DNA from: Bacteroidota bacterium
Lineage (GTDB): Bacteria; Bacteroidota; Rhodothermia; Rhodothermales; UBA10348
Reading direction: 5' to 3'
DNA: 64,000 nt
NCBI GenBank assembly: GCA_029262835.1
Contig: JAJCYQ010000003.1
Coordinates: forward strand, 1 to 64,000
The stretch's first letter is position 1. The number at the start of each line of letters is the position of its first letter. The notes beneath the pieces were generated by a model that saw only the letters and a program-made list of their open reading frames with translations, made no database searches and was not told the origin of the DNA. This document shows, one piece after another, positions 1-64,000 of this stretch. Both the position numbers and the translations under genes were made by a program.

Positions 1-2
1 GC

Positions 3-401
3 TTCGGGCTGTTGGGTGCCTCGCTCCGGCCCCCCATTTTTTCACGGGGCGCGCGCCGCGCCGCGGCGCGCGCCGCATGGAACCGCTACGAACAGGCCGC
101 GCTCGCCTACCAGAAGGCCGTCCTTACCGCCTTCCGCGACGTTGGGCTGGCGCTTGAAACGCTTTCCGCCGAGCGCGCCCGCTACGCCGCGAGCCTGGAG
201 GCCTTCCAGTCGGCCCGCGCGCTGCGCCAGGACCAGGAGCGCCGCTATCTGCGCGGCATCGGGTCCTACACGGCCTTTGTCGATGCCCGGCTCGGCGAAG
301 TCCGCTCCGAAATCGCCCTTTCGACCGCCGAGCGTGACCTCTTTCTGGCCCGCGTCGGGCTGTACCGCGCCGCAGGCGACCATACATCCGAAAACCCATG
401 A
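3..401 (+). CDS. TolC/NodT-family outer membrane efflux protein, C-terminal fragment (5' end outside window)
   Basis: This is the last ~130 residues of an outer membrane factor that would form the outer-membrane and periplasmic exit duct of a tripartite efflux pump. The frame is open to the window edge, so the start lies upstream. Visible are the end of the barrel strand (an APIF-like PPIFSRG turn followed by a run of R and A) and long amphipathic helices (WNRYEQAALAYQKAV, then AFRDVGLALETLSAERA) ending in the RYLRGIGSYTAFVDARL segment typical of the second TolC repeat. Its stop overlaps the start of the adaptor gene by 4 nt (ATGA), so the three pump genes are one operon. Substrate is unknown. 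Confidence 0.85.
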   Translation, partial: FGLLGASLRPPIFSRGARRAAARAAWNRYEQAALAYQKAVLTAFRDVGLALETLSAERARYAASLEAFQSARALRQDQERRYLRGIGSYTAFVDARLGEVRSEIALSTAERDLFLARVGLYRAAGDHTSENP

Positions 402-1720
402 TGTCATCATTTTTTTCGCATCCCGTAACGAAGGGCGTCGCCATTCTGATGGTCGGCGTCGTCGGCCTCGCACTCTTTATTGTCACGCGGCCCGATCCGC
501 CGAAGGAGGCGCCAGAGGCCTTCGCGCCCGCGGTCGAGGTGGAGCGCGTACGCCTTGAGGCGGGGCCGCTCCGGGTCGAAGCGACCGGCAGCGTGCGCGC
601 GCGCCGCGAGGTCAACCTGTCGTCGGAGGTCGCTGGCCGCATTGTCGCCGTCAGTCCGTCCTTCGTGGACGGCGGAGCGTTCAAGAAAGGCGACGTCCTG
701 GTCCGGCTCGATTCGACCGATTACGTGAACGCCGTCACGTCGGCCCGCGCGCAGGTCACACAGCGCCGGTTCGATGTGATTGTGGCGCGCGAAGAGGTGG
801 CCGCCGCGCGCGATGAATTCCGCCGCATGCAGGACCGGCTCTCGGGCAGCCTGGAGCAAACAGAAGTAGCACGAGCTGCAGCACAAGCGGAAAGGGCCCG
901 AGCCGCCGCCGAGCCGCTTACGCCCGATACGACAGACCTCGGATCGCTCCTTTTCCGCGAGCCACAACTTCGCCTTGCTGAGGCGGCGCTCGCTGCCGCT
1001 CGCGCCGCCCTCCGCGACGCCGAGACCCGGCTCGAGCGCACGCGCATTCGGGCGCCCTTTGACGGGCGCGTCCGCGCCAAGATGGTCGACATCGGCACCT
1101 ACGCCACGCCCGGCATGGTGCTCGCCCAGGTCTTTGGCACCGATATCGCTGAAATCACCGTCCCGCTCACGCAGCGCCAGGCCGCCCTCATTCCTGCGCT
1201 CGGCGGAAGCCCGGCGGCGGCCACCGCCGCAGCTGGCACTGCCGCAGAGCGGCCGAGCGTCCAGATCACAGACAACCAGGGCCGCACGTGGCAGGGCGTT
1301 CTGGACCGCAGCGCGGGCGCCGTGAGCAGCGAGAGCCGAACGCTGACCGCGATCGTGCGCGTGGATCGGCCCTACGAGCAGTCGCCGCCGCTGCGGGTTG
1401 GAACGTTCGTGAACGTATCCATAGCCGCGCAGGAGCTCGGCCCGCACGTCCGGCTCGGCGAAGCGAGCGTGCGCAACGCGGATCCCACCGACGCCCAGCG
1501 TGAGGGCGATAGCAAGTACACCGTCTGGGTGCTGGAGGGCGATCGCCTGCGCATGCGGCCCGTTGACGTCACGACCATCGAAAACGGCATGGCCATCATC
1601 ACGGGTGGGCTCGCGGACGGCGACGCCGTCATCACGACCGGCCTGCTTGTCGTATCGGACAGCATGCAGGTCCGGCTCGCAGGCGACGATGCGGCCAGCG
1701 CACAGGGGGCCGAGCAATGA
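398..1720 (+). CDS. RND efflux periplasmic adaptor (membrane fusion protein, HlyD/AcrA family)
   Basis: This is a 440-residue adaptor bridging the inner-membrane RND pump and the TolC channel. One N-terminal membrane segment follows the start (GVAILMVGVVGLALFIV), so it is probably anchored rather than a lipoprotein. A biotinyl-lipoyl half-motif follows (VNLSSEVAGRIVAVSP, KGDVLVRLD, residues ~70-110), then a long Ala/Arg/Glu-rich coiled-coil hairpin (~115-215), the second lipoyl half (RIRAPFDGRV) and beta-barrel and membrane-proximal domains. A Ala/Gly-rich loop (residues ~265-285) interrupts the barrel. It starts inside the tolC stop and ends in another ATGA overlap with the permease gene, indicating translational coupling. 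Confidence 0.93.
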   Translation: MMSSFFSHPVTKGVAILMVGVVGLALFIVTRPDPPKEAPEAFAPAVEVERVRLEAGPLRVEATGSVRARREVNLSSEVAGRIVAVSPSFVDGGAFKKGDVLVRLDSTDYVNAVTSARAQVTQRRFDVIVAREEVAAARDEFRRMQDRLSGSLEQTEVARAAAQAERARAAAEPLTPDTTDLGSLLFREPQLRLAEAALAAARAALRDAETRLERTRIRAPFDGRVRAKMVDIGTYATPGMVLAQVFGTDIAEITVPLTQRQAALIPALGGSPAAATAAAGTAAERPSVQITDNQGRTWQGVLDRSAGAVSSESRTLTAIVRVDRPYEQSPPLRVGTFVNVSIAAQELGPHVRLGEASVRNADPTDAQREGDSKYTVWVLEGDRLRMRPVDVTTIENGMAIITGGLADGDAVITTGLLVVSDSMQVRLAGDDAASAQGAEQ

Positions 1721-4700
1721 GCACCAACACCCCGAGCGACAACGCCTCGAGCACCAACGCCCCGATCGCACCCCGCCGCGAGCCCCGCGGCCCCATTGCC
1801 TGGATGGCCCGTAACTCGGTCGCGGCCAATCTGCTCATGTTCTTCCTGATTCTTGTCGGGTTTGTGAGCTTCGGATCCATCGTGCAGGAAGTCTTTCCCG
1901 AGGCCAGCCTCGACACCGTACAGATCCGCGTCGAATATCCCGGTGCCTCGCCCGAGGAGGTCGAAGAAGCCGTCGTGCGCCGCATTGAGGAGCAGATCGA
2001 AGGCACGGAGGGCATCAAGCGTATTACATCCGTGGCCGCCGAGAACCTGGGCGTCGTCAGTGTACAGGTGCAGCTTGGCGAGGACGTGCTCGATATTCTG
2101 GATGAGCTCAAGGCCGAGGTCGACCGGATTCGCACGTTTCCTGACGAGGTCGAGCGCCCGGAGCTGAGCGAAGTCACCTCGAAGCGCGGCGCCATCCAGC
2201 TCGCGCTCCACGGCAACGTGCCCGAGCGCACGCTCAAGGAGCTCGCGAACCGAATCAAGGACGACCTCTCGGCGACCGCGGGCATATCGCTCATTGACAT
2301 TTCGGGCGTTCGGAACTACGAAATCGCCATCGAGCCCTCCGAAGAGATGCTCCGCGCCTACAACCTCTCGCTCGCCCAGGTAGCACAGGCCGTGGCCGAG
2401 GGCAGTATGGATTTGCCGGGCGGCGCCATTGACACGGAAAACGAAGAAATCCTGGTCCGGACGCTCGGCCAGAACTACACGAAGCGGGACTTCGACAACA
2501 TCGTCGTCCGGGCTGGCGCCGACGGCACGCAGATTCGCCTCTCGGACGTGGCCACCGTGCGCGACGGATTCGAGGAATCGGACCTCGTTACGCGTTTCAA
2601 CGGCGAGCCTGCCGCGCTACTGCAGGTCTTCCGCTCTTCCGACGAGCGCGTCCTCGATATCGTGGAGCGCGTCTACGAATACGTCGAGACCGTGGCGCTC
2701 CCCGAGGGCGTCACCATGTCCGTCTGGCAGGACGAGGCCAAGCTGCTCAAGAGCCGCTACGAGCTCATGCTCGAAAACGGCGCCATGGGCCTCATCCTGG
2801 TCATCCTGGCGCTCGGCCTTTTCATGAACACGCGGCTCGCGTTCTGGGTATCGGCCGGCATTTTCATTTCGTTTCTCGGCACGTTCGCCATCATGGTGGC
2901 CATCGGGGCAAGCATCAACCTGATTTCGCTCGTTGGCTTCATTTTGGCGCTCGGGATCGTGGTGGACGATGCCATTGTCGTTGGCGAGAACATTTTTGCG
3001 CAGCAGGAGCTCGGTATGGATCCGACGCGCGCCGCCGTGGTCGGCGCGACGCGCCTGGCGCGGCCCGTGATTTTTGCCGTCCTCACGACGATGGCCGCCT
3101 TTTCGCCGCTGCTTTTCGTGCCCGGCGTGATTGGCAAGTTCATGCAGCAGCTCCCGATCGTTGTCATTGCCGTGCTCGGGCTCTCCATCATCGAGTCGCT
3201 CTTCATACTTCCCGCCCACCTGGCGCACGTCAAAGGCGCCCGGGGTGGCAGCAGAAACCGCGCAGCGGCCGCGCTCGACCGCATCCAGGAAAAAATATCC
3301 ACGTGGGTCGAGTGGAACGTGACGCACGCCCTCACGCCCACGCTCCGCTTCGTGACGCGGCACTGGGGGCTGGTCATTGTGTCGGGCATTTCATTCATCC
3401 TGCTCAGCGTCGGCGTCGTAGCTGGCGGCCTCATCAAGTTCTCGTTCTTTCCTGATATCGAGGGCGAGAACGTGTTGGCGCGCATAGAGATGAAGGAAGG
3501 AACGCAGGCCGCCGAAACGCAGGCCGTGGCTGCGCACCTCGAGGCCGTGGGCCTCGCCGTCGCAGACTCGTTGCAGACGACGCTGCCGGACGATCATCCG
3601 CCCGCCGTCAAGCACGTCTTTTCGGTCGTCGGGCAGCAGCCCTCGATTTCCCAGCAGCCGGGCGGAGATGGCGGCGTGAGTCTGGTCGATCCGACCGTCG
3701 CCGAAGTCAACTTCGAACTGCTCGAATCGGAAATCCGCGAGTTCTCGGCCAAGGGCTTCGAAAACGCCTGGCGCGATGCGGCGGGCACCATCGCGGGCGT
3801 CAAGAGCATCCAGTTCCAATCGTCGCTCTTCACGCTCGGCAAGGCCATCCAGGTCGAGGTATCGGCCGCCGATCCGGAGCGGGTAGATGCAGCGGTCGAT
3901 GATCTGAAGCGGGAAATTGCGTCCTTCGCGGGCACCTTCGAAATCCAGGACGACCGCGCGCGCGGCAAACAGGAAATCCAACTCGCCCTCCGGCCCGAAG
4001 CGCGGGCGCTCGGCCTCACGCTCGGCGACCTCGCGCGCCAGGTGCGAGGGGCGTATTTTGGGTTTGAGGCACTGCGCGTGCAGCGCGGCCGCGATGACAT
4101 CAAGGTCATGGTGCGGCTTCCGATGGGTGAGCGGGATGCCGTGTCAGACATCGAAAACCTGCGCATCCGCACGGCAACCGGCGCCGAGGTCCCGTTCGCT
4201 GAAGTGGCAACGGCCACGATGGGGCTCGGAAGCTCGGTCATCAACCGCCGCGACCGCCGCCGCGTGGTAACCGTCACGGCAGATGTGAACGAGGAGGTCG
4301 TGCCGGCCCAGGATGTCATAACAGCGCTTGAAACGGAGGTCATTCCGCGCCTGGCGCAGACCTACCCCGGCTTCTCGGCGTCGTTCGAGGGCGAGCAGCG
4401 CGAACAGGCCGATGCCGTAAGCGCCATTCAGCGCGGCTTTCTGATTGCGCTCTTCGTGATCTATGCGCTGCTCGCGATTCCCTTCGGATCCTACACGCAG
4501 CCGCTTATCATCATGTCAGCCATACCATTCGGGATTATTGGCGCGCTCGGCGGGCACATGATCATGGGGCTCGACGTCGGTATTTTGAGCCTGTTTGGAA
4601 TTGTGGGGCTCTCGGGGGTCGTCGTGAACGATTCCCTCGTCCTCATCGATTACATAAACGCCGAACGCGGGCGCGGCCTGACGGTTGAAGAAGCCATTAT

Positions 4701-4926
4701 ATCGGCAGGCCGCGCCCGCTTCCGCCCCATCCTGCTGACCTCGCTGACCACGTTTCTGGGCGTCTTGCCGCTCATCCTCGAGCGCAGCCTGCAGGCCCAG
4801 TTCCTGATTCCCATTGCCGCGAGTCTCGGATTCGGTATTTTGTTTGCCACCTTCATCCTGCTGGTCCTCGTTCCCGCCCTCGTCATGCTCGAAGCCCGCA
4901 CGCGTGCGCTGCTCGGCCGGGCCTGA
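1717..4926 (+). CDS. RND-family efflux permease (HAE1/AcrB-like inner-membrane transporter)
   Basis: This is a 1069-residue proton-driven pump, the normal length for hydrophobe/amphiphile RND permeases. The first transmembrane helix (ANLLMFFLILVGFVSF) is followed by the first large periplasmic porter domain containing the family signature VEYPGASPEEVEEAVV. The TM4 proton-relay region (LGIVVDDAIVVGEN) carries the paired aspartates. A second half repeats the layout (TM7 near residue 560, second periplasmic domain, then TM8-12 with GVVVNDSLVLIDYIN). It is the last gene of the tripartite operon. The acidic relay argues for a drug, lipid or solvent pump rather than a metal CusA type, but the substrate cannot be read from sequence. 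Confidence 0.95.
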   Translation: MSTNTPSDNASSTNAPIAPRREPRGPIAWMARNSVAANLLMFFLILVGFVSFGSIVQEVFPEASLDTVQIRVEYPGASPEEVEEAVVRRIEEQIEGTEGIKRITSVAAENLGVVSVQVQLGEDVLDILDELKAEVDRIRTFPDEVERPELSEVTSKRGAIQLALHGNVPERTLKELANRIKDDLSATAGISLIDISGVRNYEIAIEPSEEMLRAYNLSLAQVAQAVAEGSMDLPGGAIDTENEEILVRTLGQNYTKRDFDNIVVRAGADGTQIRLSDVATVRDGFEESDLVTRFNGEPAALLQVFRSSDERVLDIVERVYEYVETVALPEGVTMSVWQDEAKLLKSRYELMLENGAMGLILVILALGLFMNTRLAFWVSAGIFISFLGTFAIMVAIGASINLISLVGFILALGIVVDDAIVVGENIFAQQELGMDPTRAAVVGATRLARPVIFAVLTTMAAFSPLLFVPGVIGKFMQQLPIVVIAVLGLSIIESLFILPAHLAHVKGARGGSRNRAAAALDRIQEKISTWVEWNVTHALTPTLRFVTRHWGLVIVSGISFILLSVGVVAGGLIKFSFFPDIEGENVLARIEMKEGTQAAETQAVAAHLEAVGLAVADSLQTTLPDDHPPAVKHVFSVVGQQPSISQQPGGDGGVSLVDPTVAEVNFELLESEIREFSAKGFENAWRDAAGTIAGVKSIQFQSSLFTLGKAIQVEVSAADPERVDAAVDDLKREIASFAGTFEIQDDRARGKQEIQLALRPEARALGLTLGDLARQVRGAYFGFEALRVQRGRDDIKVMVRLPMGERDAVSDIENLRIRTATGAEVPFAEVATATMGLGSSVINRRDRRRVVTVTADVNEEVVPAQDVITALETEVIPRLAQTYPGFSASFEGEQREQADAVSAIQRGFLIALFVIYALLAIPFGSYTQPLIIMSAIPFGIIGALGGHMIMGLDVGILSLFGIVGLSGVVVNDSLVLIDYINAERGRGLTVEEAIISAGRARFRPILLTSLTTFLGVLPLILERSLQAQFLIPIAASLGFGILFATFILLVLVPALVMLEARTRALLGRA

Positions 4927-4985
4927 CCCAGCGCCGAGGCTGAATCCCACCTGAATCGCCAGACCATCCCTGTAATCGCAACCCT

Positions 4986-6020
4986 GTGATAGTTAAAAAC
5001 GGCCATTTCGATACCCCGACCGATCTTACGGGCGCGGCGGGCCTGTTCGGCCGCGCCGCGCCCCTCGTCCTTGAAGTCGGCTTTGGCGATGGGCGCTTCC
5101 TCTCGCATCTCGGACGGACGCATCCGGAGTGGAATCTGCTGGGCGCCGAGATCTCGCTCGGCTCCGTGTGGCGCACCTACCGCCGCATGAAGCGCGACGC
5201 TATAGAGCACGTGCGTCTCTACAAGGGAAATGCCGGCTTCATTGTGCGCGACGTCGTCGCGCCCAGCGCGCTCTCGCGCGTCTACGTCAACTTTCCGGAT
5301 CCCTGGCCGCGCAAGAAGCAGTGGAAAAACCGCCTTCTGCAGCCGGATTTCTTCCGCACGCTCCACGCGCGCCTCGCCCCGGGCGGCCACCTCGAACTCA
5401 CGACCGATCACCCGGGCTACTTCGAGTACGCGCTCGCGGCCGCCGCCAGCTCGGAGTGCTTCCTCGCCCAGGAAGGCGCCCCGCCCGAGGCCGCACTCCA
5501 GACCAAATACGCCCAGAAGTGGCTTGGTCAGGGCAAACCCATTTTCCACGCCAAGTTTCGGCCCATTGAACACGTGGCCGCGGGCGCGAACCTGGCCGCA
5601 GCGCACACAGCCGAGGCCGCGAACCCCGCCGCCCCCCTGATCCAGAAAATACCCATGCAGCACGCCCTTCTGTCCGGCCGCCTACCGGCGCATCCAACGT
5701 TCGAAAAACAGGTGCACGCCTTCAGCGGAGGGCACGTCATCATGCTCGAAGTCTTCCGCAAAATCACGGCCGCCGACCCGGCCACCGACTCTCCCGCCGA
5801 GCACGACCAGGACAGCCTGCTCTTCAAAGTCGTGACCGAAGAGCCCGACCTCCGCCAGGAACTCCTCATCCAGGCCTGGCAGCGCACTCCCGATGCCGTC
5901 CACGTCAGCCTGCAGGGCTTCGGCGAGCCCCTCTCCACCCCCGCCGTCCGCGAAGCCGTCCGCTCCGTCACGCTCTGGCTCGAAACCCAGGGCCTCGCCG
6001 TCAAGGACGCGTGGATTTAG
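4986..6020 (+). CDS. trmB: tRNA (guanine-N7)-methyltransferase TrmB with long C-terminal extension
   Basis: Transfers a methyl group from SAM to N7 of G46 in tRNA. The N-terminal ~195 residues hold the Rossmann SAM-binding motif (LVLEVGFGDGRFL), the GAEIS motif and the diagnostic VYVNFPDPWPRKK and LTTDHPGYFEY segments. The usual enzyme is 210-240 residues; this one is 344. The FHAKFR stretch near residue 190 is followed by an Ala-rich linker (AAGANLAAAHTAEAANPAA) and a 130-residue tail containing HPTFEKQVHAFSGGHVIMLEVFRKI. C-terminal extensions are known in some thermophile TrmB proteins (Aquifex type), so the tail may contribute to tRNA binding; that is inference. The gene stands alone between the efflux operon and the restriction island. 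Confidence 0.93.
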   Translation: MIVKNGHFDTPTDLTGAAGLFGRAAPLVLEVGFGDGRFLSHLGRTHPEWNLLGAEISLGSVWRTYRRMKRDAIEHVRLYKGNAGFIVRDVVAPSALSRVYVNFPDPWPRKKQWKNRLLQPDFFRTLHARLAPGGHLELTTDHPGYFEYALAAAASSECFLAQEGAPPEAALQTKYAQKWLGQGKPIFHAKFRPIEHVAAGANLAAAHTAEAANPAAPLIQKIPMQHALLSGRLPAHPTFEKQVHAFSGGHVIMLEVFRKITAADPATDSPAEHDQDSLLFKVVTEEPDLRQELLIQAWQRTPDAVHVSLQGFGEPLSTPAVREAVRSVTLWLETQGLAVKDAWI

Positions 6021-6043
6021 TCTGGATCGGGACAGGCGTATAG

Positions 6044-7051
6044 TCAGGATTTGCCTGAAGCGAGCCACGTGTCGTAAGCCGCCCTTCCTTTGACATCGTT
6101 TCGATGGATGTCGTCGTGATGAACGTTGCAAAGGGTGACCAGGTTGTCCAGCTCATTGCTCCCTTTTTCTACGTGATGCTCTACGTGGTGCAGTTCGAGA
6201 AGTGAGCGCGGATCACCGGCGCTCTGTTGGCGTGGGTTCCACCCACAGAACTGGCAACTGAAATCGTCGCGCTCAAGAACGGCAACGCGAACCACGTCTG
6301 GTATTTTTCTGTCGTGCGGTTGAGACTGCCTGTCCGCTTCCAGTATGTAAGTACCAACGGGTAGATCAGGGCGTCCGCTGCTGCGCGTTGCAACTGGCCA
6401 CCCTTCCTCTGTTCGTAATTCGCGGGTTCTCCGTCCCCATTCCGTCGCGCCCTTGGCGACATACCGAAGCTCCTCACCCGTGACAGGCTTTCCTTCGTTT
6501 TCTCGCAGATATGTCAATATGCGGTCGCGGACCGAGAGGTCAAGTTTTCGCACAGAATTGGCCACATTCCATCGATGAGCAGCGTCACGATCCTGTTCTC
6601 CGAGCAGGATGTAGTCGTCCACGTCCATAGCCTGGATGGCCTCAGCGTGCACCTGGGGGCCGAACAAATCATGCCTTGACTCTTTGTCCTCCTCACTCAG
6701 CATTTCCCGGGCTGTAATTCCAGAATAGATGGGCCAGCCGAACTGTACGCGTAGTTCACGGACACGACGCGCATACTCGGAAATTCCCGAAACGACGCCC
6801 AGTTCGTCTCCGGCAATGACGGTGAATGGAAATCGTCTCAGATAGGTGAGAATCCTGTCCCGCGCAGAAGATGTGCTGCTGCCCGGAACGAGAGAACTGC
6901 CGAGATCTCTCAGAACATGAACGGCAGGAATAAGCGATTTGACCTGTTCCCTGAGATTATCCTGCTTGAGGCGCTGCTCAAAATCAGTCAGGAGATCAAT
7001 CAGCTGTCGACGTAACAGCTCCGGATTGTCAAGCCTCGTTTTTCGCGCCAT
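6044..7051 (-). CDS. HNH restriction endonuclease with duplicated winged-helix-like repeat
   Basis: Probable restriction partner of the adjacent cytosine methyltransferase. The C-terminal part (residues ~256-318) is a complete HNH/beta-beta-alpha-metal nuclease: CQFCGWNP zinc ribbon, LLELHHVEHH, LDNLVTLCNVHH and the final DIHRND. Residues ~63-110 and ~174-222 are two copies of one ~50-residue unit (RDRILTYLR ... GDEL or GEEL ... RRVREL or RRTREL ... GWPI or GWPV), likely DNA-recognition modules. I start at the ATG giving MARKTRLDNP. An upstream in-frame TTG at 7078 overlaps the methyltransferase stop and is possible. Recognition sequence is unknown. Confidence 0.85.
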   Translation of the reverse strand: MARKTRLDNPELLRRQLIDLLTDFEQRLKQDNLREQVKSLIPAVHVLRDLGSSLVPGSSTSSARDRILTYLRRFPFTVIAGDELGVVSGISEYARRVRELRVQFGWPIYSGITAREMLSEEDKESRHDLFGPQVHAEAIQAMDVDDYILLGEQDRDAAHRWNVANSVRKLDLSVRDRILTYLRENEGKPVTGEELRYVAKGATEWGRRTRELRTEEGWPVATRSSGRPDLPVGTYILEADRQSQPHDRKIPDVVRVAVLERDDFSCQFCGWNPRQQSAGDPRSLLELHHVEHHVEKGSNELDNLVTLCNVHHDDIHRNDVKGRAAYDTWLASGKS

Positions 7052-7074
7052 GGAAGCATCCAGTTGGGTATACG

Positions 7075-8286
7075 TCAACCAAAGATTGGCTCAGGATCGT
7101 GGACGGCTACTTTCCACATGCGTTCACGATCCCCAGTCAGTAGCGCACATGCCGACTCGGCCACAGCCTTGGCGAGCAGGGGCGGTACCGCATTTCCGAT
7201 CTGGCGCGCGATCTCGATTTTGCTTCCCTTGAATTCGAAATCGTCCGGAAAGGTCTGAAGTCTGGCCGCCTCACGGTGCGTGATGGGTCGATGCTGATCT
7301 GGGTGCAGGTACCTGCCTTTCTCCGGTTTGAAAAACTCAGTCCTGATAGTAACTGAGGGCCGATCCCACCATAGCCGTCCAAAAAGATCTGTCCCACCGG
7401 ACTTTTTGCGGATCCAGCAGTTGGGCGTTATCTCTGGAGCGTTCTTCTGTAGATCAAACCTGTTCCCGCCTGGCGGCACGGCCCTGTACCGCTTCATACT
7501 CTTCTCCGTTGGATTTCGGCCAAAATGAAGATTGAGCGGTACGGGGGCATCTCGGATTTCGGTTCCAATGGGCGCAGGCAGGTCACCAATGGCACTTTGG
7601 ACATCCCGCCACGGCTTGGGCGACTTCACATACTCGTCGAAGAGAATTGAGTCGTCAGAGAGACTGCGTTTGTTGTAGTGCGTTTTCTTTGGTGGGAATG
7701 CATCCGAAGGCGGCGTTCCCTTGGATCCGAAAATGAAAGCACGATAGCGCTCCTGCGGCACTCCGTAATCGGCGGCGCACAGCACAGCCGAGGCCACATC
7801 GAAGCCAAGGCGGTTTGCTTCATCGCGAATCTCGTGAAATTCGAGAGAGCTCACGAGCTGACGCACGTTCTCCATTACAAATACCCGGGCTCCGGAACGC
7901 TCGACAATGTCCATGAATGGTCTCCAGAGTTGCTTTCTCGGATCTGCAACCCGGTTCTTGTTGAGCAAACTGAAACCTTGGCATGGGGGCCCACCTATGA
8001 CAACATCCGCTTGGGGTACCTCCATTCCGTCCTGAAGCAACTGCACGATGTCTCCAAATGTACAGTGGTCGCCAAAGTTGGCGTTGTACGTCGCCGCTGC
8101 CTCTCTATTGAAATCGTTGGCCCAGACCGGCGCGAACGCCTTTTCTCCAGCCGATCTGAGGACGTTGGTAAAACCGAGCGTCAGCCCACCCGCACCGGAA
8201 AAAAGATCAATCACTCGGAATTGTTCGGACATGTGCACGTTTCGGTTCAGGTCGGTAGATCGAAAGGGTGAATAGAAAGTTGTCAT
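7075..8286 (-). CDS. DNA (cytosine-5)-methyltransferase, type II restriction-modification system
   Basis: Modifies a cytosine in the restriction site to protect host DNA. C5-methyltransferase motifs are in canonical order: motif I VIDLFSGAGGLTLGF, motif IV IGGPPCQGFS with the catalytic Cys, motif VI FVMENVRQLV, motif VIII region (QERYRAFIFGS), and motifs IX-X (THREAARLQTFPDDF, IGNAVPPLLA). The ATG at 8286 overlaps the stop of the small upstream ORF (ATGA), which suggests coupling, but the ATG at 8232 (MSEQFRVIDLF) gives the usual short leader and is an equally good start. The HNH gene follows immediately, so both are probably co-transcribed from the right. Confidence 0.93.
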   Translation of the reverse strand: MTTFYSPFRSTDLNRNVHMSEQFRVIDLFSGAGGLTLGFTNVLRSAGEKAFAPVWANDFNREAAATYNANFGDHCTFGDIVQLLQDGMEVPQADVVIGGPPCQGFSLLNKNRVADPRKQLWRPFMDIVERSGARVFVMENVRQLVSSLEFHEIRDEANRLGFDVASAVLCAADYGVPQERYRAFIFGSKGTPPSDAFPPKKTHYNKRSLSDDSILFDEYVKSPKPWRDVQSAIGDLPAPIGTEIRDAPVPLNLHFGRNPTEKSMKRYRAVPPGGNRFDLQKNAPEITPNCWIRKKSGGTDLFGRLWWDRPSVTIRTEFFKPEKGRYLHPDQHRPITHREAARLQTFPDDFEFKGSKIEIARQIGNAVPPLLAKAVAESACALLTGDRERMWKVAVHDPEPIFG

Positions 8287-8570
8287 GTACAGGTGGAATC
8301 AGCGCCGTCTGGTCTGGTCTCACTACTGCGCTCGTCCAAGATCACCATCCTGACAAGCCTCTCCTGATCTTCCGGGCTGAGCAAGGAAAAACCGGACCGT
8401 AGGCCGCAATCCATGTCGCGTCCTACAGCCTGGAAATCGCTACCAATGGCATTCCAGATATTCTCCCTGGTGTACCCTGCGGACGGTGATCCGTGGGAGG
8501 CACCACTCAGATCAATAATGGATGCTGCTCCCTTCAGCCACGATTCCAGTTTCTTTCTGAGTCCAGTCAT
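8283..8570 (-). CDS. Small hypothetical protein, first gene of the restriction-modification cassette
   Basis: A 95-residue ORF whose stop overlaps the longer start of the methyltransferase by 4 nt. Composition is protein-like (GLRKKLESWLKGAASIIDL, then YTRENIWNAIGSDFQAVGRDMDCGL and LLSPEDQERLVRMVILDE), with an amphipathic N-terminus and a helical C-terminal half. It has no helix-turn-helix clear enough to call a controller (C) protein, though position and size would fit a regulatory or accessory role in an R-M operon. I do not recognise the family. The coupling overlap is the main argument that it is translated. Confidence 0.5.
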   Translation of the reverse strand: MTGLRKKLESWLKGAASIIDLSGASHGSPSAGYTRENIWNAIGSDFQAVGRDMDCGLRSGFSLLSPEDQERLVRMVILDERSSETRPDGADSTCT

Positions 8571-8717
8571 GCCGATAGAAATGTCCAGTTCGCTCTCTCG
8601 AGAGGTGTCCTTACGCTGGTAGCGATAGTGTGTTCGTGAACGCGTGTCCTTGACAGGACGTGTTCTACCAATGACACAAAAGCGACATCAGCGTAACCTC
8701 AATCCTCCGACCAAACC

Positions 8718-8971
8718 TCACGCAAGCTGCAGCCCGCCGCTGCCAAACTTCATGATGAGCTGGTCCGGGTGAAGTCCCATGGCAACAATTCTCGAGGCGA
8801 CCGATAGCACAGCTTGTTCGATGGATTCCCTCTCAATCGTGCAGTAAAGAACCGGCACGCCAGACATCGTGGCCGGTGTGACATCGCCGCAGGTACGTCC
8901 ATCTGGCGCCCGCTGTGCTCGCCGGTGAGCATCAGTTCGAACGAGTATGTTTTTGTTGCGTTTGCTTCCAT
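8718..8971 (-). pseudogene. Frameshifted small hypothetical gene
   Basis: Reading leftwards from the ATG at 8971, a plausible N-terminus (MEANATKTYSFELMLTGEH) runs in one frame. A coherent C-terminus continues in another (TMSGVPVLYCTIERESIEQ ... SRIVAMGLHPDQLIM ... to a stop at 8718-8720). The switch is around 8890. Together they would give a protein of ~80 residues. Neither half alone looks like a whole gene. This is either a decayed small gene or a sequencing frameshift. The family is not recognised. It is the only coding signal in the otherwise empty stretch between the R-M cassette and the Uma2 gene. Confidence 0.38.
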
Positions 8972-9035
8972 CGGCCTTCTGGCACTAAACCCAATATACG
9001 CGCGTGTATAACCCGCGTTGCCTATCCGGCCGTTG

Positions 9036-9617
9036 TCACCTGCACAGAATGGCATCCGCACTCAGCTCGGCGTCAGGAAATGCCTCCGGGCTCAGGGTTT
9101 CGCCAGGCTTTACGGTGCGGCGATGCCCATAGGAACGGCCCGCAGACTGCCTGTAGACCTCAATGCATTTCGACCCCAGATCCACGATCCACACTTCGGG
9201 GATTCCGGCCTGGGCGTAGAGCGGCAGCTTCACGCTCCGATCTTTCTCGATGGATGCATCGGCCACTTCAACAAGCAGACGCACGTGCTCCGCGCGCGGG
9301 TGGCCACCTGCATACCGGTCTTCGCGGCGCACGAGCAGCGCGACATCCGGCTCCGGCTCACTGAGGTCGCTCAGCCGGACGGGCCCCTGGATACGAACGC
9401 GTACCCGGTCTGCAAGCAGCATCACGAACTGCTCCGTCAACTCATCTACGCTCGCGGCATGCCGGTTACCGATCGGACTCATCTCAACAACCTGTCCATC
9501 CAGCAGCTCCACCCGATCGTCCGCCGACAGAATGCCGGCGCTCGCCATCTGGTAGTAGTCCGCAACCGAGAAGGAATGCTGGAGGGTGCCGGGGGCGTGT
9601 ATCACGGTCAGATCCAT
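9036..9617 (-). CDS. Uma2-family (DUF820) putative restriction-endonuclease-like protein
   Basis: A 193-residue PD-(D/E)xK-fold protein of the Uma2 family, which is abundant in cyanobacteria and Rhodothermota and of unproven function. The start MDLTVIHAPG fits the family length; the reading frame is open further upstream but that part is not family-like. Recognisable features are ELLDGQVVEMSPIGNRHAASV, SEPEPDVALLV with the nuclease acidic residues, VRLLVEVADAS supplying the E-x-K-like core, and LYAQAGIPEVWIVDL. A second family member lies at 20349-20897. Flanking frameshifted and truncated genes suggest this part of the chromosome is exchanged often. Confidence 0.85.
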   Translation of the reverse strand: MDLTVIHAPGTLQHSFSVADYYQMASAGILSADDRVELLDGQVVEMSPIGNRHAASVDELTEQFVMLLADRVRVRIQGPVRLSDLSEPEPDVALLVRREDRYAGGHPRAEHVRLLVEVADASIEKDRSVKLPLYAQAGIPEVWIVDLGSKCIEVYRQSAGRSYGHRRTVKPGETLSPEAFPDAELSADAILCR

Positions 9618-9742
9618 GGGCTTGTACCTTGCTGCGCGACATATTCGACGGGATTCGGGTTTGAACGTTCCAACTACTGACCCGCAGAGTCGGGATGCGT
9701 AACCCATCGAACCTGCCCGTCGTGTAGACAAAACCGCTAAAT

Positions 9743-9769
9743 ATCGACACGACAGATTGGCGTGTCGAT
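9743..9769. repeat. 9-bp inverted repeat, candidate operator or hairpin
   Basis: Perfect arms ATCGACACG and CGTGTCGAT are separated by 9 nt; a further half-site (ATCGACAT) follows at 9773. It lies upstream of the Uma2 gene and just before the Fic remnant, so it could be a regulator site of either. Nothing else coding is visible between 9618 and about 9780. Confidence 0.4.
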
Positions 9770-9897
9770 GGGATCGACATATCAGCATTTCTGCCCGACA
9801 AGTTGATTCGCCATGCGGCCCATGAAGGAGGGGCAGACGCCGCTACCCGGGAGGCGCTTCGCTACTACACGGGCCAGCGCGATGGGCTCTTCGTCAT

Positions 9898-10122
9898 AAT
9901 CGCGAGCAGCTGCCAAGGATCTACAGTCACGAACCCGTCCAGATACTATTCGAGCAGCCCTACTGCCGCATATCATCGCTCGTGGAGCGGGATATTGCCC
10001 AGAGGCAGACCGCCTCTGTCTACCTGAAACAGCTGGTGGATATCGGCATCCTCGAGGAGGTCACCGCCGGCAAGGAGAAGCTGTTCGTTCACACCCGGCT
10101 GCTTGAGTTGATGTCGGGGTGA
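9898..10122 (+). pseudogene. C-terminal remnant of a Fic-family protein
   Basis: The frame ending at the TGA of 10120-10122 encodes a 70-residue stub. It begins EQLPRIYSHEPVQILFEQPY and continues with CRISSLVERDIAQRQTASVY, LKQLVDIGILEEVTAGKEKL and FVHTRLLELMSG. This is the winged-helix C-terminus usual in long Fic (AMP-transferase) proteins. The Fic catalytic core (HPFxDGNGR) is absent. Upstream in another frame (9803-9900) is unrelated-looking sequence (HAAHEGGADAATREALRYY), so the gene has been truncated and joined to foreign DNA. It has no convincing start and should be non-functional. Confidence 0.6.
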
Positions 10123-10144
10123 AGCGACGCCAGCAGTTCGCCAC

Positions 10145-11770
10145 TCACCCCCGCTTCAACCGCCACGGGCTGAAGCTCGCGCGGCCGTCAGTACCTGACA
10201 CTCCGGCGGCGACACCGGTACCGGAGCCGCCTTCACCACTGCTCCCGTCAGCGACCCCGTTTGACCCCGAACGGCTGCCGCCCTGGCCCACGCCAGAACC
10301 ACCGCCCTTCCCCGTAAACCGGTCCACATAGAGCGCGGCCGCCATGGCGAGCACGTCGTCGGGGAGATCGTCGCCGCGATCGAGCGAGTCTGCCTTGAAG
10401 TGCTGCTCGACGAAGTGCGTGGAGAAGGCGCCGCTCGTGAAGGCGTTGTGGTCCATGACGAAGCGGCAGAACGGGATGGTAGTCGCTACGCCCGCGATTT
10501 CGTACTCATCGAGGGCGCGTCGCATGCGGCGAATGGCCACCTCCCGCGTTGGGCCCCAGGTCGTGAGCTTTGAGATCATGGGGTCGTACTGGATGGGGAT
10601 GGTGCCGCCTTCCTCGACCCCCGCATCTACCCGGACGCCGGGTCCGGAGGGCGCGACGTGCCGAATGAGCGGCCCGGGATCGGGTAGGAAGCCCGAACGG
10701 GGGTCCTCGGCGTAGACGCGGCACTCGACGGCGTGGCCGTGGATGGTGAAGTCACTCTGCGCGTAGCCGAGGGGTTCGCCCGACGCAATACGGATCTGCT
10801 CGGCGACGAGGTCAAGGCCCGTGATCCATTCGGTCACGGGGTGCTCGACCTGCAGGCGCGTGTTCATTTCCATGAAGAAGAAATTGCGGTCGGCATCTAC
10901 CAGGAATTCGACGGTGCCTGCGCCGACGTAGCCGCACGAACGCGCGGCGCTTACGGCCGCTTCGCCCATTTCTGCGCGGAGCTCGGGCGTCAGAATGGCA
11001 GACGGAGCTTCTTCGACGACCTTCTGGTGGCGGCGCTGTATGGAGCATTCGCGCTCGAAAAGGTGGACCGTATTGCCGCGCTGGTCAGCCATGATCTGGA
11101 ATTCGATGTGGCGCGGCTCGTCGATATACTTCTCAATGAACACGCGGCCGTCGCCAAACGCTGACGTGGCCTCGCGGCGCGCGGCTTCCATGGCGCCTAT
11201 GAAGTCTTCGGCGCGGCGCACAATGCGCATGCCCTTGCCGCCGCCACCGGCCGCCGCCTTGATGAGGACCGGGAAGCCGATCTCTTCGGCAATGGCGCCG
11301 GCCTCGTCCACATCGTCTATGGCATCTACCGTGCCCGGCGCCATGGGAACGCCCGCCTTTTCCATGAGCTTTCGGGCCGCTGTTTTGTCGCCCATGGCGC
11401 GGATGGCGTCCACGGGCGGACCGATGAACAGAATGCCCTCGGCCTCGCAGGCCGCCGCAAACTCGGCGTTTTCGGACAGGAATCCATACCCTGGATGCAC
11501 GGCGTCGGCGCCCGTACGCCGGGCCACCTCGAGCACGCGGTCCGCGCGCAGGTAGGAGTCGGAGCTCGCCGCGCCGCCCACGCACCAGGCCTCGGTCGCC
11601 ATGCGCACGTGTGGGGCGAGGGCATCGATGTCGCTGAACACGGCGACGGTTTCAATGCCCAGTTCGTGGCACGTGCGCATGATGCGCACGGCAATTTCGC
11701 CGCGATTGGCGATGAGTACCTTGCGGATCGGGGTCGTTGCGGCGCCTTCGGCCGCAGTTGGGTCTGCCAT
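10145..11770 (-). CDS. accC: Biotin carboxylase (acetyl-CoA carboxylase AccC or acyl-CoA carboxylase subunit)
   Basis: ATP-dependent carboxylation of the biotin on BCCP, the first half-reaction of fatty-acid synthesis. It opens with IRKVLIANRGEIAVRIMRTC and continues with VHPGYGFLSENAEFA, the ATP-grasp glycine loop (AAAGGGGKGMR), EKYIDEPRHIEFQI, FFMEMNTRLQVEHPVTE and a GHAVECRVYAEDP segment. At 541 residues it is ~90 longer than usual. After residue ~450 there is a Gly/Ser-rich tail (GGGSGVGQGGSRSGSNG) ending SPWRLKRG, resembling the start of the BT-domain region of longer acyl-CoA carboxylases, but no biotinyl Lys motif follows. No accB is adjacent. It is divergent from the DnaJ-type gene across a 66-bp promoter region. 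Confidence 0.93.
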   Translation of the reverse strand: MADPTAAEGAATTPIRKVLIANRGEIAVRIMRTCHELGIETVAVFSDIDALAPHVRMATEAWCVGGAASSDSYLRADRVLEVARRTGADAVHPGYGFLSENAEFAAACEAEGILFIGPPVDAIRAMGDKTAARKLMEKAGVPMAPGTVDAIDDVDEAGAIAEEIGFPVLIKAAAGGGGKGMRIVRRAEDFIGAMEAARREATSAFGDGRVFIEKYIDEPRHIEFQIMADQRGNTVHLFERECSIQRRHQKVVEEAPSAILTPELRAEMGEAAVSAARSCGYVGAGTVEFLVDADRNFFFMEMNTRLQVEHPVTEWITGLDLVAEQIRIASGEPLGYAQSDFTIHGHAVECRVYAEDPRSGFLPDPGPLIRHVAPSGPGVRVDAGVEEGGTIPIQYDPMISKLTTWGPTREVAIRRMRRALDEYEIAGVATTIPFCRFVMDHNAFTSGAFSTHFVEQHFKADSLDRGDDLPDDVLAMAAALYVDRFTGKGGGSGVGQGGSRSGSNGVADGSSGEGGSGTGVAAGVSGTDGRASFSPWRLKRG

Positions 11771-11836
11771 TTCGTCGGAGCGGAGGTTTTTGGCATGTTT
11801 TTTACTGCGCTACAAGGTACGTTTCGGACTGCATCC

Positions 11837-12817
11837 ATGTCACAACAACTCGACCTATACAAGATCCTGGGCGTCTCGGAGGACGCCACGCCGGAGGCCA
11901 TCAAAAAGGCCTACCGGACACTTGCGCGCACGCATCATCCGGACCGGAACCCGGACAACGCGGCATCGGAAGAGAAATTCAAGGAAGTGCAGGGCGCCTA
12001 CGAGGTGCTCTCCGACCCCGAAAAGCGCAAAGCCTATGACCGCATGCGCCGCAATCCATTCGCGGGCCAGCGCGGTGGGGGCGGGTTCGCTCCCGGCGGC
12101 GGCGGGTTCGGCGGCGCCGGCTTCGACCCCCGATCGGCGACGAGCGCCCACGACCTGAACGACCTGTTCAGCCAGATTTTTGGCGGCGGCATGGCAGGCG
12201 GGGGCGGCGATCCGTTTGGCGGCGGCATGGGTGGCCACGCCGGAACCGATCCGTTCGGGCGGCCAGGCGGCCACGATCCATTCGGCGGCGCGCGCGAGTA
12301 CCGACCGCCGCAGCCGCCGCCGAGGCCCAAGGATCTCGACCTCAATCGCACCATCCGCCTGTCGTTCGAGCGCATGATGAAAGGCGGTGAAGCCCGCTTT
12401 TCGCTCAGCGGCACGACCATCAAAGTACCCTTCCCACCCGGCGTGCGCGACGGCTACAAGGTGCGTCTCAAAGGGAAGGGACTCAATGAAAACGGCCGCA
12501 AGGGCGATCTCTACGTCACGTTCCGGATTTCCGAGGATGGCCGCTACCGGCGCGACGGCTACAACATCCTGACAACGATCGATGTCGATGCCATCGATGC
12601 CATGGTCGGCGCGCGCCTCGAACTCGAATCGCCCGGCGGAAAGCGCCTCGATCTCGCCATACCGGCCGGCACGCAGCACGGCGACAAACTGCGCATCAAA
12701 GGCCAGGGCATCCAGGCAGACAAAGGACCCGGCGATCTGATTGCCGAGGTCCGGATCACGATTCCGACGACGCTCACAAAAGCACAGGTCGATGCCCTGA
12801 AGAAAATCCGCGGATAG
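11837..12817 (+). CDS. DnaJ-type co-chaperone without zinc finger (CbpA-like)
   Basis: A J-domain protein that would stimulate DnaK ATPase. The start MSQQLDLYKILGVSEDAT places the J domain at residues 5-70 with the essential HPD at 34-36. A Gly/Phe-rich region (~66-165, repeats of GGG and DPFGG) follows, then the DnaJ C-terminal substrate-binding domains (DLNRTIRLSFERMMKGG, LDLAIPAGTQHGDKLRIKG). The CxxCxGxG zinc repeats of true DnaJ are missing, so it is type II (CbpA/DnaJ-B). The longer frame to 11495 is the antisense of accC and is rejected. The stop is 15 nt before the next gene, so read-through transcription is likely. Confidence 0.93.
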   Translation: MSQQLDLYKILGVSEDATPEAIKKAYRTLARTHHPDRNPDNAASEEKFKEVQGAYEVLSDPEKRKAYDRMRRNPFAGQRGGGGFAPGGGGFGGAGFDPRSATSAHDLNDLFSQIFGGGMAGGGGDPFGGGMGGHAGTDPFGRPGGHDPFGGAREYRPPQPPPRPKDLDLNRTIRLSFERMMKGGEARFSLSGTTIKVPFPPGVRDGYKVRLKGKGLNENGRKGDLYVTFRISEDGRYRRDGYNILTTIDVDAIDAMVGARLELESPGGKRLDLAIPAGTQHGDKLRIKGQGIQADKGPGDLIAEVRITIPTTLTKAQVDALKKIRG

Positions 12818-12832
12818 TCGATAACAGAGGAC

Positions 12833-15094
12833 ATGAAATGCCATGTCCCAAAAATCGAGCTTCCGCGGACCCTTTCCGCGCGCGGGCTGCGTGCGTCCGC
12901 GCTGCGTGTATCTGCACTCGGGCTGACCGCCCTGGCCCTTCTTTTCCCGCTGGATGCGCGCGCCCAGACGGATTTCTGGACTGCGGTCGAGGGGCCGTTT
13001 GGCGGCGCTACGGTGCGCGACGTGGCCGAACTGCCGGGCGATGCGCTGTTCGCGGCCACAACGGGCGGCGTCTTCCGCGCTGAAGGAGAACGCTGGCACA
13101 CGGCATCGACAGGACTTCTGACGAGCGATGTGCGCGATCTGCACGTGCGCGCCGACGGCACGCTGCTGGCCGCAACGCACGGGGACGGGATTTACCAGTG
13201 GGACGGCGATGCCTGGCAGCGCCTCGCGCTCGCCGCCCAGTTTACGACGTCCGTTACCGAAGCTCCCTCCGGGCGGCTTATCGTCGCGACGCTGTCTGGC
13301 ATCCGCTACTCGGACGACGGCGAGGCGTGGTTCTCCGCATCGCTTGACGGCATCCAGGCGACGCCCCGCCGCGTGGCGAGCGGCGACACGTTTGTTTTTG
13401 CCGCTACCAACGTTGGCGTATTCCGCTCTGCCGATGAGGGCACGACCTGGGACTTTGCATCCTTCGGCATGGCCACGTTCGACGTTACGGCGCTCGCCGC
13501 CGGACCCGCAGGCATTGTCTACGCCGGCGTGAACGGGGGCTCGGGGGGCGGCAGTTCAGGCGGCACCTGCACCATATACCGCTCGCGCGGCAATGCCAAC
13601 CTATGGACGTGCGTCGAGCCGGTCACCGATCCGGTATCGGTCACGTCCCTTCTGGTAGATGCATCGGGCCGCGTCCACGCGGGCGGCTTCCGCCACGTGT
13701 TTACATCCATCGATGAGGGCAACGCCTGGACGGCTCGCGTTGTCGCGCCGACAACGATCGGCGCGCTAGCTGAAACGGCCGCAGGCGAGCTTGTCGCAGG
13801 CACGACCGGCGCGGGTATGTATAAATTTACACCTGCCACGGCGACGTGGAATCCCTGGCAGCTCGGACTGTTTGCGCCCATCCGGGATATCCTCGTTTTG
13901 GAGGACCGGGCGGTCGCAGCGACCGAGGGTGGTGTTTTTTACACCTCCGACGAGGGCCGCACCTGGCAGCGCTTCAGCGCCGAAAGCCCCCTCCTGATCG
14001 ATACGCGCGAGCTTGCCGTTGACGCCGACGGCCGCCTCCTGGCGGGCACGGTATCGGGCGTATGGCGCTTGTTGGAATCGGGAGGTGCGGGTACTGGCGT
14101 GGATGGAGAAGGTGCCTGGGAGTTCCTGGGCCCGGCCGCGGGACTTCGGATTGGGGCGCTCACCGTGGGCCCGGGTGGCCGCGTCTGGATTGGCTACCAC
14201 TCGGGCGTCCAGTTCATGTCGCCGGGCGGCAGCTGGACGGTCATGCCCATCCAGGGCGACGACGGGGCGTTTCGAGACGTTGGCGCGATCGGTGTCATGG
14301 AAAATGGCTCCCTGATCGCGGGCGCCGCGTGGGACTCGTGGCGCCTTGCGGCGGCCCAGGTCCCGAGCACCCCGAGCGGCGCGGTCATGGCGCCGTGGAG
14401 CCTCGTATCGACCAGTGAACTGCCCTGGTTTGACATCCAGACTATGGCCGTCCAGGGCAACCGCGTCCTGGCCGGCACCCGCTTTTCGGGCGTTCTCGAA
14501 ACCACCGATGGAGGCGCCACCTGGCGGCAGGCCGCCCCGGGGCTCGGCGGGCAGGAGGACGTGCAGGACATGGCGTTCGACCGCTTCGGAAACCCCTTCA
14601 TTGCCACGTTCGGGAGCGGCGTCTTCCAGCTCAGTCCGTTCACGCGCCAGTGGATACCAGCCAATACCGGCCTCGGCCCGAACCTGCGCATCCGCTCGAT
14701 CGCTTTCGACTCGGCCGGCAACGCCTGGCTCGGCACGGTGAGCGGCGGCCTGTTCGCGCACCTGGTGACGAGCGTCGGCGTGGAGGACGGTGCGGACCTT
14801 CCGGGCGCCGAGCAGCCGTCCCTTTCCATCTGGCCAAACCCGGCGAGGGCGCATGTGAATGTAGCCCTTCGGGGCGCCGTGGTCAGCGGCGGCCTGGCCG
14901 GTGGCGCGCCGGCGCCAGGCGCCGACATTGAAGTCTATGACGCGCTCGGCCGCCGCGTGCTGTCGGCCCCGGGCGCGGCCCGTCTCGCTGGCGGTCAGCA
15001 CGCCGCGTATCGCCTCTCAACGGGCCACCTCGCGCCCGGCCTCTACTTCGTGCGCATCGGCTCCTTGACGGGGCGGTTTTTGATTTCGAGGTAG
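12833..15094 (+). CDS. Secreted beta-propeller protein with C-terminal type IX secretion sorting domain
   Basis: A 753-residue extracellular protein. A long Arg-rich signal peptide (hydrophobic core near residues 25-40, ending DARAQ) is followed by repeated blades with the pattern G-x-V-F-R/Y-S-x-D-x-G-x-T-W (for example GVFRSADEGTTWDF, GVFYTSDEGRTWQRF, GVLETTDGGATWRQ). These are typical of BNR/photosystem-assembly-type or two-component-regulator propellers. The last ~85 residues (SIWPNPARAHVNV, VYDALGRRVLS, LSTGHLAPGLYFVRI, ending GRFLISR) form a type A T9SS sorting domain, predicting export across the outer membrane and surface attachment. Ligand or enzyme activity is not evident. Confidence 0.85.
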   Translation: MKCHVPKIELPRTLSARGLRASALRVSALGLTALALLFPLDARAQTDFWTAVEGPFGGATVRDVAELPGDALFAATTGGVFRAEGERWHTASTGLLTSDVRDLHVRADGTLLAATHGDGIYQWDGDAWQRLALAAQFTTSVTEAPSGRLIVATLSGIRYSDDGEAWFSASLDGIQATPRRVASGDTFVFAATNVGVFRSADEGTTWDFASFGMATFDVTALAAGPAGIVYAGVNGGSGGGSSGGTCTIYRSRGNANLWTCVEPVTDPVSVTSLLVDASGRVHAGGFRHVFTSIDEGNAWTARVVAPTTIGALAETAAGELVAGTTGAGMYKFTPATATWNPWQLGLFAPIRDILVLEDRAVAATEGGVFYTSDEGRTWQRFSAESPLLIDTRELAVDADGRLLAGTVSGVWRLLESGGAGTGVDGEGAWEFLGPAAGLRIGALTVGPGGRVWIGYHSGVQFMSPGGSWTVMPIQGDDGAFRDVGAIGVMENGSLIAGAAWDSWRLAAAQVPSTPSGAVMAPWSLVSTSELPWFDIQTMAVQGNRVLAGTRFSGVLETTDGGATWRQAAPGLGGQEDVQDMAFDRFGNPFIATFGSGVFQLSPFTRQWIPANTGLGPNLRIRSIAFDSAGNAWLGTVSGGLFAHLVTSVGVEDGADLPGAEQPSLSIWPNPARAHVNVALRGAVVSGGLAGGAPAPGADIEVYDALGRRVLSAPGAARLAGGQHAAYRLSTGHLAPGLYFVRIGSLTGRFLISR

Positions 15095-15212
15095 TCTGGG
15101 CGGCCCATTCACCACAGAATGCCCATGCGCCACAGGGCGGGCCGTCATCGTGTGTTGGCGCGATCCGTTCGCGTCATGACTGTTCCGACCGCCCATCCAT
15201 CGGCATACCTTC

Positions 15213-15234
15213 GGTTCGTTCCTGTCAACGAACC
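15213..15234. promoter_or_regulatory. 8-bp inverted repeat upstream of the SRPBCC gene
   Basis: Arms GGTTCGTT and AACGAACC are separated by CCTGTC and end 15 nt before the ATG at 15250. It is either an operator for the operon (a candidate site for its own LytTR regulator) or a 5'-UTR hairpin. No T-tract follows, so it is not a terminator. Confidence 0.5.
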
Positions 15235-15249
15235 AAACAAGGTATCTGC

Positions 15250-15747
15250 ATGACCATGTTCACGAAAAGCCGCGACATCGCGGTTCCGATTGGCGACGCG
15301 TGGAAGACGCTCTCCAATCTCGGAGACATTTATCGCTTTCACCCAGGCGTATCGAAATCATACTACACATCCGGGAAGAAGCAGGGGGTCGGAGCGGCCC
15401 GGATATGCGAACTGCAACCGGCTGGCAAAATCAAGGAAACGGCCACATCCTGGGAGGAAGGCCGTGGATTTACGCTTCAAATCGATCCCATCGAGAAGGC
15501 CCCACCCGTCAAGAACTTCACCGGTCAGTTTCGCCTCTCTCCACTCGATGCCGGACGAACACGAGTTGATCTCGTGATCCGATACGACATGAAGTTGGGA
15601 CTCGTCGGTAATCTATTGAACGTACTGGTTATCCGATCCAAGATGGAGGAAGGTATTGAAGTACTTCTTGACGGTATGAAGGTGCATCTCGAACAGGGAG
15701 TCGATGTCCCCAATGTCAAATCACTCAAGAAACTTGTTGCAGCGTGA
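15250..15747 (+). CDS. SRPBCC-superfamily protein (polyketide cyclase/START-like)
   Basis: A 165-residue small-ligand-binding fold. The N-terminus is typical (MFTKSRDIAVPIGDAWKTLSNLGDIYRFHPGV, with the VWxxLxDxxxxxxxxPxV-like pattern), a central beta-sheet includes GVGAARICELQPAGKIKE, and the long C-terminal helix is MEEGIEVLLDGMKVHLEQG. Homologues include polyketide cyclases, aromatase-like proteins and AHSA1-type ligand carriers; no catalytic residue can be assigned. It is first of three tightly spaced genes (24 nt to the SDR gene, which overlaps the LytTR gene by 4 nt), so it probably serves the same pathway, perhaps binding the SDR substrate. Confidence 0.85.
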   Translation: MTMFTKSRDIAVPIGDAWKTLSNLGDIYRFHPGVSKSYYTSGKKQGVGAARICELQPAGKIKETATSWEEGRGFTLQIDPIEKAPPVKNFTGQFRLSPLDAGRTRVDLVIRYDMKLGLVGNLLNVLVIRSKMEEGIEVLLDGMKVHLEQGVDVPNVKSLKKLVAA

Positions 15748-15771
15748 TCGAAATCATACGGGAAAACTTTC

Positions 15772-16530
15772 ATGCAACTTGAAAACCTGACGGCCGTCAT
15801 CACGGGCGGCAACAGTGGCATTGGCTTTGGTGTTGCACAGGCGTTTGCACGCGAGGGAGCCGGTGGGGCCATCCTCGGGCGAAACCTCGAAACCCTTGCC
15901 GAGGCGGAGCGGGCCCTTGGGGGCCGCTTCGTCTCCCGCCGGTGCGACGTAACAAGGACCAGTGAGCTGGAATTGACGTTCCGGAAGCTGAGGTCGGAAA
16001 TTGGGGAGGCGGACATCCTCGTCGTGAACGCTGGCGGTGCCATCGGCCCTGGCACCCTCGGCTCGATTGACGAAGTTGGAGAAAAACAGTTCGATGCCAT
16101 GATGGCCCTCAATCTGAAAAGTGTTTTTTTTACAGTTCAGAAGGCCCTTCCCATGCTGAAGGATGACAGTAGTATCATTCTCGTGTCTTCGATTGCGGCG
16201 CACCGAGCATTTCCGGGAATGGCCGTCTACAGCGCCGCCAAGGCGGGTGTTCGGGCTCTGGCCAGAAATCTGTCGCTGGACCTTCGTCATCGAAAGATTC
16301 GCGTGAATGTACTCAGCCCGGGAACGGTCAGGACACCGGTTTTCGAAAGAATGGGCCTCGATGAAAACGCTGCAGATGCAGTTCTTGAGCACTTTTCGGA
16401 TATCATTCCGGCGGGTCGCACGGGAGTGCCGGAAGACATGGGGCACGCAGCGGTCTACTTGGCGTCGAGGGCTTCCTCTTTTCTGCTCGGATCCGAGTTG
16501 ATTGCTGATGGAGGAGTACTCAGTCAGTGA
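15772..16530 (+). CDS. Short-chain dehydrogenase/reductase (SDR)
   Basis: A 252-residue classical SDR. The nucleotide motif is TGGNSGIGFGVA (residues ~11-22), NAGG follows at ~81, the catalytic Ser lies in LVSSIAAHRA and the YxxxK pair is YSAAKAGVRALA; the C-terminus ends in the GSELIADGG motif seen in FabG-like enzymes. CDVTRTSEL after strand 3 and Arg in ILGRNLE suggest NADP(H). Substrate is unknown. Its stop overlaps the GTG start of the regulator gene (GTGA), so stoichiometric co-expression is expected. Confidence 0.9.
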   Translation: MQLENLTAVITGGNSGIGFGVAQAFAREGAGGAILGRNLETLAEAERALGGRFVSRRCDVTRTSELELTFRKLRSEIGEADILVVNAGGAIGPGTLGSIDEVGEKQFDAMMALNLKSVFFTVQKALPMLKDDSSIILVSSIAAHRAFPGMAVYSAAKAGVRALARNLSLDLRHRKIRVNVLSPGTVRTPVFERMGLDENAADAVLEHFSDIIPAGRTGVPEDMGHAAVYLASRASSFLLGSELIADGGVLSQ

Positions 16531-18314
16531 CCGCGCGCACCACATACGATCGCATTCTCGTGCTCCCGTTTGAGGTGGAGGACGGTCGCCAGGGCGCTGC
16601 CTGGCATGGCACTGGAATGATGGATGAACTGATTGAACGACTGGGTGCAATTTCCGGTCTACAACCCGAGTCCCGCACGACGAGTGTGTACGTCGCCGCC
16701 CACATTCAACCCGTCCGGCGCCTCATGGAGTCGTATGGAATTGATTGGGTCCTTCGTGGGCGGTTAGTCGACGATCGGCGTCTCGTTGCCCACCTGTACG
16801 GGTCGGAGAGCCGGCACGCGATGGCCGATTTTCACATTGACATGGATCCGCAGCGTTGGACTTCTGCGGCCGGAGAACTTGTACGTCAGTTGCTTCCGCA
16901 CATTCTATCTGCTCGGGGATCAAGTGCGGCAGCTCTCGAAGAACGGTTGCGCGGACAGACATTCGGAGACGATCGTTTGACGCGCGAGCGGGAATATTAT
17001 AGACAGGGTATTCTTCACTGGCATCGATACACGCTCGAGGAAATGCGTGTTGCTATCGGACTATTTCAGCGTGCATTGGAGGAGTCGCCTGACTTTGCGG
17101 CGGCACATGCGGCGATGGCCGACTGCTATACGGTCATCGGAACCATGGGATATGAATCTCCGCGTCAGGCCTTCCGACGTGCCTTTGATAAGGCACGCCG
17201 TGCGCTTGAACTCGATGATGCCCGATCGGAATCCTATGTGTCGATGGCACTTGTGCATCTGTTCCATGGTCGCAACCTGGGCCGGGCAGCAAACGATCTG
17301 CAACAGGCGCTGCGGCTGAATCCAACGAATGAAAAAGCACAGCATGCCATGGCTATGCTGTCCATCCATCGTCGTGCGCTCGACGACGCTGAGGTTCATG
17401 CTGCAGATACACTAGCCATAAACCCGTTGTCGATTCCCCACTATGCCATGATGGTACGTATCCAGTTGTATAGAAAGGCGTGGGCCGACGCGATGGACTG
17501 GATCAATGCAGCGCTGAGCATTGAGGAAGAGGTGTCTGCCATCGTCGAGCTTAGAGGATTTCTGCACCTGCTCGAAGGGAAAATCGACGCGGCGATCACG
17601 GATTTCCGTTTCTGTGTGGATGCGGAGCCGGCTTCGCCGCTGGCTCGCGCCAATCTGGCCATGGCGCTGGGTCGAGCTGGACTGCACGATAGGATGAGAG
17701 AGCAGGTGAGGGCATTGGATCGGCTCCCGCACCCCCGTGATACGGGAATCCACGACTACGCCATGAGTCTCGTCGAGTTGGGTCGGGGAAATCTGTCCGC
17801 AGCACTGAATCACCTGGAGGATGCTGTTGCCTCGGGGCTGGGAATGGTACCCGGGGAGCTCAGATGCAATGCACTGTTCGATCCCCTTCGATCGTACGAG
17901 CGCTTTCAGGCTCTTCTCGTCTCGTGTGGCATTGCGGAAGGAGTATCGATCCATGGGCGCCAGACGTCCCTCGTCACGCTGACGACGCTGACGAGTGAGG
18001 AATTCAGGATCGATCCACAGGACATTGTATTCGTACAGGCAGATGATAATTATTGTACGGTCGTACATACTGGAAGTGGTCATCTCGAAAGAAAATTGCT
18101 ACGCGTCACGCTGGCAGCATTGGAACGGCAACTGGTACCGTTCAAACGGTTCGTTCGGGTGCATCGCTCGTTTCTCGTGAACATGGAGCAGGAATTTCGC
18201 CTGGAAGGACCGCTACGATCTGCCCGTCTGGTCCACGGAGCGCTTCCGGACGTGATACCCGTGTCGCGTCACCGATATGAGGGGGTACGTGCAGGATTCA
18301 AGCAGCTGAAATAA
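16527..18314 (+). CDS. TPR protein with C-terminal LytTR DNA-binding domain (receiver-less regulator)
   Basis: A 595-residue soluble regulator. The N-terminal ~95 residues (RILVLPFEVEDGRQGAAWHG, GMMDELIERLGAISGLQ ... WVLRGRLVDD) match the TolB-N/FlgO-like domain that often precedes TPR arrays in adenylate-cyclase-like regulators. Residues ~150-440 are TPR repeats (YRQGILHWHRYTLEEMRVAIGL, FAAAHAAMADCY, ALRLNPTNEKAQHAMAML). The last ~100 residues are a LytTR domain (DIVFVQADDNYCTVVH, LERQLVPFKRFVRVHRSFLVN). There is no REC domain or transmembrane segment, so it probably senses through protein contacts or a ligand. GTG start inside the SDR stop. It may autoregulate through the inverted repeat at 15213. 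Confidence 0.87.
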   Translation: MTARTTYDRILVLPFEVEDGRQGAAWHGTGMMDELIERLGAISGLQPESRTTSVYVAAHIQPVRRLMESYGIDWVLRGRLVDDRRLVAHLYGSESRHAMADFHIDMDPQRWTSAAGELVRQLLPHILSARGSSAAALEERLRGQTFGDDRLTREREYYRQGILHWHRYTLEEMRVAIGLFQRALEESPDFAAAHAAMADCYTVIGTMGYESPRQAFRRAFDKARRALELDDARSESYVSMALVHLFHGRNLGRAANDLQQALRLNPTNEKAQHAMAMLSIHRRALDDAEVHAADTLAINPLSIPHYAMMVRIQLYRKAWADAMDWINAALSIEEEVSAIVELRGFLHLLEGKIDAAITDFRFCVDAEPASPLARANLAMALGRAGLHDRMREQVRALDRLPHPRDTGIHDYAMSLVELGRGNLSAALNHLEDAVASGLGMVPGELRCNALFDPLRSYERFQALLVSCGIAEGVSIHGRQTSLVTLTTLTSEEFRIDPQDIVFVQADDNYCTVVHTGSGHLERKLLRVTLAALERQLVPFKRFVRVHRSFLVNMEQEFRLEGPLRSARLVHGALPDVIPVSRHRYEGVRAGFKQLK

Positions 18315-18338
18315 ATGTAACAATCATTGTTACATTTC
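18314..18338. terminator. Perfect 12-bp inverted repeat after the LytTR gene
   Basis: Arms AAATGTAACAAT and ATTGTTACATTT with a single central base, beginning at the last base of the stop codon. The centre is AT-rich and no run of T follows, so it could be a bidirectional terminator hairpin or a dimeric-regulator operator for the downstream FG-GAP gene. Confidence 0.5.
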
Positions 18339-18454
18339 AGTTCGTCCCGCGAAAAAGCCCGTTCGCGTCATGAAACGGCGCTTTGGGCGAACTTCCTGAC
18401 CGGCGAAGCCGTGCGCGGCGTACCTTCGGGCCTTTCTTGCACCCACACACCGCC

Positions 18455-20248
18455 ATGCGTTGCATCCACAGGTATTCCATGCGTCCAGTCGCCGCGCCCG
18501 GCTGGGCACCAACTGCACTCCTTGCCCTCGCCTTCACGGCCGCTGCCACGTGGGCGGCTCCCGATGCACTCGCCCAGCAGGCGGAGTTCCGGGCCGCGCT
18601 GGGCATGCTGGGCCAGGGCAATACGGAGGGAGCCACGCAGGCGCTTGAGGCGCTGACAGACGCGTACCCGACGTTTGTGCCCGCGTGGAATACGCTTGGC
18701 CGCACGCACATGCAGGCGGGGCGCCACGCCGAGGCGCTCGCGGCCTACGAAAAGGCGCACGCGCTTGCTGCGACGCCGGCGAGCGAGTTGAACGTGGGCG
18801 CGGCGCTCGCCATGACGGGCCGGATGGATGCGGCGTTTGAACATATTCTGGCCGCCGCCGGCAGCGGGCAGGTCGATATTACAGCGCTCGCGCAGGGCCC
18901 AGCCGCGAACGCGCTTCGGAAGGATCCCCGGTGGGCCGATGTCTGGCCGACCGATGAGGAATTTGCGTATCCGTTCGCAGAGCAGGGCGTCACTGTTCTT
19001 CGCGACTGGCAGGGCGAAGGGCAGGGCGACGTGTTCGGCTGGATTGCGCGCAGTATTGGCGACGTGGATGGTGACGGCATTGACGACGTGACGACGTCAT
19101 CGAACGGCCTTGTTGAGACAGGAAATCAAAGTGGAAAAGTGTACACCTATTCCTCTGGCACGGGCGCGCTGCTCTGGACGGCGACCGGATCCGTGGCCGG
19201 CGGTCGCCTTGGAATGGGTATTGAATCTGCCGGTGATGTGAACGCGGATGGTACGCCCGACGTGGTGGCGGGTGCACCCTACGCGGGGTACGTGGAAGTC
19301 TACTCGGGTCTGGACGGAAGCGTACTTCACCGGTGGACATCGGACGACGCGACGAGCGGGTTCGGCGCCAGCGTCCGCGGCGTCGGCGATGCCGATGGCG
19401 ACGGGCACGGCGACGTCCTGGTCGGCGCGCCCATGCAGATTTTCGGCGGGCCGGTGAACGGCGGCGATACAGGCCGCGCGGGCGAGGTGCGGCTCTACTC
19501 GGGCGCATCGGGCCGCGTGCTGCTGACGCTTCGAGGTGAGCCCGGCGAGGCCTTCGGCGCGAACGTGCACGGCAGCACCGTGCAAATGCACCGCGCGGAT
19601 GGATCGATCGATGTCAAAACCTGGCTCATGGTGGGCGCCCCAGGCGCTGAAGGCGGTGGGGAAGTACATATTTACACCCCATCAGCGTTTGCCGCGAGAG
19701 GCGCTGCGGATGCGTCGGCGCCCACCCCAACGTTCACGCTGCGCCCCGGCACGGAGGGGGCGGCGCAGTTCGGGGCCATGTTCATGTCGGTAGTCGGCGA
19801 TGTGGATGCGGACGGATACCCGGATTTCTATGTTGCCGACTGGGGCGACAACGCGGCCGCGCAGGGCGCCGGCCGGATCCACGTGTTTTCAGGTCGTGAT
19901 GGCGCCAAGCTGTTCGATCGCGTGGGCGAGGCGGCCGGCGATGGGTTCGGAATCGGGGTTGCGCAGGCGGGGGACGTCAACAAGGACGGGCATGACGACC
20001 TGATTGTCGGCGCCTGGCAGCACGCCTCCGAGGCGGCCAGTGGCGGCAAGCTCTACGTTATTTCGGGCCGCGACGAGCGCCTGCTGCGCACCATCACCGG
20101 AAACGTGCCCGGCGAAACGCTTGGGTTCGATGCCACGAATGTCGGCGACGTCGACGGCGACGGGACGGTCGATTTTCTCGTGACATCCGCCTACAGCGCC
20201 GTGAATGGCTACCGAAGCGGCCGCGTGATGATTATTTCCGGGCGGTGA
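18455..20248 (+). CDS. Secreted TPR plus FG-GAP/integrin-alpha-like repeat protein
   Basis: A protein of ~597 residues. A signal peptide (TALLALAFTAAATWA, cleavage near DALAQQ) leads to a short TPR region (FRAALGMLGQGNTEGATQAL, ALAAYEKAHALAATPAS). It is followed by at least six FG-GAP repeats with calcium-binding signatures (GDVDGDGIDDVTTSSN, GDVNADGTPDVVAGAP, GDADGDGHGDVLVGAP, GDVDADGYPDFYVADW, GDVNKDGHDDLIVGAW, GDVDGDGTVDFLV), predicting a seven-bladed integrin-like propeller. It ends immediately after the last blade and lacks a T9SS domain, unlike the gene at 12833. An ATG at 18479 is an alternative start that still keeps the signal peptide. Confidence 0.85.
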   Translation: MRCIHRYSMRPVAAPGWAPTALLALAFTAAATWAAPDALAQQAEFRAALGMLGQGNTEGATQALEALTDAYPTFVPAWNTLGRTHMQAGRHAEALAAYEKAHALAATPASELNVGAALAMTGRMDAAFEHILAAAGSGQVDITALAQGPAANALRKDPRWADVWPTDEEFAYPFAEQGVTVLRDWQGEGQGDVFGWIARSIGDVDGDGIDDVTTSSNGLVETGNQSGKVYTYSSGTGALLWTATGSVAGGRLGMGIESAGDVNADGTPDVVAGAPYAGYVEVYSGLDGSVLHRWTSDDATSGFGASVRGVGDADGDGHGDVLVGAPMQIFGGPVNGGDTGRAGEVRLYSGASGRVLLTLRGEPGEAFGANVHGSTVQMHRADGSIDVKTWLMVGAPGAEGGGEVHIYTPSAFAARGAADASAPTPTFTLRPGTEGAAQFGAMFMSVVGDVDADGYPDFYVADWGDNAAAQGAGRIHVFSGRDGAKLFDRVGEAAGDGFGIGVAQAGDVNKDGHDDLIVGAWQHASEAASGGKLYVISGRDERLLRTITGNVPGETLGFDATNVGDVDGDGTVDFLVTSAYSAVNGYRSGRVMIISGR

Positions 20249-20257
20249 GGGCCTGTG

Positions 20258-20301
20258 CGCCTGGGATCGCCCACCTGCCCGCCTGGGATCGCCCACCTGC
20301 C
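20258..20301. repeat. Two perfect tandem copies of a 22-bp unit
   Basis: The unit CGCCTGGGATCGCCCACCTG plus CC occurs twice head to tail in the gap between the FG-GAP gene and the convergent Uma2 gene. A partial third copy (CACCGCCCACCGGCC) follows. No hairpin or coding content is visible. Confidence 0.8.
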
Positions 20302-20348
20302 ACCGCCCACCGGCCACTCGGGGCTCTCGTGCGTCGTGTAAACACGCC

Positions 20349-20897
20349 TCAGATGAAATCGCTCAAGGCGACCTCGACCCCGGGCAGTAATTCCGGCCGA
20401 ATGGCGAGGCCCTCGCAGAAGGACCGGCAGCGGAGGTAGCCATCTCCTGACGGCTCGGTGTAGACGTCTACGCGCCGGGCGGCCACATCGACCAGCCATA
20501 CCTCAGGGATACCCACAGCGGCGTAGGTCGGTAATTTTACGCGGCGATCGTGCGCCCGGGACGAGTCGGAGACTTCTACGAGCAGCAGCACATCCTCCGG
20601 TCCTGCCGATTGCCTGCGGTACCCGTCGTCGCGGGGGCGCAGTACCATAATATCCGGCTCGGGCTCGGAATAGTCGTCGAGGCGGACGGGACCCTGGACG
20701 CGAATGCGTATGCGTGATCCACTGGCGTTGCTGTCCAAGGAACGACTCAGCGCCCTGGACAGGTCATCTACACACGCGGCGTGCCTGATTCCAATGGGTG
20801 ACATGCGGACAATTTCTCCGTGGATCAATTCCACCCGGTCGTCCGGCGTGAGCACGCCCTGGCGGGCCAGATCATGATATTGCGTCGTCGTAATCAT
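20349..20897 (-). CDS. Uma2-family (DUF820) putative nuclease-fold protein, second copy
   Basis: A 182-residue paralogue of the gene at 9036-9617. Features: DDRVELIHGEIVRMSPIG, the acidic pair in SEPEPDIMVLRPRDD, VLLLVEVSDSSRAHDRRVKLP with the E-x-S and the conserved Lys, and AAVGIPEVWLVDVAARRVDVY. The start MITTTQYHDLARQGV is chosen by family length; a GTG 18 nt upstream (giving VTIQYDMITT) is possible. The longer upstream reading would run antisense through the SAM-I riboswitch and is rejected. Function is unproven; family members resemble restriction enzymes of the PD-(D/E)xK fold. Confidence 0.85.
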   Translation of the reverse strand: MITTTQYHDLARQGVLTPDDRVELIHGEIVRMSPIGIRHAACVDDLSRALSRSLDSNASGSRIRIRVQGPVRLDDYSEPEPDIMVLRPRDDGYRRQSAGPEDVLLLVEVSDSSRAHDRRVKLPTYAAVGIPEVWLVDVAARRVDVYTEPSGDGYLRCRSFCEGLAIRPELLPGVEVALSDFI

Positions 20898-21019
20898 ATC
20901 GTATTGTATTGTCACGCCACCTGTGCGGGCGGGTTCCGTGATAGACCCGGCGGAGATCGGATCGTAACCCGGCATTTCTCGATTTGCACAGAACTCGGGC
21001 GCGCCGTATACTTGCCGCA

Positions 21020-21165
21020 CTTCCATAAAGAACGACCGAGGGACTGGCCCTGTGACGTCGTAGCAACCGGGTTCCGGGGCGCGCAAGTGGATACCACAAA
21101 CGCGCAAAACGGAACTGACCTGGTGCTAAATCCTGCTCGAAGCGAAGCTCGAGGATGATGGGAGG
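21020..21165 (+). ncRNA. SAM-I (S-box) riboswitch aptamer
   Basis: The S-box consensus blocks are present in order: a P1 arm CTTCCAT (21020-21026), the GAGGGACTGGCCCTGTGACG core, AGCAACCGG, a variable P3 region with GGGGCGCGC, then GGTGCTAAATCCTGC and the P4 hairpin (CTCGA ... TCGAG), and the closing GATGATGGGAGGA. P1 closes as CTTCCAT with ATGGGAG (one T-G wobble). Binding SAM stabilises P1 and frees the downstream CCCTCCC to form the terminator. Without SAM, GGGAGG at 21160-21165 can pair with CCTCCC at 21197-21202 as an antiterminator. It therefore represses the methionine operon starting at 21366 when SAM is plentiful. Confidence 0.93.
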
Positions 21166-21194
21166 AGGACGGCAGCCGTCGCGGCAGCCGGTGC

Positions 21195-21223
21195 ACCCTC
21201 CCCACTATCCGGGAGGGTTTTTT
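21195..21223 (+). terminator. Rho-independent terminator of the SAM-I riboswitch
   Basis: Stem ACCCTCCC (21195-21202) with GGGAGGGT (21211-21218), 8-nt loop and a T6 tract ending at 21223. The 5' arm overlaps the candidate antiterminator partner, making this the expression platform of the riboswitch. Confidence 0.88.
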
Positions 21224-21365
21224 CGTTTTCGGGGATGATGGGAGCTGTGGGTCGGTCCAGCCGTCCCGTGGTTCCGGCACCAGGGAAGGGGGCTGCGCAG
21301 CGAGCGGGAAAGGTCTTTCGGCACAACAGGCGCTGCACGCGCCGCCGAACCGAACCCGAACCGAC

Positions 21366-22526
21366 ATGAAGCTCCAGACCCGACTCGCACTCGCCGGACA
21401 AGAAACCGATGGTACGTACCGCAGCGTGGTGCCGCCCATCTACCAGTCGGCGATTTTCAAATTCGAGAATCCCGACACGAAACCCGACTACGACTATTCC
21501 CGCAGCGGAAACCCTGGGCGGAATGCCCTGGAGGAAGTTCTGGCCGACCTGGAAGGCGGCGCCGGGGCGGTCGCCACGTCGAGCGGCATGTCGGCGGTCA
21601 CGACCGTCCTGGGCCTGTACGATGCGGATGCCCACATCCTTTGTTCGCACGACTGTTACGGCGGCACGGAGCGCCTGCTCACCGTCTGGGCGCGGCAGGG
21701 GCGGCTGAAGGTATCGTTCGTGGACCTGACAGATGTCCGCGCAGTCGAGGCGGCCATTCGGCCGGGCACCAAGGCCATCTGGGCCGAAACCCCGTCGAAT
21801 CCGCTACTGCGGATAATTGACCTGGCCGCCGTGAGCACAGTGGCGAAGCGGCACGGTCTGGAATTGATCGTCGACAACACGTTCCTGTCGCCGCTTTTCC
21901 AGCGGCCGTTCGAGTTCGGCGCGGACCTGATTGTGCATTCCACGACGAAGTATCTGAACGGCCACTCGGACATCGTGGGCGGCGCGGTGGTGGCGAGGAC
22001 GGAGGAGCGGGCGGCGGACATCCGGTTCACGTCGAATGCACTTGGTTTGACCGCCGCCCCATTTGACAGTTGGTTACTGGTTCGCGGCCTGAAAACGCTC
22101 CCGCTCCGGCTCCGGCAGCACGAAGAGAATGCCTTTGCGGTGGCGCGATTTCTGGCCGAGCATGACGCGGTGGACAAAGTGTTCTACCCGGGCCTCGAAA
22201 CCCATGTGGGACACGATATTGCGCGCCGGCAGCAGTCCGGGTTCGGAGGCATTGTGAGCTTTCGCCTGAAGGGCACGGGAGCGGACGCGCGCCGCGTGCT
22301 GGGCGCCACGCGCGTGTTCGCGCTGGCCGAAAGCCTGGGCGGCGTGGAATCGCTCATAGAGCAGCCGGCGACCATGAGCCACGCATCCATGCGGCCCGAG
22401 CAGCGAGCCGAAGCGGGCATCACCGAGCAGATCATCCGTCTTTCGGTGGGCATCGAAGATACGTCGGACCTGCTGGCGGACCTGGAATTGGCGCTCAGTC
22501 GGGTGGAAACGGGGGTCCTCGTCTGA
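21366..22526 (+). CDS. metB: Cystathionine gamma-synthase-type PLP enzyme (Cys/Met metabolism)
   Basis: A 386-residue fold-type I PLP enzyme of trans-sulfuration. Signatures: YSRSGNPGRNALEEVLADLE, AVATSSGMSAV, WAETPSNPLLRIIDL, VDNTFLSP and the Schiff-base Lys195 in HSTTKYLNGHSD, plus QSGFGGIVSF and SLGGVESLIEQPATMSH. Co-location with metX favours O-acetylhomoserine as substrate (cystathionine gamma-synthase or direct O-acetylhomoserine sulfhydrylation). Length fits cystathionine gamma-synthase better than the ~430-residue MetY type. First gene after the SAM-I riboswitch, with a single base before metX. Confidence 0.88.
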   Translation: MKLQTRLALAGQETDGTYRSVVPPIYQSAIFKFENPDTKPDYDYSRSGNPGRNALEEVLADLEGGAGAVATSSGMSAVTTVLGLYDADAHILCSHDCYGGTERLLTVWARQGRLKVSFVDLTDVRAVEAAIRPGTKAIWAETPSNPLLRIIDLAAVSTVAKRHGLELIVDNTFLSPLFQRPFEFGADLIVHSTTKYLNGHSDIVGGAVVARTEERAADIRFTSNALGLTAAPFDSWLLVRGLKTLPLRLRQHEENAFAVARFLAEHDAVDKVFYPGLETHVGHDIARRQQSGFGGIVSFRLKGTGADARRVLGATRVFALAESLGGVESLIEQPATMSHASMRPEQRAEAGITEQIIRLSVGIEDTSDLLADLELALSRVETGVLV

Positions 22527-22527
22527 C

Positions 22528-23715
22528 ATGAGCACGCTCCAGTCAAAAACTGTAAACTCCCGGCTCAGCCCGCCCCGCCAGGTGTTCTTCGCAGGCGATG
22601 TCACGCTCGAGAGCGGGCGCACGCTGAAGGGCGTCGAGGTGGCGTACGACACGTGGGGCCGACTGAACGATGCGGCAGACAACGCAATCGTGGTCTGCCA
22701 TTCGCTGACGGGCGACAGCCATGTGCCGACGTGGTGGCCGGGGCTCATCGGGAGCGGCGCGCCGATCGATACGGACCGGTATTTCGTGGTATGCGCCAAC
22801 ATGCTCGGATCGTGCTACGGCACGACGGGGCCCTCCAGCACGAATCCGGAAACGGGCCGCCCGTACCGCGCGGACTTTCCGGTGCCCACCATCCGGGACG
22901 GGGTGCGCCTGCACCGAAGGCTCATGGATAGGCTCGGCGTTCGGCGTGTCCATGCGGCTATCGGGGGCTCGCTGGGGGGGATGCAGGTCCTTGAATGGGG
23001 ATTTGAGAGGGTAGGAGCGAAGGAAAGACCAGAACTGGGCGAGCTGGAGCAGAGCGAACCCGAAGGTGACCACCGCGCGCCTGAAGGAAAACAAGATGAT
23101 TCATTCAAGTCTGAGCCCTTCGTCCAGCACCTCATCCCGGTCGCCACGTCCGGGCGGCATTCGGCGTGGTGCATTGCGTGGAGCGAGAGCCAGCGGCAGG
23201 CCATTTATGCCGATCCTGCGTGGAACGGCGGGAATTACAGCGCGGCGCATGAGCCGAGGCAGGGCCTGGGTGCTGCGCGCATGATGGCCATGTTGTCATA
23301 CCGGACGCAGGCATCGTTTGAAAGGCGCTTCGGCACGAATACGGCGACGGTGCAGTCCTATCTGCATCATCAGGGAAAGAAACTGGTGGACCGGTTCGAT
23401 GCGAACAGTTACGTGCGCCTCAGCCATTCGGCCAACACGCACGATGTGGGGCGGGGGCGGGGCAATTATAACGCGGTGCTCGCCCGTCTTACGCAGCCGA
23501 CGCTCGTCATCGGGGTGGATTCAGACGTGCTGTTTCCGCTCCGCGAACAGGAAGAGCTGGCACGGATCATGCCGAATGCCGAGCTTGCCATTATTAAGTC
23601 GGAGCACGGCCACGACGGCTTCCTGCTCGAAACTCCACAACTGGGCGCCCTCCTCCGGGATTGGCTCCGCTCGTTTGAACAGAAAATCGAAGAAACATCA
23701 TGCATATTGACCTGA
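22528..23715 (+). CDS. metX: Homoserine O-acetyltransferase MetX, with acidic insertion
   Basis: Acetylates homoserine with acetyl-CoA at the entry to methionine synthesis. An alpha/beta hydrolase with Ser148 in GGSLGGMQ, Asp333 in the GVDSDVLFP motif and His362 in SEHGHDGF; NMLGSCYGTTGPSS and HSLTGDSH are MetX hallmarks. Residues 159-196 are an in-frame, charged, repetitive insertion (KERPELGELEQSEPEGDH and more) between the nucleophile helix and HLIPVATSGRHSAWCIAW, where other MetX proteins have about ten residues. Its purine-rich DNA differs from the flanks. The SDR gene starts 16 nt before its stop. Confidence 0.93.
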   Translation: MSTLQSKTVNSRLSPPRQVFFAGDVTLESGRTLKGVEVAYDTWGRLNDAADNAIVVCHSLTGDSHVPTWWPGLIGSGAPIDTDRYFVVCANMLGSCYGTTGPSSTNPETGRPYRADFPVPTIRDGVRLHRRLMDRLGVRRVHAAIGGSLGGMQVLEWGFERVGAKERPELGELEQSEPEGDHRAPEGKQDDSFKSEPFVQHLIPVATSGRHSAWCIAWSESQRQAIYADPAWNGGNYSAAHEPRQGLGAARMMAMLSYRTQASFERRFGTNTATVQSYLHHQGKKLVDRFDANSYVRLSHSANTHDVGRGRGNYNAVLARLTQPTLVIGVDSDVLFPLREQEELARIMPNAELAIIKSEHGHDGFLLETPQLGALLRDWLRSFEQKIEETSCILT

Positions 23716-24464
23716 CCAACCAGACCATCCTCGTTACCGGCGCGAGCCGCGGAATCGGCGCAGAAATCACGCGCCAGTTGCACGCCAGTGGCGCCCATGT
23801 GGCCCTGCACTACGGCCGTTCGGAAAAGGAGGCGCGTGCGCTTGCTGCCGAACTCGGGGACGGCCGCGTGACGCTGTTCCACGCCGATCTGGCCGATGCC
23901 TCAGAAGCAGGCTCCCTGTTCGAGGCCGTGGTGGGCCAGCTGGGTCCGGTTGCGGCGCTCGTAAACAACGCCGGTGTGGCCATCGAGAGTGAGCTTGACA
24001 CATCGACCGAAGACTGGGTCCGCGCGTGGGACCTGACGCACGACGTGAACCTGCGCGCGAGTGGCATCCTCTGCCGCGCGGCCATCCAGCACTGGCTGGG
24101 CACGGGGGCTCGCGGGCGCATCATCAACATTGCATCCCGCGCCGCTTTCCGGGGCGATACGAAGGACTACATCGCGTATGCTGCATCGAAAGGGGGCATG
24201 GTGTCCATGACGCGCTCCATTGCGCGCGCCTGGGGCAAGCAGGGGATTGTGGCCTTCACGATCGCCCCCGGATGGGTCATGACGGACATGGCCAAGCAGT
24301 TCATTGCCCAGAACGGCGATGACGTGGTGCTGCGCGAGCTGGCCCTGGCCGAGCTCACCCAGCCCAAGGACGTCGCCCCGACCGTGGTTTTTCTGGCCAG
24401 CGGCCTCTCGGACCACGCCACGGGGTGTACCATAGACATCAACGCGGGAAGTTATGTCCACTGA
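23700..24464 (+). CDS. SDR oxidoreductase (FabG-like) inside the methionine operon
   Basis: A 254-residue classical SDR with TGASRGIGAEI (NADP-type), NNAGVAIE, catalytic Ser in IINIASRAAF and YAASKGGMVSMTRSIA, and a C-terminal GCTIDINAGSYV motif. Translation starts inside metX and its stop lies 11 nt inside the aspartokinase gene, so it is embedded in the operon by overlaps on both sides. FabG is the nearest general family, but a fatty-acid role is unlikely here. No step of the aspartate-to-methionine route lacking elsewhere in the operon needs an SDR except homoserine dehydrogenation, which other families perform. Function unknown. Confidence 0.88.
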   Translation: MHIDLTNQTILVTGASRGIGAEITRQLHASGAHVALHYGRSEKEARALAAELGDGRVTLFHADLADASEAGSLFEAVVGQLGPVAALVNNAGVAIESELDTSTEDWVRAWDLTHDVNLRASGILCRAAIQHWLGTGARGRIINIASRAAFRGDTKDYIAYAASKGGMVSMTRSIARAWGKQGIVAFTIAPGWVMTDMAKQFIAQNGDDVVLRELALAELTQPKDVAPTVVFLASGLSDHATGCTIDINAGSYVH

Positions 24465-25575
24465 TTTTGCGCATTTCCGCACGCCCGCTTCGCCCCCCGG
24501 CCATTCGCCGCCCGCGGTTTCCTCGCCGAAGGTGCTGAAGTTCGGCGGGACGAGCGTCGGCTCGGCGCCGGCGCTCAAGCAGCTCCTGGCGATAGTGGCC
24601 AGCGAACCCGAACCGCCCGTCGTGGTTGTGTCGGCGCTTTCCGGCGTCACAAATGCATTGGAAGGACTGATTGATTCGGTTCTGGGTGATGCGCAACACG
24701 ACTCTCAAGGTGGCACGCCATCTGTAGGCATTCTACTGGAGCAGGCTGTAGCACAGGGAGTAGATGCGCTCTGCTCGCGCCACCTGGACCTCGCCAGGGC
24801 CGTCCTGCCGGCCGATGCGCTCCGCGAGTACCACCAGATCCTCCGCATTGTACTCGGCCGCCTGGAGTTGCGGCTGGCGGAGATGATGGCGTTTGGGGGC
24901 ACAGAAAGGACGTCTGCTGGCGCCGAAGATCACGCCGCAGACCGGGACGCGGTGCTGTCGGTTGGGGAGCGGCTTTCGGCACCGCTTATTTCCCTGGCGC
25001 TCGGCACGCGCGGAGTCCCCTCCACGTGGGTCGACTCGCGCCACCTCATCCTCACCGACAACTCGCACGGCGCAGCCGTCGTGGACCTCGCGGCCACGGG
25101 CGTCGCCGTCCGCGCGTGGTATGCATTGCTCGCGCCCGGCGTCGTGCCCGTCGTGACCGGCTACATTGGCCGCTCGGTGACCGGGCGGACGACGACGCTG
25201 GGCCGAGGCGGAAGTGATTACAGTGCCGCGCTGGTTGCCGAGGCCCTTTCAGCCCGCAAACTCGACCGCTGGACCGACGTGGACGGCATCCACACTGCCA
25301 ATCCGCGCCTCGATCCCTCGGCCCGCCGCTTCTCGTTCCTCCTGGCCGAAGATGCCAGCACCTGGAACGCCGCCAAAGCCCTCGGCATGCACGAGCAGGC
25401 CTTCGACCCCGTGGTCCGCGGATGCATTCCGGTGCACGTCCGCAGCACGCTCCACCCCCACGGCGACGGCACCCTCATCCTCCCCCGCGCCCTCCCCGAC
25501 CGTATTGGCCGCGACGCGCACCTCCTGAAGCACGGCACGCCTGCTGGATCGCCGGCCGCTGCTTCTACCCTTTGA
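24454..25575 (+). CDS. Aspartate kinase catalytic domain without ACT regulatory domains
   Basis: Phosphorylates L-aspartate, the first step to methionine, threonine and lysine. Catalytic motifs: VLKFGGTSVGS (residues 27-37), VVVSALSGVTNAL, SVGERLSAPL, TGYIGRS, TTLGRGGSDYSAALVAEAL and TDVDGIHTANPRLDP. The protein ends at residue 373, soon after GCIPVHVRSTL and HGDGTLI, where ordinary enzymes continue into two ACT domains. Allosteric inhibition by lysine or threonine should therefore be absent, with control left to the SAM riboswitch; that is inference. A stretch at ~78-95 (DAQHDSQGGTPSVG) is longer than usual. It is not fused to homoserine dehydrogenase. Confidence 0.88.
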   Translation: MSTDFAHFRTPASPPGHSPPAVSSPKVLKFGGTSVGSAPALKQLLAIVASEPEPPVVVVSALSGVTNALEGLIDSVLGDAQHDSQGGTPSVGILLEQAVAQGVDALCSRHLDLARAVLPADALREYHQILRIVLGRLELRLAEMMAFGGTERTSAGAEDHAADRDAVLSVGERLSAPLISLALGTRGVPSTWVDSRHLILTDNSHGAAVVDLAATGVAVRAWYALLAPGVVPVVTGYIGRSVTGRTTTLGRGGSDYSAALVAEALSARKLDRWTDVDGIHTANPRLDPSARRFSFLLAEDASTWNAAKALGMHEQAFDPVVRGCIPVHVRSTLHPHGDGTLILPRALPDRIGRDAHLLKHGTPAGSPAAASTL

Positions 25576-25583
25576 AGAGACCC

Positions 25584-26864
25584 GTGAAAATCAATCCATC
25601 TTTTGATCCGAAAAACCCGGACTCCCCGAAACTCCGTGTGTGCATTCTCGGGGCGACTGGCGCCGTCGGCCAGCGCTTCATTAAACTCCTCGAGCACCAC
25701 CCGTGGTTCGAAGTCACCGCCGTCGCCGCCTCCGAACGCAGCGCCGGCCGCCCCTATCGCGATGCCGTCGACTGGCTCGGCCACCACCCCATCCCCCCGG
25801 CCGTCGCCGATATGACCGTCGGCACCTGCGTGCCACCCCCTCACTCAACCCCGAGCATCCCCAGCGATTCACACAACCCAGCAACCCCTGCCGACCAAGC
25901 CTCGCAATCGCGCCCGTTTGATCTGGTCTTCTCTGGCCTCGATTCCTCCGTCGCCGAAGAAGTTGAATCCGCCTTGGCCGCCGCCGGATACCCGGTCATC
26001 TCGAACGCCAAGAACCACCGGATGTACCCCGACGTGCCCCTCCTCGTCCCGGAGGTCAACCCCGATCATCTGGCGCTGATCGACCAACAATGTAGGGTCG
26101 AAGACGTCAACTCGACTCAGTCGAAACACTTCTCAGGTAGCGCTTCAGCAGTAGACACCGGGTCGAAAGGATTCATTGTTACCAATCCAAACTGCGCCAC
26201 CGTGGGCCTCGTCTTGGCCCTCAAACCCCTGCACGATGCGTTCGGCGTTGAATCTGTCCTCGTCACGACCATGCAGGCCATATCCGGCGCCGGATACCCT
26301 GGCGTCCCGGCGCTTGACATCCTCGGCAACATCATTCCCCACATTGGTGGCGAAGAAGACAAGCTTGAAACCGAACCCCTGAAGATCCTCGGCCGACTCA
26401 GGAATCCAGATCGTGCCGAATACGAATCCAGTCAGACTGACAACGGAGGGTCCAGCCGTACACAACCCCTCGAAATCGCCCCAGCCAATATTGCGGTTAG
26501 CGCCAGCGTGAACCGGGTCCCGGTTGTTGACGGTCACCTGGAGAGCGTCTCGGTGCGCCTGACCGGCTCGCCATCTCCCGAAGCCGTCGCTGACGTCCTT
26601 CGCCATTGGCGCGCGCCGGACGTCGTCCGCTCCCTACCGTCATCTCCCGAAAAGCCCCTCGAAGTATTCGACGACCCCTCCTTCCCGCAACCGGCGCGCC
26701 ACGCAGGCCTCGGCCGCGGCATGACGGTATCCATAGGCAAAATCCGCGCCTGCCCCGTGCTCGGCATCAAGTTCAACATTTTGTCGCACAACACGATACG
26801 AGGGGCCGCCGGAGGTGCTGTCCTGTGCGCCGAGCTGCTGGTGCGCCAGAACGTTGTACCGTAA
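25584..26864 (+). CDS. asd: Aspartate-semialdehyde dehydrogenase with three low-complexity insertions
   Basis: Reduces aspartyl phosphate with NADPH to aspartate semialdehyde. The GTG start gives MKINPSFDPK; the NADP motif is VCILGATGAVGQR (19-31), the catalytic Cys204 is in NPNCATVGL, and the IGGEEDKLETE segment marks the fungal/archaeal-type subfamily; HNTIRGAAGGAVL closes it. At 426 residues it is 60-70 longer than relatives because of insertions at about 82-110 (HSTPSIPSDSHNPATPADQA), 171-195 and 273-298. It is the last gene of the riboswitch-controlled operon, 8 nt after the kinase. The insertions sit between conserved blocks and probably form surface loops. Confidence 0.92.
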   Translation: MKINPSFDPKNPDSPKLRVCILGATGAVGQRFIKLLEHHPWFEVTAVAASERSAGRPYRDAVDWLGHHPIPPAVADMTVGTCVPPPHSTPSIPSDSHNPATPADQASQSRPFDLVFSGLDSSVAEEVESALAAAGYPVISNAKNHRMYPDVPLLVPEVNPDHLALIDQQCRVEDVNSTQSKHFSGSASAVDTGSKGFIVTNPNCATVGLVLALKPLHDAFGVESVLVTTMQAISGAGYPGVPALDILGNIIPHIGGEEDKLETEPLKILGRLRNPDRAEYESSQTDNGGSSRTQPLEIAPANIAVSASVNRVPVVDGHLESVSVRLTGSPSPEAVADVLRHWRAPDVVRSLPSSPEKPLEVFDDPSFPQPARHAGLGRGMTVSIGKIRACPVLGIKFNILSHNTIRGAAGGAVLCAELLVRQNVVP

Positions 26865-26883
26865 AGTCCAAAAAAATGAACAC

Positions 26884-28050
26884 ATGAAAAACGTCATCAC
26901 CTGTTGCTGCGCTACCGTTCTGTTCTCTGTTCTGTTGTCCTCGTGCTCGTACGTGGCGAACGTGCGCCTGCTGACCGGGGGGGAAATCCGGCGGACCAAC
27001 TACGTGGAGGTCATCCCCTTTGAGTACCGGAAGGATCTGATTGTTGTCCAGGCCCGCCTCAATGGCGACATGCAGGAGAGGGAATTTATTCTCGATACGG
27101 GGGCGTTCGACAGCAAGGTGGAGAAAGAACTCGCCGACCGGCTCGCGCTGGACGTGATAGCCCGGAAGACCAACAGCACGGCGCAAGGCATCAGTCAGAG
27201 CATTGAAGTCGTCCGGATTGATTCGGTCGGGCTGGGGGAAACGACGGCGTACGATATCGGCGCGGGCAAATTGACGTATGCACCGTCATCGGCCAGTCAG
27301 TGTATTGCCGCAGATGGAATCATTGGCGCCAATCTCATGAAATTGGCCCACTGGAAAATCGACTACGAGTCGAAAAAGCTTCATTTTTCCGACGGGGCCT
27401 TTGAAGCAGGCAGCGGTGCGCATTCCGTGTCGTTCGACCGGCCCATGCTGTCGGGGACGCCCAGCATCGACATTGAAATTGATGGTGTGGATGTGGACGA
27501 TGTCCTGTTCGATGTGGGCTACAATGGCGGCCTGGTGCTGCCTATGTCACTCGCGGATCGCTTCGACAGCCCCACCGTGATGACGGTCCTCGACAAATCA
27601 ACATCCGGCATTTTCGGAACCCGGGAAGACTCCCTGCTGGTCAAGGAATTGACGGTGCGCCTGGGCGAGGACCGGATACGCGTCCCGGTGTCTTTCTCGT
27701 CCGTCGGCAAAGGCTTGCTGGGGAATGATTTCCTGGAGCACTTCGAGGTCATCATCAACTACGATACCAAAACCATCCATCTGGATCGGCGGGAAGATGT
27801 CCATGTCGTCGCGCCCCGCAACTTCATGGTGGCCAGCGAGGGCGATTCGCTCTGGGTCGTCAACAGGACGACGCGTGACCTGGGTCTGGCGCTCGGCGAC
27901 ACGTTGCGGTCGGTCAACGGCAAGACGCCCGTTGATCTGTTCTCGTCGTTTTGCGACTACTTCATGAACGTGGACCGACTCTTCGATGCCGACGACTTGG
28001 TTGTCGAGCGCATGGACGGCACGACGCTCTCCATCACCGATAAGGAGTAG
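26884..28050 (+). CDS. Lipoprotein with two retropepsin-like aspartyl protease repeats and a PDZ-like tail
   Basis: A 388-residue envelope protein starting MKNVITCCCATVLFSVLLSSC, a signal peptide with lipobox Cys at residue 21. The first domain has the aspartic-protease motif FILDTGAFDS and the flap/second-motif region DGIIGANLM. A second, degenerate copy reads VLFDVGYNGGLVLP (Val in place of Thr) with GLLGNDFLEHFEV. A PDZ-like end follows (RDLGLALGDTLRSVNGKTP). Periplasmic clan AA proteases of this double-domain type occur in Bacteroidota, with substrates mostly unknown. Whether the second DVG is catalytic is doubtful; the pair may act as one pseudo-dimer with a single good aspartate. The gene follows asd after 19 nt and may be read with it. 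Confidence 0.78.
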   Translation: MKNVITCCCATVLFSVLLSSCSYVANVRLLTGGEIRRTNYVEVIPFEYRKDLIVVQARLNGDMQEREFILDTGAFDSKVEKELADRLALDVIARKTNSTAQGISQSIEVVRIDSVGLGETTAYDIGAGKLTYAPSSASQCIAADGIIGANLMKLAHWKIDYESKKLHFSDGAFEAGSGAHSVSFDRPMLSGTPSIDIEIDGVDVDDVLFDVGYNGGLVLPMSLADRFDSPTVMTVLDKSTSGIFGTREDSLLVKELTVRLGEDRIRVPVSFSSVGKGLLGNDFLEHFEVIINYDTKTIHLDRREDVHVVAPRNFMVASEGDSLWVVNRTTRDLGLALGDTLRSVNGKTPVDLFSSFCDYFMNVDRLFDADDLVVERMDGTTLSITDKE

Positions 28051-28120
28051 TTGGTGAGAGATGAAACCCGAATGTTATTACGTAAGTATACACATTCGTT
28101 TCATCAAAACGCACCAGGTC

Positions 28121-28348
28121 ATGCACAAGGAAACCACCATACGCCAGGTCGGAAATTCGCTGGGGACGACGTTCCCGAAGGAGATGCTTGATCGCATGCA
28201 TCTGGGGAAAGGAGATACCATATATATCGTCGAGACCGCAAACGGGTTATTGCTGACGCCCTTCGATCCGGAATTCAGTAAGGCGATGGAGGTGTACGAG
28301 AAGGGAGCCGCCAAATATCGCAATGCGCTCAGGGAGCTCGCCAAATGA
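28121..28348 (+). CDS. AbrB/MazE-type antitoxin of a type II toxin-antitoxin pair
   Basis: A 75-residue swapped-hairpin DNA-binding antitoxin: MHKETTIRQVGNSLGTTFPK, then LHLGKGDTIY-like MHLGKGDTIYIVETANG and a C-terminal toxin-binding helix (MEVYEKGAAKYRNALRELAK). The shorter ATG start is chosen because it begins the family homology. The stop overlaps the Doc start (ATGA), the usual antitoxin-first arrangement, so the pair should be translationally coupled and repressed by the complex at the upstream promoter. Confidence 0.9.
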   Translation: MHKETTIRQVGNSLGTTFPKEMLDRMHLGKGDTIYIVETANGLLLTPFDPEFSKAMEVYEKGAAKYRNALRELAK

Positions 28349-28761
28349 CGGCTCGAAGGGATCTGTCCATCCGCGGCGAGGAGCCGGTGTGGCTCTCGAG
28401 GACGCTACTCGACGTCGTACACGCCGACCTGATTGCCCAGCACGGTGGCTCGACGGGGGTCCGTGATGATGGACTGATTGAATCGGCATTGGCACGGCCT
28501 CAGAACACACTGGCCTACGGTGGCGCTGTGGACCTGGCCGCTCTGGCTGCGGCCTACGCCGTAGGACTCGCTAAGAACCACGGTTATATTGACGGCAACA
28601 AACGCATAGCCTTCATGGCGATGTACGTTTTTCTCGGAATCAATGGTGTCGAGCTCGATGCTCCGGAGCCGGAGGTGGTTCGAATCATGACGGACGTGGC
28701 CACGGGCGCCGTTGGAGAGGCGGAGATGGCCGTGTGGATTCGGGAGAATGCTCCGTCGTGA
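28345..28761 (+). CDS. doc: Doc-family (death-on-curing) Fic-fold toxin
   Basis: A 138-residue Fic-fold toxin. Doc proteins phosphorylate elongation factor Tu and arrest translation. The signature loop reads KNHGYIDGNKRIAF (H, D, G, N, K, R all present), and HGGSTGVRDDGLIESALARPQ is the conserved N-terminal block. The DGNKR form with an intact His and Lys supports an active enzyme. It overlaps the antitoxin gene by 4 nt. A decayed relative of the same pair lies at 30639-30846. Confidence 0.93.
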   Translation: MTARRDLSIRGEEPVWLSRTLLDVVHADLIAQHGGSTGVRDDGLIESALARPQNTLAYGGAVDLAALAAAYAVGLAKNHGYIDGNKRIAFMAMYVFLGINGVELDAPEPEVVRIMTDVATGAVGEAEMAVWIRENAPS

Positions 28762-29240
28762 GGATAAGTGACAGAGGCGTTCAATTTCGACAAGACTCAG
28801 GTAACCCAAATGGTGAGAACGCAGGCATCGATCAAGCTGACCAGGATCAATTCCCTGGACGGCAGTTACCTGCATTGCTCCAAGCGATTGTCGGATGCCG
28901 GACCGTCAGATTACATCTGGTTCGATTACGACCATCGAGAGACCTGTATCTGAAAACGGAGTGCAAGGAATACCTGGATGCATTGGCACGCACCGCTCAG
29001 GCAATCAGGGGATTTGAATCGCCATTGGCCATGGAGGCATTGGCTACGGCTGATTGGCTTGTGAATCGACAGCACACCCCGCCCAACCTCTCGGATGTCA
29101 GGAAAGGAATAGCGGAGTGGATGCCGAGCGATCCATCCGCAGGCGTGCGCAAACTTCGAATCTTCGAAGACCGATTACTGGCGTCGGCACTTGGGCAAAT
29201 TAAAGAACACATGCCCGACATGGCGTCGAGTACTGCTTGA
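28734..29240 (+). CDS. Uncharacterised ORF, possibly a frameshifted or truncated antitoxin C-terminus
   Basis: Open for 168 codons, overlapping the doc end by 28 nt. The last two thirds look like real protein (ECKEYLDALARTAQAIRGF, ESPLAMEALATADWLVNRQ, LRIFEDRLLASALGQIKEH). The first third is poor, while another frame from 28768 (MTEAFNFDKTQVTQMVRTQ) reads better until 28950, suggesting a frameshift near there. The GFESPLAMEALATADWL segment is reminiscent of the tail of DarG-like macrodomain antitoxins, but this is a weak resemblance. I would not assign a function. Confidence 0.35.
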   Translation: MDSGECSVVRISDRGVQFRQDSGNPNGENAGIDQADQDQFPGRQLPALLQAIVGCRTVRLHLVRLRPSRDLYLKTECKEYLDALARTAQAIRGFESPLAMEALATADWLVNRQHTPPNLSDVRKGIAEWMPSDPSAGVRKLRIFEDRLLASALGQIKEHMPDMASSTA

Positions 29241-29451
29241 TCTGCCGCTCAAGGACGGCCGCTCAATCCCCTTACAGTTCGGTTCCGCGCTTGTAGTACG
29301 CGAAGTGGCCGTCGGGGTGCTCGTGCTCGTCCGAGATGATCATCTGTTCCGACGCATCAGGCTGGTCTCCCCGGTTTCCATCCTATTTGGGTGTGCTATT
29401 CTGTATTCTGTGCTTTGACAGAACCCACGAAGAGGTGAGGAAGGTAGAACG
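29241..29451. other. Intergenic stretch with a 23-codon minus-strand remnant
   Basis: The minus strand from 29343 to 29272 encodes MIISDEHEHPDGHFAYYKRG plus TEL and a stop. The composition is protein-like, but it is far too short for a gene, so probably a C-terminal leftover of a lost gene. The right part (29425-29451) holds a purine-rich ribosome-binding region, GAGGTGAGGAAGG, for the next gene. Confidence 0.3.
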
Positions 29452-30426
29452 ATGAAAGCAGTAGTATTGAACACGTATGGGCCGCCGGCTGGCCTCCAGA
29501 TCAAGGACGTGGCCAGGCCGGTTCCGAAGGCCCGGGAAGTGCTGGTGAAGGTGCGCGCCGCATCCATCAATGATTGGGATTGGGGGCTTGTCAGGGGCAC
29601 ACCGTTCGTTATCCGTCTCATCCACGGTCTGCGCAGGCCGCGAATCCGTATTCCCGGGGTGGACATCTCCGGCAGCGTAGAGGCCGTGGGGGGCGAAGTG
29701 ACGTCCTGCATGGTCGGCGACGAGGTGTACGGCGATCTGTCGGATTCCGGCTTCGGCGGGTTTGCCGAATATGTCTGCGTACCGGAACGCGCGCTGGCCA
29801 AAAAGCCGGCGAACATGAGCCATGTGGATGCCGCAACCCTGCCCCATGCCGGATTGCTCGCGCTTCAGGGACTCGTGGCCAAGGGGAAGGTGACAGCCGG
29901 ACAGAGCGTGCTTATCAACGGCGCCGGGGGTGGGGTCGGGACGTTGGGCATCCAGATCCTGAAATCATTCGGGGTGACCGTCGCGGGCGTGGACAGCGCG
30001 GAGAAATTGGATATGATGCGGTCGATGGGATTCGATACCGTGATGGACTATCGATCGGTGGATTTTACCCGGACCGGAAAGCAATACGATCTCATTCTCG
30101 ATGCCAAATCGAACCGGAGCGTGTTCAAGTATGCGCGCTCGCTCAAGAAGCATGGTACGTATGTCACCGTTGGCGGATCGTTGCCCCGGTTATTCGAAAT
30201 CCTGGTGGTCGGTTCGTTGATTTCACTGTTCACCAGCAAGAGACTGCTGGTGCTTGGTCTTCAGCCTAATCGCGGATTGGACCGGCTGTCTGAACTCGCC
30301 GAAAAAGGGCAGTTGAAGCCGGTGGTCGATGGTCCGTACGGGATCGATGACATCCCCCGGTTGATCCAGTATTTCGGGGACGGTCGGCACCTGGGGAAGA
30401 TTGTTATCGACATGGACGGGAACTGA
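29452..30426 (+). CDS. Zinc-independent MDR-family NAD(P)-dependent oxidoreductase (quinone-oxidoreductase-like)
   Basis: A 324-residue medium-chain dehydrogenase/reductase. GroES-like N-terminus (MKAVVLNTYGPPAGLQIKDV, VLVKVRAASINDWDW), the VDISGSVEAVG and GDEVYGDL segments, and the Rossmann motif NGAGGGVGTLGIQILK at ~155-170. Structural and catalytic zinc Cys residues are absent, which places it with quinone/enone reductases (QOR, reticulon-4-interacting-protein-like). Electron acceptor unknown. It has a strong purine-rich ribosome-binding site and is bracketed by decayed TA and rsgA sequences, so it may have arrived with them. Confidence 0.88.
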   Translation: MKAVVLNTYGPPAGLQIKDVARPVPKAREVLVKVRAASINDWDWGLVRGTPFVIRLIHGLRRPRIRIPGVDISGSVEAVGGEVTSCMVGDEVYGDLSDSGFGGFAEYVCVPERALAKKPANMSHVDAATLPHAGLLALQGLVAKGKVTAGQSVLINGAGGGVGTLGIQILKSFGVTVAGVDSAEKLDMMRSMGFDTVMDYRSVDFTRTGKQYDLILDAKSNRSVFKYARSLKKHGTYVTVGGSLPRLFEILVVGSLISLFTSKRLLVLGLQPNRGLDRLSELAEKGQLKPVVDGPYGIDDIPRLIQYFGDGRHLGKIVIDMDGN

Positions 30427-30436
30427 GGTGCGCAGT

Positions 30437-30568
30437 CCAGTCGCAGACGACCAGCAGCGCCTCGTCCGACTCGGCCAGGAACCGGAAACGGCCGGTAAGC
30501 TCCGCTCGAATTTCAGCCACTCCGACGAGGACGGTCATCTCGTATGGGTGAATGGACGACACGCGGAC
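30437..30568 (-). pseudogene. N-terminal fragment of a second rsgA-like gene
   Basis: The minus strand encodes VRVSSIHPYEMTVLVGVAEI, RAELTGRFRFLAESDEALLV and VCDW. This matches the N-terminus of the intact RsgA at 36431-37456 almost residue for residue (VLVGEAEVRAELTGRFRF, AESDEALPVVGDW). Homology stops at the Trp; no GTPase domain follows. DNA identity is clearly high over ~130 nt. It is a partial duplication of the 5' end, not a gene. Confidence 0.8.
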
Positions 30569-30638
30569 ACACCAGAAGATAACCATTGTCAAACCTGTGC
30601 TCCGCATACACCATGTACGTTAACATGATGGCCCGACA

Positions 30639-30776
30639 ATGAGTGAAATGACAAACGTGAGACGTTTTGGGGGATCGCTCGGAATCATTATTCCCAAAGC
30701 CGTTGCCGAGGCCATGGAAGACGCGAGGGCGATCGAGCGTACGCATCGGGACGTGTTCCGCGAGTTGTCGAAATGA
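30639..30776 (+). pseudogene. AbrB-type antitoxin with internal deletion
   Basis: A 45-codon frame, MSEMTNVRRFGGSLGIIIPK then AVAEAMEDARAIERTHRDVF and RELSK. Both ends align with the intact antitoxin at 28121 (RQVGNSLGTTFPKEML and YRNALRELAK), but the middle ~30 residues (the LHLGKGDTIYI hairpin and linker) are gone while the frame is kept. The fold cannot be complete. A Doc remnant follows directly, as in the intact pair. Confidence 0.7.
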
Positions 30777-30783
30777 CAGGCGT

Positions 30784-30846
30784 GCGCTGTCGGACCCGGC
30801 GGCAGAATACGGTGCGGGATTTGCCAAAAATCATCCCTTCTGGTGC
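30784..30846 (+). pseudogene. Doc toxin remnant
   Basis: The frame encodes ALSDPAAEYGAGFAKNHPFW, matching the AAYAVGLAKNHGYIDGNKR region of the intact Doc up to the Fic His, then diverges. The DGNKR residues and both flanks are missing. Together with the preceding antitoxin remnant this is a dead second copy of the AbrB/Doc module. Confidence 0.6.
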
Positions 30847-30968
30847 CACGTGCGTAGCTCTCGTCACGGATGGCTCCTCCCAAGCCCAGGATCGTTACGG
30901 ATCTGCGCTATAGACCGCGTACGTTCGTATCGTGTACGTCCTGATCGGTCATCCAAACAGCAGCAGCT

Positions 30969-31958
30969 ATGAACTATATCGCCCACCGCGCCGTCCTGGC
31001 CAGCGCCCAACGTGCTTTTCCTGTTTTCACTTTGCGCACCTTTCTGACAGTTGCGCTGCTTTTTCCGTTGGCGCACGTCAGCGCGGAACGTTCCGAAGCT
31101 CGGCAGGCCGCCACAAGACAGGCCGCCCCAAGCGCAGCCGCCGACCCGCTCCGCATTTTCATCTCCGTCGACATGGAAGGTATTGGCGGGATCGGCACGA
31201 ACAAGATGGTTTCCTCCTCCGGAAAGGACTACGCGACGGGGCGACGCCTCATGACCGATGAGGTAAATACCGTCGTGGGGGCCATTTTTGAGCACGGCCC
31301 GGCCGAAATCCTCGTCAACGATTCGCATGGGGACATGCAGAACCTCCTGCACACGGAGCTCGACCCGCGGGTCGCCTACATCCAGGGCAACACAAAACCC
31401 CTCGGCATGGTGCAGGGACTCGACAATACGTTCGATGCGGCCATTTTCATTGGATACCACAGCCGGGCGGGCACAGAAGGTGGCTTTCTGGCGCACACGG
31501 GATCGGGCGCCGTGAAGGGGCTTTGGATCAACGGCACGGAAGTCGGCGAGGGCGGTATGAACGCATTTTACGCCGGAAGCATGGGCGTACCGGTTATCCT
31601 GGCGAGCGGAGACCGGGTCTTTGCCGAGCAGTTCGCGGCGCTCACGGGGAGCAGCACGGTAGCTGTCAAGGAGGCCGTTGCCTACCAGGTGGCGCGGCTC
31701 ACGCACCCGGACGAGGTGCGCCGGCGCCTGGCCGAGGCTACGCGCGAAGCGCTCGCTGGCCTCGAGACCGCCCGCCCGCTGGAGGTCACGACACCTGTCA
31801 CCGTCGAAATGAAATTCGCCACGACGGCGCGCGCAGAAATTCTCCAGGCCATTCCGGACATGCAGCGCGTCGACGGGTACACGGTCGCCTACACCGCGCG
31901 CACCATGGACGAAGCGTACCGGCTCATTCGTCTCATGTACAAATACATCAGTTGGTAG
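30969..31958 (+). CDS. M55-family D-aminopeptidase (DppA-like)
   Basis: A 329-residue zinc peptidase of the family that hydrolyses D-Ala-containing peptides such as those from peptidoglycan. Motifs: ISVDMEGIGGI (Asp and Glu metal ligands), LVNDSHGDMQN (His ligand), IFIGYHSRAGTEGGFLAHT and ASGDRVFAEQ. An N-terminal hydrophobic segment (TFLTVALLFPLAHVSA) suggests export to the periplasm. It is convergent with the S9 peptidase gene and overlaps its 3' end by 11 nt. The two peptidases are not co-transcribed, but both would act on envelope or imported peptides. Confidence 0.92.
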   Translation: MNYIAHRAVLASAQRAFPVFTLRTFLTVALLFPLAHVSAERSEARQAATRQAAPSAAADPLRIFISVDMEGIGGIGTNKMVSSSGKDYATGRRLMTDEVNTVVGAIFEHGPAEILVNDSHGDMQNLLHTELDPRVAYIQGNTKPLGMVQGLDNTFDAAIFIGYHSRAGTEGGFLAHTGSGAVKGLWINGTEVGEGGMNAFYAGSMGVPVILASGDRVFAEQFAALTGSSTVAVKEAVAYQVARLTHPDEVRRRLAEATREALAGLETARPLEVTTPVTVEMKFATTARAEILQAIPDMQRVDGYTVAYTARTMDEAYRLIRLMYKYISW

Positions 31959-34170
31959 ACGGCGGCAGGCCCACCCACTGCATGAGCAGGGCCAGTTGTT
32001 CGGCATGCGTGCGGGCACGCTGCTCGGCTGTTGCGCCGGCCGAATGCCCGGCACCCCACGTGATCTGGAGCAGCACGGGATTGTCACAGGACTGGGCCGC
32101 CTGCAGGGCCGCTACATATTTGTAGGCATGCATCGGCGTTGAGGTCTCGTCTTCCGAACCGGCCTGGACGAGCATCGGGGGGTAGCACCGACCCGGCTCA
32201 ATCCGGTGATAAGGTGAGTAGCCGACAAGTACGTCGAAGTCGTCCTTGATTTCCGGGTCTCCATATTCGGGGATGTACGATGTGCCGGCGCCGAACTCTT
32301 TCATTCGGACCATGTCCAGGAAAGGGTAGTCAATCATGACGGCGCCGATCAACTCTGGATGGCGGTTTGCGACGATGGCTGGAAGCATACCGCTTGCACT
32401 ACCGCCGTTGACGACAAGTTGGCGGGGCGCCGTATACCCCTTTTGGACCAGGAATTCGGCCGCAGCCACGTAGTCGGCAATCCAGGTTTCCCGGTTTTGT
32501 CGGATACCGGCCTCGTGCCACTCGGGACCGTATTCGCCTCCGCCCCGCACGTGGACGACTGCGTATATACCGCCGTTCTGAAGCCACGGAATCATATACT
32601 GTTGCCACGGAAAGGCTGCCCAGGCCCAGGCGCCGTAGCCGTAGAGGAACGTCGGAGCCTCCGCACCAGGTTTCAGGTCTTTGTGTCGGACGATGGAAAC
32701 CGGAATCTGCGTACCATCGGCACTTGTGGCAAACAGAACTTCGGACGTGAAGTCGGAGGGATCCAGCAGGAGCTTCGGCTGGAAAAAGACGTCTGCTTCC
32801 GGATCGTCATCCTCCAGATTGACCGAGTAAATGGTACCTGGATTGGTCAGGCTCCCCATACCGAACCAGGCGATTTCAGAATCCGGGTTCTCGTTGAAGC
32901 CAAAGATATTCGTTGCCTGAACGTCTACGTCCGTCACGAACGTTCCATTCTTATGGAAAATGCGGATGAACGACGTCGTTTCGCGGACATATTGGACAAG
33001 GAGGTGATTTTCGTATTCGGCGACGCCCTGGATGGGCCATTCTGCCTCTTCCACCACGGTCTGGACGGCGGTCGGCCTCCTGTTTCCAATGCCCGATTCG
33101 GGGTCCACGGCGACAATGCGCATGTTCTCGGCCTGGTCTGTTGTCCGGATAAGAAGGAGGTCGCCGTACGTGCCTTCATAGGCCAACTGGGCCGCGTTTG
33201 AGGCGAAAAGCTCGCGAACGGCCGGCCGGGCGCCTGGCCGGGTGGCTGTCCGGTCACGCTCAAATTCCTGGAGTGACATGATGTAGAGCCGCTCGTTAAC
33301 GCCGGAAAACGTTCCACCGCTCGCCGAGCCCTCGAGCACGAGGTACCGTCCGTCGGAGGTTGTCTGCAGGGCGATGGTCAGCTCATTCCCGTCTGGTTGT
33401 TCCCAGATGAAAGGGTCCGCCTCCTGGTCGGTGCCTATCCTGTGGAAATGAATGCGTGGCTTACTGAGAGGAGCCTGTGGATTATCAGGGATATCATGTC
33501 GCGGGTAGAAGAATCCCGATTCGTCGGGCAACCAGGCCAGCGGGGCACCGGCCACGACGCCGGACAGGGTTTCTGCGGCCCATTCTCTATTTTCTGTTCG
33601 CAGAAGACGCAGGTTTCTCCATCGGGTAGGCCCGTCCGACGACAGTACGGGCACCCACGTGCCTTGGGGGCTGATTCTTCCCGTGCCTACGTACTCATTT
33701 TGCATCCGGGCCGCATTGGCGTCGACGAGCAGCCGGCCGGGCGGCTTGCCATCACGGCTCGCTACATGCAGATTCACGACCGATTGACCGGGATCTGCGA
33801 AGAACGTGAACAGCCACGGACCCCTCAAAAGGGGAGGCCTCATGGTCTCGCGCTCGCGCCAGGCCGTGATTTGCTCGACGAGACCGTCTATTTGACCTTC
33901 CTGAGGCAGAATGGTTTTCAGGAGCGAGTCCTGGCTGGCGAGCCATGTCATCAACTCCTCGGAGTCGAGATCCTCCATCCAGCGATAGGGGTCGGCAACC
34001 TGCGTTTCGTGGAAAACGTCGATCTGATCCACGATCCGCGCGTGCGGATACGCGTCTGGATCGATGCGCGTGCCCGCATCCTGGCCCTGGCACGCAGCTA
34101 CGCAGGAGAGAACAAGTACAGGAACGATACAGCGGAGCGGGAAACGGAGCAGGCACGCAAGTCGGGTCAT
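31948..34170 (-). CDS. Prolyl oligopeptidase-family serine peptidase (S9), lipoprotein
   Basis: A protein of ~740 residues from the ATG giving MTRLACLLRF, with a lipoprotein signal (VLVLSCVAAC). The N-terminal DPYRWMEDLDS and the seven-bladed propeller domain (~residues 60-430) precede the hydrolase. The Ser nucleophile is in VVNGGSASGMLPA, the Asp lies in the LVQAGSEDETSTP region and the His in TWGAGHSAG. It should cleave short peptides after proline on the outer face of a membrane. The neighbouring wHTH regulator upstream on the same strand may control it; there are 114 nt between them. Confidence 0.92.
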   Translation of the reverse strand: MTRLACLLRFPLRCIVPVLVLSCVAACQGQDAGTRIDPDAYPHARIVDQIDVFHETQVADPYRWMEDLDSEELMTWLASQDSLLKTILPQEGQIDGLVEQITAWRERETMRPPLLRGPWLFTFFADPGQSVVNLHVASRDGKPPGRLLVDANAARMQNEYVGTGRISPQGTWVPVLSSDGPTRWRNLRLLRTENREWAAETLSGVVAGAPLAWLPDESGFFYPRHDIPDNPQAPLSKPRIHFHRIGTDQEADPFIWEQPDGNELTIALQTTSDGRYLVLEGSASGGTFSGVNERLYIMSLQEFERDRTATRPGARPAVRELFASNAAQLAYEGTYGDLLLIRTTDQAENMRIVAVDPESGIGNRRPTAVQTVVEEAEWPIQGVAEYENHLLVQYVRETTSFIRIFHKNGTFVTDVDVQATNIFGFNENPDSEIAWFGMGSLTNPGTIYSVNLEDDDPEADVFFQPKLLLDPSDFTSEVLFATSADGTQIPVSIVRHKDLKPGAEAPTFLYGYGAWAWAAFPWQQYMIPWLQNGGIYAVVHVRGGGEYGPEWHEAGIRQNRETWIADYVAAAEFLVQKGYTAPRQLVVNGGSASGMLPAIVANRHPELIGAVMIDYPFLDMVRMKEFGAGTSYIPEYGDPEIKDDFDVLVGYSPYHRIEPGRCYPPMLVQAGSEDETSTPMHAYKYVAALQAAQSCDNPVLLQITWGAGHSAGATAEQRARTHAEQLALLMQWVGLPPSTN

Positions 34171-34284
34171 GGGACGAAACCAGTTTGATGGATAGCGGCC
34201 CACAAGATCGAATGTCGGTGCGGCAGGGTCCTCTGGTTTTCCTGATGTTTGGCTGAGGATTGGAGAGCCGCCTGAAAGGCACTT

Positions 34285-36324
34285 CTATCGTACAGGCTCG
34301 GCGAGCACTATATCCGATTCCTGTACATCCATTCGGGTCAATAGCATCCATCTTTTCTGCGGATGCACAGCAAGACCCGGATCATGCGCAGGGAGGAGAA
34401 ATGCCAGCGTAGCGAGCGTATCGATGCGGCCACCAACCACAGACAGAACGGCGCGTGCCGCCCGGTCGAATAGAATGATTTCACCATCTGGGAGGACGTT
34501 GAACGATCCCCAGTCGCGTGGATCAAGGGAGGCGTGTTCAAGAACTTCGCTTCCATCGATGTGGCCCCGCCACAGTCCCGGGCTTCCGACTTTTCCGTAC
34601 AGGTACCCATTTCCGAGCGGATCCTGCTGAATTCCCATGACGCCTCTGAACGGGAGCGCTCCGGGCGTAGCCCGTCTCTCTTCCAGACGGCCCACTTCCC
34701 AGGAGCCGTTCTGATTGGTCGAGTAGAGAACGCGTCCCTCGGCGTCGAACGACGGGGCGAGTTCGTCGAACGGGGTCTCCGTCAGGCGTTTTCTGACGCC
34801 TGTTGTCACATTGACTTCGAACAGGTCGGCATTACCGTCCACTCGGCTCACGTACACGATCGCTTCGCCATCGGGCGTCCAGGCTGGGCGGCTCGTATAG
34901 CCGGCACCGTGCCTTGTCAGCTGGCGAACACCTTCCCCGTCCGTGCCAGCCAGCCAGATTTCGTACGTTCCTGAGCGGGATGACGTGAAGGCCACATGCG
35001 TTCCGGCTGGCGAGACGGCGGGGTGCGCATCCCACGCCGTGGATGGCGACCAGGGAGATGCTTCCACGGTCCCGGACGAATCGGCCCGCCAGATATTCAC
35101 ATCTGTCCGCACCCGCTCGTAGACGATCTCAGAACGGCCGGGGACAGTGAATGGAAACGCCGTACGCGTATCGGGCACGGGTAGCCGACTCATGCGGCCC
35201 GAGGCCACATCGAGTGCCCACAGGTCGTCTGTACCTGCCCGATTCGATGCGACGGCAAGCGTTTTTCCATTGTCGAGCCACGAAACACCATGAATGTTCC
35301 TGGCATCGTGGGTGAGTCGGCGTTCCTTTTGCGTTGCTGTTTCCAATACGTAGACATCCTGCATGCCTTCACTGGCACTTCTGACGAAGGCCAATCGGGC
35401 TCCGTCAGGCGACTCGCGAGCATCGTGATCGCCCCATGATCTGTCGGGGGGATGCGTCAGTTGCCGGTGGGCCGAATCGGCAGCAGACAAAGCATAAATG
35501 GCAAACGGCGACGACGGGCTGCTTCTCCAGTTCATGAGCATGGTCTCTCCGTCCACGCCGAGCGAGATGTCTGGATAGACCGTACCCGTACAGTCGGCCT
35601 GCGCTTCGGCAAAGCCTCCAAGCGACGGAATGCGCATGACCGAACAGCCGCCGCTGCGGAAGCGGACAAAATAGATGTGCGTACCGTCTGGGGACCACCA
35701 TGGCCGCGTATCCCAGGCCGGTCCACCGGTGAGTATGTGTACGGCCTCATCCTGGACGAGACGAACATAGATGTGCGATACCAGGCTGGAGTCCGGCCGG
35801 TGTGCCCACGCCACGCGGTGGCCGTCCGGGGACAGAACCGGCCAGTTTTCCAGACCCGGTTCGGATGTAAGAGGCCGGGTTGTGTAGGCGTCCGGGATGG
35901 CGGTGCTCTCTGCAGACCAGGTGCCGAGCCACCATGACAGGGCAACAAGGGCGATAACGGGGACGATCCATGCCATGCGCGGCGTCTTCTTCGCATGGAC
36001 ACGAGGCGCGCCAACGGGTGCCACGAGTCGATAGCCACGTTTTGGAATCGTCTGTATGTAGACGGGATTGCGGTGCGAGTCGCCTAGTGCCTTTCGCAGC
36101 TCCGAAATGGACCGGTTAATGACATCCTCTGAAACGATGGTCCCCGCCCAGATTTCACTGTGTAGTTCGTCGCGGCTGACGACTTCGCCCGCCCGTTGGG
36201 CAAGCAGGACCAGCACATCCATGATGCGCGGCTCAAGGCGTACGGTGCCCTGCGGCCCATCGATCCGATTGAGAGCCGGTCGAATCCGGTGTGGACCGAT
36301 CAGAATGTCGTCCTGGGATGGCAT
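34285..36324 (-). CDS. Membrane-anchored winged-helix regulator with TolB-like propeller (CadC-type architecture)
   Basis: A 679-residue one-component transmembrane regulator. Residues ~5-100 are an OmpR/PhoB-type winged helix (RLEPRIMDVLVLLAQRAGEV, SRDELHSEIWAGTIVSEDVI, QTIPKRGYRLVAPV). One membrane helix follows (AWIVPVIALVALSWWLGTW, ~115-135). The rest is a periplasmic WD40-like (PD40) propeller with repeats such as WPVLSPDGHRVAWAH, RPWWSPDGTHIYFVRF, RPAWTPDGEAIVYVSR. No receiver domain exists, so signal sensing by the propeller would be transmitted directly to DNA. It probably regulates the S9 peptidase gene just downstream. Confidence 0.88.
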   Translation of the reverse strand: MPSQDDILIGPHRIRPALNRIDGPQGTVRLEPRIMDVLVLLAQRAGEVVSRDELHSEIWAGTIVSEDVINRSISELRKALGDSHRNPVYIQTIPKRGYRLVAPVGAPRVHAKKTPRMAWIVPVIALVALSWWLGTWSAESTAIPDAYTTRPLTSEPGLENWPVLSPDGHRVAWAHRPDSSLVSHIYVRLVQDEAVHILTGGPAWDTRPWWSPDGTHIYFVRFRSGGCSVMRIPSLGGFAEAQADCTGTVYPDISLGVDGETMLMNWRSSPSSPFAIYALSAADSAHRQLTHPPDRSWGDHDARESPDGARLAFVRSASEGMQDVYVLETATQKERRLTHDARNIHGVSWLDNGKTLAVASNRAGTDDLWALDVASGRMSRLPVPDTRTAFPFTVPGRSEIVYERVRTDVNIWRADSSGTVEASPWSPSTAWDAHPAVSPAGTHVAFTSSRSGTYEIWLAGTDGEGVRQLTRHGAGYTSRPAWTPDGEAIVYVSRVDGNADLFEVNVTTGVRKRLTETPFDELAPSFDAEGRVLYSTNQNGSWEVGRLEERRATPGALPFRGVMGIQQDPLGNGYLYGKVGSPGLWRGHIDGSEVLEHASLDPRDWGSFNVLPDGEIILFDRAARAVLSVVGGRIDTLATLAFLLPAHDPGLAVHPQKRWMLLTRMDVQESDIVLAEPVR

Positions 36325-36430
36325 TTATCCAACGATGTTTTCAGTACCTGTGCCGGGATACCATGCTTTCTGTTCTCCGTTCCAGACTGGGTGGCCCGGG
36401 GCGCCGAGCTGCGGGCATCACGTTTTCAGA

Positions 36431-37456
36431 TCAGCGGCGGCGGTCCTTTTTTTCCGCTTGAATGCGCTTGTACAACTTGCCGGTTTCTTTGTCTCTGCGT
36501 CGGCGTTCGGCGACGCTGCGGTCGTAGTGTTCGGACTCGCGCTTCAGTTTCATATAGCGCTCGTAGCGGGCTTCGTCCAATTCCCCTGACGATATCGCCT
36601 CCAGTAGTGCGCAGCCGTCTTCGACCGTGTGGGAGCAGTCCCTGAACCGGCACGTCGCGGCGAGCCTGCTGATATCATCGAAGGTTTCTGAGAGGCCGGT
36701 CTCTGTGCCCAGGAGACCGAATTCGCGCATGCCCGGCGTATCTATCAGCCATGCACCAGAGGGCAGCGGCACGAGATGGCGACTTGTCGTCGTGTGGCGC
36801 CCGCGATGGTCGTCTTTACGGACGGAGCCCGTAGCGAAGGTGTCGCGGCCGAGCAGGCGGTTCGTGAGTGTGGTCTTTCCGACGCCCGACGAACCGAGCA
36901 GGCAGTACGTGTGGCCTGGCTCGAGCCGGCGCGCGAGGGCCTCCATGCCGACTCCGGACTCGGCCGAGACGAGATGTATGGGCGCGGCCTCACCCGTCGC
37001 GCGAATGGCCGCCACAAGGGCACTCGACGCCAGCGATGTGGACCGGTCCGGGCCGATATCGTCTACCAGGTCGGCCTTGTTGAGGACAATTACGGGTTCG
37101 ACGCCACCTTCCCTGACGGCCACCAGATACCGTTCAAGCCGGGCCACATTGAAATCCCGGTCGCAGGACTGCACAATGAGGGCCGTATCGACGTTGGCAG
37201 CCATGGTCTGAATAGCGGCATCGCCACCGGCAGCGCGGCGGAAAAGTCTCGTGCGCCGCGGCTCGATGTCATGGACGATGGCCAGCGTGTCGTCATCGAA
37301 AAGCTCGGCCTCTACCCAGTCGCCGACGACCGGCAGCGCCTCGTCCGACTCGGCCATGAACCGGAAACGGCCCGTGAGTTCGGCACGGACTTCGGCCTCC
37401 CCGACCAGGACGGTCAGGTGGGTACGGTGAACGGTGGACACGCGGAATAGACTCAT
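36431..37456 (-). CDS. rsgA: Ribosome small-subunit-dependent GTPase A RsgA
   Basis: A circularly permuted GTPase in late 30S maturation. The N-terminal OB fold (VLVGEAEVRAELTGRFRF) leads to the permuted G motifs: G4 VLNKADLV, G1 LLGSSGVGKTTLTNRL, G2/G3 region HTTTSRHLV and LIDTPGMREF; the C-terminal zinc knuckle is CRFRDCSH with EDGCALL. Start at MSLFRVSTVH, which overlaps the stop of the upstream DUF4143 gene by 4 nt. A broken copy of its N-terminus lies at 30437-30568. Confidence 0.94.
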   Translation of the reverse strand: MSLFRVSTVHRTHLTVLVGEAEVRAELTGRFRFMAESDEALPVVGDWVEAELFDDDTLAIVHDIEPRRTRLFRRAAGGDAAIQTMAANVDTALIVQSCDRDFNVARLERYLVAVREGGVEPVIVLNKADLVDDIGPDRSTSLASSALVAAIRATGEAAPIHLVSAESGVGMEALARRLEPGHTYCLLGSSGVGKTTLTNRLLGRDTFATGSVRKDDHRGRHTTTSRHLVPLPSGAWLIDTPGMREFGLLGTETGLSETFDDISRLAATCRFRDCSHTVEDGCALLEAISSGELDEARYERYMKLKRESEHYDRSVAERRRRDKETGKLYKRIQAEKKDRRR

Positions 37457-38628
37457 GAAAGTGCGCTCATGCACATGGACAGTGGCATTACAGTGGTACC
37501 GTCGGGGCCGGGCCACGACTCCAATCCGGGATAAAGAATGATTTTTCGGTCTGGTTGCACATCTTCGCAGGCGGCGTGGAACCCACGGCCGACTTTCGGG
37601 CTCAGGCTTCGTTTGATTTCAATGGCCCAGAGAGACGAGTTGGCCAACTCGAGGACCAGATCCAGTTCGGCTCCACCCGAGGCGCGGTAGTAATAGGCGC
37701 GGCCGGAAGATGGCGCGGCTGAAAGCAGGTTTTCGATGACGAAACCTTCCCACGACGCGCCGAGAACGGGATGCGACAGCAGATCATCGAGCGTTGGAAT
37801 GTTCAACAGCGCGTGAAGAACGCCTGCGTCCCGTACGAATATGCGGGGCGAACGTGTCAGCCGCTTGGTAGAATTGCGGGACCAGGCGGGCAGGCGCCGG
37901 ACCAGGAGGAGGTCAGATAGCAGGTCGATATAACGAGCGACGGTTTTGGCGTCGATACCCAGGCTGCGACCGAAAGCGGATGCATTCAACATGGTGCCCT
38001 GTGCATGCGCAAGCATGGTCCAGAGCCGCCGGATGGTCTCTGTGGGAATGCGCGGGCCGAACTGCGGGATGTCCCTTTCCAGGTAGGTCCGGATGAACTG
38101 GTTCCGCCACTCGAGGCTGGCACCATCGCTGGGCGCGAGCAGGCTCTTCGGAAAACCGCCGCGATTCCAAAGGGTCGATTGGTCCGCGGACTGAGCTGTC
38201 TCCATGGCATCGAGGGGAACCAGGTCCACGTATGCAATGCGTCCTGCCAGCGATTCACCCGACTGCCGGAGCAGATCAATGGACGCCGACCCGAGAATGA
38301 GGAATCGGCCAGTGCCCTTTCCCTTACGCCTGCCTGCATCGATCAGTCCGCGGAGGACCTGGAATATTTCCGGTGTCCGGTGAACCTCATCGAGTATGAC
38401 GAGCCGGTCCTCGTGCAAAGCCAGGTATAATTCCGGCTCTGCCAGACGGGCCCGGTCGGCCGGAGACTCCAGATCCAGGTAGACGGCGTCCTCGTTTTCA
38501 ACAAAATGCCAGGCCAGGGTCGTTTTGCCCACCTGTCGCGGCCCGATGAGGGCCACAGCCGGAAATTGCGACAACAGCGCCCGTACGGTTTCGAGTGCCC
38601 TCCGGGGCACCAGGGCAGTATCAGACAT
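37453..38628 (-). CDS. AAA-type ATPase of the DUF4143 family
   Basis: A 391-residue protein with Walker A ALIGPRQVGKTTLAW (residues ~27-40), Walker B VILDEVHRTPE (~97) and a sensor ILGSASIDLL. The C-terminal DUF4143 region (SYLERDIPQF-like YLERDIPQFG, LLVRRLPAW, YYYRASGGAELDLVLE) has a PD-(D/E)xK-like end with EIKRSL. The family is widespread, horizontally mobile and of unproven function, sometimes linked to toxin-antitoxin-like or defence roles. It overlaps rsgA by 4 nt, an odd partner that suggests insertion upstream of rsgA. Confidence 0.88.
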   Translation of the reverse strand: MSDTALVPRRALETVRALLSQFPAVALIGPRQVGKTTLAWHFVENEDAVYLDLESPADRARLAEPELYLALHEDRLVILDEVHRTPEIFQVLRGLIDAGRRKGKGTGRFLILGSASIDLLRQSGESLAGRIAYVDLVPLDAMETAQSADQSTLWNRGGFPKSLLAPSDGASLEWRNQFIRTYLERDIPQFGPRIPTETIRRLWTMLAHAQGTMLNASAFGRSLGIDAKTVARYIDLLSDLLLVRRLPAWSRNSTKRLTRSPRIFVRDAGVLHALLNIPTLDDLLSHPVLGASWEGFVIENLLSAAPSSGRAYYYRASGGAELDLVLELANSSLWAIEIKRSLSPKVGRGFHAACEDVQPDRKIILYPGLESWPGPDGTTVMPLSMCMSALS

Positions 38629-38708
38629 GGCTTCCGTGCATATTTATCATTGCAATTTCGGAATCTGCTGCCAGATTTGCAAGGATAAACTGAGCCAGAG
38701 TGACTCGA

Positions 38709-38726
38709 TCGGCCTTCGAGGGCCGA
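38709..38726 (-). terminator. Hairpin after typA
   Basis: TCGGCC (38709-38714) pairs with GGCCGA (38721-38726) around a 6-nt loop, just past the typA stop at 38732. No strong T-run follows on the minus strand, so termination efficiency is uncertain. Confidence 0.35.
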
Positions 38727-38731
38727 ACGGC

Positions 38732-40555
38732 TTACCCCGCCGCCACGCGCTTGAGGTCAAACTTTTTGCGGTCGTGCGGGCTCAGATAGCGCTTGCGAAG
38801 GCGGATGGATGACGGCGTAACCTCAATCAACTCGTCCTCGCGGATGAATTCAATGGCCTCTTCGAGCGACATCCGGCGCGGCGGAATGATTTTCTCGAAG
38901 TTGTCGCTGCCTGAAGCGCGCATGTTCGTGAGCTTTTTCTCCTTGGTGATATTCACTTCGAGGTCGGCGTCGCGGCTGTTTTCGCCGACCAGCATGCCCT
39001 CGTACACGGCATCGGTCGGGCCGACGAAGAGCTCGCCGCGCTCCTGGAGGCTCATGATGGCGTATCCGGTAGATTTTCCGTGCCGGTCGGCAATCAGCGC
39101 GCCCGTCGCACGGTGCGCGATGTCACCGGCCCACGGCTTGTAGGCGTCGAAGATGTGGGTCAGGATGCCCGTACCCTTCGTATCGGTCATGAACTCCGTG
39201 CGGTAGCCAATGAGGCCGCGCGAGGGAATTTCGAACTCGAGCCGGACGCGGCCCGATCCGTGGTTGATCATCTTGGCCATGACGCCCTTGCGCGTGCCGA
39301 GCTTCTGCACGACAGCACCCATGTAGTCTTCGGCGACGTCAATGAGCGCCAGTTCGTAGGGCTCGTGCGTCTTGCCGTGGACTTCCTTGGTGATGACGCG
39401 CGGCATGCCGACCGAGAACTCGAAGCCTTCGCGGCGCATTTGTTCGATAAGGATGGCCATCTGCAGCTCGCCGCGCCCATAGACAAGGTAGCTGTCCGCG
39501 GAATCGGTTTCTTCGACGCGCATGGCGAGGTTGGTTTCCACTTCGCGGAAGAGCCTATCGCGCAGGTTGCGGCTCGTCACGTACTTGCCCTCGCGCCCGG
39601 AGAACGGCGAATCGTTCACGCGGAACTCCATGCTCATCGTCGGCTCATCGACGTGCAGCGGCGTAAGTGGCTCCGGGTTTTCGCCGTCAGCAATGCTTTC
39701 GCCAAGTCCGATACCGGCCATGCCGGCGACGGCGACGATGTCGCCAGGTCCGACGGCTTCGGTTTCAACGCGGCTCAGCCCGTCATATTCAAAAAGCGCG
39801 GTGACCTGGGCGGGCGTGGTCGTGCCGTCGCGGCGGCAGAGCACGACGTTCTGCCGGTTCTTGAGCGTACCGCGCACGACGCGGCCAATGGCAAGCGGAC
39901 CGCGATACTTGTCCGGGACGACATTCGTGACGAGCATCTGCAGGCTGCCCGCTTCATCGTGGTCCGGCGCCGGAATGGTGCTGATGATGGTGTCAAAGAG
40001 AGGCCGGAGATCCGACAGCTCGTCCTCCATGTTCAGCTTGCACTGGCCGTCGCGCGCGACCGCGTAGACGACCGGAAACTCGATCTGCTCTTCGCTCGCG
40101 TCAAGGTCAATGAACAGCCCGTAGACTTCGTCGAGCACCTCTTCCGGACGCGCATCGGAGCGGTCAATCTTGTTGATGACGATGATGGCGGGCAGGCCCA
40201 GTTCGAGGGCTTTCGAGAGCACGAACCGGGTCTGGGGCAGCGGACCCTCGGCGGCATCCACCAGAAGCATGATGCCGTCGACCATGCGCAGCGTGCGCTC
40301 GACCTCACCGCCGAAGTCGGCGTGACCTGGCGTATCGACAATATTGATCTTGATATCCCCGAACTTCACGGCCGTGTTTTTGGCCATGATGGTGATGCCT
40401 TTTTCGCGTTCGAGATCCATGCTGTCCATGACGCGTTCGGCCACGTCCTGGTTGTCGCGGAACGTGCCGCTCTGCCACAGCAGGGAATCGACGAGGGTGG
40501 TCTTGCCGTGGTCAACGTGTGCCACAATGGCAATATTTCGGAGTTCGCGGGACAT
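38732..40555 (-). CDS. typA: Ribosome-binding translational GTPase TypA/BipA
   Basis: A 607-residue EF-G-like GTPase in ribosome assembly and stress adaptation. Start [20 protein letters not shown] includes G1; [14 protein letters not shown] is G3 and [10 protein letters not shown]4. Domains II, III and V and the TypA-specific C-terminus ([18 protein letters not shown]-like ending) are present. In-frame sequence upstream to 40639 lacks homology and is excluded. Single gene. Confidence 0.95.
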
Positions 40556-40652
40556 GATGTTCAAGATGGGTCGGTTTTTTCGGTAGCCTGTTTGTACGCC
40601 CGCTCGGCCACCGGGTCGCACTCCGGCCAAGAAGTTCACGCCAATTCAGGCG

Positions 40653-41375
40653 TCATGCCCCGGCCAGCGCTTTGAGCGCCTCCTCGCGCCAGGCCCGACC
40701 AATCGGAAGGCGCTTTCCGGCTGTGAGCACCATTTCCGCTGAATGGGCTTCGACGGCTGAAATCCTGATCAGAAACGACTTGTGGATGCGAAGGAATCCG
40801 TGGGGAGCGAGCGTCTGCTCGACTTCTGTGAGGGTCATTTTGGTCACAAGCATATCATCCGACGTATGGATGCGCACGTAGTCGCGCAGTCCTTCGACGT
40901 GTGTGATGTCGGGGATTCTGATGTGCACGTTCTGCCGGTCAACCCGCGCCGTGAGCCTGGGAGCGGCAGGTGCGGGGCTCGCCATGCCGGTTGTGTCCGT
41001 CGCTCCAGGTGTACCCGCCAGTGATGCACGATACCGGTCCACGGCCTGTACCAGACGAGCCAGGGAAACAGGCTTGAGCAGGTAGTCGAGTGCCTGCAGT
41101 TCAAAGCCCTCAACGGCGTACTCCCGGTGGGCGGTCGTGAATATGATGGCGGGGCGCGGCGTGAGTAGTTCGGCGAGCTCGAGTCCACTGAGCTGCGGCA
41201 TGGCGATATCGAGAAATAACAGGTCTATCGGGTTGGTAGCGAGTGCGGATCGAGCCTCCAGGGCGCTGGCGCAATGGGCGACAAGCGTGCAGTCCTCTAT
41301 TTTCTTCAACAGGTGTGCGAGGGCCGTGCGCGCCAGCGGCTCATCATCGACAATCATGCACTGGATACGCGTCAT
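40653..41375 (-). CDS. LytTR-family response regulator
   Basis: A 240-residue two-component regulator. N-terminal receiver (IQCMIVDDEPLARTALAHLL; phosphoacceptor Asp in LLFLDIAMPQLSG; KPVSLARLVQAVD) and C-terminal LytTR DNA-binding domain (DITHVEGLRDYVRIHT, LAPHGFLRIHKSFLIRISAVEA). An Ala/Pro/Thr-rich linker (~122-145) separates them. It overlaps the histidine kinase gene by 4 nt (ATGA), forming a LytS/LytT-type pair. Confidence 0.93.
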   Translation of the reverse strand: MTRIQCMIVDDEPLARTALAHLLKKIEDCTLVAHCASALEARSALATNPIDLLFLDIAMPQLSGLELAELLTPRPAIIFTTAHREYAVEGFELQALDYLLKPVSLARLVQAVDRYRASLAGTPGATDTTGMASPAPAAPRLTARVDRQNVHIRIPDITHVEGLRDYVRIHTSDDMLVTKMTLTEVEQTLAPHGFLRIHKSFLIRISAVEAHSAEMVLTAGKRLPIGRAWREEALKALAGA

Positions 41376-42508
41376 GACAGCGGTACCTCCAGGTCGACCA
41401 GGAAGAGCCCGTCCTGTTGGTTAATGTCCAGTATGTAGTCTGCCTGGTCGTCGGGGCTGTTCTTTGAATAGAGATGTTCGAGACGCTCTGTCAGGTTTCT
41501 GAGTCCGATCCCCGATTGGCGTGTTCTGCCCGGGTGGATGCCGTCGTCCGGGTCCATGGGCGGGGAGGCCAGCGTATTTTGCACGCGCACGCAGAGCCGT
41601 TTTCCGTCTACACGGATGCGGATATCGATACCGCCAGCGTTTACATGTGGCCAGATGCCGTGTTTGAATGCATTTTCCACGAGTGGCAGGATCAGCAGCG
41701 GGGCCACCTTGGCCTCTGGTACGGGGTCTGGAAGCTGGTACACGATGGAGCACCCCTCGCCATGGCGCACCGACTCGAGTTCGATGTAAGCGGTCAGCAT
41801 GTCGAGCTCCTGTGCCAGCTGAACACTGTCTGCACTGGCACGGTACAACACGTAGTCGAGTAGAGTCGACAACTTGAGGATCAGTTCCGGGGTCTCGGTG
41901 CTTCGTTCCAGCGCCAGGGCGTACAGACTATTGAGCGCGTTGAACAGGAAATGGGGCTGGATCTGCGATTTCAGAAGGGTCAGTTCCGCCTCCTTGAGCT
42001 TCAACTGCGCCGAGTTCAGTTTCAGCTCGGTTTCGAGCCGGACGCGCTCCAGGGCGGCATGTTGTTGTTTGAGCGCGTAGGAGCGCCGCGCCAGATGGGC
42101 TGCAACGGCCACGACGACGAACAGGTACATGGTCAGCAGGCCCTCCACGATGCCCGGGAAATCGGGACGCACCACCATGGCTTGATAGTCCGATACGGTC
42201 ATGTAGAGCCCAAATATGAGCATGAGTTCGAGATGGATCGATACGATGAGCGCATAGATGAGGTATAGGCTGAAGCGGAAGTATCGCGCGCGCAGCAGAT
42301 ATCGGGGAATCAGTCCATGCAGAATGGCGTACGTGGTGAGCACTGTCACGGGCAGAAGCCCGGCCGCGTAGGCCAGGTTCTGCACGAAATCGCCCGGTTT
42401 TTGACCGAAATACGCGGCAAAAAAAATGGTTACCGCCAGCCAGTAGGCACTATGCAGGAATCCTCGTTTCATGTGGACAGGGTACGGTGCGCGGCGGACT
42501 GGATCCAT
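41372..42508 (-). CDS. LytS/YehU-type sensor histidine kinase
   Basis: A protein of ~378 residues from the ATG giving MDPVRRAPYPVHMKRGF. Four membrane helices fill the first half (WLAVTIFFAAYFG, AAGLLPVTVLTTYAIL, FSLYLIYALIVSIHLELM, MYLFVVVAVAAHLA). A coiled coil then leads to the His_kinase domain with KSQIQPHFLFNALNSLYALA (phospho-His) and an ATPase domain with the N box LVENAFKHGIW and GIGLRNLTERL. Ends overlapping its response regulator gene. The signal is not evident. It is divergent from the ExbB-like gene, sharing a 121-bp promoter region. Confidence 0.92.
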   Translation of the reverse strand: MDPVRRAPYPVHMKRGFLHSAYWLAVTIFFAAYFGQKPGDFVQNLAYAAGLLPVTVLTTYAILHGLIPRYLLRARYFRFSLYLIYALIVSIHLELMLIFGLYMTVSDYQAMVVRPDFPGIVEGLLTMYLFVVVAVAAHLARRSYALKQQHAALERVRLETELKLNSAQLKLKEAELTLLKSQIQPHFLFNALNSLYALALERSTETPELILKLSTLLDYVLYRASADSVQLAQELDMLTAYIELESVRHGEGCSIVYQLPDPVPEAKVAPLLILPLVENAFKHGIWPHVNAGGIDIRIRVDGKRLCVRVQNTLASPPMDPDDGIHPGRTRQSGIGLRNLTERLEHLYSKNSPDDQADYILDINQQDGLFLVDLEVPLS

Positions 42509-42618
42509 GTTGTTGGTCGACAGCATGGCGTCGATGGTCGAATTTCCATTGGGGCGCGCACCATGTGCACATACATTCCGGCTGTTCACGATTGCCTGTG
42601 CGCAGGCTTCAATCAAAC

Positions 42619-42624
42619 AGGAGG
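42619..42624 (+). promoter_or_regulatory. Strong Shine-Dalgarno of the ExbB/MotA-like gene
   Basis: AGGAGG five bases before the ATG at 42630. It is one of the few perfect sites in this window and fixes the start far inside the longer reading frame. Confidence 0.85.
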
Positions 42625-42629
42625 AAATT

Positions 42630-43022
42630 ATGTCTTATATGGAAATGGGAGGCGTCTTCATGATGCCCATGTTACTGCTCGGACTCGTCGGATTGGTGTT
42701 GGGGCTGGCTGCCCTGTTGGGAGCGGGTGGAGGCGCTGTAGACGGGGGAGCAGCGCACGGCGTCGCGGCGTGGAAGGCGCGCGCCCCGCTGATGGCCGAT
42801 GTTACGCGGCACCTGGCCGTGTTGCTCTTCGTAATGGGCCTTTTGTCGCAGGCCATGGGGCTGTATCAGGCGCTCTCGATCATTGAGTCTGTCGGCGGGC
42901 AGGTATCTCCCGGCCTCGTAGCTGGGGGCGTCAAGGTGAGCTTCATTGCCCCGATGTTCGGAGGGATCGAATTCGTTGTACTCTATGCGCTCTACGTGGC
43001 TGCGCGGTGGCGTATGAGCTGA
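42630..43022 (+). CDS. Small membrane protein resembling MotA/TolQ/ExbB proton-channel family
   Basis: A 130-residue protein with three hydrophobic segments (MMPMLLLGLVGLVLGLAALL; LAVLLFVMGLLSQAMGLYQA; KVSFIAPMFGGIEFVVLYAL). The order QALSIIESVGGQVSPGLVAGG followed by the last helix recalls the conserved ExbB/TolQ core in which a channel helix follows SPxLLAxGI. The family's usual extra N-terminal part and partner ExbD are absent. It lies divergent to the LytS/LytT pair and could be its target, as small membrane proteins often are for LytS/LytT systems; that is inference. Confidence 0.6.
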   Translation: MSYMEMGGVFMMPMLLLGLVGLVLGLAALLGAGGGAVDGGAAHGVAAWKARAPLMADVTRHLAVLLFVMGLLSQAMGLYQALSIIESVGGQVSPGLVAGGVKVSFIAPMFGGIEFVVLYALYVAARWRMS

Positions 43023-43170
43023 AACACGTAACGAACGCACGCTTGAGCCTGGTCGGTCGCTGTCATGTGGCAGGCCCGCGACGAATGCGCTGAGCGGGAG
43101 TGGCCCATGTCGTATTTTGGACGCGTGTTGACACGACACGACGCACCCTGCCCCACAACGACTGCGACCC

Positions 43171-44253
43171 ATGGACCTATTGACCAACCAGGAATTTTTC
43201 GGATGGCCCCTTCTTGAATGGGCCAAGCTCATTGGACTATGGATCCTGTTCACGGCCGTCGGGCTCGGCGTGAGGCGTGTTTTTTTCGGCCGGTTCACGG
43301 CGCTGGCCGCGCGGACATCGAACCGGGTTGACGATGTGATTGCGGAGGTGCTGGGAGGCACCCGGACGTTCTTTCTGGCGGTCGTGGCGCTCTGGATTGC
43401 GGTCGAATACCGGACGGAAGATGCGCCGGCGGCCGTCACACTGCAGCGCATTGTGTTTGTGGGGTTGATTCTTCAGCTCGGCCTTTGGGGCAACGATATC
43501 ATTCGTCTTGCCGCGACGTGGTACGCTGAGGCCAAGAACGACGACCCGGCGCAGGTGACGGCGGTCAAGGCGATTGGGCTCGTTGGCAAACTCGTACTCT
43601 GGTCGGTCCTCTTCCTCGTGGCGCTCGACAACTTCGGTGTTGACATCACGGCGCTCGTGGCGGGGCTCGGTATTGGCGGCATTGCCATTGCGCTGGCCGT
43701 GCAGAACGTGTTGCAGGATTTGTTGGCCTACATATCCATCGTGGTCGATCAGCCGTTCGTGTACGGCGACTTTCTGGTCCTGAATGAGCTCTCGGGCACG
43801 GTGGAGCATATTGGCATCAAAACGACGCGCCTGCGGAGCCTCTCGGGCGAGCAGATCATTTTTTCGAACAACGACCTGCTGTCGAGCCGCGTGCGCAATT
43901 TCAAGCGCATGTACGAGCGGCGCGTCGTATTCCAGGTCGGCGTGACCTACGATACGCCGCACGAGAAGCTGAAGGCTATTCCCGGCATGCTTCGCGCGGC
44001 CGTCGAGGCAAGTGCCGACGTGCGCTTCGACCGCGCGCACCTGAAGGCGTTCGGGGACTTCTCGATCAACTTCGAGACGGTCTATTACGTGCTCGTAGCC
44101 GACTACGCCGTCTACATGGACCGCCAGCAGGAAATGAACCTGGCCATCCACCAGCGATTCACGGACGAGGGCATTGAATTCGCCTTCCCGACGCAGACGC
44201 TGCACGTGGAGTCGCTACCGGGTGCAGGGTTGGAGCCCGATAGCGCCCACTGA
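43171..44253 (+). CDS. MscS-family mechanosensitive ion channel
   Basis: A 360-residue channel. An N-terminal helix (LIGLWILFTAVGLGVR) and NRVDDVIAEVLGG are followed by three to four membrane spans. The pore-lining TM3 is LVAGLGIGGIAIALAVQNVLQDLLAYISI, described here by its Gly/Ala pattern, and the beta domain begins DQPFVYGDFLVLN with GTVEHIGIKTTRLRS and the NNDLLSSRVRNF motif. It would release osmolytes under hypo-osmotic shock. Length fits small-conductance YnaI/YbdG-like channels. Confidence 0.93.
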   Translation: MDLLTNQEFFGWPLLEWAKLIGLWILFTAVGLGVRRVFFGRFTALAARTSNRVDDVIAEVLGGTRTFFLAVVALWIAVEYRTEDAPAAVTLQRIVFVGLILQLGLWGNDIIRLAATWYAEAKNDDPAQVTAVKAIGLVGKLVLWSVLFLVALDNFGVDITALVAGLGIGGIAIALAVQNVLQDLLAYISIVVDQPFVYGDFLVLNELSGTVEHIGIKTTRLRSLSGEQIIFSNNDLLSSRVRNFKRMYERRVVFQVGVTYDTPHEKLKAIPGMLRAAVEASADVRFDRAHLKAFGDFSINFETVYYVLVADYAVYMDRQQEMNLAIHQRFTDEGIEFAFPTQTLHVESLPGAGLEPDSAH

Positions 44254-44303
44254 GCCAGGTGATGCGGGTCGGGGCCTGGAGCTGCTCCCGGAGCGCCCGT
44301 GGC

Positions 44304-44888
44304 CTATTCCCGGAGCGCCAGGCGGATCATGTCCTCGGCGCTCGTGGCGTCCGGGTACTTCTCGGTGACGCTCCGGAGCGCTTTGATGGCAGCGGCCTGC
44401 GAAAGGCCGAGGGCCTGCAGCGCGGCGAGGGCGTCTTTCGCCGTGTCTGGCTGGGTGGATGCGCCCGCCGCGCCGTCCTCAGCGAGCGCAGCCATGCGGT
44501 CGCGAAGCTCGAGCACCATGCGCTGGGCGGTTTTCTTGCCGACGCCCGGAATGCGGGTCAGCATGGCGTGGTCCCCATCCACAATACGGCGCTGGATTTC
44601 AGATGGGCTCATGGCGCTGAGTGCCGCGAGCGCGAGTTTCGGCCCGACGCCCGATACGGCAATCATGAGCGAGAAGACGTTGTACTCCGAGTCGGTGGCG
44701 AATCCGAAGAGGTCCTCGGCATCGTCTCTGACGGAGTGATACGTGGTCAGCCGGGCGGGTTTCCCTGTCGCCGGCAGGGCCTCAAAGGTCGACGTCGGAA
44801 TGTAAATGCGATAGCCTATCCCGGCCGCCTCGATGATGGCTTCGGTGGGTTTCTTGAGGGCGAGGGTACCTGCGATGTAGGCGATCAT
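44304..44888 (-). CDS. ruvA: Holliday junction branch-migration protein RuvA
   Basis: A 194-residue DNA-junction-binding subunit of RuvAB. The OB-fold start MIAYIAGTLALKKPTEAII, the LTTYHSVRDDAEDLFGF block, the HhH motifs (ISGVGPKLALAALS-like VSGVGPKLALAAL and IPGVGKKTAQRMVLEL) and the C-terminal RuvB-binding domain (ALQALGLSQAAAIKALRSV) are all present. It starts inside the nadE stop (4-nt overlap). ruvB and ruvC are not nearby. Confidence 0.96.
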   Translation of the reverse strand: MIAYIAGTLALKKPTEAIIEAAGIGYRIYIPTSTFEALPATGKPARLTTYHSVRDDAEDLFGFATDSEYNVFSLMIAVSGVGPKLALAALSAMSPSEIQRRIVDGDHAMLTRIPGVGKKTAQRMVLELRDRMAALAEDGAAGASTQPDTAKDALAALQALGLSQAAAIKALRSVTEKYPDATSAEDMIRLALRE

Positions 44889-46795
44889 GGGTTGGTCGTC
44901 GGGTTGGCGGGTTCGCTGGGCGATGTGGGGTCGGAGGGTTCGCTGGTCAATGCGCGGTCGGAGGGCTCGGCGGGGGCCGTTCGGCGCGCCGTAATGGGAA
45001 GGCGGCGGCCGGCACCGAAGGCCTTGGCCGAAACGCGCAGCCCCGGGGCGGCCTGTTTGCGCTTGTACTCGTTCCGGTCGACCGCGCGGAGAATGCTGCC
45101 AACGAGTTCGGCGTCGAAGCCGGTTGCACGGGAGATGGCTGCTGCGCCCTGGCGCTCGTCAATGTAGCGCTCGAGAATGGCATCGAGCACCTCGTAGGGC
45201 GGGAGCGAATCTTCGTCCTTCTGGTCCGGCCGGAGTTCGGCCGACGGGGGTTTTTCGATGGTTGACTGCGGGATAACGTCCCGCCCGGCACGCTCATTGA
45301 TATGGCGGGCGAGCGCGTAGACATCGACTTTGTAGACATCGGCAAGGACGGCGAGGCCGCCCGCCATGTCGCCATACAGCGTGGCGTAGCCCATGGCGAG
45401 TTCGCTCTTGTTGCCCGTTGCCAACAGCAGCAGGTTGAACTTGTTGGAGAGCGCCATGAGCGTCGTGCCGCGAACGCGCGCCTGGATGTTTTCTTCGGCG
45501 AGGCCGCGTGGCGTGCCCTCGAAGTGGGGCGCGAGCATGTCTTCAAGGGCCTTGACGGCGGGTTCAATGGCGATTTCGTGGAGCTGGATGCCGAGTGCGC
45601 TGGCGAGCGCCCGGGAGTCCGAGACACTGCCCGTGGAGCTGAACCGCGAGGGGAGCGTGGCGCCCAGCACCTTGTCCGGCCCGAGGGCCTCGACGGCGAG
45701 GGCGGCGGTAACGGCCGAGTCTATCCCGCCCGAGAGCCCAATAAGGGCCCCATCGAAGGCGCCCGACTTCGCGGCGTAGTCGCGGATGCCGAGCACGAGC
45801 GCGTTGTGGATCAGGGCAATGGTATCACGCGGAGATGCGGAGGTGTGCGTTGCGGCAGTGAGCGTTGCGTTGGTTGGCGTTTTGTTGGTAGGCTCGGCGG
45901 TACACGGGGCCGGGCCGGCGGTAGTCCGGGCGTCGCCCGGCCGCGCGAATTCCCAGTACACGATGGCCTCTTCGAAGGCGGGGGCGTGCGCAGTGATGAC
46001 GCCGGATGCCCCGTGCACGCGGCTGTCGCCATCGAAAATGAGATCCGTGTTGGCGCCCACCTGGTTGACGACGACAATCGGCAGGCCGTGGCGCTGGCAA
46101 ATGGCTTCGCCGAGAGCGGTACGCGTTGCGGGTGCGTGGTCGGAGAAAGGGCTGGCCGAGATATTGATGAAGAGGTCGGGCCCGAGCGCGGCGAGGTCAT
46201 CGATGGGATGCGCCGCATACAGGTGGTAGGACGCGGCGAAGGGCTCATTCCACATATCCTCACAGATGCTGACGCCGAGCCGCGTGCCACGAAATGTCAT
46301 GAGCGGCTGGGGGCCGGCAGCCTCGAAATATCGGCTTTCGTCGAATACGTCGTAGGTCGGCAGGAGGCGCTTGTGGATAACCTGTGGAGAATGTCCTTTT
46401 TCAATCAGGATGGCAGCGTTGAGGAGCGGTTTTCCGCCGTGCCTGTCCGGTTCGTTCTGTTTGCCCGGTCCGCTTGTTGTGGCATCGCCAGCCGCCACAG
46501 TCTCTTTGGCCTCGCTGGGAGCCGCCGCGGACGGGTTCGGGACGGGAGCCCCAAAGAGCAGGCCAATGCCCTCTGGAAGAGCCGCTTCAAGGGCACGCGT
46601 GGCGCGCTCCACATCCCCGAGGAAGGCGGCATCGTAGAGCAGATCGAGCGGCGGGTATCCGGTCAGCGAAAGTTCGGGCGAGACGACGAGATCTGCGCCA
46701 GAAGCCTTCGCCTCACGGCAGGCCGCGAGCAGGCGGCGGCTGTTTCCGGCCAGATCTCCGACCGTCTGGTTGATTTGTGCGAGAGCGATTTTCAT
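44885..46795 (-). CDS. nadE: Glutamine-dependent NAD+ synthetase with low-complexity insertions
   Basis: Final step of NAD synthesis, amidating deamido-NAD with ammonia from glutamine. Nitrilase-like N-terminal domain with Glu41, Lys142 and Cys178 (VSICEDMWNEPF); C-terminal synthetase with the PPi loop LSGGIDSAVTAALAVEAL (~354-371) and KSELAMGYATLYGD, then DVIPQSTIEKPPSAELRPDQ. At 636 residues it exceeds the usual ~550-580. Insertions lie at ~87-121 (AAAPSEAKETVAAGDATTSG) and ~286-322 (Thr/Ala/Asn/Pro-rich), plus an ESPS/PT-rich C-terminal tail. Catalytic residues are untouched. Overlaps both ruvA and the Rieske gene by 4 nt. Confidence 0.95.
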   Translation of the reverse strand: MKIALAQINQTVGDLAGNSRRLLAACREAKASGADLVVSPELSLTGYPPLDLLYDAAFLGDVERATRALEAALPEGIGLLFGAPVPNPSAAAPSEAKETVAAGDATTSGPGKQNEPDRHGGKPLLNAAILIEKGHSPQVIHKRLLPTYDVFDESRYFEAAGPQPLMTFRGTRLGVSICEDMWNEPFAASYHLYAAHPIDDLAALGPDLFINISASPFSDHAPATRTALGEAICQRHGLPIVVVNQVGANTDLIFDGDSRVHGASGVITAHAPAFEEAIVYWEFARPGDARTTAGPAPCTAEPTNKTPTNATLTAATHTSASPRDTIALIHNALVLGIRDYAAKSGAFDGALIGLSGGIDSAVTAALAVEALGPDKVLGATLPSRFSSTGSVSDSRALASALGIQLHEIAIEPAVKALEDMLAPHFEGTPRGLAEENIQARVRGTTLMALSNKFNLLLLATGNKSELAMGYATLYGDMAGGLAVLADVYKVDVYALARHINERAGRDVIPQSTIEKPPSAELRPDQKDEDSLPPYEVLDAILERYIDERQGAAAISRATGFDAELVGSILRAVDRNEYKRKQAAPGLRVSAKAFGAGRRLPITARRTAPAEPSDRALTSEPSDPTSPSEPANPTTNP

Positions 46796-48294
46796 TCGGG
46801 GCGGGTTGGGGGCGCTGCGACGGAAAGCTCGCCTGCCTCGCGCGCGTAGAGCTCGTCGCGGTAGGCTCTTTTCAGCGCGGACTGGAAGTGATGTACGCCG
46901 CCTTCGAGGTCGTACGAGAAGCGGCCGCGGTCGTAGGCGTTCGACTGGAGGCCGCGCTGCACGTGCTCGCAGATGTCGATGTCCTCAGCCTGGACGCGAT
47001 CGCTGAAGGCGCGATCGGCGGCAATGCGGTCGGGGGGAATGCGGTCGACGACGGTCCGGCCGGTCGTCCGATGGGTCGTAGCGGGCGGGGCCTTGGGCTC
47101 GGCGCCTTCGGACTCGCTGCCAGGGTTGGGCCCAGGGGACGACGTTGACTGTCCGTAGTAGTAGTCAAATACTACAGAGCAGGCATTGCTCGCCACCTGA
47201 TCGACCCGGTTCACCTGCAGGCGGCCGGGCAGGATGTTGAGCATCAGGTTGGGAAATACGAAATAATAGTAGGCCTGCTCGTTGGCGGCTCCATAAGCCT
47301 TGGAAGCTGCCTTTATCGGGCTGTGCTGCAACGAGTACCAGTCAAAAGTCTCGGTCACGTATGTGCTGAAATCCAGCAGGTCGCAGAGCTCCGGATGGAC
47401 AAGCGGGAGGTGGTAGCCTTCGAGATAGTTGTCTACATACACCTTCCAGTTGGCCTTCACCGCGTAGACGTCGCGCGCGGCGTACGTGAAGGAGGCGAGG
47501 TCGTAGAGGGCGTTTGGCGCCTGTGATTCCGGTGCCAGTGATTCCGGTGCAGATTTTTCCTTGGCGGGCATTTCGCGTGATGTATAGTCGGCCGCGGCCC
47601 CTGGCGCGAGGACGTCCGCAGCGCCTGGAGCAGGGACGCGCGCAGCCGGATCGACGCCCGTAATGCGCTCGCGGATGCCCTGCATGATGTCGGCAAGCGG
47701 CGGCGTTTCATCCGGCCGCAGGCAGACGAACAGGAGGCCCTCCCAGATGCCAACGGCGATTTCGGTAAGGCCGTAATCGCGCTTGTCGAAGAGCTCGGTG
47801 CGGTCGAAGCGTGGCACGCCGCGGAGCATGCCGTCGAGCCGATAGGTCCAGCCGTGGTATTGGCACTGCAGCATGCGGGCTGCGCCGCAGGGGGTGGTTA
47901 CAAGGGGACCGCCGCGGTGCTTGCACACATTGTAGAAGGCCCGAAGCCGCCCCGCCCGGTCGCGGACGGCGACGACGGGGTTGCCGGCGACGATGTCGCT
48001 TACGAACGTACCGGGCTCGGCAACGCGGCTCGCCGGCCCCACGTATTGCCAGGAGCGCTCAAGGACAACCTTGCGGTCGAAGGCGTGGAAGTCGGCGTCC
48101 ACATACCAGGCGCTCGGAATGGTCTCGCTCGTGGCAAGCGGCGATATGCCAAGATCCTCTGCGCGCAGCGCGGCAGGGCGCGCTGCAAGAAGGCCGTCAG
48201 CGCGACGTTCCATGCAACCTGCAGATGGGTTATCGGAATGCCCAGCAATCGGGCCCTCCCCTCTGGGGGATATATGTGGAAAAGGTGTGGACAT
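46792..48294 (-). CDS. Rieske-type ring-hydroxylating/quaternary-amine oxygenase, alpha subunit
   Basis: A 500-residue Rieske non-haem iron oxygenase. The [2Fe-2S] ligands are C124 and H126 (NVCKHRGGPL) and C144 and H147 (CQYHGW); the mononuclear iron site is DNYLEGYHLPLVHPEL with H295 and H300. The overall pattern resembles choline and carnitine monooxygenases more than classical aromatic dioxygenases. Two in-frame low-complexity insertions occupy ~217-262 (APGAADVLAPGAAADY) and ~383-426 (SSPGPNPGSESEGAEPKAPP). No reductase or ferredoxin gene is adjacent. It starts directly after aroE and overlaps nadE, so it is part of the aroE-RHO-nadE-ruvA run. Substrate unknown. Confidence 0.88.
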   Translation of the reverse strand: MSTPFPHISPRGEGPIAGHSDNPSAGCMERRADGLLAARPAALRAEDLGISPLATSETIPSAWYVDADFHAFDRKVVLERSWQYVGPASRVAEPGTFVSDIVAGNPVVAVRDRAGRLRAFYNVCKHRGGPLVTTPCGAARMLQCQYHGWTYRLDGMLRGVPRFDRTELFDKRDYGLTEIAVGIWEGLLFVCLRPDETPPLADIMQGIRERITGVDPAARVPAPGAADVLAPGAAADYTSREMPAKEKSAPESLAPESQAPNALYDLASFTYAARDVYAVKANWKVYVDNYLEGYHLPLVHPELCDLLDFSTYVTETFDWYSLQHSPIKAASKAYGAANEQAYYYFVFPNLMLNILPGRLQVNRVDQVASNACSVVFDYYYGQSTSSPGPNPGSESEGAEPKAPPATTHRTTGRTVVDRIPPDRIAADRAFSDRVQAEDIDICEHVQRGLQSNAYDRGRFSYDLEGGVHHFQSALKRAYRDELYAREAGELSVAAPPTRPE

Positions 48295-49182
48295 CTACCT
48301 GGTTGGGGGGTCTGAAGCGGTGTCAAGGGCGCGGCGCGCGGCGCTCTCGTCCATGTCGCGCCCTGTCCAGCGGCGGAAGCTGGCGGCGGCCTGGCCAATC
48401 AGCATATCGAGTCCACCGAGCGTCCGCGCGCCGCGCCCAGCCGCTTCGCGCAGCAGCCGCGTCGGGTGCGGTTTGTAGACGAGGTCATATACCAGCTGCC
48501 GCGGCGATACGTGCGAGGTGTCGGGAAGCGGTGTTTCGTCTGCGCGTGGATGCATGCCGACCGATGTGGCGTTGACCACGATATCGACCTCGCCGGCCCG
48601 CCTGGATCGCTCTTCCCAGGGTACGGCCTCGACCAGCACGCCCGTCGGGCACTGGACATTGATTTCGCCGGCCAATTGGCGGGCCTGCTCGTGCCGCCGG
48701 CCGCAGACGAAAACGTGCTCAGCGCCGAGTTCATGTCCGAGCGCCCAGGCGGCGGCGCGCGCGGCGCCCCCCGTGCCCAGCACGAGGGCCGCCGCGGGCG
48801 CCAGCCCGCTGATCGGCGCAGTGAATCCGGCGGCATCGGTATTGTCGCCCGAGAGCCGGCCGTCATCGCCGAAGTATATGGTGTTCACCGCGCCGATCGC
48901 GCGCGCCGCCGCCGTCAGATGGTCCAGATAGGGAATTACCGCCTGCTTGTGGGGAATCGTCACATTCGCCCCCACAACGTGCATGGCCTCGAGCCCGTGA
49001 ATGGCCGCGCCGATGTGCGCCGCATCTACCCGGACCGCCACGTAAACCATGTCAAGCCCGGCCGCCCGCATGGCCGCCGTCATGATCGTAGGCGAGAGCG
49101 AGTGGCCCACCGGGTCGCCGAGAAGCAGCGCCAGGCGCGTCGTTCCCGTCGGCAGGAAACCATATTCAGAAAGTCCGTTCAC
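48295..49182 (-). CDS. aroE: Shikimate dehydrogenase
   Basis: NADPH reduction of 3-dehydroshikimate in aromatic amino acid synthesis. Motifs: LLGDPVGHSLSPTIMTAAM (shikimate site), VVGANVTIPHKQAVIPYLD (catalytic Lys), DNTDAAGF, the Rossmann VLGTGGAARAAAWAL, NATSVGMHP and DLVYKPHPTRLL. At 295 residues it is of normal size. First gene of the minus-strand run aroE, Rieske oxygenase, nadE, ruvA; divergent from gdhA over 82 bp. Confidence 0.95.
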   Translation of the reverse strand: MNGLSEYGFLPTGTTRLALLLGDPVGHSLSPTIMTAAMRAAGLDMVYVAVRVDAAHIGAAIHGLEAMHVVGANVTIPHKQAVIPYLDHLTAAARAIGAVNTIYFGDDGRLSGDNTDAAGFTAPISGLAPAAALVLGTGGAARAAAWALGHELGAEHVFVCGRRHEQARQLAGEINVQCPTGVLVEAVPWEERSRRAGEVDIVVNATSVGMHPRADETPLPDTSHVSPRQLVYDLVYKPHPTRLLREAAGRGARTLGGLDMLIGQAAASFRRWTGRDMDESAARRALDTASDPPTR

Positions 49183-49264
49183 ACGTGAAATTATGCGTTG
49201 CGTTTACGCACGCAAGATAGTAGCCTGTACTTGAAATTCAGAACCTCGATCGAACGCACCAACC

Positions 49265-50668
49265 ATGAACGTATCCTTTCTTGAGCAGGTAGACCGCATG
49301 TTCGCCAAAGCATGCAGTCACACCGACCATCCTGACGGCCTGCTGAAGCAGATAAAAATCTGTAACAGCATGTACCACATGCAGTTTCCTCTGAAGAGGG
49401 ATGATGGGTCGATCGAAGTCATCCAGGCCTGGCGGGCGGAGCACAGCCACCACAAGCATCCGGTCAAGGGCGGCATCCGATACGCGGACAACGTGAACGA
49501 GGATGAAGTCGCGGCGCTGGCGTCGCTCATGACCTACAAGTGCGCCATCGTGAACGTCCCGTTCGGCGGTGCGAAGGGCGGCATCAAAATCAACCGCAAC
49601 AATTACTCGGACGCCGAGCTCGAGCGCATTACGCGCCGCTACACGTACGAACTGCTCAAGAAGAACTTCATCGGACCGGGCGTTGACGTGCCCGCGCCCG
49701 ATTACGGCACGAGCTCCCGAGAAATGGCGTGGATCCTCGACACGTACAACTCCATGACCGACGACATCCTCTCGTCCGAGGCGTGCGTGACGGGCAAACC
49801 CGTTCGCCAGGGCGGCGTGCGCGGGCGCAACGAGGCCACCGGGCGCGGCGTCGCCTACGGCATTGTGGAGGCCTGCTGTGACGCCGGAGACATGAAGAAA
49901 CTGGGCCTCGAGAAGGGCGTCGCCGGCAAGCGGGTCATTGTGCAGGGGCTCGGAAACGTCGGCTACCACGCCGCCCTCTACCTCGTCGAGGAAGGCGCTA
50001 TTCTGACAGGTATCGCCGAATACGAAGGGGCCATCTACTCGGAAGCAGGGCTGGACCTGCAGGCCGTCGTCGACCACCGCCGCGAGACCGGATCCATCCT
50101 CGGATTTCCGGGCGCGACGGACGTACCCCGCTCGGCCGATGCCCTGCTGCTCGACTGCGATATTCTCGTTCCGGCGGCCCTCGAAGGACAGATCACCAAG
50201 GACAACGCCCCTCGAATCAAGGCCAAGATCATTGGCGAGGCGGCGAATGGTCCGGTTACAGCCGATGCCGACGCCATTCTGCTCGACAAGGGGGTAATGA
50301 TCATCCCGGACGTCTACCTGAACGCTGGCGGCGTCACCGTCTCCTATTTCGAGTGGCTCAAAAACCTTTCGCACGTGCGTTTCGGGCGCATGTCCAAGCG
50401 CTTCGAGCAGTCATCGAACGAACGCATTATCAAGGCCATTGTAGATGCGACGGGCATTACGCTGCCCGCCGAACAGATTTCTATGCTGTCGCGCGGCGCC
50501 GACGAACTCGATCTGGTGAACTCGGGCCTGGAAGAGACCATGATCACGGCCTACAAGGAAATCCGAGAGGTGGCCAAGGAGCACAGTACGGACCTTCGCA
50601 CGGCCGCCTTCATCAACGCCATTGACAAAGTCGCCGTGTACTACAACGACATGGGCATTTTTCCGTGA
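49265..50668 (+). CDS. gdhA: Glutamate dehydrogenase (Glu/Leu/Phe/Val family)
   Basis: Oxidative deamination of glutamate or its reverse. [21 protein letters not shown] and [14 protein letters not shown] contain the substrate-binding and catalytic Lys residues, [19 protein letters not shown] follows, and the cofactor motif is [18 protein letters not shown] 467-residue protein, longer than the ~420-residue hexameric class. It begins [17 protein letters not shown] and ends with [13 protein letters not shown], similar to the Salinibacter/halophile-type GDH. Cofactor preference cannot be set with confidence. Confidence 0.93.
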
Positions 50669-50744
50669 TCTCCTGTTGTTGCGCCAGCCGCACTGCATCC
50701 GAGGACCGGTATGATTCGATGCATAGTGGGCCGAGGAAGGCACC

Positions 50745-51170
50745 TCACACGGCCCGCTCGTACTCGGCCCAGCACGTCTCCGTCTCGCTTGCGCGGACCC
50801 GGATGGTGTGGATGCGGCGCTCGCGCAGCAGGTCCGCTGCCTCGAGTGCCAGATGGTCGGCAACAAAGCGGCAGATGTTCTCGGCCGTCGTATCGTAGGG
50901 GAGCACGCTGTGCCGCCATCCCGACTCGCGCATGACGCCGAGGAGCTTGGTATCGTTTTCGGCTACGAGTGTGCTGTGGTCCCACTCCTCAATCAGCGGC
51001 ATGAGCGCGCGCTTGAGGTGCTTGAAATCCACGAGCAGGCCGTTTTCATCGACGTCGCCCTCCACCTCGACGAACATGCAGTAGGAGTGGCCGTGCAGGT
51101 CGCGGCAGCGGCCCTCATGCCAGGGCAGTCGGTGCGCGCCCTCCCATCGGAATCGTTTGGCAATTTTCAT
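50745..51170 (-). CDS. queD: 6-carboxy-5,6,7,8-tetrahydropterin synthase QueD
   Basis: Converts dihydroneopterin triphosphate to 6-carboxytetrahydropterin for queuosine. 141 residues with the zinc His and catalytic Cys in WEGAHRLPWHEGRCRDLHGHSY, LVDFKHLKRALMPLIEEWDH and the PTAENI-like DTTAENICRFVADHL motif, and the C-terminal ETCWAEYE. No queC, queE or queF is adjacent. Convergent with gdhA. Confidence 0.93.
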   Translation of the reverse strand: MKIAKRFRWEGAHRLPWHEGRCRDLHGHSYCMFVEVEGDVDENGLLVDFKHLKRALMPLIEEWDHSTLVAENDTKLLGVMRESGWRHSVLPYDTTAENICRFVADHLALEAADLLRERRIHTIRVRASETETCWAEYERAV

Positions 51171-51234
51171 GCCGCCTCGAACGAGCCGAAGGGCAGAGCC
51201 GTTCCACGTTGGACACCATACGGCATCCAGCCGT

Positions 51235-53010
51235 CTATCGCCGCTCCCGAACGCGAAAGAGCGCCGCGCTCGTTGGGCCGGTGCGCGCGGCCATCATGTC
51301 TTCGCGAAACGACATGCTGGTGGCAGCAAACGGAATCCGGAACGAATGCAGGTAGGCCCCCTCCGATTCCAGGTCGTACACGTCCACGACGCGGCTTGAA
51401 TCGGTTCTCAGAGGTACGTTGTGCAGGTAGAGGCGGTCGTGCACAATCGAAATTTCCCGGTTCAGCGCAGGCGGTGGACGCATGACGCCATCTTCTGGGG
51501 CGGGTACGTCCGGAAACCGGAACGAGGCATCGTCAATTGTGGCGCGGGCATATTCGATGTCGCCGCGAGCCGACAGCACAGCGAAGAAGGGCAGCATCCG
51601 GTTGGCGTATGCGAACCGCTTCTCATCGGACGCCAGAAATCCGAGGGAGATCACCGCATCCATCATGCTCTGCTCCTTGAAAACGGCTTTGGTGGAATCA
51701 CCCTCTACGAGTGGGTAGCGGCGGAAAATGACGTTGGGCGTAGCGGTCAGGATAAGACTGGTTGCCTGTGTCGATGCCATGGCGAGCCCCTGCCGGGGAA
51801 TGGCATCTGTTGCGACGTAGGTTCCATCAAGAAGGAATCGGTGCACACCGAGGGCGTACGCATCCAGAATGAGCAGCGTGTCGCCGACAATGCTGATTCT
51901 GAGCGGATTTCGCATTTCCCCGGGCCCGTCGCCTTTTCCATTTCCATAGGTCGTGAGGAGCGATCCGTCGAAGTCGTAGCGCCAGACGTGCATGTCCGAA
52001 TACTCAACCACGAATACGCCCTCTTCGAGCAGGTGAACACCACCCGGCCAGTGCAGGGAATCGGGAGGCAAGAGAGGCGCTATCCGCTCGAACTCAACGT
52101 CCTTGAACGTGCGCTCTTCGGCCGTCTGCATGAGGAGCGGCACAGCGAGGCTGTAGTCCTCACGGCTCTCCGGGGGCGCGCCGCACGCAGCCATGAAGAG
52201 GAGGAGCAGGCCGATCAGGGGGCCGAACGGCGAGGAGATGTGACCCACGTTTCCAGCAATTGTCATCGTTTCGTCTATTGAAACCCCGGGCAGTCCCTCC
52301 GGATACTCGTGAAGGACCATCTTTTTCAGGCGGGGAAGTCGGTCTTCTTCATGATACAGGGCCAGCAGCATGTCAAGTTCGTCGAAGACGAGCGGCCAAT
52401 GGACACATTCGCCGCTGCGCTGAACAATACGCTCAATATCCGCCCAGTCCTGGCTGCGGCCAGCGACCGTTTTGGTGATCACCAGGTATTCGGCTGTGCA
52501 GATGCGCAGTGCAACGTCCAGGCCATAGTCCTGGCTCACAGCGCGAGCGGCTATGCGCCCTTCGAAGGGAGTGAATCCGACAAAAATGTCGACTTCGTAG
52601 CCGTTGGGCGAGCGACCAAAAAAGACGCGATGAGAATCCCAGTACTTCCGGGACTCCTCATCGCGGAAGGTCAGGTGTCTCAGTAGGGCAGCGAGAATTT
52701 CGCTTTCATTACCCAATTCGCAGTAAACGTCCAGGTCCAGATCCGCCGTAAAGCGTGCCTCGCCCCAGTACTGCAGGGCGACCCCACCAATAAAGCAGAA
52801 TGACAGGCCTTCCGTCGTCAATGCCTTTTGCACGTAAGCCGCATCGTCGAAGAGCGAGGTCCCCGGCTCACGAACCGTGAACAGGCCGTTCAGGCCATGC
52901 AGCCACTTCTCATGTGTGCGACCCCGGAGCGCCTTGAGGCGCACCTGGTTCGCGATCTGGAAGCCCTGCTTCCTGGTCTCAATGGCGTTGATGAGCAGCT
53001 CGGTATCCAT
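51235..53010 (-). CDS. In-frame fusion: nucleotidyltransferase-like domain plus lipoprotein six-bladed beta-propeller
   Basis: A 591-residue continuous frame joining two unrelated parts. Residues ~50-225 are a nucleotidyltransferase (LSFCFIGGVALQYWGEARFT then ADLDLDV, the G-G and D-x-D motif; DIFVGFTPFE). Residues 1-45 resemble the small helical protein often encoded ahead of such genes. From Met249 there is a complete lipoprotein signal (GLLLLFMAACG, Cys276) and a 6-bladed propeller (WPGGVHLLEEGVFVVEYSD, GDGPGEMRNPLRISIVGD, FLLDGTYV), as in 6-bladed propeller (NHL-like) proteins of Bacteroidota. An internal start at 52266 would give a normal 343-residue lipoprotein. The fusion is therefore likely an artefact of a lost stop; two translated products are possible. 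Confidence 0.75.
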   Translation of the reverse strand: MDTELLINAIETRKQGFQIANQVRLKALRGRTHEKWLHGLNGLFTVREPGTSLFDDAAYVQKALTTEGLSFCFIGGVALQYWGEARFTADLDLDVYCELGNESEILAALLRHLTFRDEESRKYWDSHRVFFGRSPNGYEVDIFVGFTPFEGRIAARAVSQDYGLDVALRICTAEYLVITKTVAGRSQDWADIERIVQRSGECVHWPLVFDELDMLLALYHEEDRLPRLKKMVLHEYPEGLPGVSIDETMTIAGNVGHISSPFGPLIGLLLLFMAACGAPPESREDYSLAVPLLMQTAEERTFKDVEFERIAPLLPPDSLHWPGGVHLLEEGVFVVEYSDMHVWRYDFDGSLLTTYGNGKGDGPGEMRNPLRISIVGDTLLILDAYALGVHRFLLDGTYVATDAIPRQGLAMASTQATSLILTATPNVIFRRYPLVEGDSTKAVFKEQSMMDAVISLGFLASDEKRFAYANRMLPFFAVLSARGDIEYARATIDDASFRFPDVPAPEDGVMRPPPALNREISIVHDRLYLHNVPLRTDSSRVVDVYDLESEGAYLHSFRIPFAATSMSFREDMMAARTGPTSAALFRVRERR

Positions 53011-53047
53011 ACACGCAATATAGACACGCCTTGCCCACGCATGTAAC

Positions 53048-54451
53048 CTACCCCTCCAACTGGAGTACCGGCTGGCGGGTACCGTTCGGGAGGACGACTT
53101 CCTGGCCCATCAGGTACGGCGGCTCCGTTGTAATACACGAGCGCAGCGTAAGGCCGCCGCGCCGCGCCTCCCACCACTCGCAACGGCCGCTTGGATCGCT
53201 GCTGGCGCGATGGAAAACCGATACTTCCTGCAGTGGCCCTTCCGGCGACATGCGCCAGGTCGGGACCATGACGCTGTCGTGATCGGCCAGATTCATGGTG
53301 CCCAGCATCCAGTGGGCCCACGTCCCGTCGACAAGCGGCATCATGAGCGGCTCGGCCGAGCGCGAAATCTGGCCCCCCTCGCGCGGCTGCCGCAGGGCAA
53401 TGAGCGAATCGGCCCGGACGCCAACGAGCACGCGCTCCATGTCGCCTGCCAGGAAATCAAAGCTCCGCCGCACGAAGGCGCCGTCACCCGTATGCTCGAT
53501 GGTATCGGCCAGGAGCTGCCCGGTGCCCGGCATCTGCGTGTGCATGACGGTGCGCATAAGGCCCGGCGATGGATTTGACACGGCAACACCCATCGTCTGG
53601 CCGCCCTGGTTGTACATGGCCACAAAACTCTCCATGCGGCCAATGTCGCGCCGCGAGCCCGCGTCTTCCTCCTCGGTCGCATCTACAATAAAATCCCGAA
53701 TCGTCCCTGTTATATCGCTGGATGCGGCGAGCAGCGCCTGGCCCTGCGCCTCGCCGGGCAGGGTGACACGTTCGCGGGCGGCGGGTGCGGCTTCGACGAG
53801 GCGGGTAATGCCCTGCTGGCCTTGCGTATCGCGCGCGCTCACGACGCCCAATACATCCACCTGCTGGAGCGCGGCGACGGTTTCCGCGCCGTGTTCGGTC
53901 GCCCCACCGCCGAGCGCCACGAGCGCTCTCAGGTGTGGCAGTTCATCGGACAGATCGGCCAGCCGCATGGCGCCACAGCCGGCCCCGACGACCGCCACGA
54001 CGTCGTGCTTGATGCTGGCAAAACCCAGCATGTTCATCGTATCCATCCCGAAATGTGAGCGGATGGTTTCGTAATGGTCCTCGTTGGTGATGTCGAACTC
54101 GGGCGTGCGGCTGGCAGCGGCGCCCCGGAAGTCATGGGTCAGTGCGGCGAATCCGGCGCGGGCAAGCTCCCTGGCGAGCGGCTCGTAGAGCGCCTGATCG
54201 CCCGCCGGGCCGCAGTCGTTGAAAAACACGACCGCCTGGTCGGACGATTCCTCGCCATACCAGGTCGCGGCAATGCGAAACCCGTCATTCATGGAGATCT
54301 CAATGGGCTCGACGGCGACGGGCGTCTGGCAGGCGGCCAGGAGCATGGCCGCTGCCGCGAGAAGGGCCGCGGCGCGGAGCGGAGTGCGCGGGGTGTTCTG
54401 GAAGCTGGAGAGACGGGCGATGATGAAGCGGGAGAGGCGGGCGTTTGGCAT
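53048..54451 (-). CDS. Alpha/beta-hydrolase lipoprotein with Cys nucleophile (dienelactone-hydrolase-like) and extra C-terminal domain
   Basis: A 467-residue exported protein; lipobox LLAAC at ~41-45 (ALLAAAAMLLAACQ). The hydrolase domain (~50-280) has FNDCGPAGDQALYEPLARE, LTHDFRGAAAS and the nucleophile elbow VVGAGCGAMRLA, where Cys replaces the usual Ser, as in dienelactone hydrolase. The last ~190 residues (FVAMYNQGGQTMGVAVSNP to PNGTRQPVLQLEG) form a beta-rich region with no family I recognise. It contains a pair of Cys residues (RCEWWEARRGGLTLRSC) suited to a disulfide. Substrate unknown. The long Ala-rich leader fits export. Confidence 0.65.
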   Translation of the reverse strand: MPNARLSRFIIARLSSFQNTPRTPLRAAALLAAAAMLLAACQTPVAVEPIEISMNDGFRIAATWYGEESSDQAVVFFNDCGPAGDQALYEPLARELARAGFAALTHDFRGAAASRTPEFDITNEDHYETIRSHFGMDTMNMLGFASIKHDVVAVVGAGCGAMRLADLSDELPHLRALVALGGGATEHGAETVAALQQVDVLGVVSARDTQGQQGITRLVEAAPAARERVTLPGEAQGQALLAASSDITGTIRDFIVDATEEEDAGSRRDIGRMESFVAMYNQGGQTMGVAVSNPSPGLMRTVMHTQMPGTGQLLADTIEHTGDGAFVRRSFDFLAGDMERVLVGVRADSLIALRQPREGGQISRSAEPLMMPLVDGTWAHWMLGTMNLADHDSVMVPTWRMSPEGPLQEVSVFHRASSDPSGRCEWWEARRGGLTLRSCITTEPPYLMGQEVVLPNGTRQPVLQLEG

Positions 54452-54522
54452 GAGCGGGCCAGTACGGTCGGTGAATACAGGTTCTCCCGTACGAGAGTGC
54501 GCGGGTGGCCGTTCCTGTGCTG

Positions 54523-57500
54523 TTATGGTAGATACGCTCTCGGGGAGATTCCAAAAGCGTCTTCATAGACCTTGGAGAAGTACGAGACGTTGGAAAATCC
54601 GGTCCGTCGGGCCGCTTCCGACACCGACGCCAGTCCCCCGGATTCGAGTAGTTTTCTCGCGTGTTCGAGACGCAGTTTGCGCACGTGTGCCGCAGCGGAG
54701 TCGCCGGTCAGTTCCTTGATATGCCGCTGCAGCGTGCGGGCGCTCATGAACAGGGCGCTGGCGACATCATCGACCGACAACTGTGCATTCGTCAGGTTGG
54801 CGTCAACGTGCGCCTGCAGGCGGACCAGGATATCATTGTCGGCGTCCGGCGCGGGTATGCTCGTCTGTTCCGGCGTCACACGTCCCCGACGGGCCAGGTT
54901 TTCCAGGCGGGCCACCAGGATGCGTGAATTGTACGGCTTGGCAATGAAATCATCGGCCTCTGCAGCAAACCCCTCTACCTGGGCGTCGTCGCCCGTCCTG
55001 GCTGTGAGCAGTATGAAAGGGAGGTTGGCGTGGGCCGGGGAGTTGCGCACCTCGCGCAGCAGGTCCAGTCCGCTCATGCCCGGCATCATGACATCAGACA
55101 GTACAATGTCGGGCGATTGCCTGCGGATGAGTTCCCATGCCTCCCGGCCGTCGGCGGCCGCCGATACATCGAAGCGGGAGCCCAACTGTCTGCACAGGAT
55201 GTTCCGCAGCTCATCGTTGTCTTCCACGATCAGCAACCGCCTGGGGCCGCTTTCTGACTCGGTACCGATCGATGACAACTCATGATAGGTAGCCTGGGAA
55301 GGCACCCCACCGCCCCGCGTTAGCATGTCCGGGAAAATAGCTGAGAACACGGCGCCGGACTCGGGCTCCGAGAGGGCTGATATGTGGCCCCCATGCAGTT
55401 CAACAAAGTCGCGCGTCAATGACAGTCCGATACCCAGCCCTTCGTGTTCACGCGTGAGTTCGTGCTCCACCTGATAAAAGCGGTCGAATACGCGCTCCAG
55501 ATCGGTTTCTGGGATTCCCACGCCGGAATCGGCTACCGTCAGACACACCGTCTTGCCGTCGTCGGCCGCAAGGGAGACCCAGACCGCCCCGCCCACCGGC
55601 GTGAATTTCAGGGCGTTGCCGATCAGGTTGGAAAGCACCTGATCCATTTTGATGGCATCGAATGAGGCCCACATGGCCTCGCGGTCATGTTCGAACGTGA
55701 GTTCGATTCCATTCTGTCGGGCTGCCAGTCCAAAATGGGTCACAATGCGATGGGTGAACGCCACCAGATCGGCATCCTCCCGGTGAAGAGCGTGTCGGTT
55801 GCCCTCGGAGCGGGCCACGTCCAGTAATTGGGTGACGAGCGCGTCGAGCCGATCGGTGAGGCCAGCGGCCCGCTGCAGGCGGACGTCCGCGCGCGTTGCC
55901 TCTGCATCTTCCAGATATCCCTTGATAAGGGTCAGCGGCGTGCGCAGTTCATGACTTATGTTCGAGAAAAAGCGCGCCTTCATGTCGTTTGCCGTCTGCA
56001 GCTCGTGCGCCTTTTCGGTCAGCTCGAGTGTTCGCCTCTGAACGAGGGCGTCAAGGATATCACCCCGCCGCGAGAGATCGCGTTCGCGCCAGCGGACGAT
56101 GCTGAGGAGAAGGGCAATTCCCGTTCCTATGACGAGGGCGATGAACCATGATCTGGCCCACCAGGGCGACGAAATGATCAGCGTCACGGGCCGGAGCGTG
56201 CTTTCCGACCTGCGGTATGGATCCAGCCGTCGGGCCTGGAGCGCATAAGTACCTGGCTCGAGGTTTGTATAGGTAACCTCCCCGCTGCGGGCCGCGCGCC
56301 ATCCGTCATCGAAGCCGTCGAGTCGGACTTCGAAGACATCCGGACTGGTCGCTGCATACCTCGGTGAAGCAAGTGTAAAATGGATGACACGCGCATCGTA
56401 GTCGGCGCGAACCGTGTCGCCCTGGGTGGGGCGGTGCACACGGCCCTGGAAGCTGACCGAAACGATATCGACTGGCTGATCGTCCTGCTTGGACGGAATG
56501 GAGTCCGGACGGAAAATGTGGAATCCGTCCTGGAATCCGATGACCAGGCGCCCATCCTGCATCCGCGTTGTGCCGGTTGTCGTAAAGTCGAACGTCCGAC
56601 GAACGGGTGGGAGTGGCGCGCGGCGCTCGCCAGTAAATTGATTGCCTGACCAGGACACGAGATCCGCGCCATCGTCAATCCAGATGCGACCTTCGGTATC
56701 TTCAATAGCTGGCATTCGCAATCCAGAACGCACTTCACCAGGGGCCAGCGGCCGCGAGACCAGGTGTCCGTCGGTTGGATTGAATAGGTGGATATCCGTA
56801 CCCGCCAGCCAGAGATGGCCATCTGGCGCGTCGTGGATGGAAGATATGAGTAGGTCGCTGACGGCGATATCCTGCGCAATGAATCGGTCGGAGCCAGGGT
56901 CAAGGCGGCTCAGACCAAACTCCATGCCCACCCATAACACACCACTCGGGTCCACGTGCAGGGCCAGAACGAGTCGGACATCATCTGGCCCGCGGCCCAG
57001 TCTGTCGCGGAAGTCTTCCAACTGCGCTGTGCGAAGATTGTAGCGGTAGAGATGCCGAAACTGTCCAAACCAGATATTTCCATCGGGCGTCTCTTCAATG
57101 GTGTAGATGGTCCCATTCGTGTCGAACAGCGGGGTGCATACGGACGTCAGCGGCTGGAAGCGACAGACCCCGAACGTGGTCGTCGCCAGGACCATGGTGC
57201 CGTCAGACAGTACTTTCATGGCCGAAACACCCGTGCCGTCCTGGCCGCGAAGGCGAACAGCGTGGTACGTCCGCGAGGTGGTGTCCCAGTAGCCGAAGCT
57301 CTTCGGTGTTCCGATCCAGAGGCGCGATCGCGGCCACTCGGCAACGGACCATACGTGTCCCCCCGGAAATGTGTAGTTCGATGCAAAACCCTGTGTCACA
57401 TGCGGCACAGGGTACGACGCCCAGTCTGCATACAGCAGTCCAGCCTGCGTCGTTGCAGCCCAGAAGTTTCCGGCTCCGTCAACCTTGACCTTTGTGATAG

Positions 57501-58461
57501 AGCCGAGCACAAGGGGCTCGCCCTTGTTGTCACTTGGCAGCATGCGCGTCGCGGCCCGCGTCTTCGGATCCCACATCGCCAGGCCGCCCGCTGTAGCCAG
57601 GACGACCCGACCATCTGGCAGAGCGGCGATGTCCCGGATATAATTCCACTCGCCGTCCGATTTGTCTTCCAACCGGTGTACGACGTACGTGCCCGTCGCG
57701 CGGTCCACCGCAACGAGACCATGCAACGAGGCGAACAGGACCGTATGTCCGCCGAGTTCCAGAACGGACATGGATTGGATTCCGGAAAGGAACGACTGCG
57801 TAGCTGCCGGCCAGGCCGGACGACCGACCTGTCCCGACGTCACGTCCAGTGTCCAGACACCGGTATAACTGGTAATCCACGCCAGGCCGTTGTCCATGAA
57901 GGACATGTGCCTGATTGTCAATCCATCTGATGTCGGTCCATCGAGTTGTTCATGCGGCGCGGCGAAGAGCGACGTAGCATGACCCGTTTCGGGATTGAAC
58001 CGGATGAGTCCGTGCGTCCACGTACCGAGGTAGAGCATGCCGTCCGGGCCCTCCTCAATTAGGTGGACGATGGGCTGGACCGAATCTGTCAATCTGTACG
58101 GCACAAAGGTGTCGGTCGCAGGATCGTACCGCGCGAAGCCGGTTGTCATGCCCACCCAGATATCGCCGGATGATGTCCGCCGGATGGCATCCACGCGCGC
58201 TGCTGGCAACGACAATGAATCGCCTGCAATCGGGAGATAGGTCGCTACACGGACGCCCTCGTGGCGGTTCAATCCCCGGAACGTACCCGCCCACAGATAC
58301 CCGAGTGCGTCGATTTCCAGAGAAATCACTGTATCGTGCGAAAGGCCCTCTGCGGTTCCCCACGTCGTGAAGGCCATGGATTCCTGCGCCTCCGCTACGT
58401 CGGGCGTGGCGGCTGCACACACAACGGCGAGCAGGATCGCTGAAAGAAATCGAAGCAGCAT
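54523..58461 (-). CDS. Hybrid two-component regulator (HTCS): propeller sensor, kinase, receiver and AraC HTH in one chain
   Basis: A protein of ~1312 residues from MLLRFLSAILL. Signal peptide ~1-26; two propeller domains of two-component-regulator type (~30-690, repeats such as GYLWAGTFRGLNRH, GDIWVGMTTGFARYD, GNIWFGQFRHLYRY); a Y_Y_Y domain (~690-755); one membrane helix ~772-790; phospho-acceptor His837 in NISHELRTPLTLI; ATPase with IGNALKFTPVGG and DSGVGIPETD; receiver from ~1072 with Asp1123 (LSDVMMPGMSG); AraC HTH ~1212-1312 ending DAFGISPRAYLP. HTCS proteins usually sense carbohydrate in the periplasm and switch on polysaccharide-use genes, but no such locus is in view. Target unknown. 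Confidence 0.94.
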   Translation of the reverse strand: MLLRFLSAILLAVVCAAATPDVAEAQESMAFTTWGTAEGLSHDTVISLEIDALGYLWAGTFRGLNRHEGVRVATYLPIAGDSLSLPAARVDAIRRTSSGDIWVGMTTGFARYDPATDTFVPYRLTDSVQPIVHLIEEGPDGMLYLGTWTHGLIRFNPETGHATSLFAAPHEQLDGPTSDGLTIRHMSFMDNGLAWITSYTGVWTLDVTSGQVGRPAWPAATQSFLSGIQSMSVLELGGHTVLFASLHGLVAVDRATGTYVVHRLEDKSDGEWNYIRDIAALPDGRVVLATAGGLAMWDPKTRAATRMLPSDNKGEPLVLGSITKVKVDGAGNFWAATTQAGLLYADWASYPVPHVTQGFASNYTFPGGHVWSVAEWPRSRLWIGTPKSFGYWDTTSRTYHAVRLRGQDGTGVSAMKVLSDGTMVLATTTFGVCRFQPLTSVCTPLFDTNGTIYTIEETPDGNIWFGQFRHLYRYNLRTAQLEDFRDRLGRGPDDVRLVLALHVDPSGVLWVGMEFGLSRLDPGSDRFIAQDIAVSDLLISSIHDAPDGHLWLAGTDIHLFNPTDGHLVSRPLAPGEVRSGLRMPAIEDTEGRIWIDDGADLVSWSGNQFTGERRAPLPPVRRTFDFTTTGTTRMQDGRLVIGFQDGFHIFRPDSIPSKQDDQPVDIVSVSFQGRVHRPTQGDTVRADYDARVIHFTLASPRYAATSPDVFEVRLDGFDDGWRAARSGEVTYTNLEPGTYALQARRLDPYRRSESTLRPVTLIISSPWWARSWFIALVIGTGIALLLSIVRWRERDLSRRGDILDALVQRRTLELTEKAHELQTANDMKARFFSNISHELRTPLTLIKGYLEDAEATRADVRLQRAAGLTDRLDALVTQLLDVARSEGNRHALHREDADLVAFTHRIVTHFGLAARQNGIELTFEHDREAMWASFDAIKMDQVLSNLIGNALKFTPVGGAVWVSLAADDGKTVCLTVADSGVGIPETDLERVFDRFYQVEHELTREHEGLGIGLSLTRDFVELHGGHISALSEPESGAVFSAIFPDMLTRGGGVPSQATYHELSSIGTESESGPRRLLIVEDNDELRNILCRQLGSRFDVSAAADGREAWELIRRQSPDIVLSDVMMPGMSGLDLLREVRNSPAHANLPFILLTARTGDDAQVEGFAAEADDFIAKPYNSRILVARLENLARRGRVTPEQTSIPAPDADNDILVRLQAHVDANLTNAQLSVDDVASALFMSARTLQRHIKELTGDSAAAHVRKLRLEHARKLLESGGLASVSEAARRTGFSNVSYFSKVYEDAFGISPRAYLP

Positions 58462-58540
58462 GACCAAAAGTAGGACGGTTGGAGTTACGGAGTGTGCCAA
58501 AACGTGGCACATCTGTGGAGCAGGCGGCGAAGAGGCGTAC

Positions 58541-58579
58541 AAAAAAGGGGGCGGGGAGCATACCATGCTCCCCGCCCCC
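58541..58579 (-). terminator. Rho-independent terminator of the T9SS thrombospondin gene
   Basis: A perfect 15-bp stem (58547-58561 with 58565-58579; arm begins GGGGGCGGGGAGCAT) with a 3-nt loop, followed on the minus strand by six T (AAAAAA at 58541-58546). It lies 24 nt beyond the stop of the gene at 58603 and upstream of the hybrid regulator gene, so it insulates the two. Confidence 0.9.
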
Positions 58580-58602
58580 CGGTCGTACTGCGGAACGTGG
58601 GT

Positions 58603-60552
58603 CTACTTGACCAGCATCATCGTCCTCGTGATGGACTGCGATGGTGTTCTCAGTTGATATACGTACGCCCCGCTTGGCAGGTCGTGGGCATCGAAGGGCA
58701 CCTCGTGCATACCTGCCGAGACGGTACCGTCGATCAGCGTCCGCACCTGACGACCCATGAGGTCGTATACGGCCAGCGTTACAACGGCTGACTCGGGCAG
58801 GCCGAATCGAATGACCGACCGGGCACTGAACGGGTTCGGGTAGTTGCCATCGAGCACATACGTGGTCGGCACGATGTCGCTCGCCAGATCAGCCGCTGCG
58901 CCCAGCTGCCGGCCGAGGGAAGCCACCGGAGAGCCGGCCTTGGCCGATACGCCCTGAATCTGGGCTACGTGGTCGGCCCAGTCGCTCATGACGCCATTCG
59001 AGCAGCCGTTCTTCGTGTGGCCGCTTCCCAGTTCCATTGTCTCGATGATATCCTCACACGTACACCCACCAGTCGTTTCGAGCGTATAGGACACGGGCGC
59101 ATCTTTGGAAGATTTTTTCGATTTACCAGACTTTTTCGACTTGCCAGCGCCTTGGACAAACGTGAAACCGTCAGGGCCGAGCATCCAGTGGTTCTTCTGG
59201 AGTCCCCTCGTGGCAACGCCGTCGGGAAGGGTCGTCGCCGCACACACGTCAGCGCCATCCAGAATCGTATCGCCGTCCACGTCCGGGTTGAACGGATGAC
59301 TGTCATTCACGTCCAGCACGCCGTCATTGTCGTCATCCAGATCCGCATTGTCGCCTGTGCCGTCTTCGTCGTTGTCCGCAAACTCGTTGGGGTCCATAGG
59401 GAAAGCGTCGGCATCATTGTTTACGCCGTCACCGTCCATGTCCTCGTCAATCACGTCGCCTATCCCGTCCCCGTCCAGGTCTTCCTGGCCTGGATTCGCG
59501 TCGTTCGGCGCGTTATCCTGGTCGTCGGGTATGCCGTCACCGTCCGTATCGACAGGACCTGTTGGGCCGCCGCCGCCCGAGGCCAGCATCAGTTCGCCAG
59601 CCAGCATGGCCCATCCCTGGTCTGCCTGTGTCGTTCGCTGGACGGCCTGGCCGCCCGATGCCGGAATGCTCGAAATACCGCGGCCGTCGCTGCTCTCCAT
59701 GCCCGCGAAATAGACCTGGTCGCTGACGGGGTCGTATACGATTCCGCGGTTTACGCTGCCACCGTTGGCGCCGGTGTCCGTAAAGAGCACGGACAGCGTC
59801 AGCGTCTGGATATCCAGTGTACTGATACTCAGGTCGTTTATGAGAAAGAGCCGCTGGCCCTGTTCGTCAATGTTGAATGTATGCGCGGCCCCAAATCCGG
59901 TCGCAGAATTTGTAGTCAACGTCTGCGCGACAAATGGACCCGCGCCGCTGGCGTTCTCAATGTACCGGATGGCCGCGTCGCCGCCGATGGTGGACCAGTA
60001 GAGGCGGTCGGTCGAGCCGTCGTAGCGCATGTCCTGCAGGTCGAACTGGTTCGATACGACGCCACTCAGCATGACTTCGAAGGGCACATTGTCAACGAGA
60101 TCCTGGACGAACCCTCCATTGAAGGTCACGCCGGGCGTAACAGGCTGGCCGCCGAAGTCCGTCGGAAAGCGGAAAATGGAGAAGCCCTGTGAGACATAGA
60201 CAAAGTCATTGCCTGCCGCAAGCCCCGTCATCCAGCCGCCGGGGATGGCTGGCCACTGTGTGGTCTTGATGCGGGTCTTCTGGGATCCGTCCGGACGAAT
60301 GGTGGCGACATAGCCTTCATTTGTAGTGAAAACGATACCTCCAGAAGGCATATGGGCGATCTGGTTTGCCTGCAGGCCTGTCCCGGCCAATTCCTGGATC
60401 AGCGTGTGGACGGGCGGAGACTGGTCCAGATCAACCGTGTAGATGCGGCTGCCCCAGTTGAGGTACTGAACAACCTGGGCATTGGCAGGGACCTGAAATG
60501 AGAGGACGACCATGAATAGAAGGGCGTTCCGGAGAGAGGGGGCGATGCGCAT
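58603..60552 (-). CDS. Secreted protein with thrombospondin type-3 calcium repeats and T9SS sorting domain
   Basis: A protein of ~649 residues starting MRIAPSLRNALLFMVVLSFQ (signal peptide ending near PANAQ). The N-terminal ~320 residues look like a propeller or repeat-rich binding region (YLNWGSRIYTVDLD, GGIVFTTNEGYVATI). Then come six or more TSP3-type calcium repeats (DTDGDGIPDDQDN, DLDGDGIGDVIDED, DNDGVLDVNDSHPFNPD). A Lys/Ser stretch (KSKKSGKSKKSSKD) and a Cys-rich segment precede the T9SS type A domain (NYPNPFSARSVIRFGLPES, YDLMGRQVRTL, HDLPSGAYVYQL). It is expected on the cell surface. Ends just before the strong terminator. Confidence 0.85.
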   Translation of the reverse strand: MRIAPSLRNALLFMVVLSFQVPANAQVVQYLNWGSRIYTVDLDQSPPVHTLIQELAGTGLQANQIAHMPSGGIVFTTNEGYVATIRPDGSQKTRIKTTQWPAIPGGWMTGLAAGNDFVYVSQGFSIFRFPTDFGGQPVTPGVTFNGGFVQDLVDNVPFEVMLSGVVSNQFDLQDMRYDGSTDRLYWSTIGGDAAIRYIENASGAGPFVAQTLTTNSATGFGAAHTFNIDEQGQRLFLINDLSISTLDIQTLTLSVLFTDTGANGGSVNRGIVYDPVSDQVYFAGMESSDGRGISSIPASGGQAVQRTTQADQGWAMLAGELMLASGGGGPTGPVDTDGDGIPDDQDNAPNDANPGQEDLDGDGIGDVIDEDMDGDGVNNDADAFPMDPNEFADNDEDGTGDNADLDDDNDGVLDVNDSHPFNPDVDGDTILDGADVCAATTLPDGVATRGLQKNHWMLGPDGFTFVQGAGKSKKSGKSKKSSKDAPVSYTLETTGGCTCEDIIETMELGSGHTKNGCSNGVMSDWADHVAQIQGVSAKAGSPVASLGRQLGAAADLASDIVPTTYVLDGNYPNPFSARSVIRFGLPESAVVTLAVYDLMGRQVRTLIDGTVSAGMHEVPFDAHDLPSGAYVYQLRTPSQSITRTMMLVK

Positions 60553-60842
60553 GAGCGTGCTTTTTCTTGTGGGAGTCGGGGTGAGCTGCGAAGCTTCGTT
60601 CGCAGTGTGTAGATACCACAAGAATGGCCGATTTCTGAGCCCTGAGACCGTTATGGCGCGCACGTGAAGAAGATTGGCACGGCCGTGAAGGGACGAGGGA
60701 ACGCGGTTCACAGACGTGCCACGCTATGGCTCACAGGTAAAGCCAGGCTGTGCCCGCGCCGAGGCGCACCTCCGCGCAATCCAGTAGGCATGCCGGGGGG
60801 CAGGGCGCAGCCAGCGGTGGCTACCATTTTGGCGGCGTGACA

Positions 60843-61230
60843 CTACTGGCCGGCAACCCGCCGGTCCACGGCGTGCGCCAGCATGGGAAGGCTCACGGCG
60901 CCGTCAGCAAGGACGGTGTCATGGAAGCCTTTTATCTCGAACCGGTCGCCGAGGCGTGCACGGGCGTCAGCGCGAGGCCGCGGGATTTCGAGACGTCCTG
61001 TCATGTAGGCGGTAGCCTGGCACGTCCTCGCTGCGGTCGCCCAGGCTGTCCATGGGCGTATCGGGATAGGCAATTTCGAAGGCTTCCTCGGGAAACTGGT
61101 GGTAATACCCATCTACAAATTCCTGCGCCACGCCGAGTGCGGTGGCGGCCTGTTCATCCGGGGTTGCGGCCGGCGTACTGGCTCCGAGAATCAAAAGCAG
61201 GGCAATAAGGGCCGTGGAGAACCGGTTCAT
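60843..61230 (-). pseudogene. DUF885-family protein remnant (internal deletion plus frameshift)
   Basis: Only the ends of a ~580-residue protein survive. From ATG 61230, the N-terminal leader (MNRFSTALIALLLILGAS) and FVDGYYHQFPEEAFEIAYPD remain. The C-terminus, in another frame (QATAYMTGRLEIPR, LGDRFEIKGFHDTVLADGAV), reads to a stop near 60843. The HEXXE-type zinc peptidase core is missing. The family's neighbours are unknown here. The stretch 60553-60842 to its left shows no coding signal. Confidence 0.65.
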
Positions 61231-61288
61231 GGCATGGAGCAGGATGGTGAACCTGCTTGATACGAACCGGTGCTCCCGATCACGCTCT

Positions 61289-61753
61289 CTACTCGATGGG
61301 CCGCTCGGTTGCGTTCCTGAATATGCGGTCCACTTCTCCCCCTGGCGCCCAGATAATGAGGACCTTGGCAGGGGTATCGGTCGACGGGACGCGGTGTATG
61401 ACCGTATCGCCCGGCCGAACCACGCCGACCATACCAGGCGTCAACAGCGTGGTCTCGTCGTTTACCGTGTGCTCCAACTCGCCCGACAGAACGTAGAAGA
61501 TTTCGACGGACCCGTGCGGATGAGCCGATATGTTCGTGCCGGGCGCGAAGGAATGTTCGGCCAGCTCAAGTTCATTGCCACCCAGGTTGGACGCTTCCAG
61601 TAGGATTTTGAAGCTGGATCGGCCTTCTCCGAATTCCAGATACCGTGACCCCTTTGTAGCCGTAGCATATTCCGTGTCTTGAGCAAGGACGGTGGACATA
61701 TGGAAGAAGCCGCACACTGCGATGGTCAAGGCGACTCTGGATAGGGTTTTCAT
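61289..61753 (-). CDS. Exported cupin-domain protein
   Basis: A 154-residue protein starting MKTLSRVALTIAVCGFFHMS, a signal peptide ending near VLAQ. The cupin core has ELAEHSFAPGTNISAHPHGS, with the metal-binding HPH and downstream E (VEIFYVLSGELEH), then GMVGVVRPGDTVIHRV. The second-motif His is in VIHRV. Single cupins of this kind are often small metal-binding or sensor proteins; enzymatic function is not shown. Divergent from the DUF2975 operon. Confidence 0.88.
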   Translation of the reverse strand: MKTLSRVALTIAVCGFFHMSTVLAQDTEYATATKGSRYLEFGEGRSSFKILLEASNLGGNELELAEHSFAPGTNISAHPHGSVEIFYVLSGELEHTVNDETTLLTPGMVGVVRPGDTVIHRVPSTDTPAKVLIIWAPGGEVDRIFRNATERPIE

Positions 61754-61783
61754 AGCCGACAACGTAATTACTGAAACCTATAT

Positions 61784-61812
61784 TATCGTTTTACGTGATA
61801 TACTTATCGTTT
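61784..61812. promoter_or_regulatory. Paired TATCGTTT direct repeats in the divergent promoter
   Basis: TATCGTTT occurs at 61784-61791 and 61805-61812, 21 nt apart (two helical turns), in an AT-rich stretch with ACGTGATA between. It precedes the operon encoding the XRE regulator and is a candidate operator. Low confidence without comparison. Confidence 0.4.
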
Positions 61813-61832
61813 ATCAATAACACCTGCTTGTC

Positions 61833-62435
61833 ATGCTGTACGTACTCGAACGCATTCTTCGACTGTTTTGGTTCCTGCTTCTCGGCCTGTCGGCCTTGGC
61901 CGTACTGGCTATGAGCGTGGCCCTGTTCGTTTCCGATGATCCAGTGGACACCACGATCTTGTCGGCCCCCGTATCCGTAGAGGCCTTCCAGAAGGCTACC
62001 GAAACGTCTGATATTGTACTGAATAGCGGCGGTCGCATTGGGATAGACGCCGTTTCGTTCACATCGACCAATCCCGCCCTGGCCTGGCCGATGGTCGTAG
62101 TTATGGTTCTTGGAATTGCCCTGTTCCTGCATGGCTTCAGCCTCTTGCGCCGTATTGTTTCAGACGCGGCTTCGGACGCGCCATTTACTTCCAAGAACGT
62201 GTCCCGCTTGCGACGGCTGGCGCTTGTCGCCCTGGGCATTGCGGTGCTTGAATCGGTCGCTCCACTGCTGTCTTCTGCACTGGCCTCGGTTGGACTTCGC
62301 GGCGAGGCCTTCCACGCCGAGTTCAGCCTGCGCGCCGAGCCTTCGTCGCTGATAATCGTGCTCGTCCTGTTTGCGCTTGCTGAAGTGTTCTCGCGCGGCG
62401 TGGAGCTTCAGCAGGAAAACGACCTTACGGTATGA
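61833..62435 (+). CDS. DUF2975 membrane protein
   Basis: A 200-residue four-helix integral membrane protein (FWFLLLGLSALAVLAMSV; AWPMVVVMVLGIALFLHGF; LALVALGIAVLESVAPLL; SLIIVLVLFALAEVFSRG) with the DUF2975-typical ending FALAEVFSRGVELQQENDLTV. This family is almost always paired with a small XRE regulator, as here, by an ATGA overlap. No transport or enzyme function is established. Confidence 0.9.
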   Translation: MLYVLERILRLFWFLLLGLSALAVLAMSVALFVSDDPVDTTILSAPVSVEAFQKATETSDIVLNSGGRIGIDAVSFTSTNPALAWPMVVVMVLGIALFLHGFSLLRRIVSDAASDAPFTSKNVSRLRRLALVALGIAVLESVAPLLSSALASVGLRGEAFHAEFSLRAEPSSLIIVLVLFALAEVFSRGVELQQENDLTV

Positions 62436-62638
62436 TAACCATTCACCTGGACCTGCTCCTTGTGGAACGCAAAATGACCCTGACCGAGCTTTCGGAAAAG
62501 GTCGGGGTCACACTTCAGAATCTGTCAGTCCTCAAAACCGGCCGTGCCCGGGCCATCAGATTTTCCACATTGGAAGCCATCTGCGAAGCCCTCGACTGCC
62601 AGCCCGGTGACATCCTCAAATGGGAGCCAACACCATGA
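62432..62638 (+). CDS. XRE/YozG-like helix-turn-helix regulator
   Basis: A 68-residue HTH protein: IIHLDLLLVERKMTLTELSEKV then GVTLQNLSVLKTGRARAIRF and TLEAICEALDCQPGDILKWE. It is the compact Cro/C1-type domain that accompanies DUF2975 genes and probably controls the operon. It overlaps the DUF2975 stop and the CPBP protease start. Confidence 0.93.
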   Translation: MITIHLDLLLVERKMTLTELSEKVGVTLQNLSVLKTGRARAIRFSTLEAICEALDCQPGDILKWEPTP

Positions 62639-63243
62639 CCGAAGCCATTCTTTCCACACTCGTAAACATAGTCCTCCTCGTCGTATTGCCATTGGGAGTG
62701 TACGGCACCGTACAACGAATTCGACGTCAGCGGACGTGGTCCGACATGCGCGAACGGACGGGACTTGTGCTCGGCGACCCGGTGTACATCGGGTACTGTG
62801 CCACGGTGGCCGTGGCAGTAGTCATCATACTCCTCATCTGGCCACCGTCCGTCGCCAATGCGACGGCAGAGGGCTCGGCGTTCGGGGTATTCGCAGGGCT
62901 CGGGCTCTCGGGTAAGGCCGTCATTCTGGCGCTGTTGTATGGCATCCTGAAAACAGGATTCGCGGAGGAATTTCTGTTCAGGGGCATGATCACGGGTAGC
63001 CTGGCCAGGCGGATGCCCGAATCCTGGGCCAATGTGACCCAATCGGTGATTTTCCTGGCGCCGCACCTGTTCATTCTGGCCGTCGCACCCGACATGTGGC
63101 CTATTCTCCCGGTCGTATTCGCTGGCGCCATGTTCACCGGATGGGTTCGCATCCGCAGTGGATCCATCGTGGGTCCGTGGCTTCTGCACGCGACGGCGAA
63201 CGTGACCATGGCACTGAGCGTCGCCATACGTTCAGCTTCCTGA
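62635..63243 (+). CDS. CPBP-family intramembrane metalloprotease (Rce1-like)
   Basis: A 202-residue polytopic protein with motif FAEEFLFRGMITGSLARR, the EExxxR catalytic pair of CPBP (type II CAAX prenyl endopeptidase) proteins, plus the second and third motif His residues (FLAPHLFILA; LLHATANVT). In bacteria these usually process peptides or membrane proteins. The ATG at 62635 overlaps the XRE stop; the frame to 62620 is longer but less likely. Confidence 0.92.
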   Translation: MTEAILSTLVNIVLLVVLPLGVYGTVQRIRRQRTWSDMRERTGLVLGDPVYIGYCATVAVAVVIILLIWPPSVANATAEGSAFGVFAGLGLSGKAVILALLYGILKTGFAEEFLFRGMITGSLARRMPESWANVTQSVIFLAPHLFILAVAPDMWPILPVVFAGAMFTGWVRIRSGSIVGPWLLHATANVTMALSVAIRSAS

Positions 63244-63253
63244 ACAGAACCTG

Positions 63254-63625
63254 TCAGACGTGCTGATCAATCAGGATCGTATTTCCGTCGGGATCCTTGA
63301 TTACGAAGTGGGCCGGACCCGTCGTGGTCACATCGGCTTCTGTGACCAGGTCCACACCGGCGTCCCGCAGGGCCTGCTGAAGTTCTCGCACATCCGTGAA
63401 TGAATCCAGCGTTTGAGCCATCTGGTCCCACCCGGGGTTGAACGTCAGGATGTTCTCCTCAAACATGCCCTGGAACAGCCTAATAACGGTGGTCCCATTC
63501 CGCATAATGAGCCAGTTCTGCTCCATCTCACCGGCAAACGCCGAGAAACCGAGTGTTTCATAAAATGCCCGCGACGCCTTGATATCTTTCACGGCCAGGC
63601 TGACTGAAAATCCACCGAGTTGCAT
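63254..63625 (-). CDS. VOC-family (glyoxalase/bleomycin resistance-like) protein
   Basis: A 123-residue protein starting MQLGGFSVSLAVKDIKASRA and running through FYETLGFSAFAGEMEQNWLI and PAHFVIKDPDGNTILIDQHV. Two beta-alpha-beta-beta-beta units with KDPDGNTI at the end are characteristic. Metal ligands His and Glu seem incomplete, so it may be a binding protein rather than an enzyme. Sequence upstream to 63889 is not part of it. Confidence 0.9.
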   Translation of the reverse strand: MQLGGFSVSLAVKDIKASRAFYETLGFSAFAGEMEQNWLIMRNGTTVIRLFQGMFEENILTFNPGWDQMAQTLDSFTDVRELQQALRDAGVDLVTEADVTTTGPAHFVIKDPDGNTILIDQHV

Positions 63626-63827
63626 GATAGGTGATGTTCTGATTGATGATGTTCTATTCTTCGAATCCAACAGGACGAGCGGCGTGTTCTGGCCGCCGAA
63701 CGTGAAGACCACATGCTCCGCGCTGATGGCGGGCTCCCGCCGCAACGGCAAACACAGTCGAGCGACCTGTTTCAGGCACCGTCCGGCACTGTCTCCAGCA
63801 GAATGCGCTGCAAATCCAGGTCGGGTA

Positions 63828-64000
63828 TTAGTCGTAATCGACGACGATTCCGGGTGCCACCTCTTCCGATCGGTCGGACTTGCCGTCACTCAGGGTGAGG
63901 TACAGCGCGTCGGCTTGACGATCACCACTACCCGCAAGGTACGGTTCCCGAAAGCCGAAATGTGCAGGAGACCATTCTGGCCTCAGACCTTCCTGTTTCG
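63828..64000 (-). pseudogene. DUF2283-like protein fragment, open to the right edge
   Basis: The minus-strand frame from the window end to the stop at 63828 contains DRQADALYLTLSDGKSDRSE and EVAPGIVVDYD, the DUF2283 core, which normally continues with about 20 more residues. No in-frame ATG lies before the homology, so the start is missing or outside the window. It may be a truncated remnant or the tail of a gene cut by the edge. The stretch 63626-63827 shows no other convincing gene. Confidence 0.45.

Follow-up and report, generated by a model that had tools for sequence, protein, structure and literature searches.

Rickettsia palindromic elements are inserted in frame in genes and are homologous copies of one repeat. 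Conserved signature indels are lineage-specific indels in conserved proteins and are conserved within their clade. A further type of change, indels in structure-less segments with traces of tandem repeats, is described for internal exons (PMC12457776), and an enrichment of tandem repeats in disordered regions is reported for proteins generally (PMC7230257). An open-access search, a thin basis, returned no paper on a trait of loop inserts in Rhodothermales.

The window analyzed here is the whole 64,000-nucleotide stretch G000:C3:1-64000, from the 3.45-Mb draft genome (G000, 103 contigs) of an uncultured Rhodothermales bacterium. The relatives compared are Rhodothermales metagenome assemblies, of which G001, G002, and G003 belong to the same genus as G000 and G015 is the outgroup. 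In genes inherited vertically, the species nearest to G000 are G001 and G003 (∼75 to 83% at the amino acid level), and G002 is more distant (∼63 to 71%). Twelve segments were studied (one in MetX, three in Asd, three in NadE, the third being a C-terminal tail, two in the Rieske oxygenase, two in TrmB, and one in AccC), and the presence or absence of inserts was scored at the same alignment columns in as many as 34 relatives for each gene.

In-frame segments in core enzymes of the window

In-frame hydrophilic segments, 15 to 53 aa long, occur in MetX, Asd, NadE, the Rieske oxygenase, and TrmB, and the Pfam domain families of these proteins were confirmed, with matches flanking the inserts on both sides. 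The initial annotation had reported low-complexity inserts at particular residues of the first four proteins, and these agree with the alignments to relatives and with solved structures. The interval to which it assigned them covers MetX to Asd; NadE and the Rieske oxygenase lie at positions 44888 to 48294. The features of the first two genes are as follows.

22528..23715, + strand: metX, homoserine O-acetyltransferase with one insert (Pfam, PDB alignment)
23008..23115, + strand: MetX insert, residues 161 to 196, charged (alignment to relatives)
25584..26864, + strand: asd, aspartate-semialdehyde dehydrogenase with three inserts, GTG start inferred (Pfam)
25833..25916, + strand: Asd insert 1 (PPPHSTPSIPSDSHNPATPADQASQSRP), model pLDDT <50 at residues 88 to 108 (alignment, predicted model)
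26094..26168, + strand: Asd insert 2, model pLDDT <50 at residues 171 to 194 (alignment, predicted model)
26403..26489, + strand: Asd insert 3 (alignment to relatives)

The MetX segment is 36 aa long in G000, 8 aa in the sister G002, and 0 to 6 aa in 29 other relatives, and the PDB alignment with the solved structure 2vat is interrupted at query residues 159/196. The alignment places the Asd segments at residues 83 to 110, 170 to 194, and 273 to 301 (numbered from K25587), with respective lengths of 28, 25, and 29 aa in G000, 16, 16, and 9 aa in G002, and at most 11, 10, and 14 aa in other relatives. With six sequences and a mean pLDDT of 61, the Asd model is shallow and therefore uninformative for loop 3; its pLDDT is below 50 at loops 1 and 2 but also over a long part of the fold, and it adds little. 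No match to MetX or Asd was found in G001 or G003.

The metB-metX-SDR-ask-asd cluster (window positions 21002 to 26843) shows 79 to 89% DNA identity to G002, with flanking matches at ∼64 to 80%, and the fourfold divergence of its genes is 0.16 to 0.28, versus 0.36 to 0.72 around them. This suggests, at the level of sequence comparison, that the cluster may have been exchanged within the genus.

NadE and the Rieske oxygenase are encoded side by side on the opposite strand.

44888..46795, − strand: nadE, glutamine-type NAD synthetase with two internal inserts and a C-terminal tail (Pfam)
46424..46537, − strand: NadE insert 1, 38 aa (alignment to relatives)
45824..45952, − strand: NadE insert 2, 43 aa, weak 15-bp tandem array (alignment, tandem-array scan)
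44888..44977, − strand: NadE C-terminal tail (NadE3), 27-bp tandem array, 2.5 copies (alignment, tandem-array scan)
46795..48294, − strand: Rieske oxygenase, fold closest to CntA, two inserts (Pfam, structure model)
47503..47661, − strand: Rieske insert 1, 24-bp and 15-bp tandem arrays, pLDDT <50 at residues 218 to 259
46993..47151, − strand: Rieske insert 2, 15-bp tandem array, pLDDT <50 at residues 386 to 416

The internal NadE segments correspond to residues 87 to 124 and 282 to 324 of the alignment. The first, 38 aa in G000, corresponds in position to an unrelated 43-aa sequence in G003 and measures at most 9 aa elsewhere, and at least half the length of the second (43 aa in G000) is reached in 5 of 25 relatives outside the genus. 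The NadE3 tail varies in length across the whole family and is not a sharp insert. In the Rieske oxygenase (residues 212 to 264 and 382 to 434), the first and second segments measure 53 and 53 aa in G000, 15 and 19 aa in G001, 20 and 30 aa in G003, and at most 3 and 21 aa outside the genus. The core of the Rieske model, for which CntA is the closest solved fold, is confident (pLDDT of at least 90 at 264 of 500 residues), and values below 50 occur at residues 1 to 35, 218 to 259, and 386 to 416, the latter two being the inserts. The Rieske inserts are thus predicted to be disordered, as very-low-confidence loops in a confident core.

The remaining segments lie in TrmB and AccC.

5562..5642, + strand: TrmB insert 1, 27 aa (alignment to relatives)
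5766..5810, + strand: TrmB insert 2, 15 aa, weak 12-bp tandem array (alignment, tandem-array scan)
10181..10312, − strand: AccC glycine/serine-rich linker ahead of a conserved C-terminal motif (alignment)

At the site of TrmB insert 1 (27 aa), G001 and G003 each have 32 aa with a different sequence, and the other relatives reach at most 14 aa. Both proteins had been described as carrying extensions similar to the inserts. For TrmB (window positions 4986 to 6020) the supposed extension is largely a C-terminal region of ∼150 aa after the methyltransferase domain, which is kept in relatives with the motif PMQHA...VSLQxFGxP, and the inserts lie within it. For AccC the variable segment is present but is a C-terminal linker whose length varies family-wide rather than a sharp insert; at the end of the protein (window positions 10148 to 10330), several relatives keep a short motif, FSxWRxxR, after the hypervariable linker. 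Between these genes (window positions 6044 to 8286), a putative cytosine-methyltransferase-like ORF adjoins an HNH-like ORF; counterparts occur in the syntenic contig of G002.

For 8 of the 12 segments, all relatives from other genera have less than half the G000 length. The congeneric genomes fill these loops with segments of differing length and unrelated sequence; NadE1, NadE2, and TrmB1 are of similar length in G000 and G003, with unrelated sequence between conserved flanks. Sister species do not, therefore, share conserved segments, which is the reverse of the refuting case set initially, in which close relatives would have had the segments with conserved sequence. The residues FILMVWYC make up 10% of the inserts versus 33% of the host cores, and P, S, and T are approximately twofold enriched in the inserts. 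Codon-position G+C is nearly flat in the inserts compared with the hosts (GC2 is raised, and GC3 is 0.55 versus 0.76 in MetX/Asd), which fits young or weakly constrained coding sequence. Location in loops and disorder-like composition are found in the Rieske model, in the composition itself, and, in a weak model, for Asd loops 1 and 2. Several of the enzymes thus have extra, probably disordered surface loops, rich in proline, serine, threonine, and alanine, which in close relatives are missing or hold unrelated sequence. The alignments of relatives, the Rieske model, and composition support the proposal that flexible surface loops received recent, lineage-specific insertions; the structural check called for initially places the Rieske inserts in low-confidence loops and gives for Asd a weak model with loops 1 and 2 below 50.

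That the segments are an assembly artefact or compensated frameshifts is scarcely credible. The draft is fragmented into 103 contigs, but each reading frame runs on into conserved blocks at either side, and inserts at the same loops are present in sisters that were assembled independently.

Origin of the insert DNA

Small mobile elements inserting in frame, like the Rickettsia palindromic elements, could account for in-frame inserts in unrelated genes, and a short, dispersed repeat of palindromic or MITE-like type is indeed present in the genome. This repeat is, however, absent from the window, and a search of the 12 segments against the whole 3.45-Mb genome, which is blind to elements decayed past recognition, returned apart from the segments themselves nothing better than E = 0.6. 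A homology search among the 12 segments likewise showed no match of one insert to another. With none of 12 segments having a second genome copy, an origin in small inserted elements, as the initial annotation had offered, was rejected and is very unlikely.

A dispersed short repeat with inverted ends (TTAGGGGCTGTTAACACTACGTCAG...) was seen at L076:28-80, L346:2958-3213, L177:6317-6480, and the ends of L174 and L271. It lies close to many contig ends in G001 and resembles a MITE or IS end.

Tandem arrays with a score of at least 50 cover 193 of 1263 insert bases (15.3%), versus 0.33% of the remaining window. The segments bearing them are NadE3, Rieske 1, and Rieske 2, with NadE2 added at a score of 40 and TrmB2 at 30, and random placement of segments gave as many array-hit segments in 0.17% of trials (score of 50). 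The periods are 12, 15, 24, and 27 bp, all multiples of three, which codon structure alone favors; since low-complexity coding sequence inflates scores and favors periods of three, the arrays support duplication without proving it. In the NadE and Rieske inserts they are sequence traces pointing to in-frame duplication or slippage. No tandem array was found in 7 of the 12 segments (MetX, all three of Asd, NadE1, TrmB1, and AccC), and duplication is only assumed there for that reason. Repeat expansion, also proposed initially, is hence supported for NadE and Rieske and weakly for TrmB, with no such trace in MetX and Asd. Templated duplication from within 3 kb was rejected as a source, the best matches in 12 tests being close to those of shuffled sequence; the only marginal cases were TrmB1 (0 of 40 shuffles) and MetX (1 of 40).

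The segments probably represent a lineage-specific expansion of disordered surface loops at fixed permissive positions, by short duplication or small insertion followed by divergence. A new segment would arise mainly by short in-frame tandem duplication (units of 12 to 27 bp) or another small insertion, and would be tolerated because the loop is solvent exposed and away from catalytic blocks. Substitution and further indels would then make it diverge fast.

Regional concentration within the genus

Insertions were compared regionally between reciprocal-best orthologues in pairwise alignments, counting those of at least 10 aa with conserved flanks. The comparison covers ∼0.64 Mb of the 3.45 Mb of G000 (the window and ∼0.58 Mb of other sequence) versus 0.92 Mb of G015. 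The ratio of insertions longer in G000 to those longer in the other genome is 19:3 for G015, 20:5 for G002, 21:0 for G001, and 11:4 for G003.

This strong directionality, together with the recurrence of the same loops in sister species, would favor selection of the segments for some role, for instance in solubility, interaction, or regulation. Against it, the sequence is not kept between sisters, and the neighboring MetB, GDH, and TypA, in which alignment revealed no inserts, do without such loops. In a separate count over 79 joint alignments of orthologue sets, from which MetX and Asd are left out because G001 and G003 lack them, no private insertion of at least 10 aa occurs in G001. Adaptive loops are accordingly an improbable account.

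Of the 19 G000 insertions relative to G015, 15 fall in the window (5745 aligned residues) and 4 elsewhere (34257 residues), which gives densities of 2.5 and 0.12 per 1000 aa, an ∼20-fold difference at a mean identity of 0.65 in both. Insertions of at least 10 aa occur in 8 of 17 window genes versus 4 of 119 others (Fisher p = 4e-6); this and the p values below are descriptive only, because they come from several schemes of comparison and from a window chosen post hoc for the trait. In the sample examined (∼0.64 of 3.45 Mb), the expansions cluster in this region of the chromosome and in this genus, and the genome-wide process proposed by the initial annotation does not agree with these counts. 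Beyond the sample, regional concentration is suggestive.

Insertions are likewise more frequent in the G015-syntenic block than at other loci for G001 (p = 0.013) and G003 (p = 0.006), with G002 unclear (p = 0.16), in tests of sister species that are not independent because ancestry and some insert sites are common with G000. Window genes lacking a G015 partner exceed the rest in comparison with G002 (p = 0.012), the values for G003 and G001 being 0.05 and 0.08.

Ordinary family variation offers another reading, in which these genes tolerate loop change and the window is extreme because it was selected. MetX has further variable loops in other genera, as the alignment shows, and the NadE3 tail and AccC linker vary family-wide. 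Window genes are also longer and higher in GC3 than the remainder, which includes very conserved gene clusters, and for these reasons ordinary tolerance combined with window selection keeps substantial weight. The enrichment nevertheless persists within identity classes and when only genes with a length of ≥150 aa and a GC3 of ≥0.7 are considered (7 of 13 in the window versus 4 of 47 others, p = 0.001, odds ∼12-fold), and insertion density in the syntenic block is 0.5 to 2.5 per 1000 aa in this genus versus 0 to 0.44 in other genera of the family. We regard ordinary variation as a possible account, though not the probable one.

Fourfold-site divergence from G003 is 0.44 in the window and 0.34 to 0.53 elsewhere, and that from G001 is 0.43 in the window, within the range of other regions. 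A raised local point-mutation rate was rejected, given that window fourfold divergence lies within the range of other regions, as was low expression as a cause, the codon-adaptation proxy being 0.741 in the window versus 0.701 in the rest. It is a tentative and rather doubtful proposal that this genus-specific region is a hot spot for protein-loop growth, where in-frame duplications may be commoner or selection locally weak, with the synonymous rate not raised. For the replication position of the region, GC skew and DnaA positions in G015 were examined; the DnaA family gave two strong matches in each of three genomes (G000:C81 and C17; G002:C16 and C14; G015:C2 and C1).

Relation to known systems

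The in-frame lengthening of disordered loops in these core enzymes is real and recent, and its kind is known in principle. Core bacterial enzymes tolerate disordered loops of 15 to 53 aa that are gained and rewritten within one genus, and close relative pairs with and without a loop are material for testing its cost or role. If the regional bunching holds genome-wide, it would represent an unusual variation in indel rate or tolerance along a bacterial chromosome, independent of point mutation.

The segments share with the Rickettsia palindromic elements their in-frame addition to unrelated genes but differ in being all mutually unrelated. Like conserved signature indels they are lineage-specific indels in conserved proteins, in contrast with which they are not conserved even between sister species. 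The likeness to tandem-repeat indels in disordered regions lies in the structure-less segments and the traces of tandem repeats, the difference being that here they occur in bacterial core metabolic enzymes and, in the sample examined, cluster in one chromosomal region of one genus.
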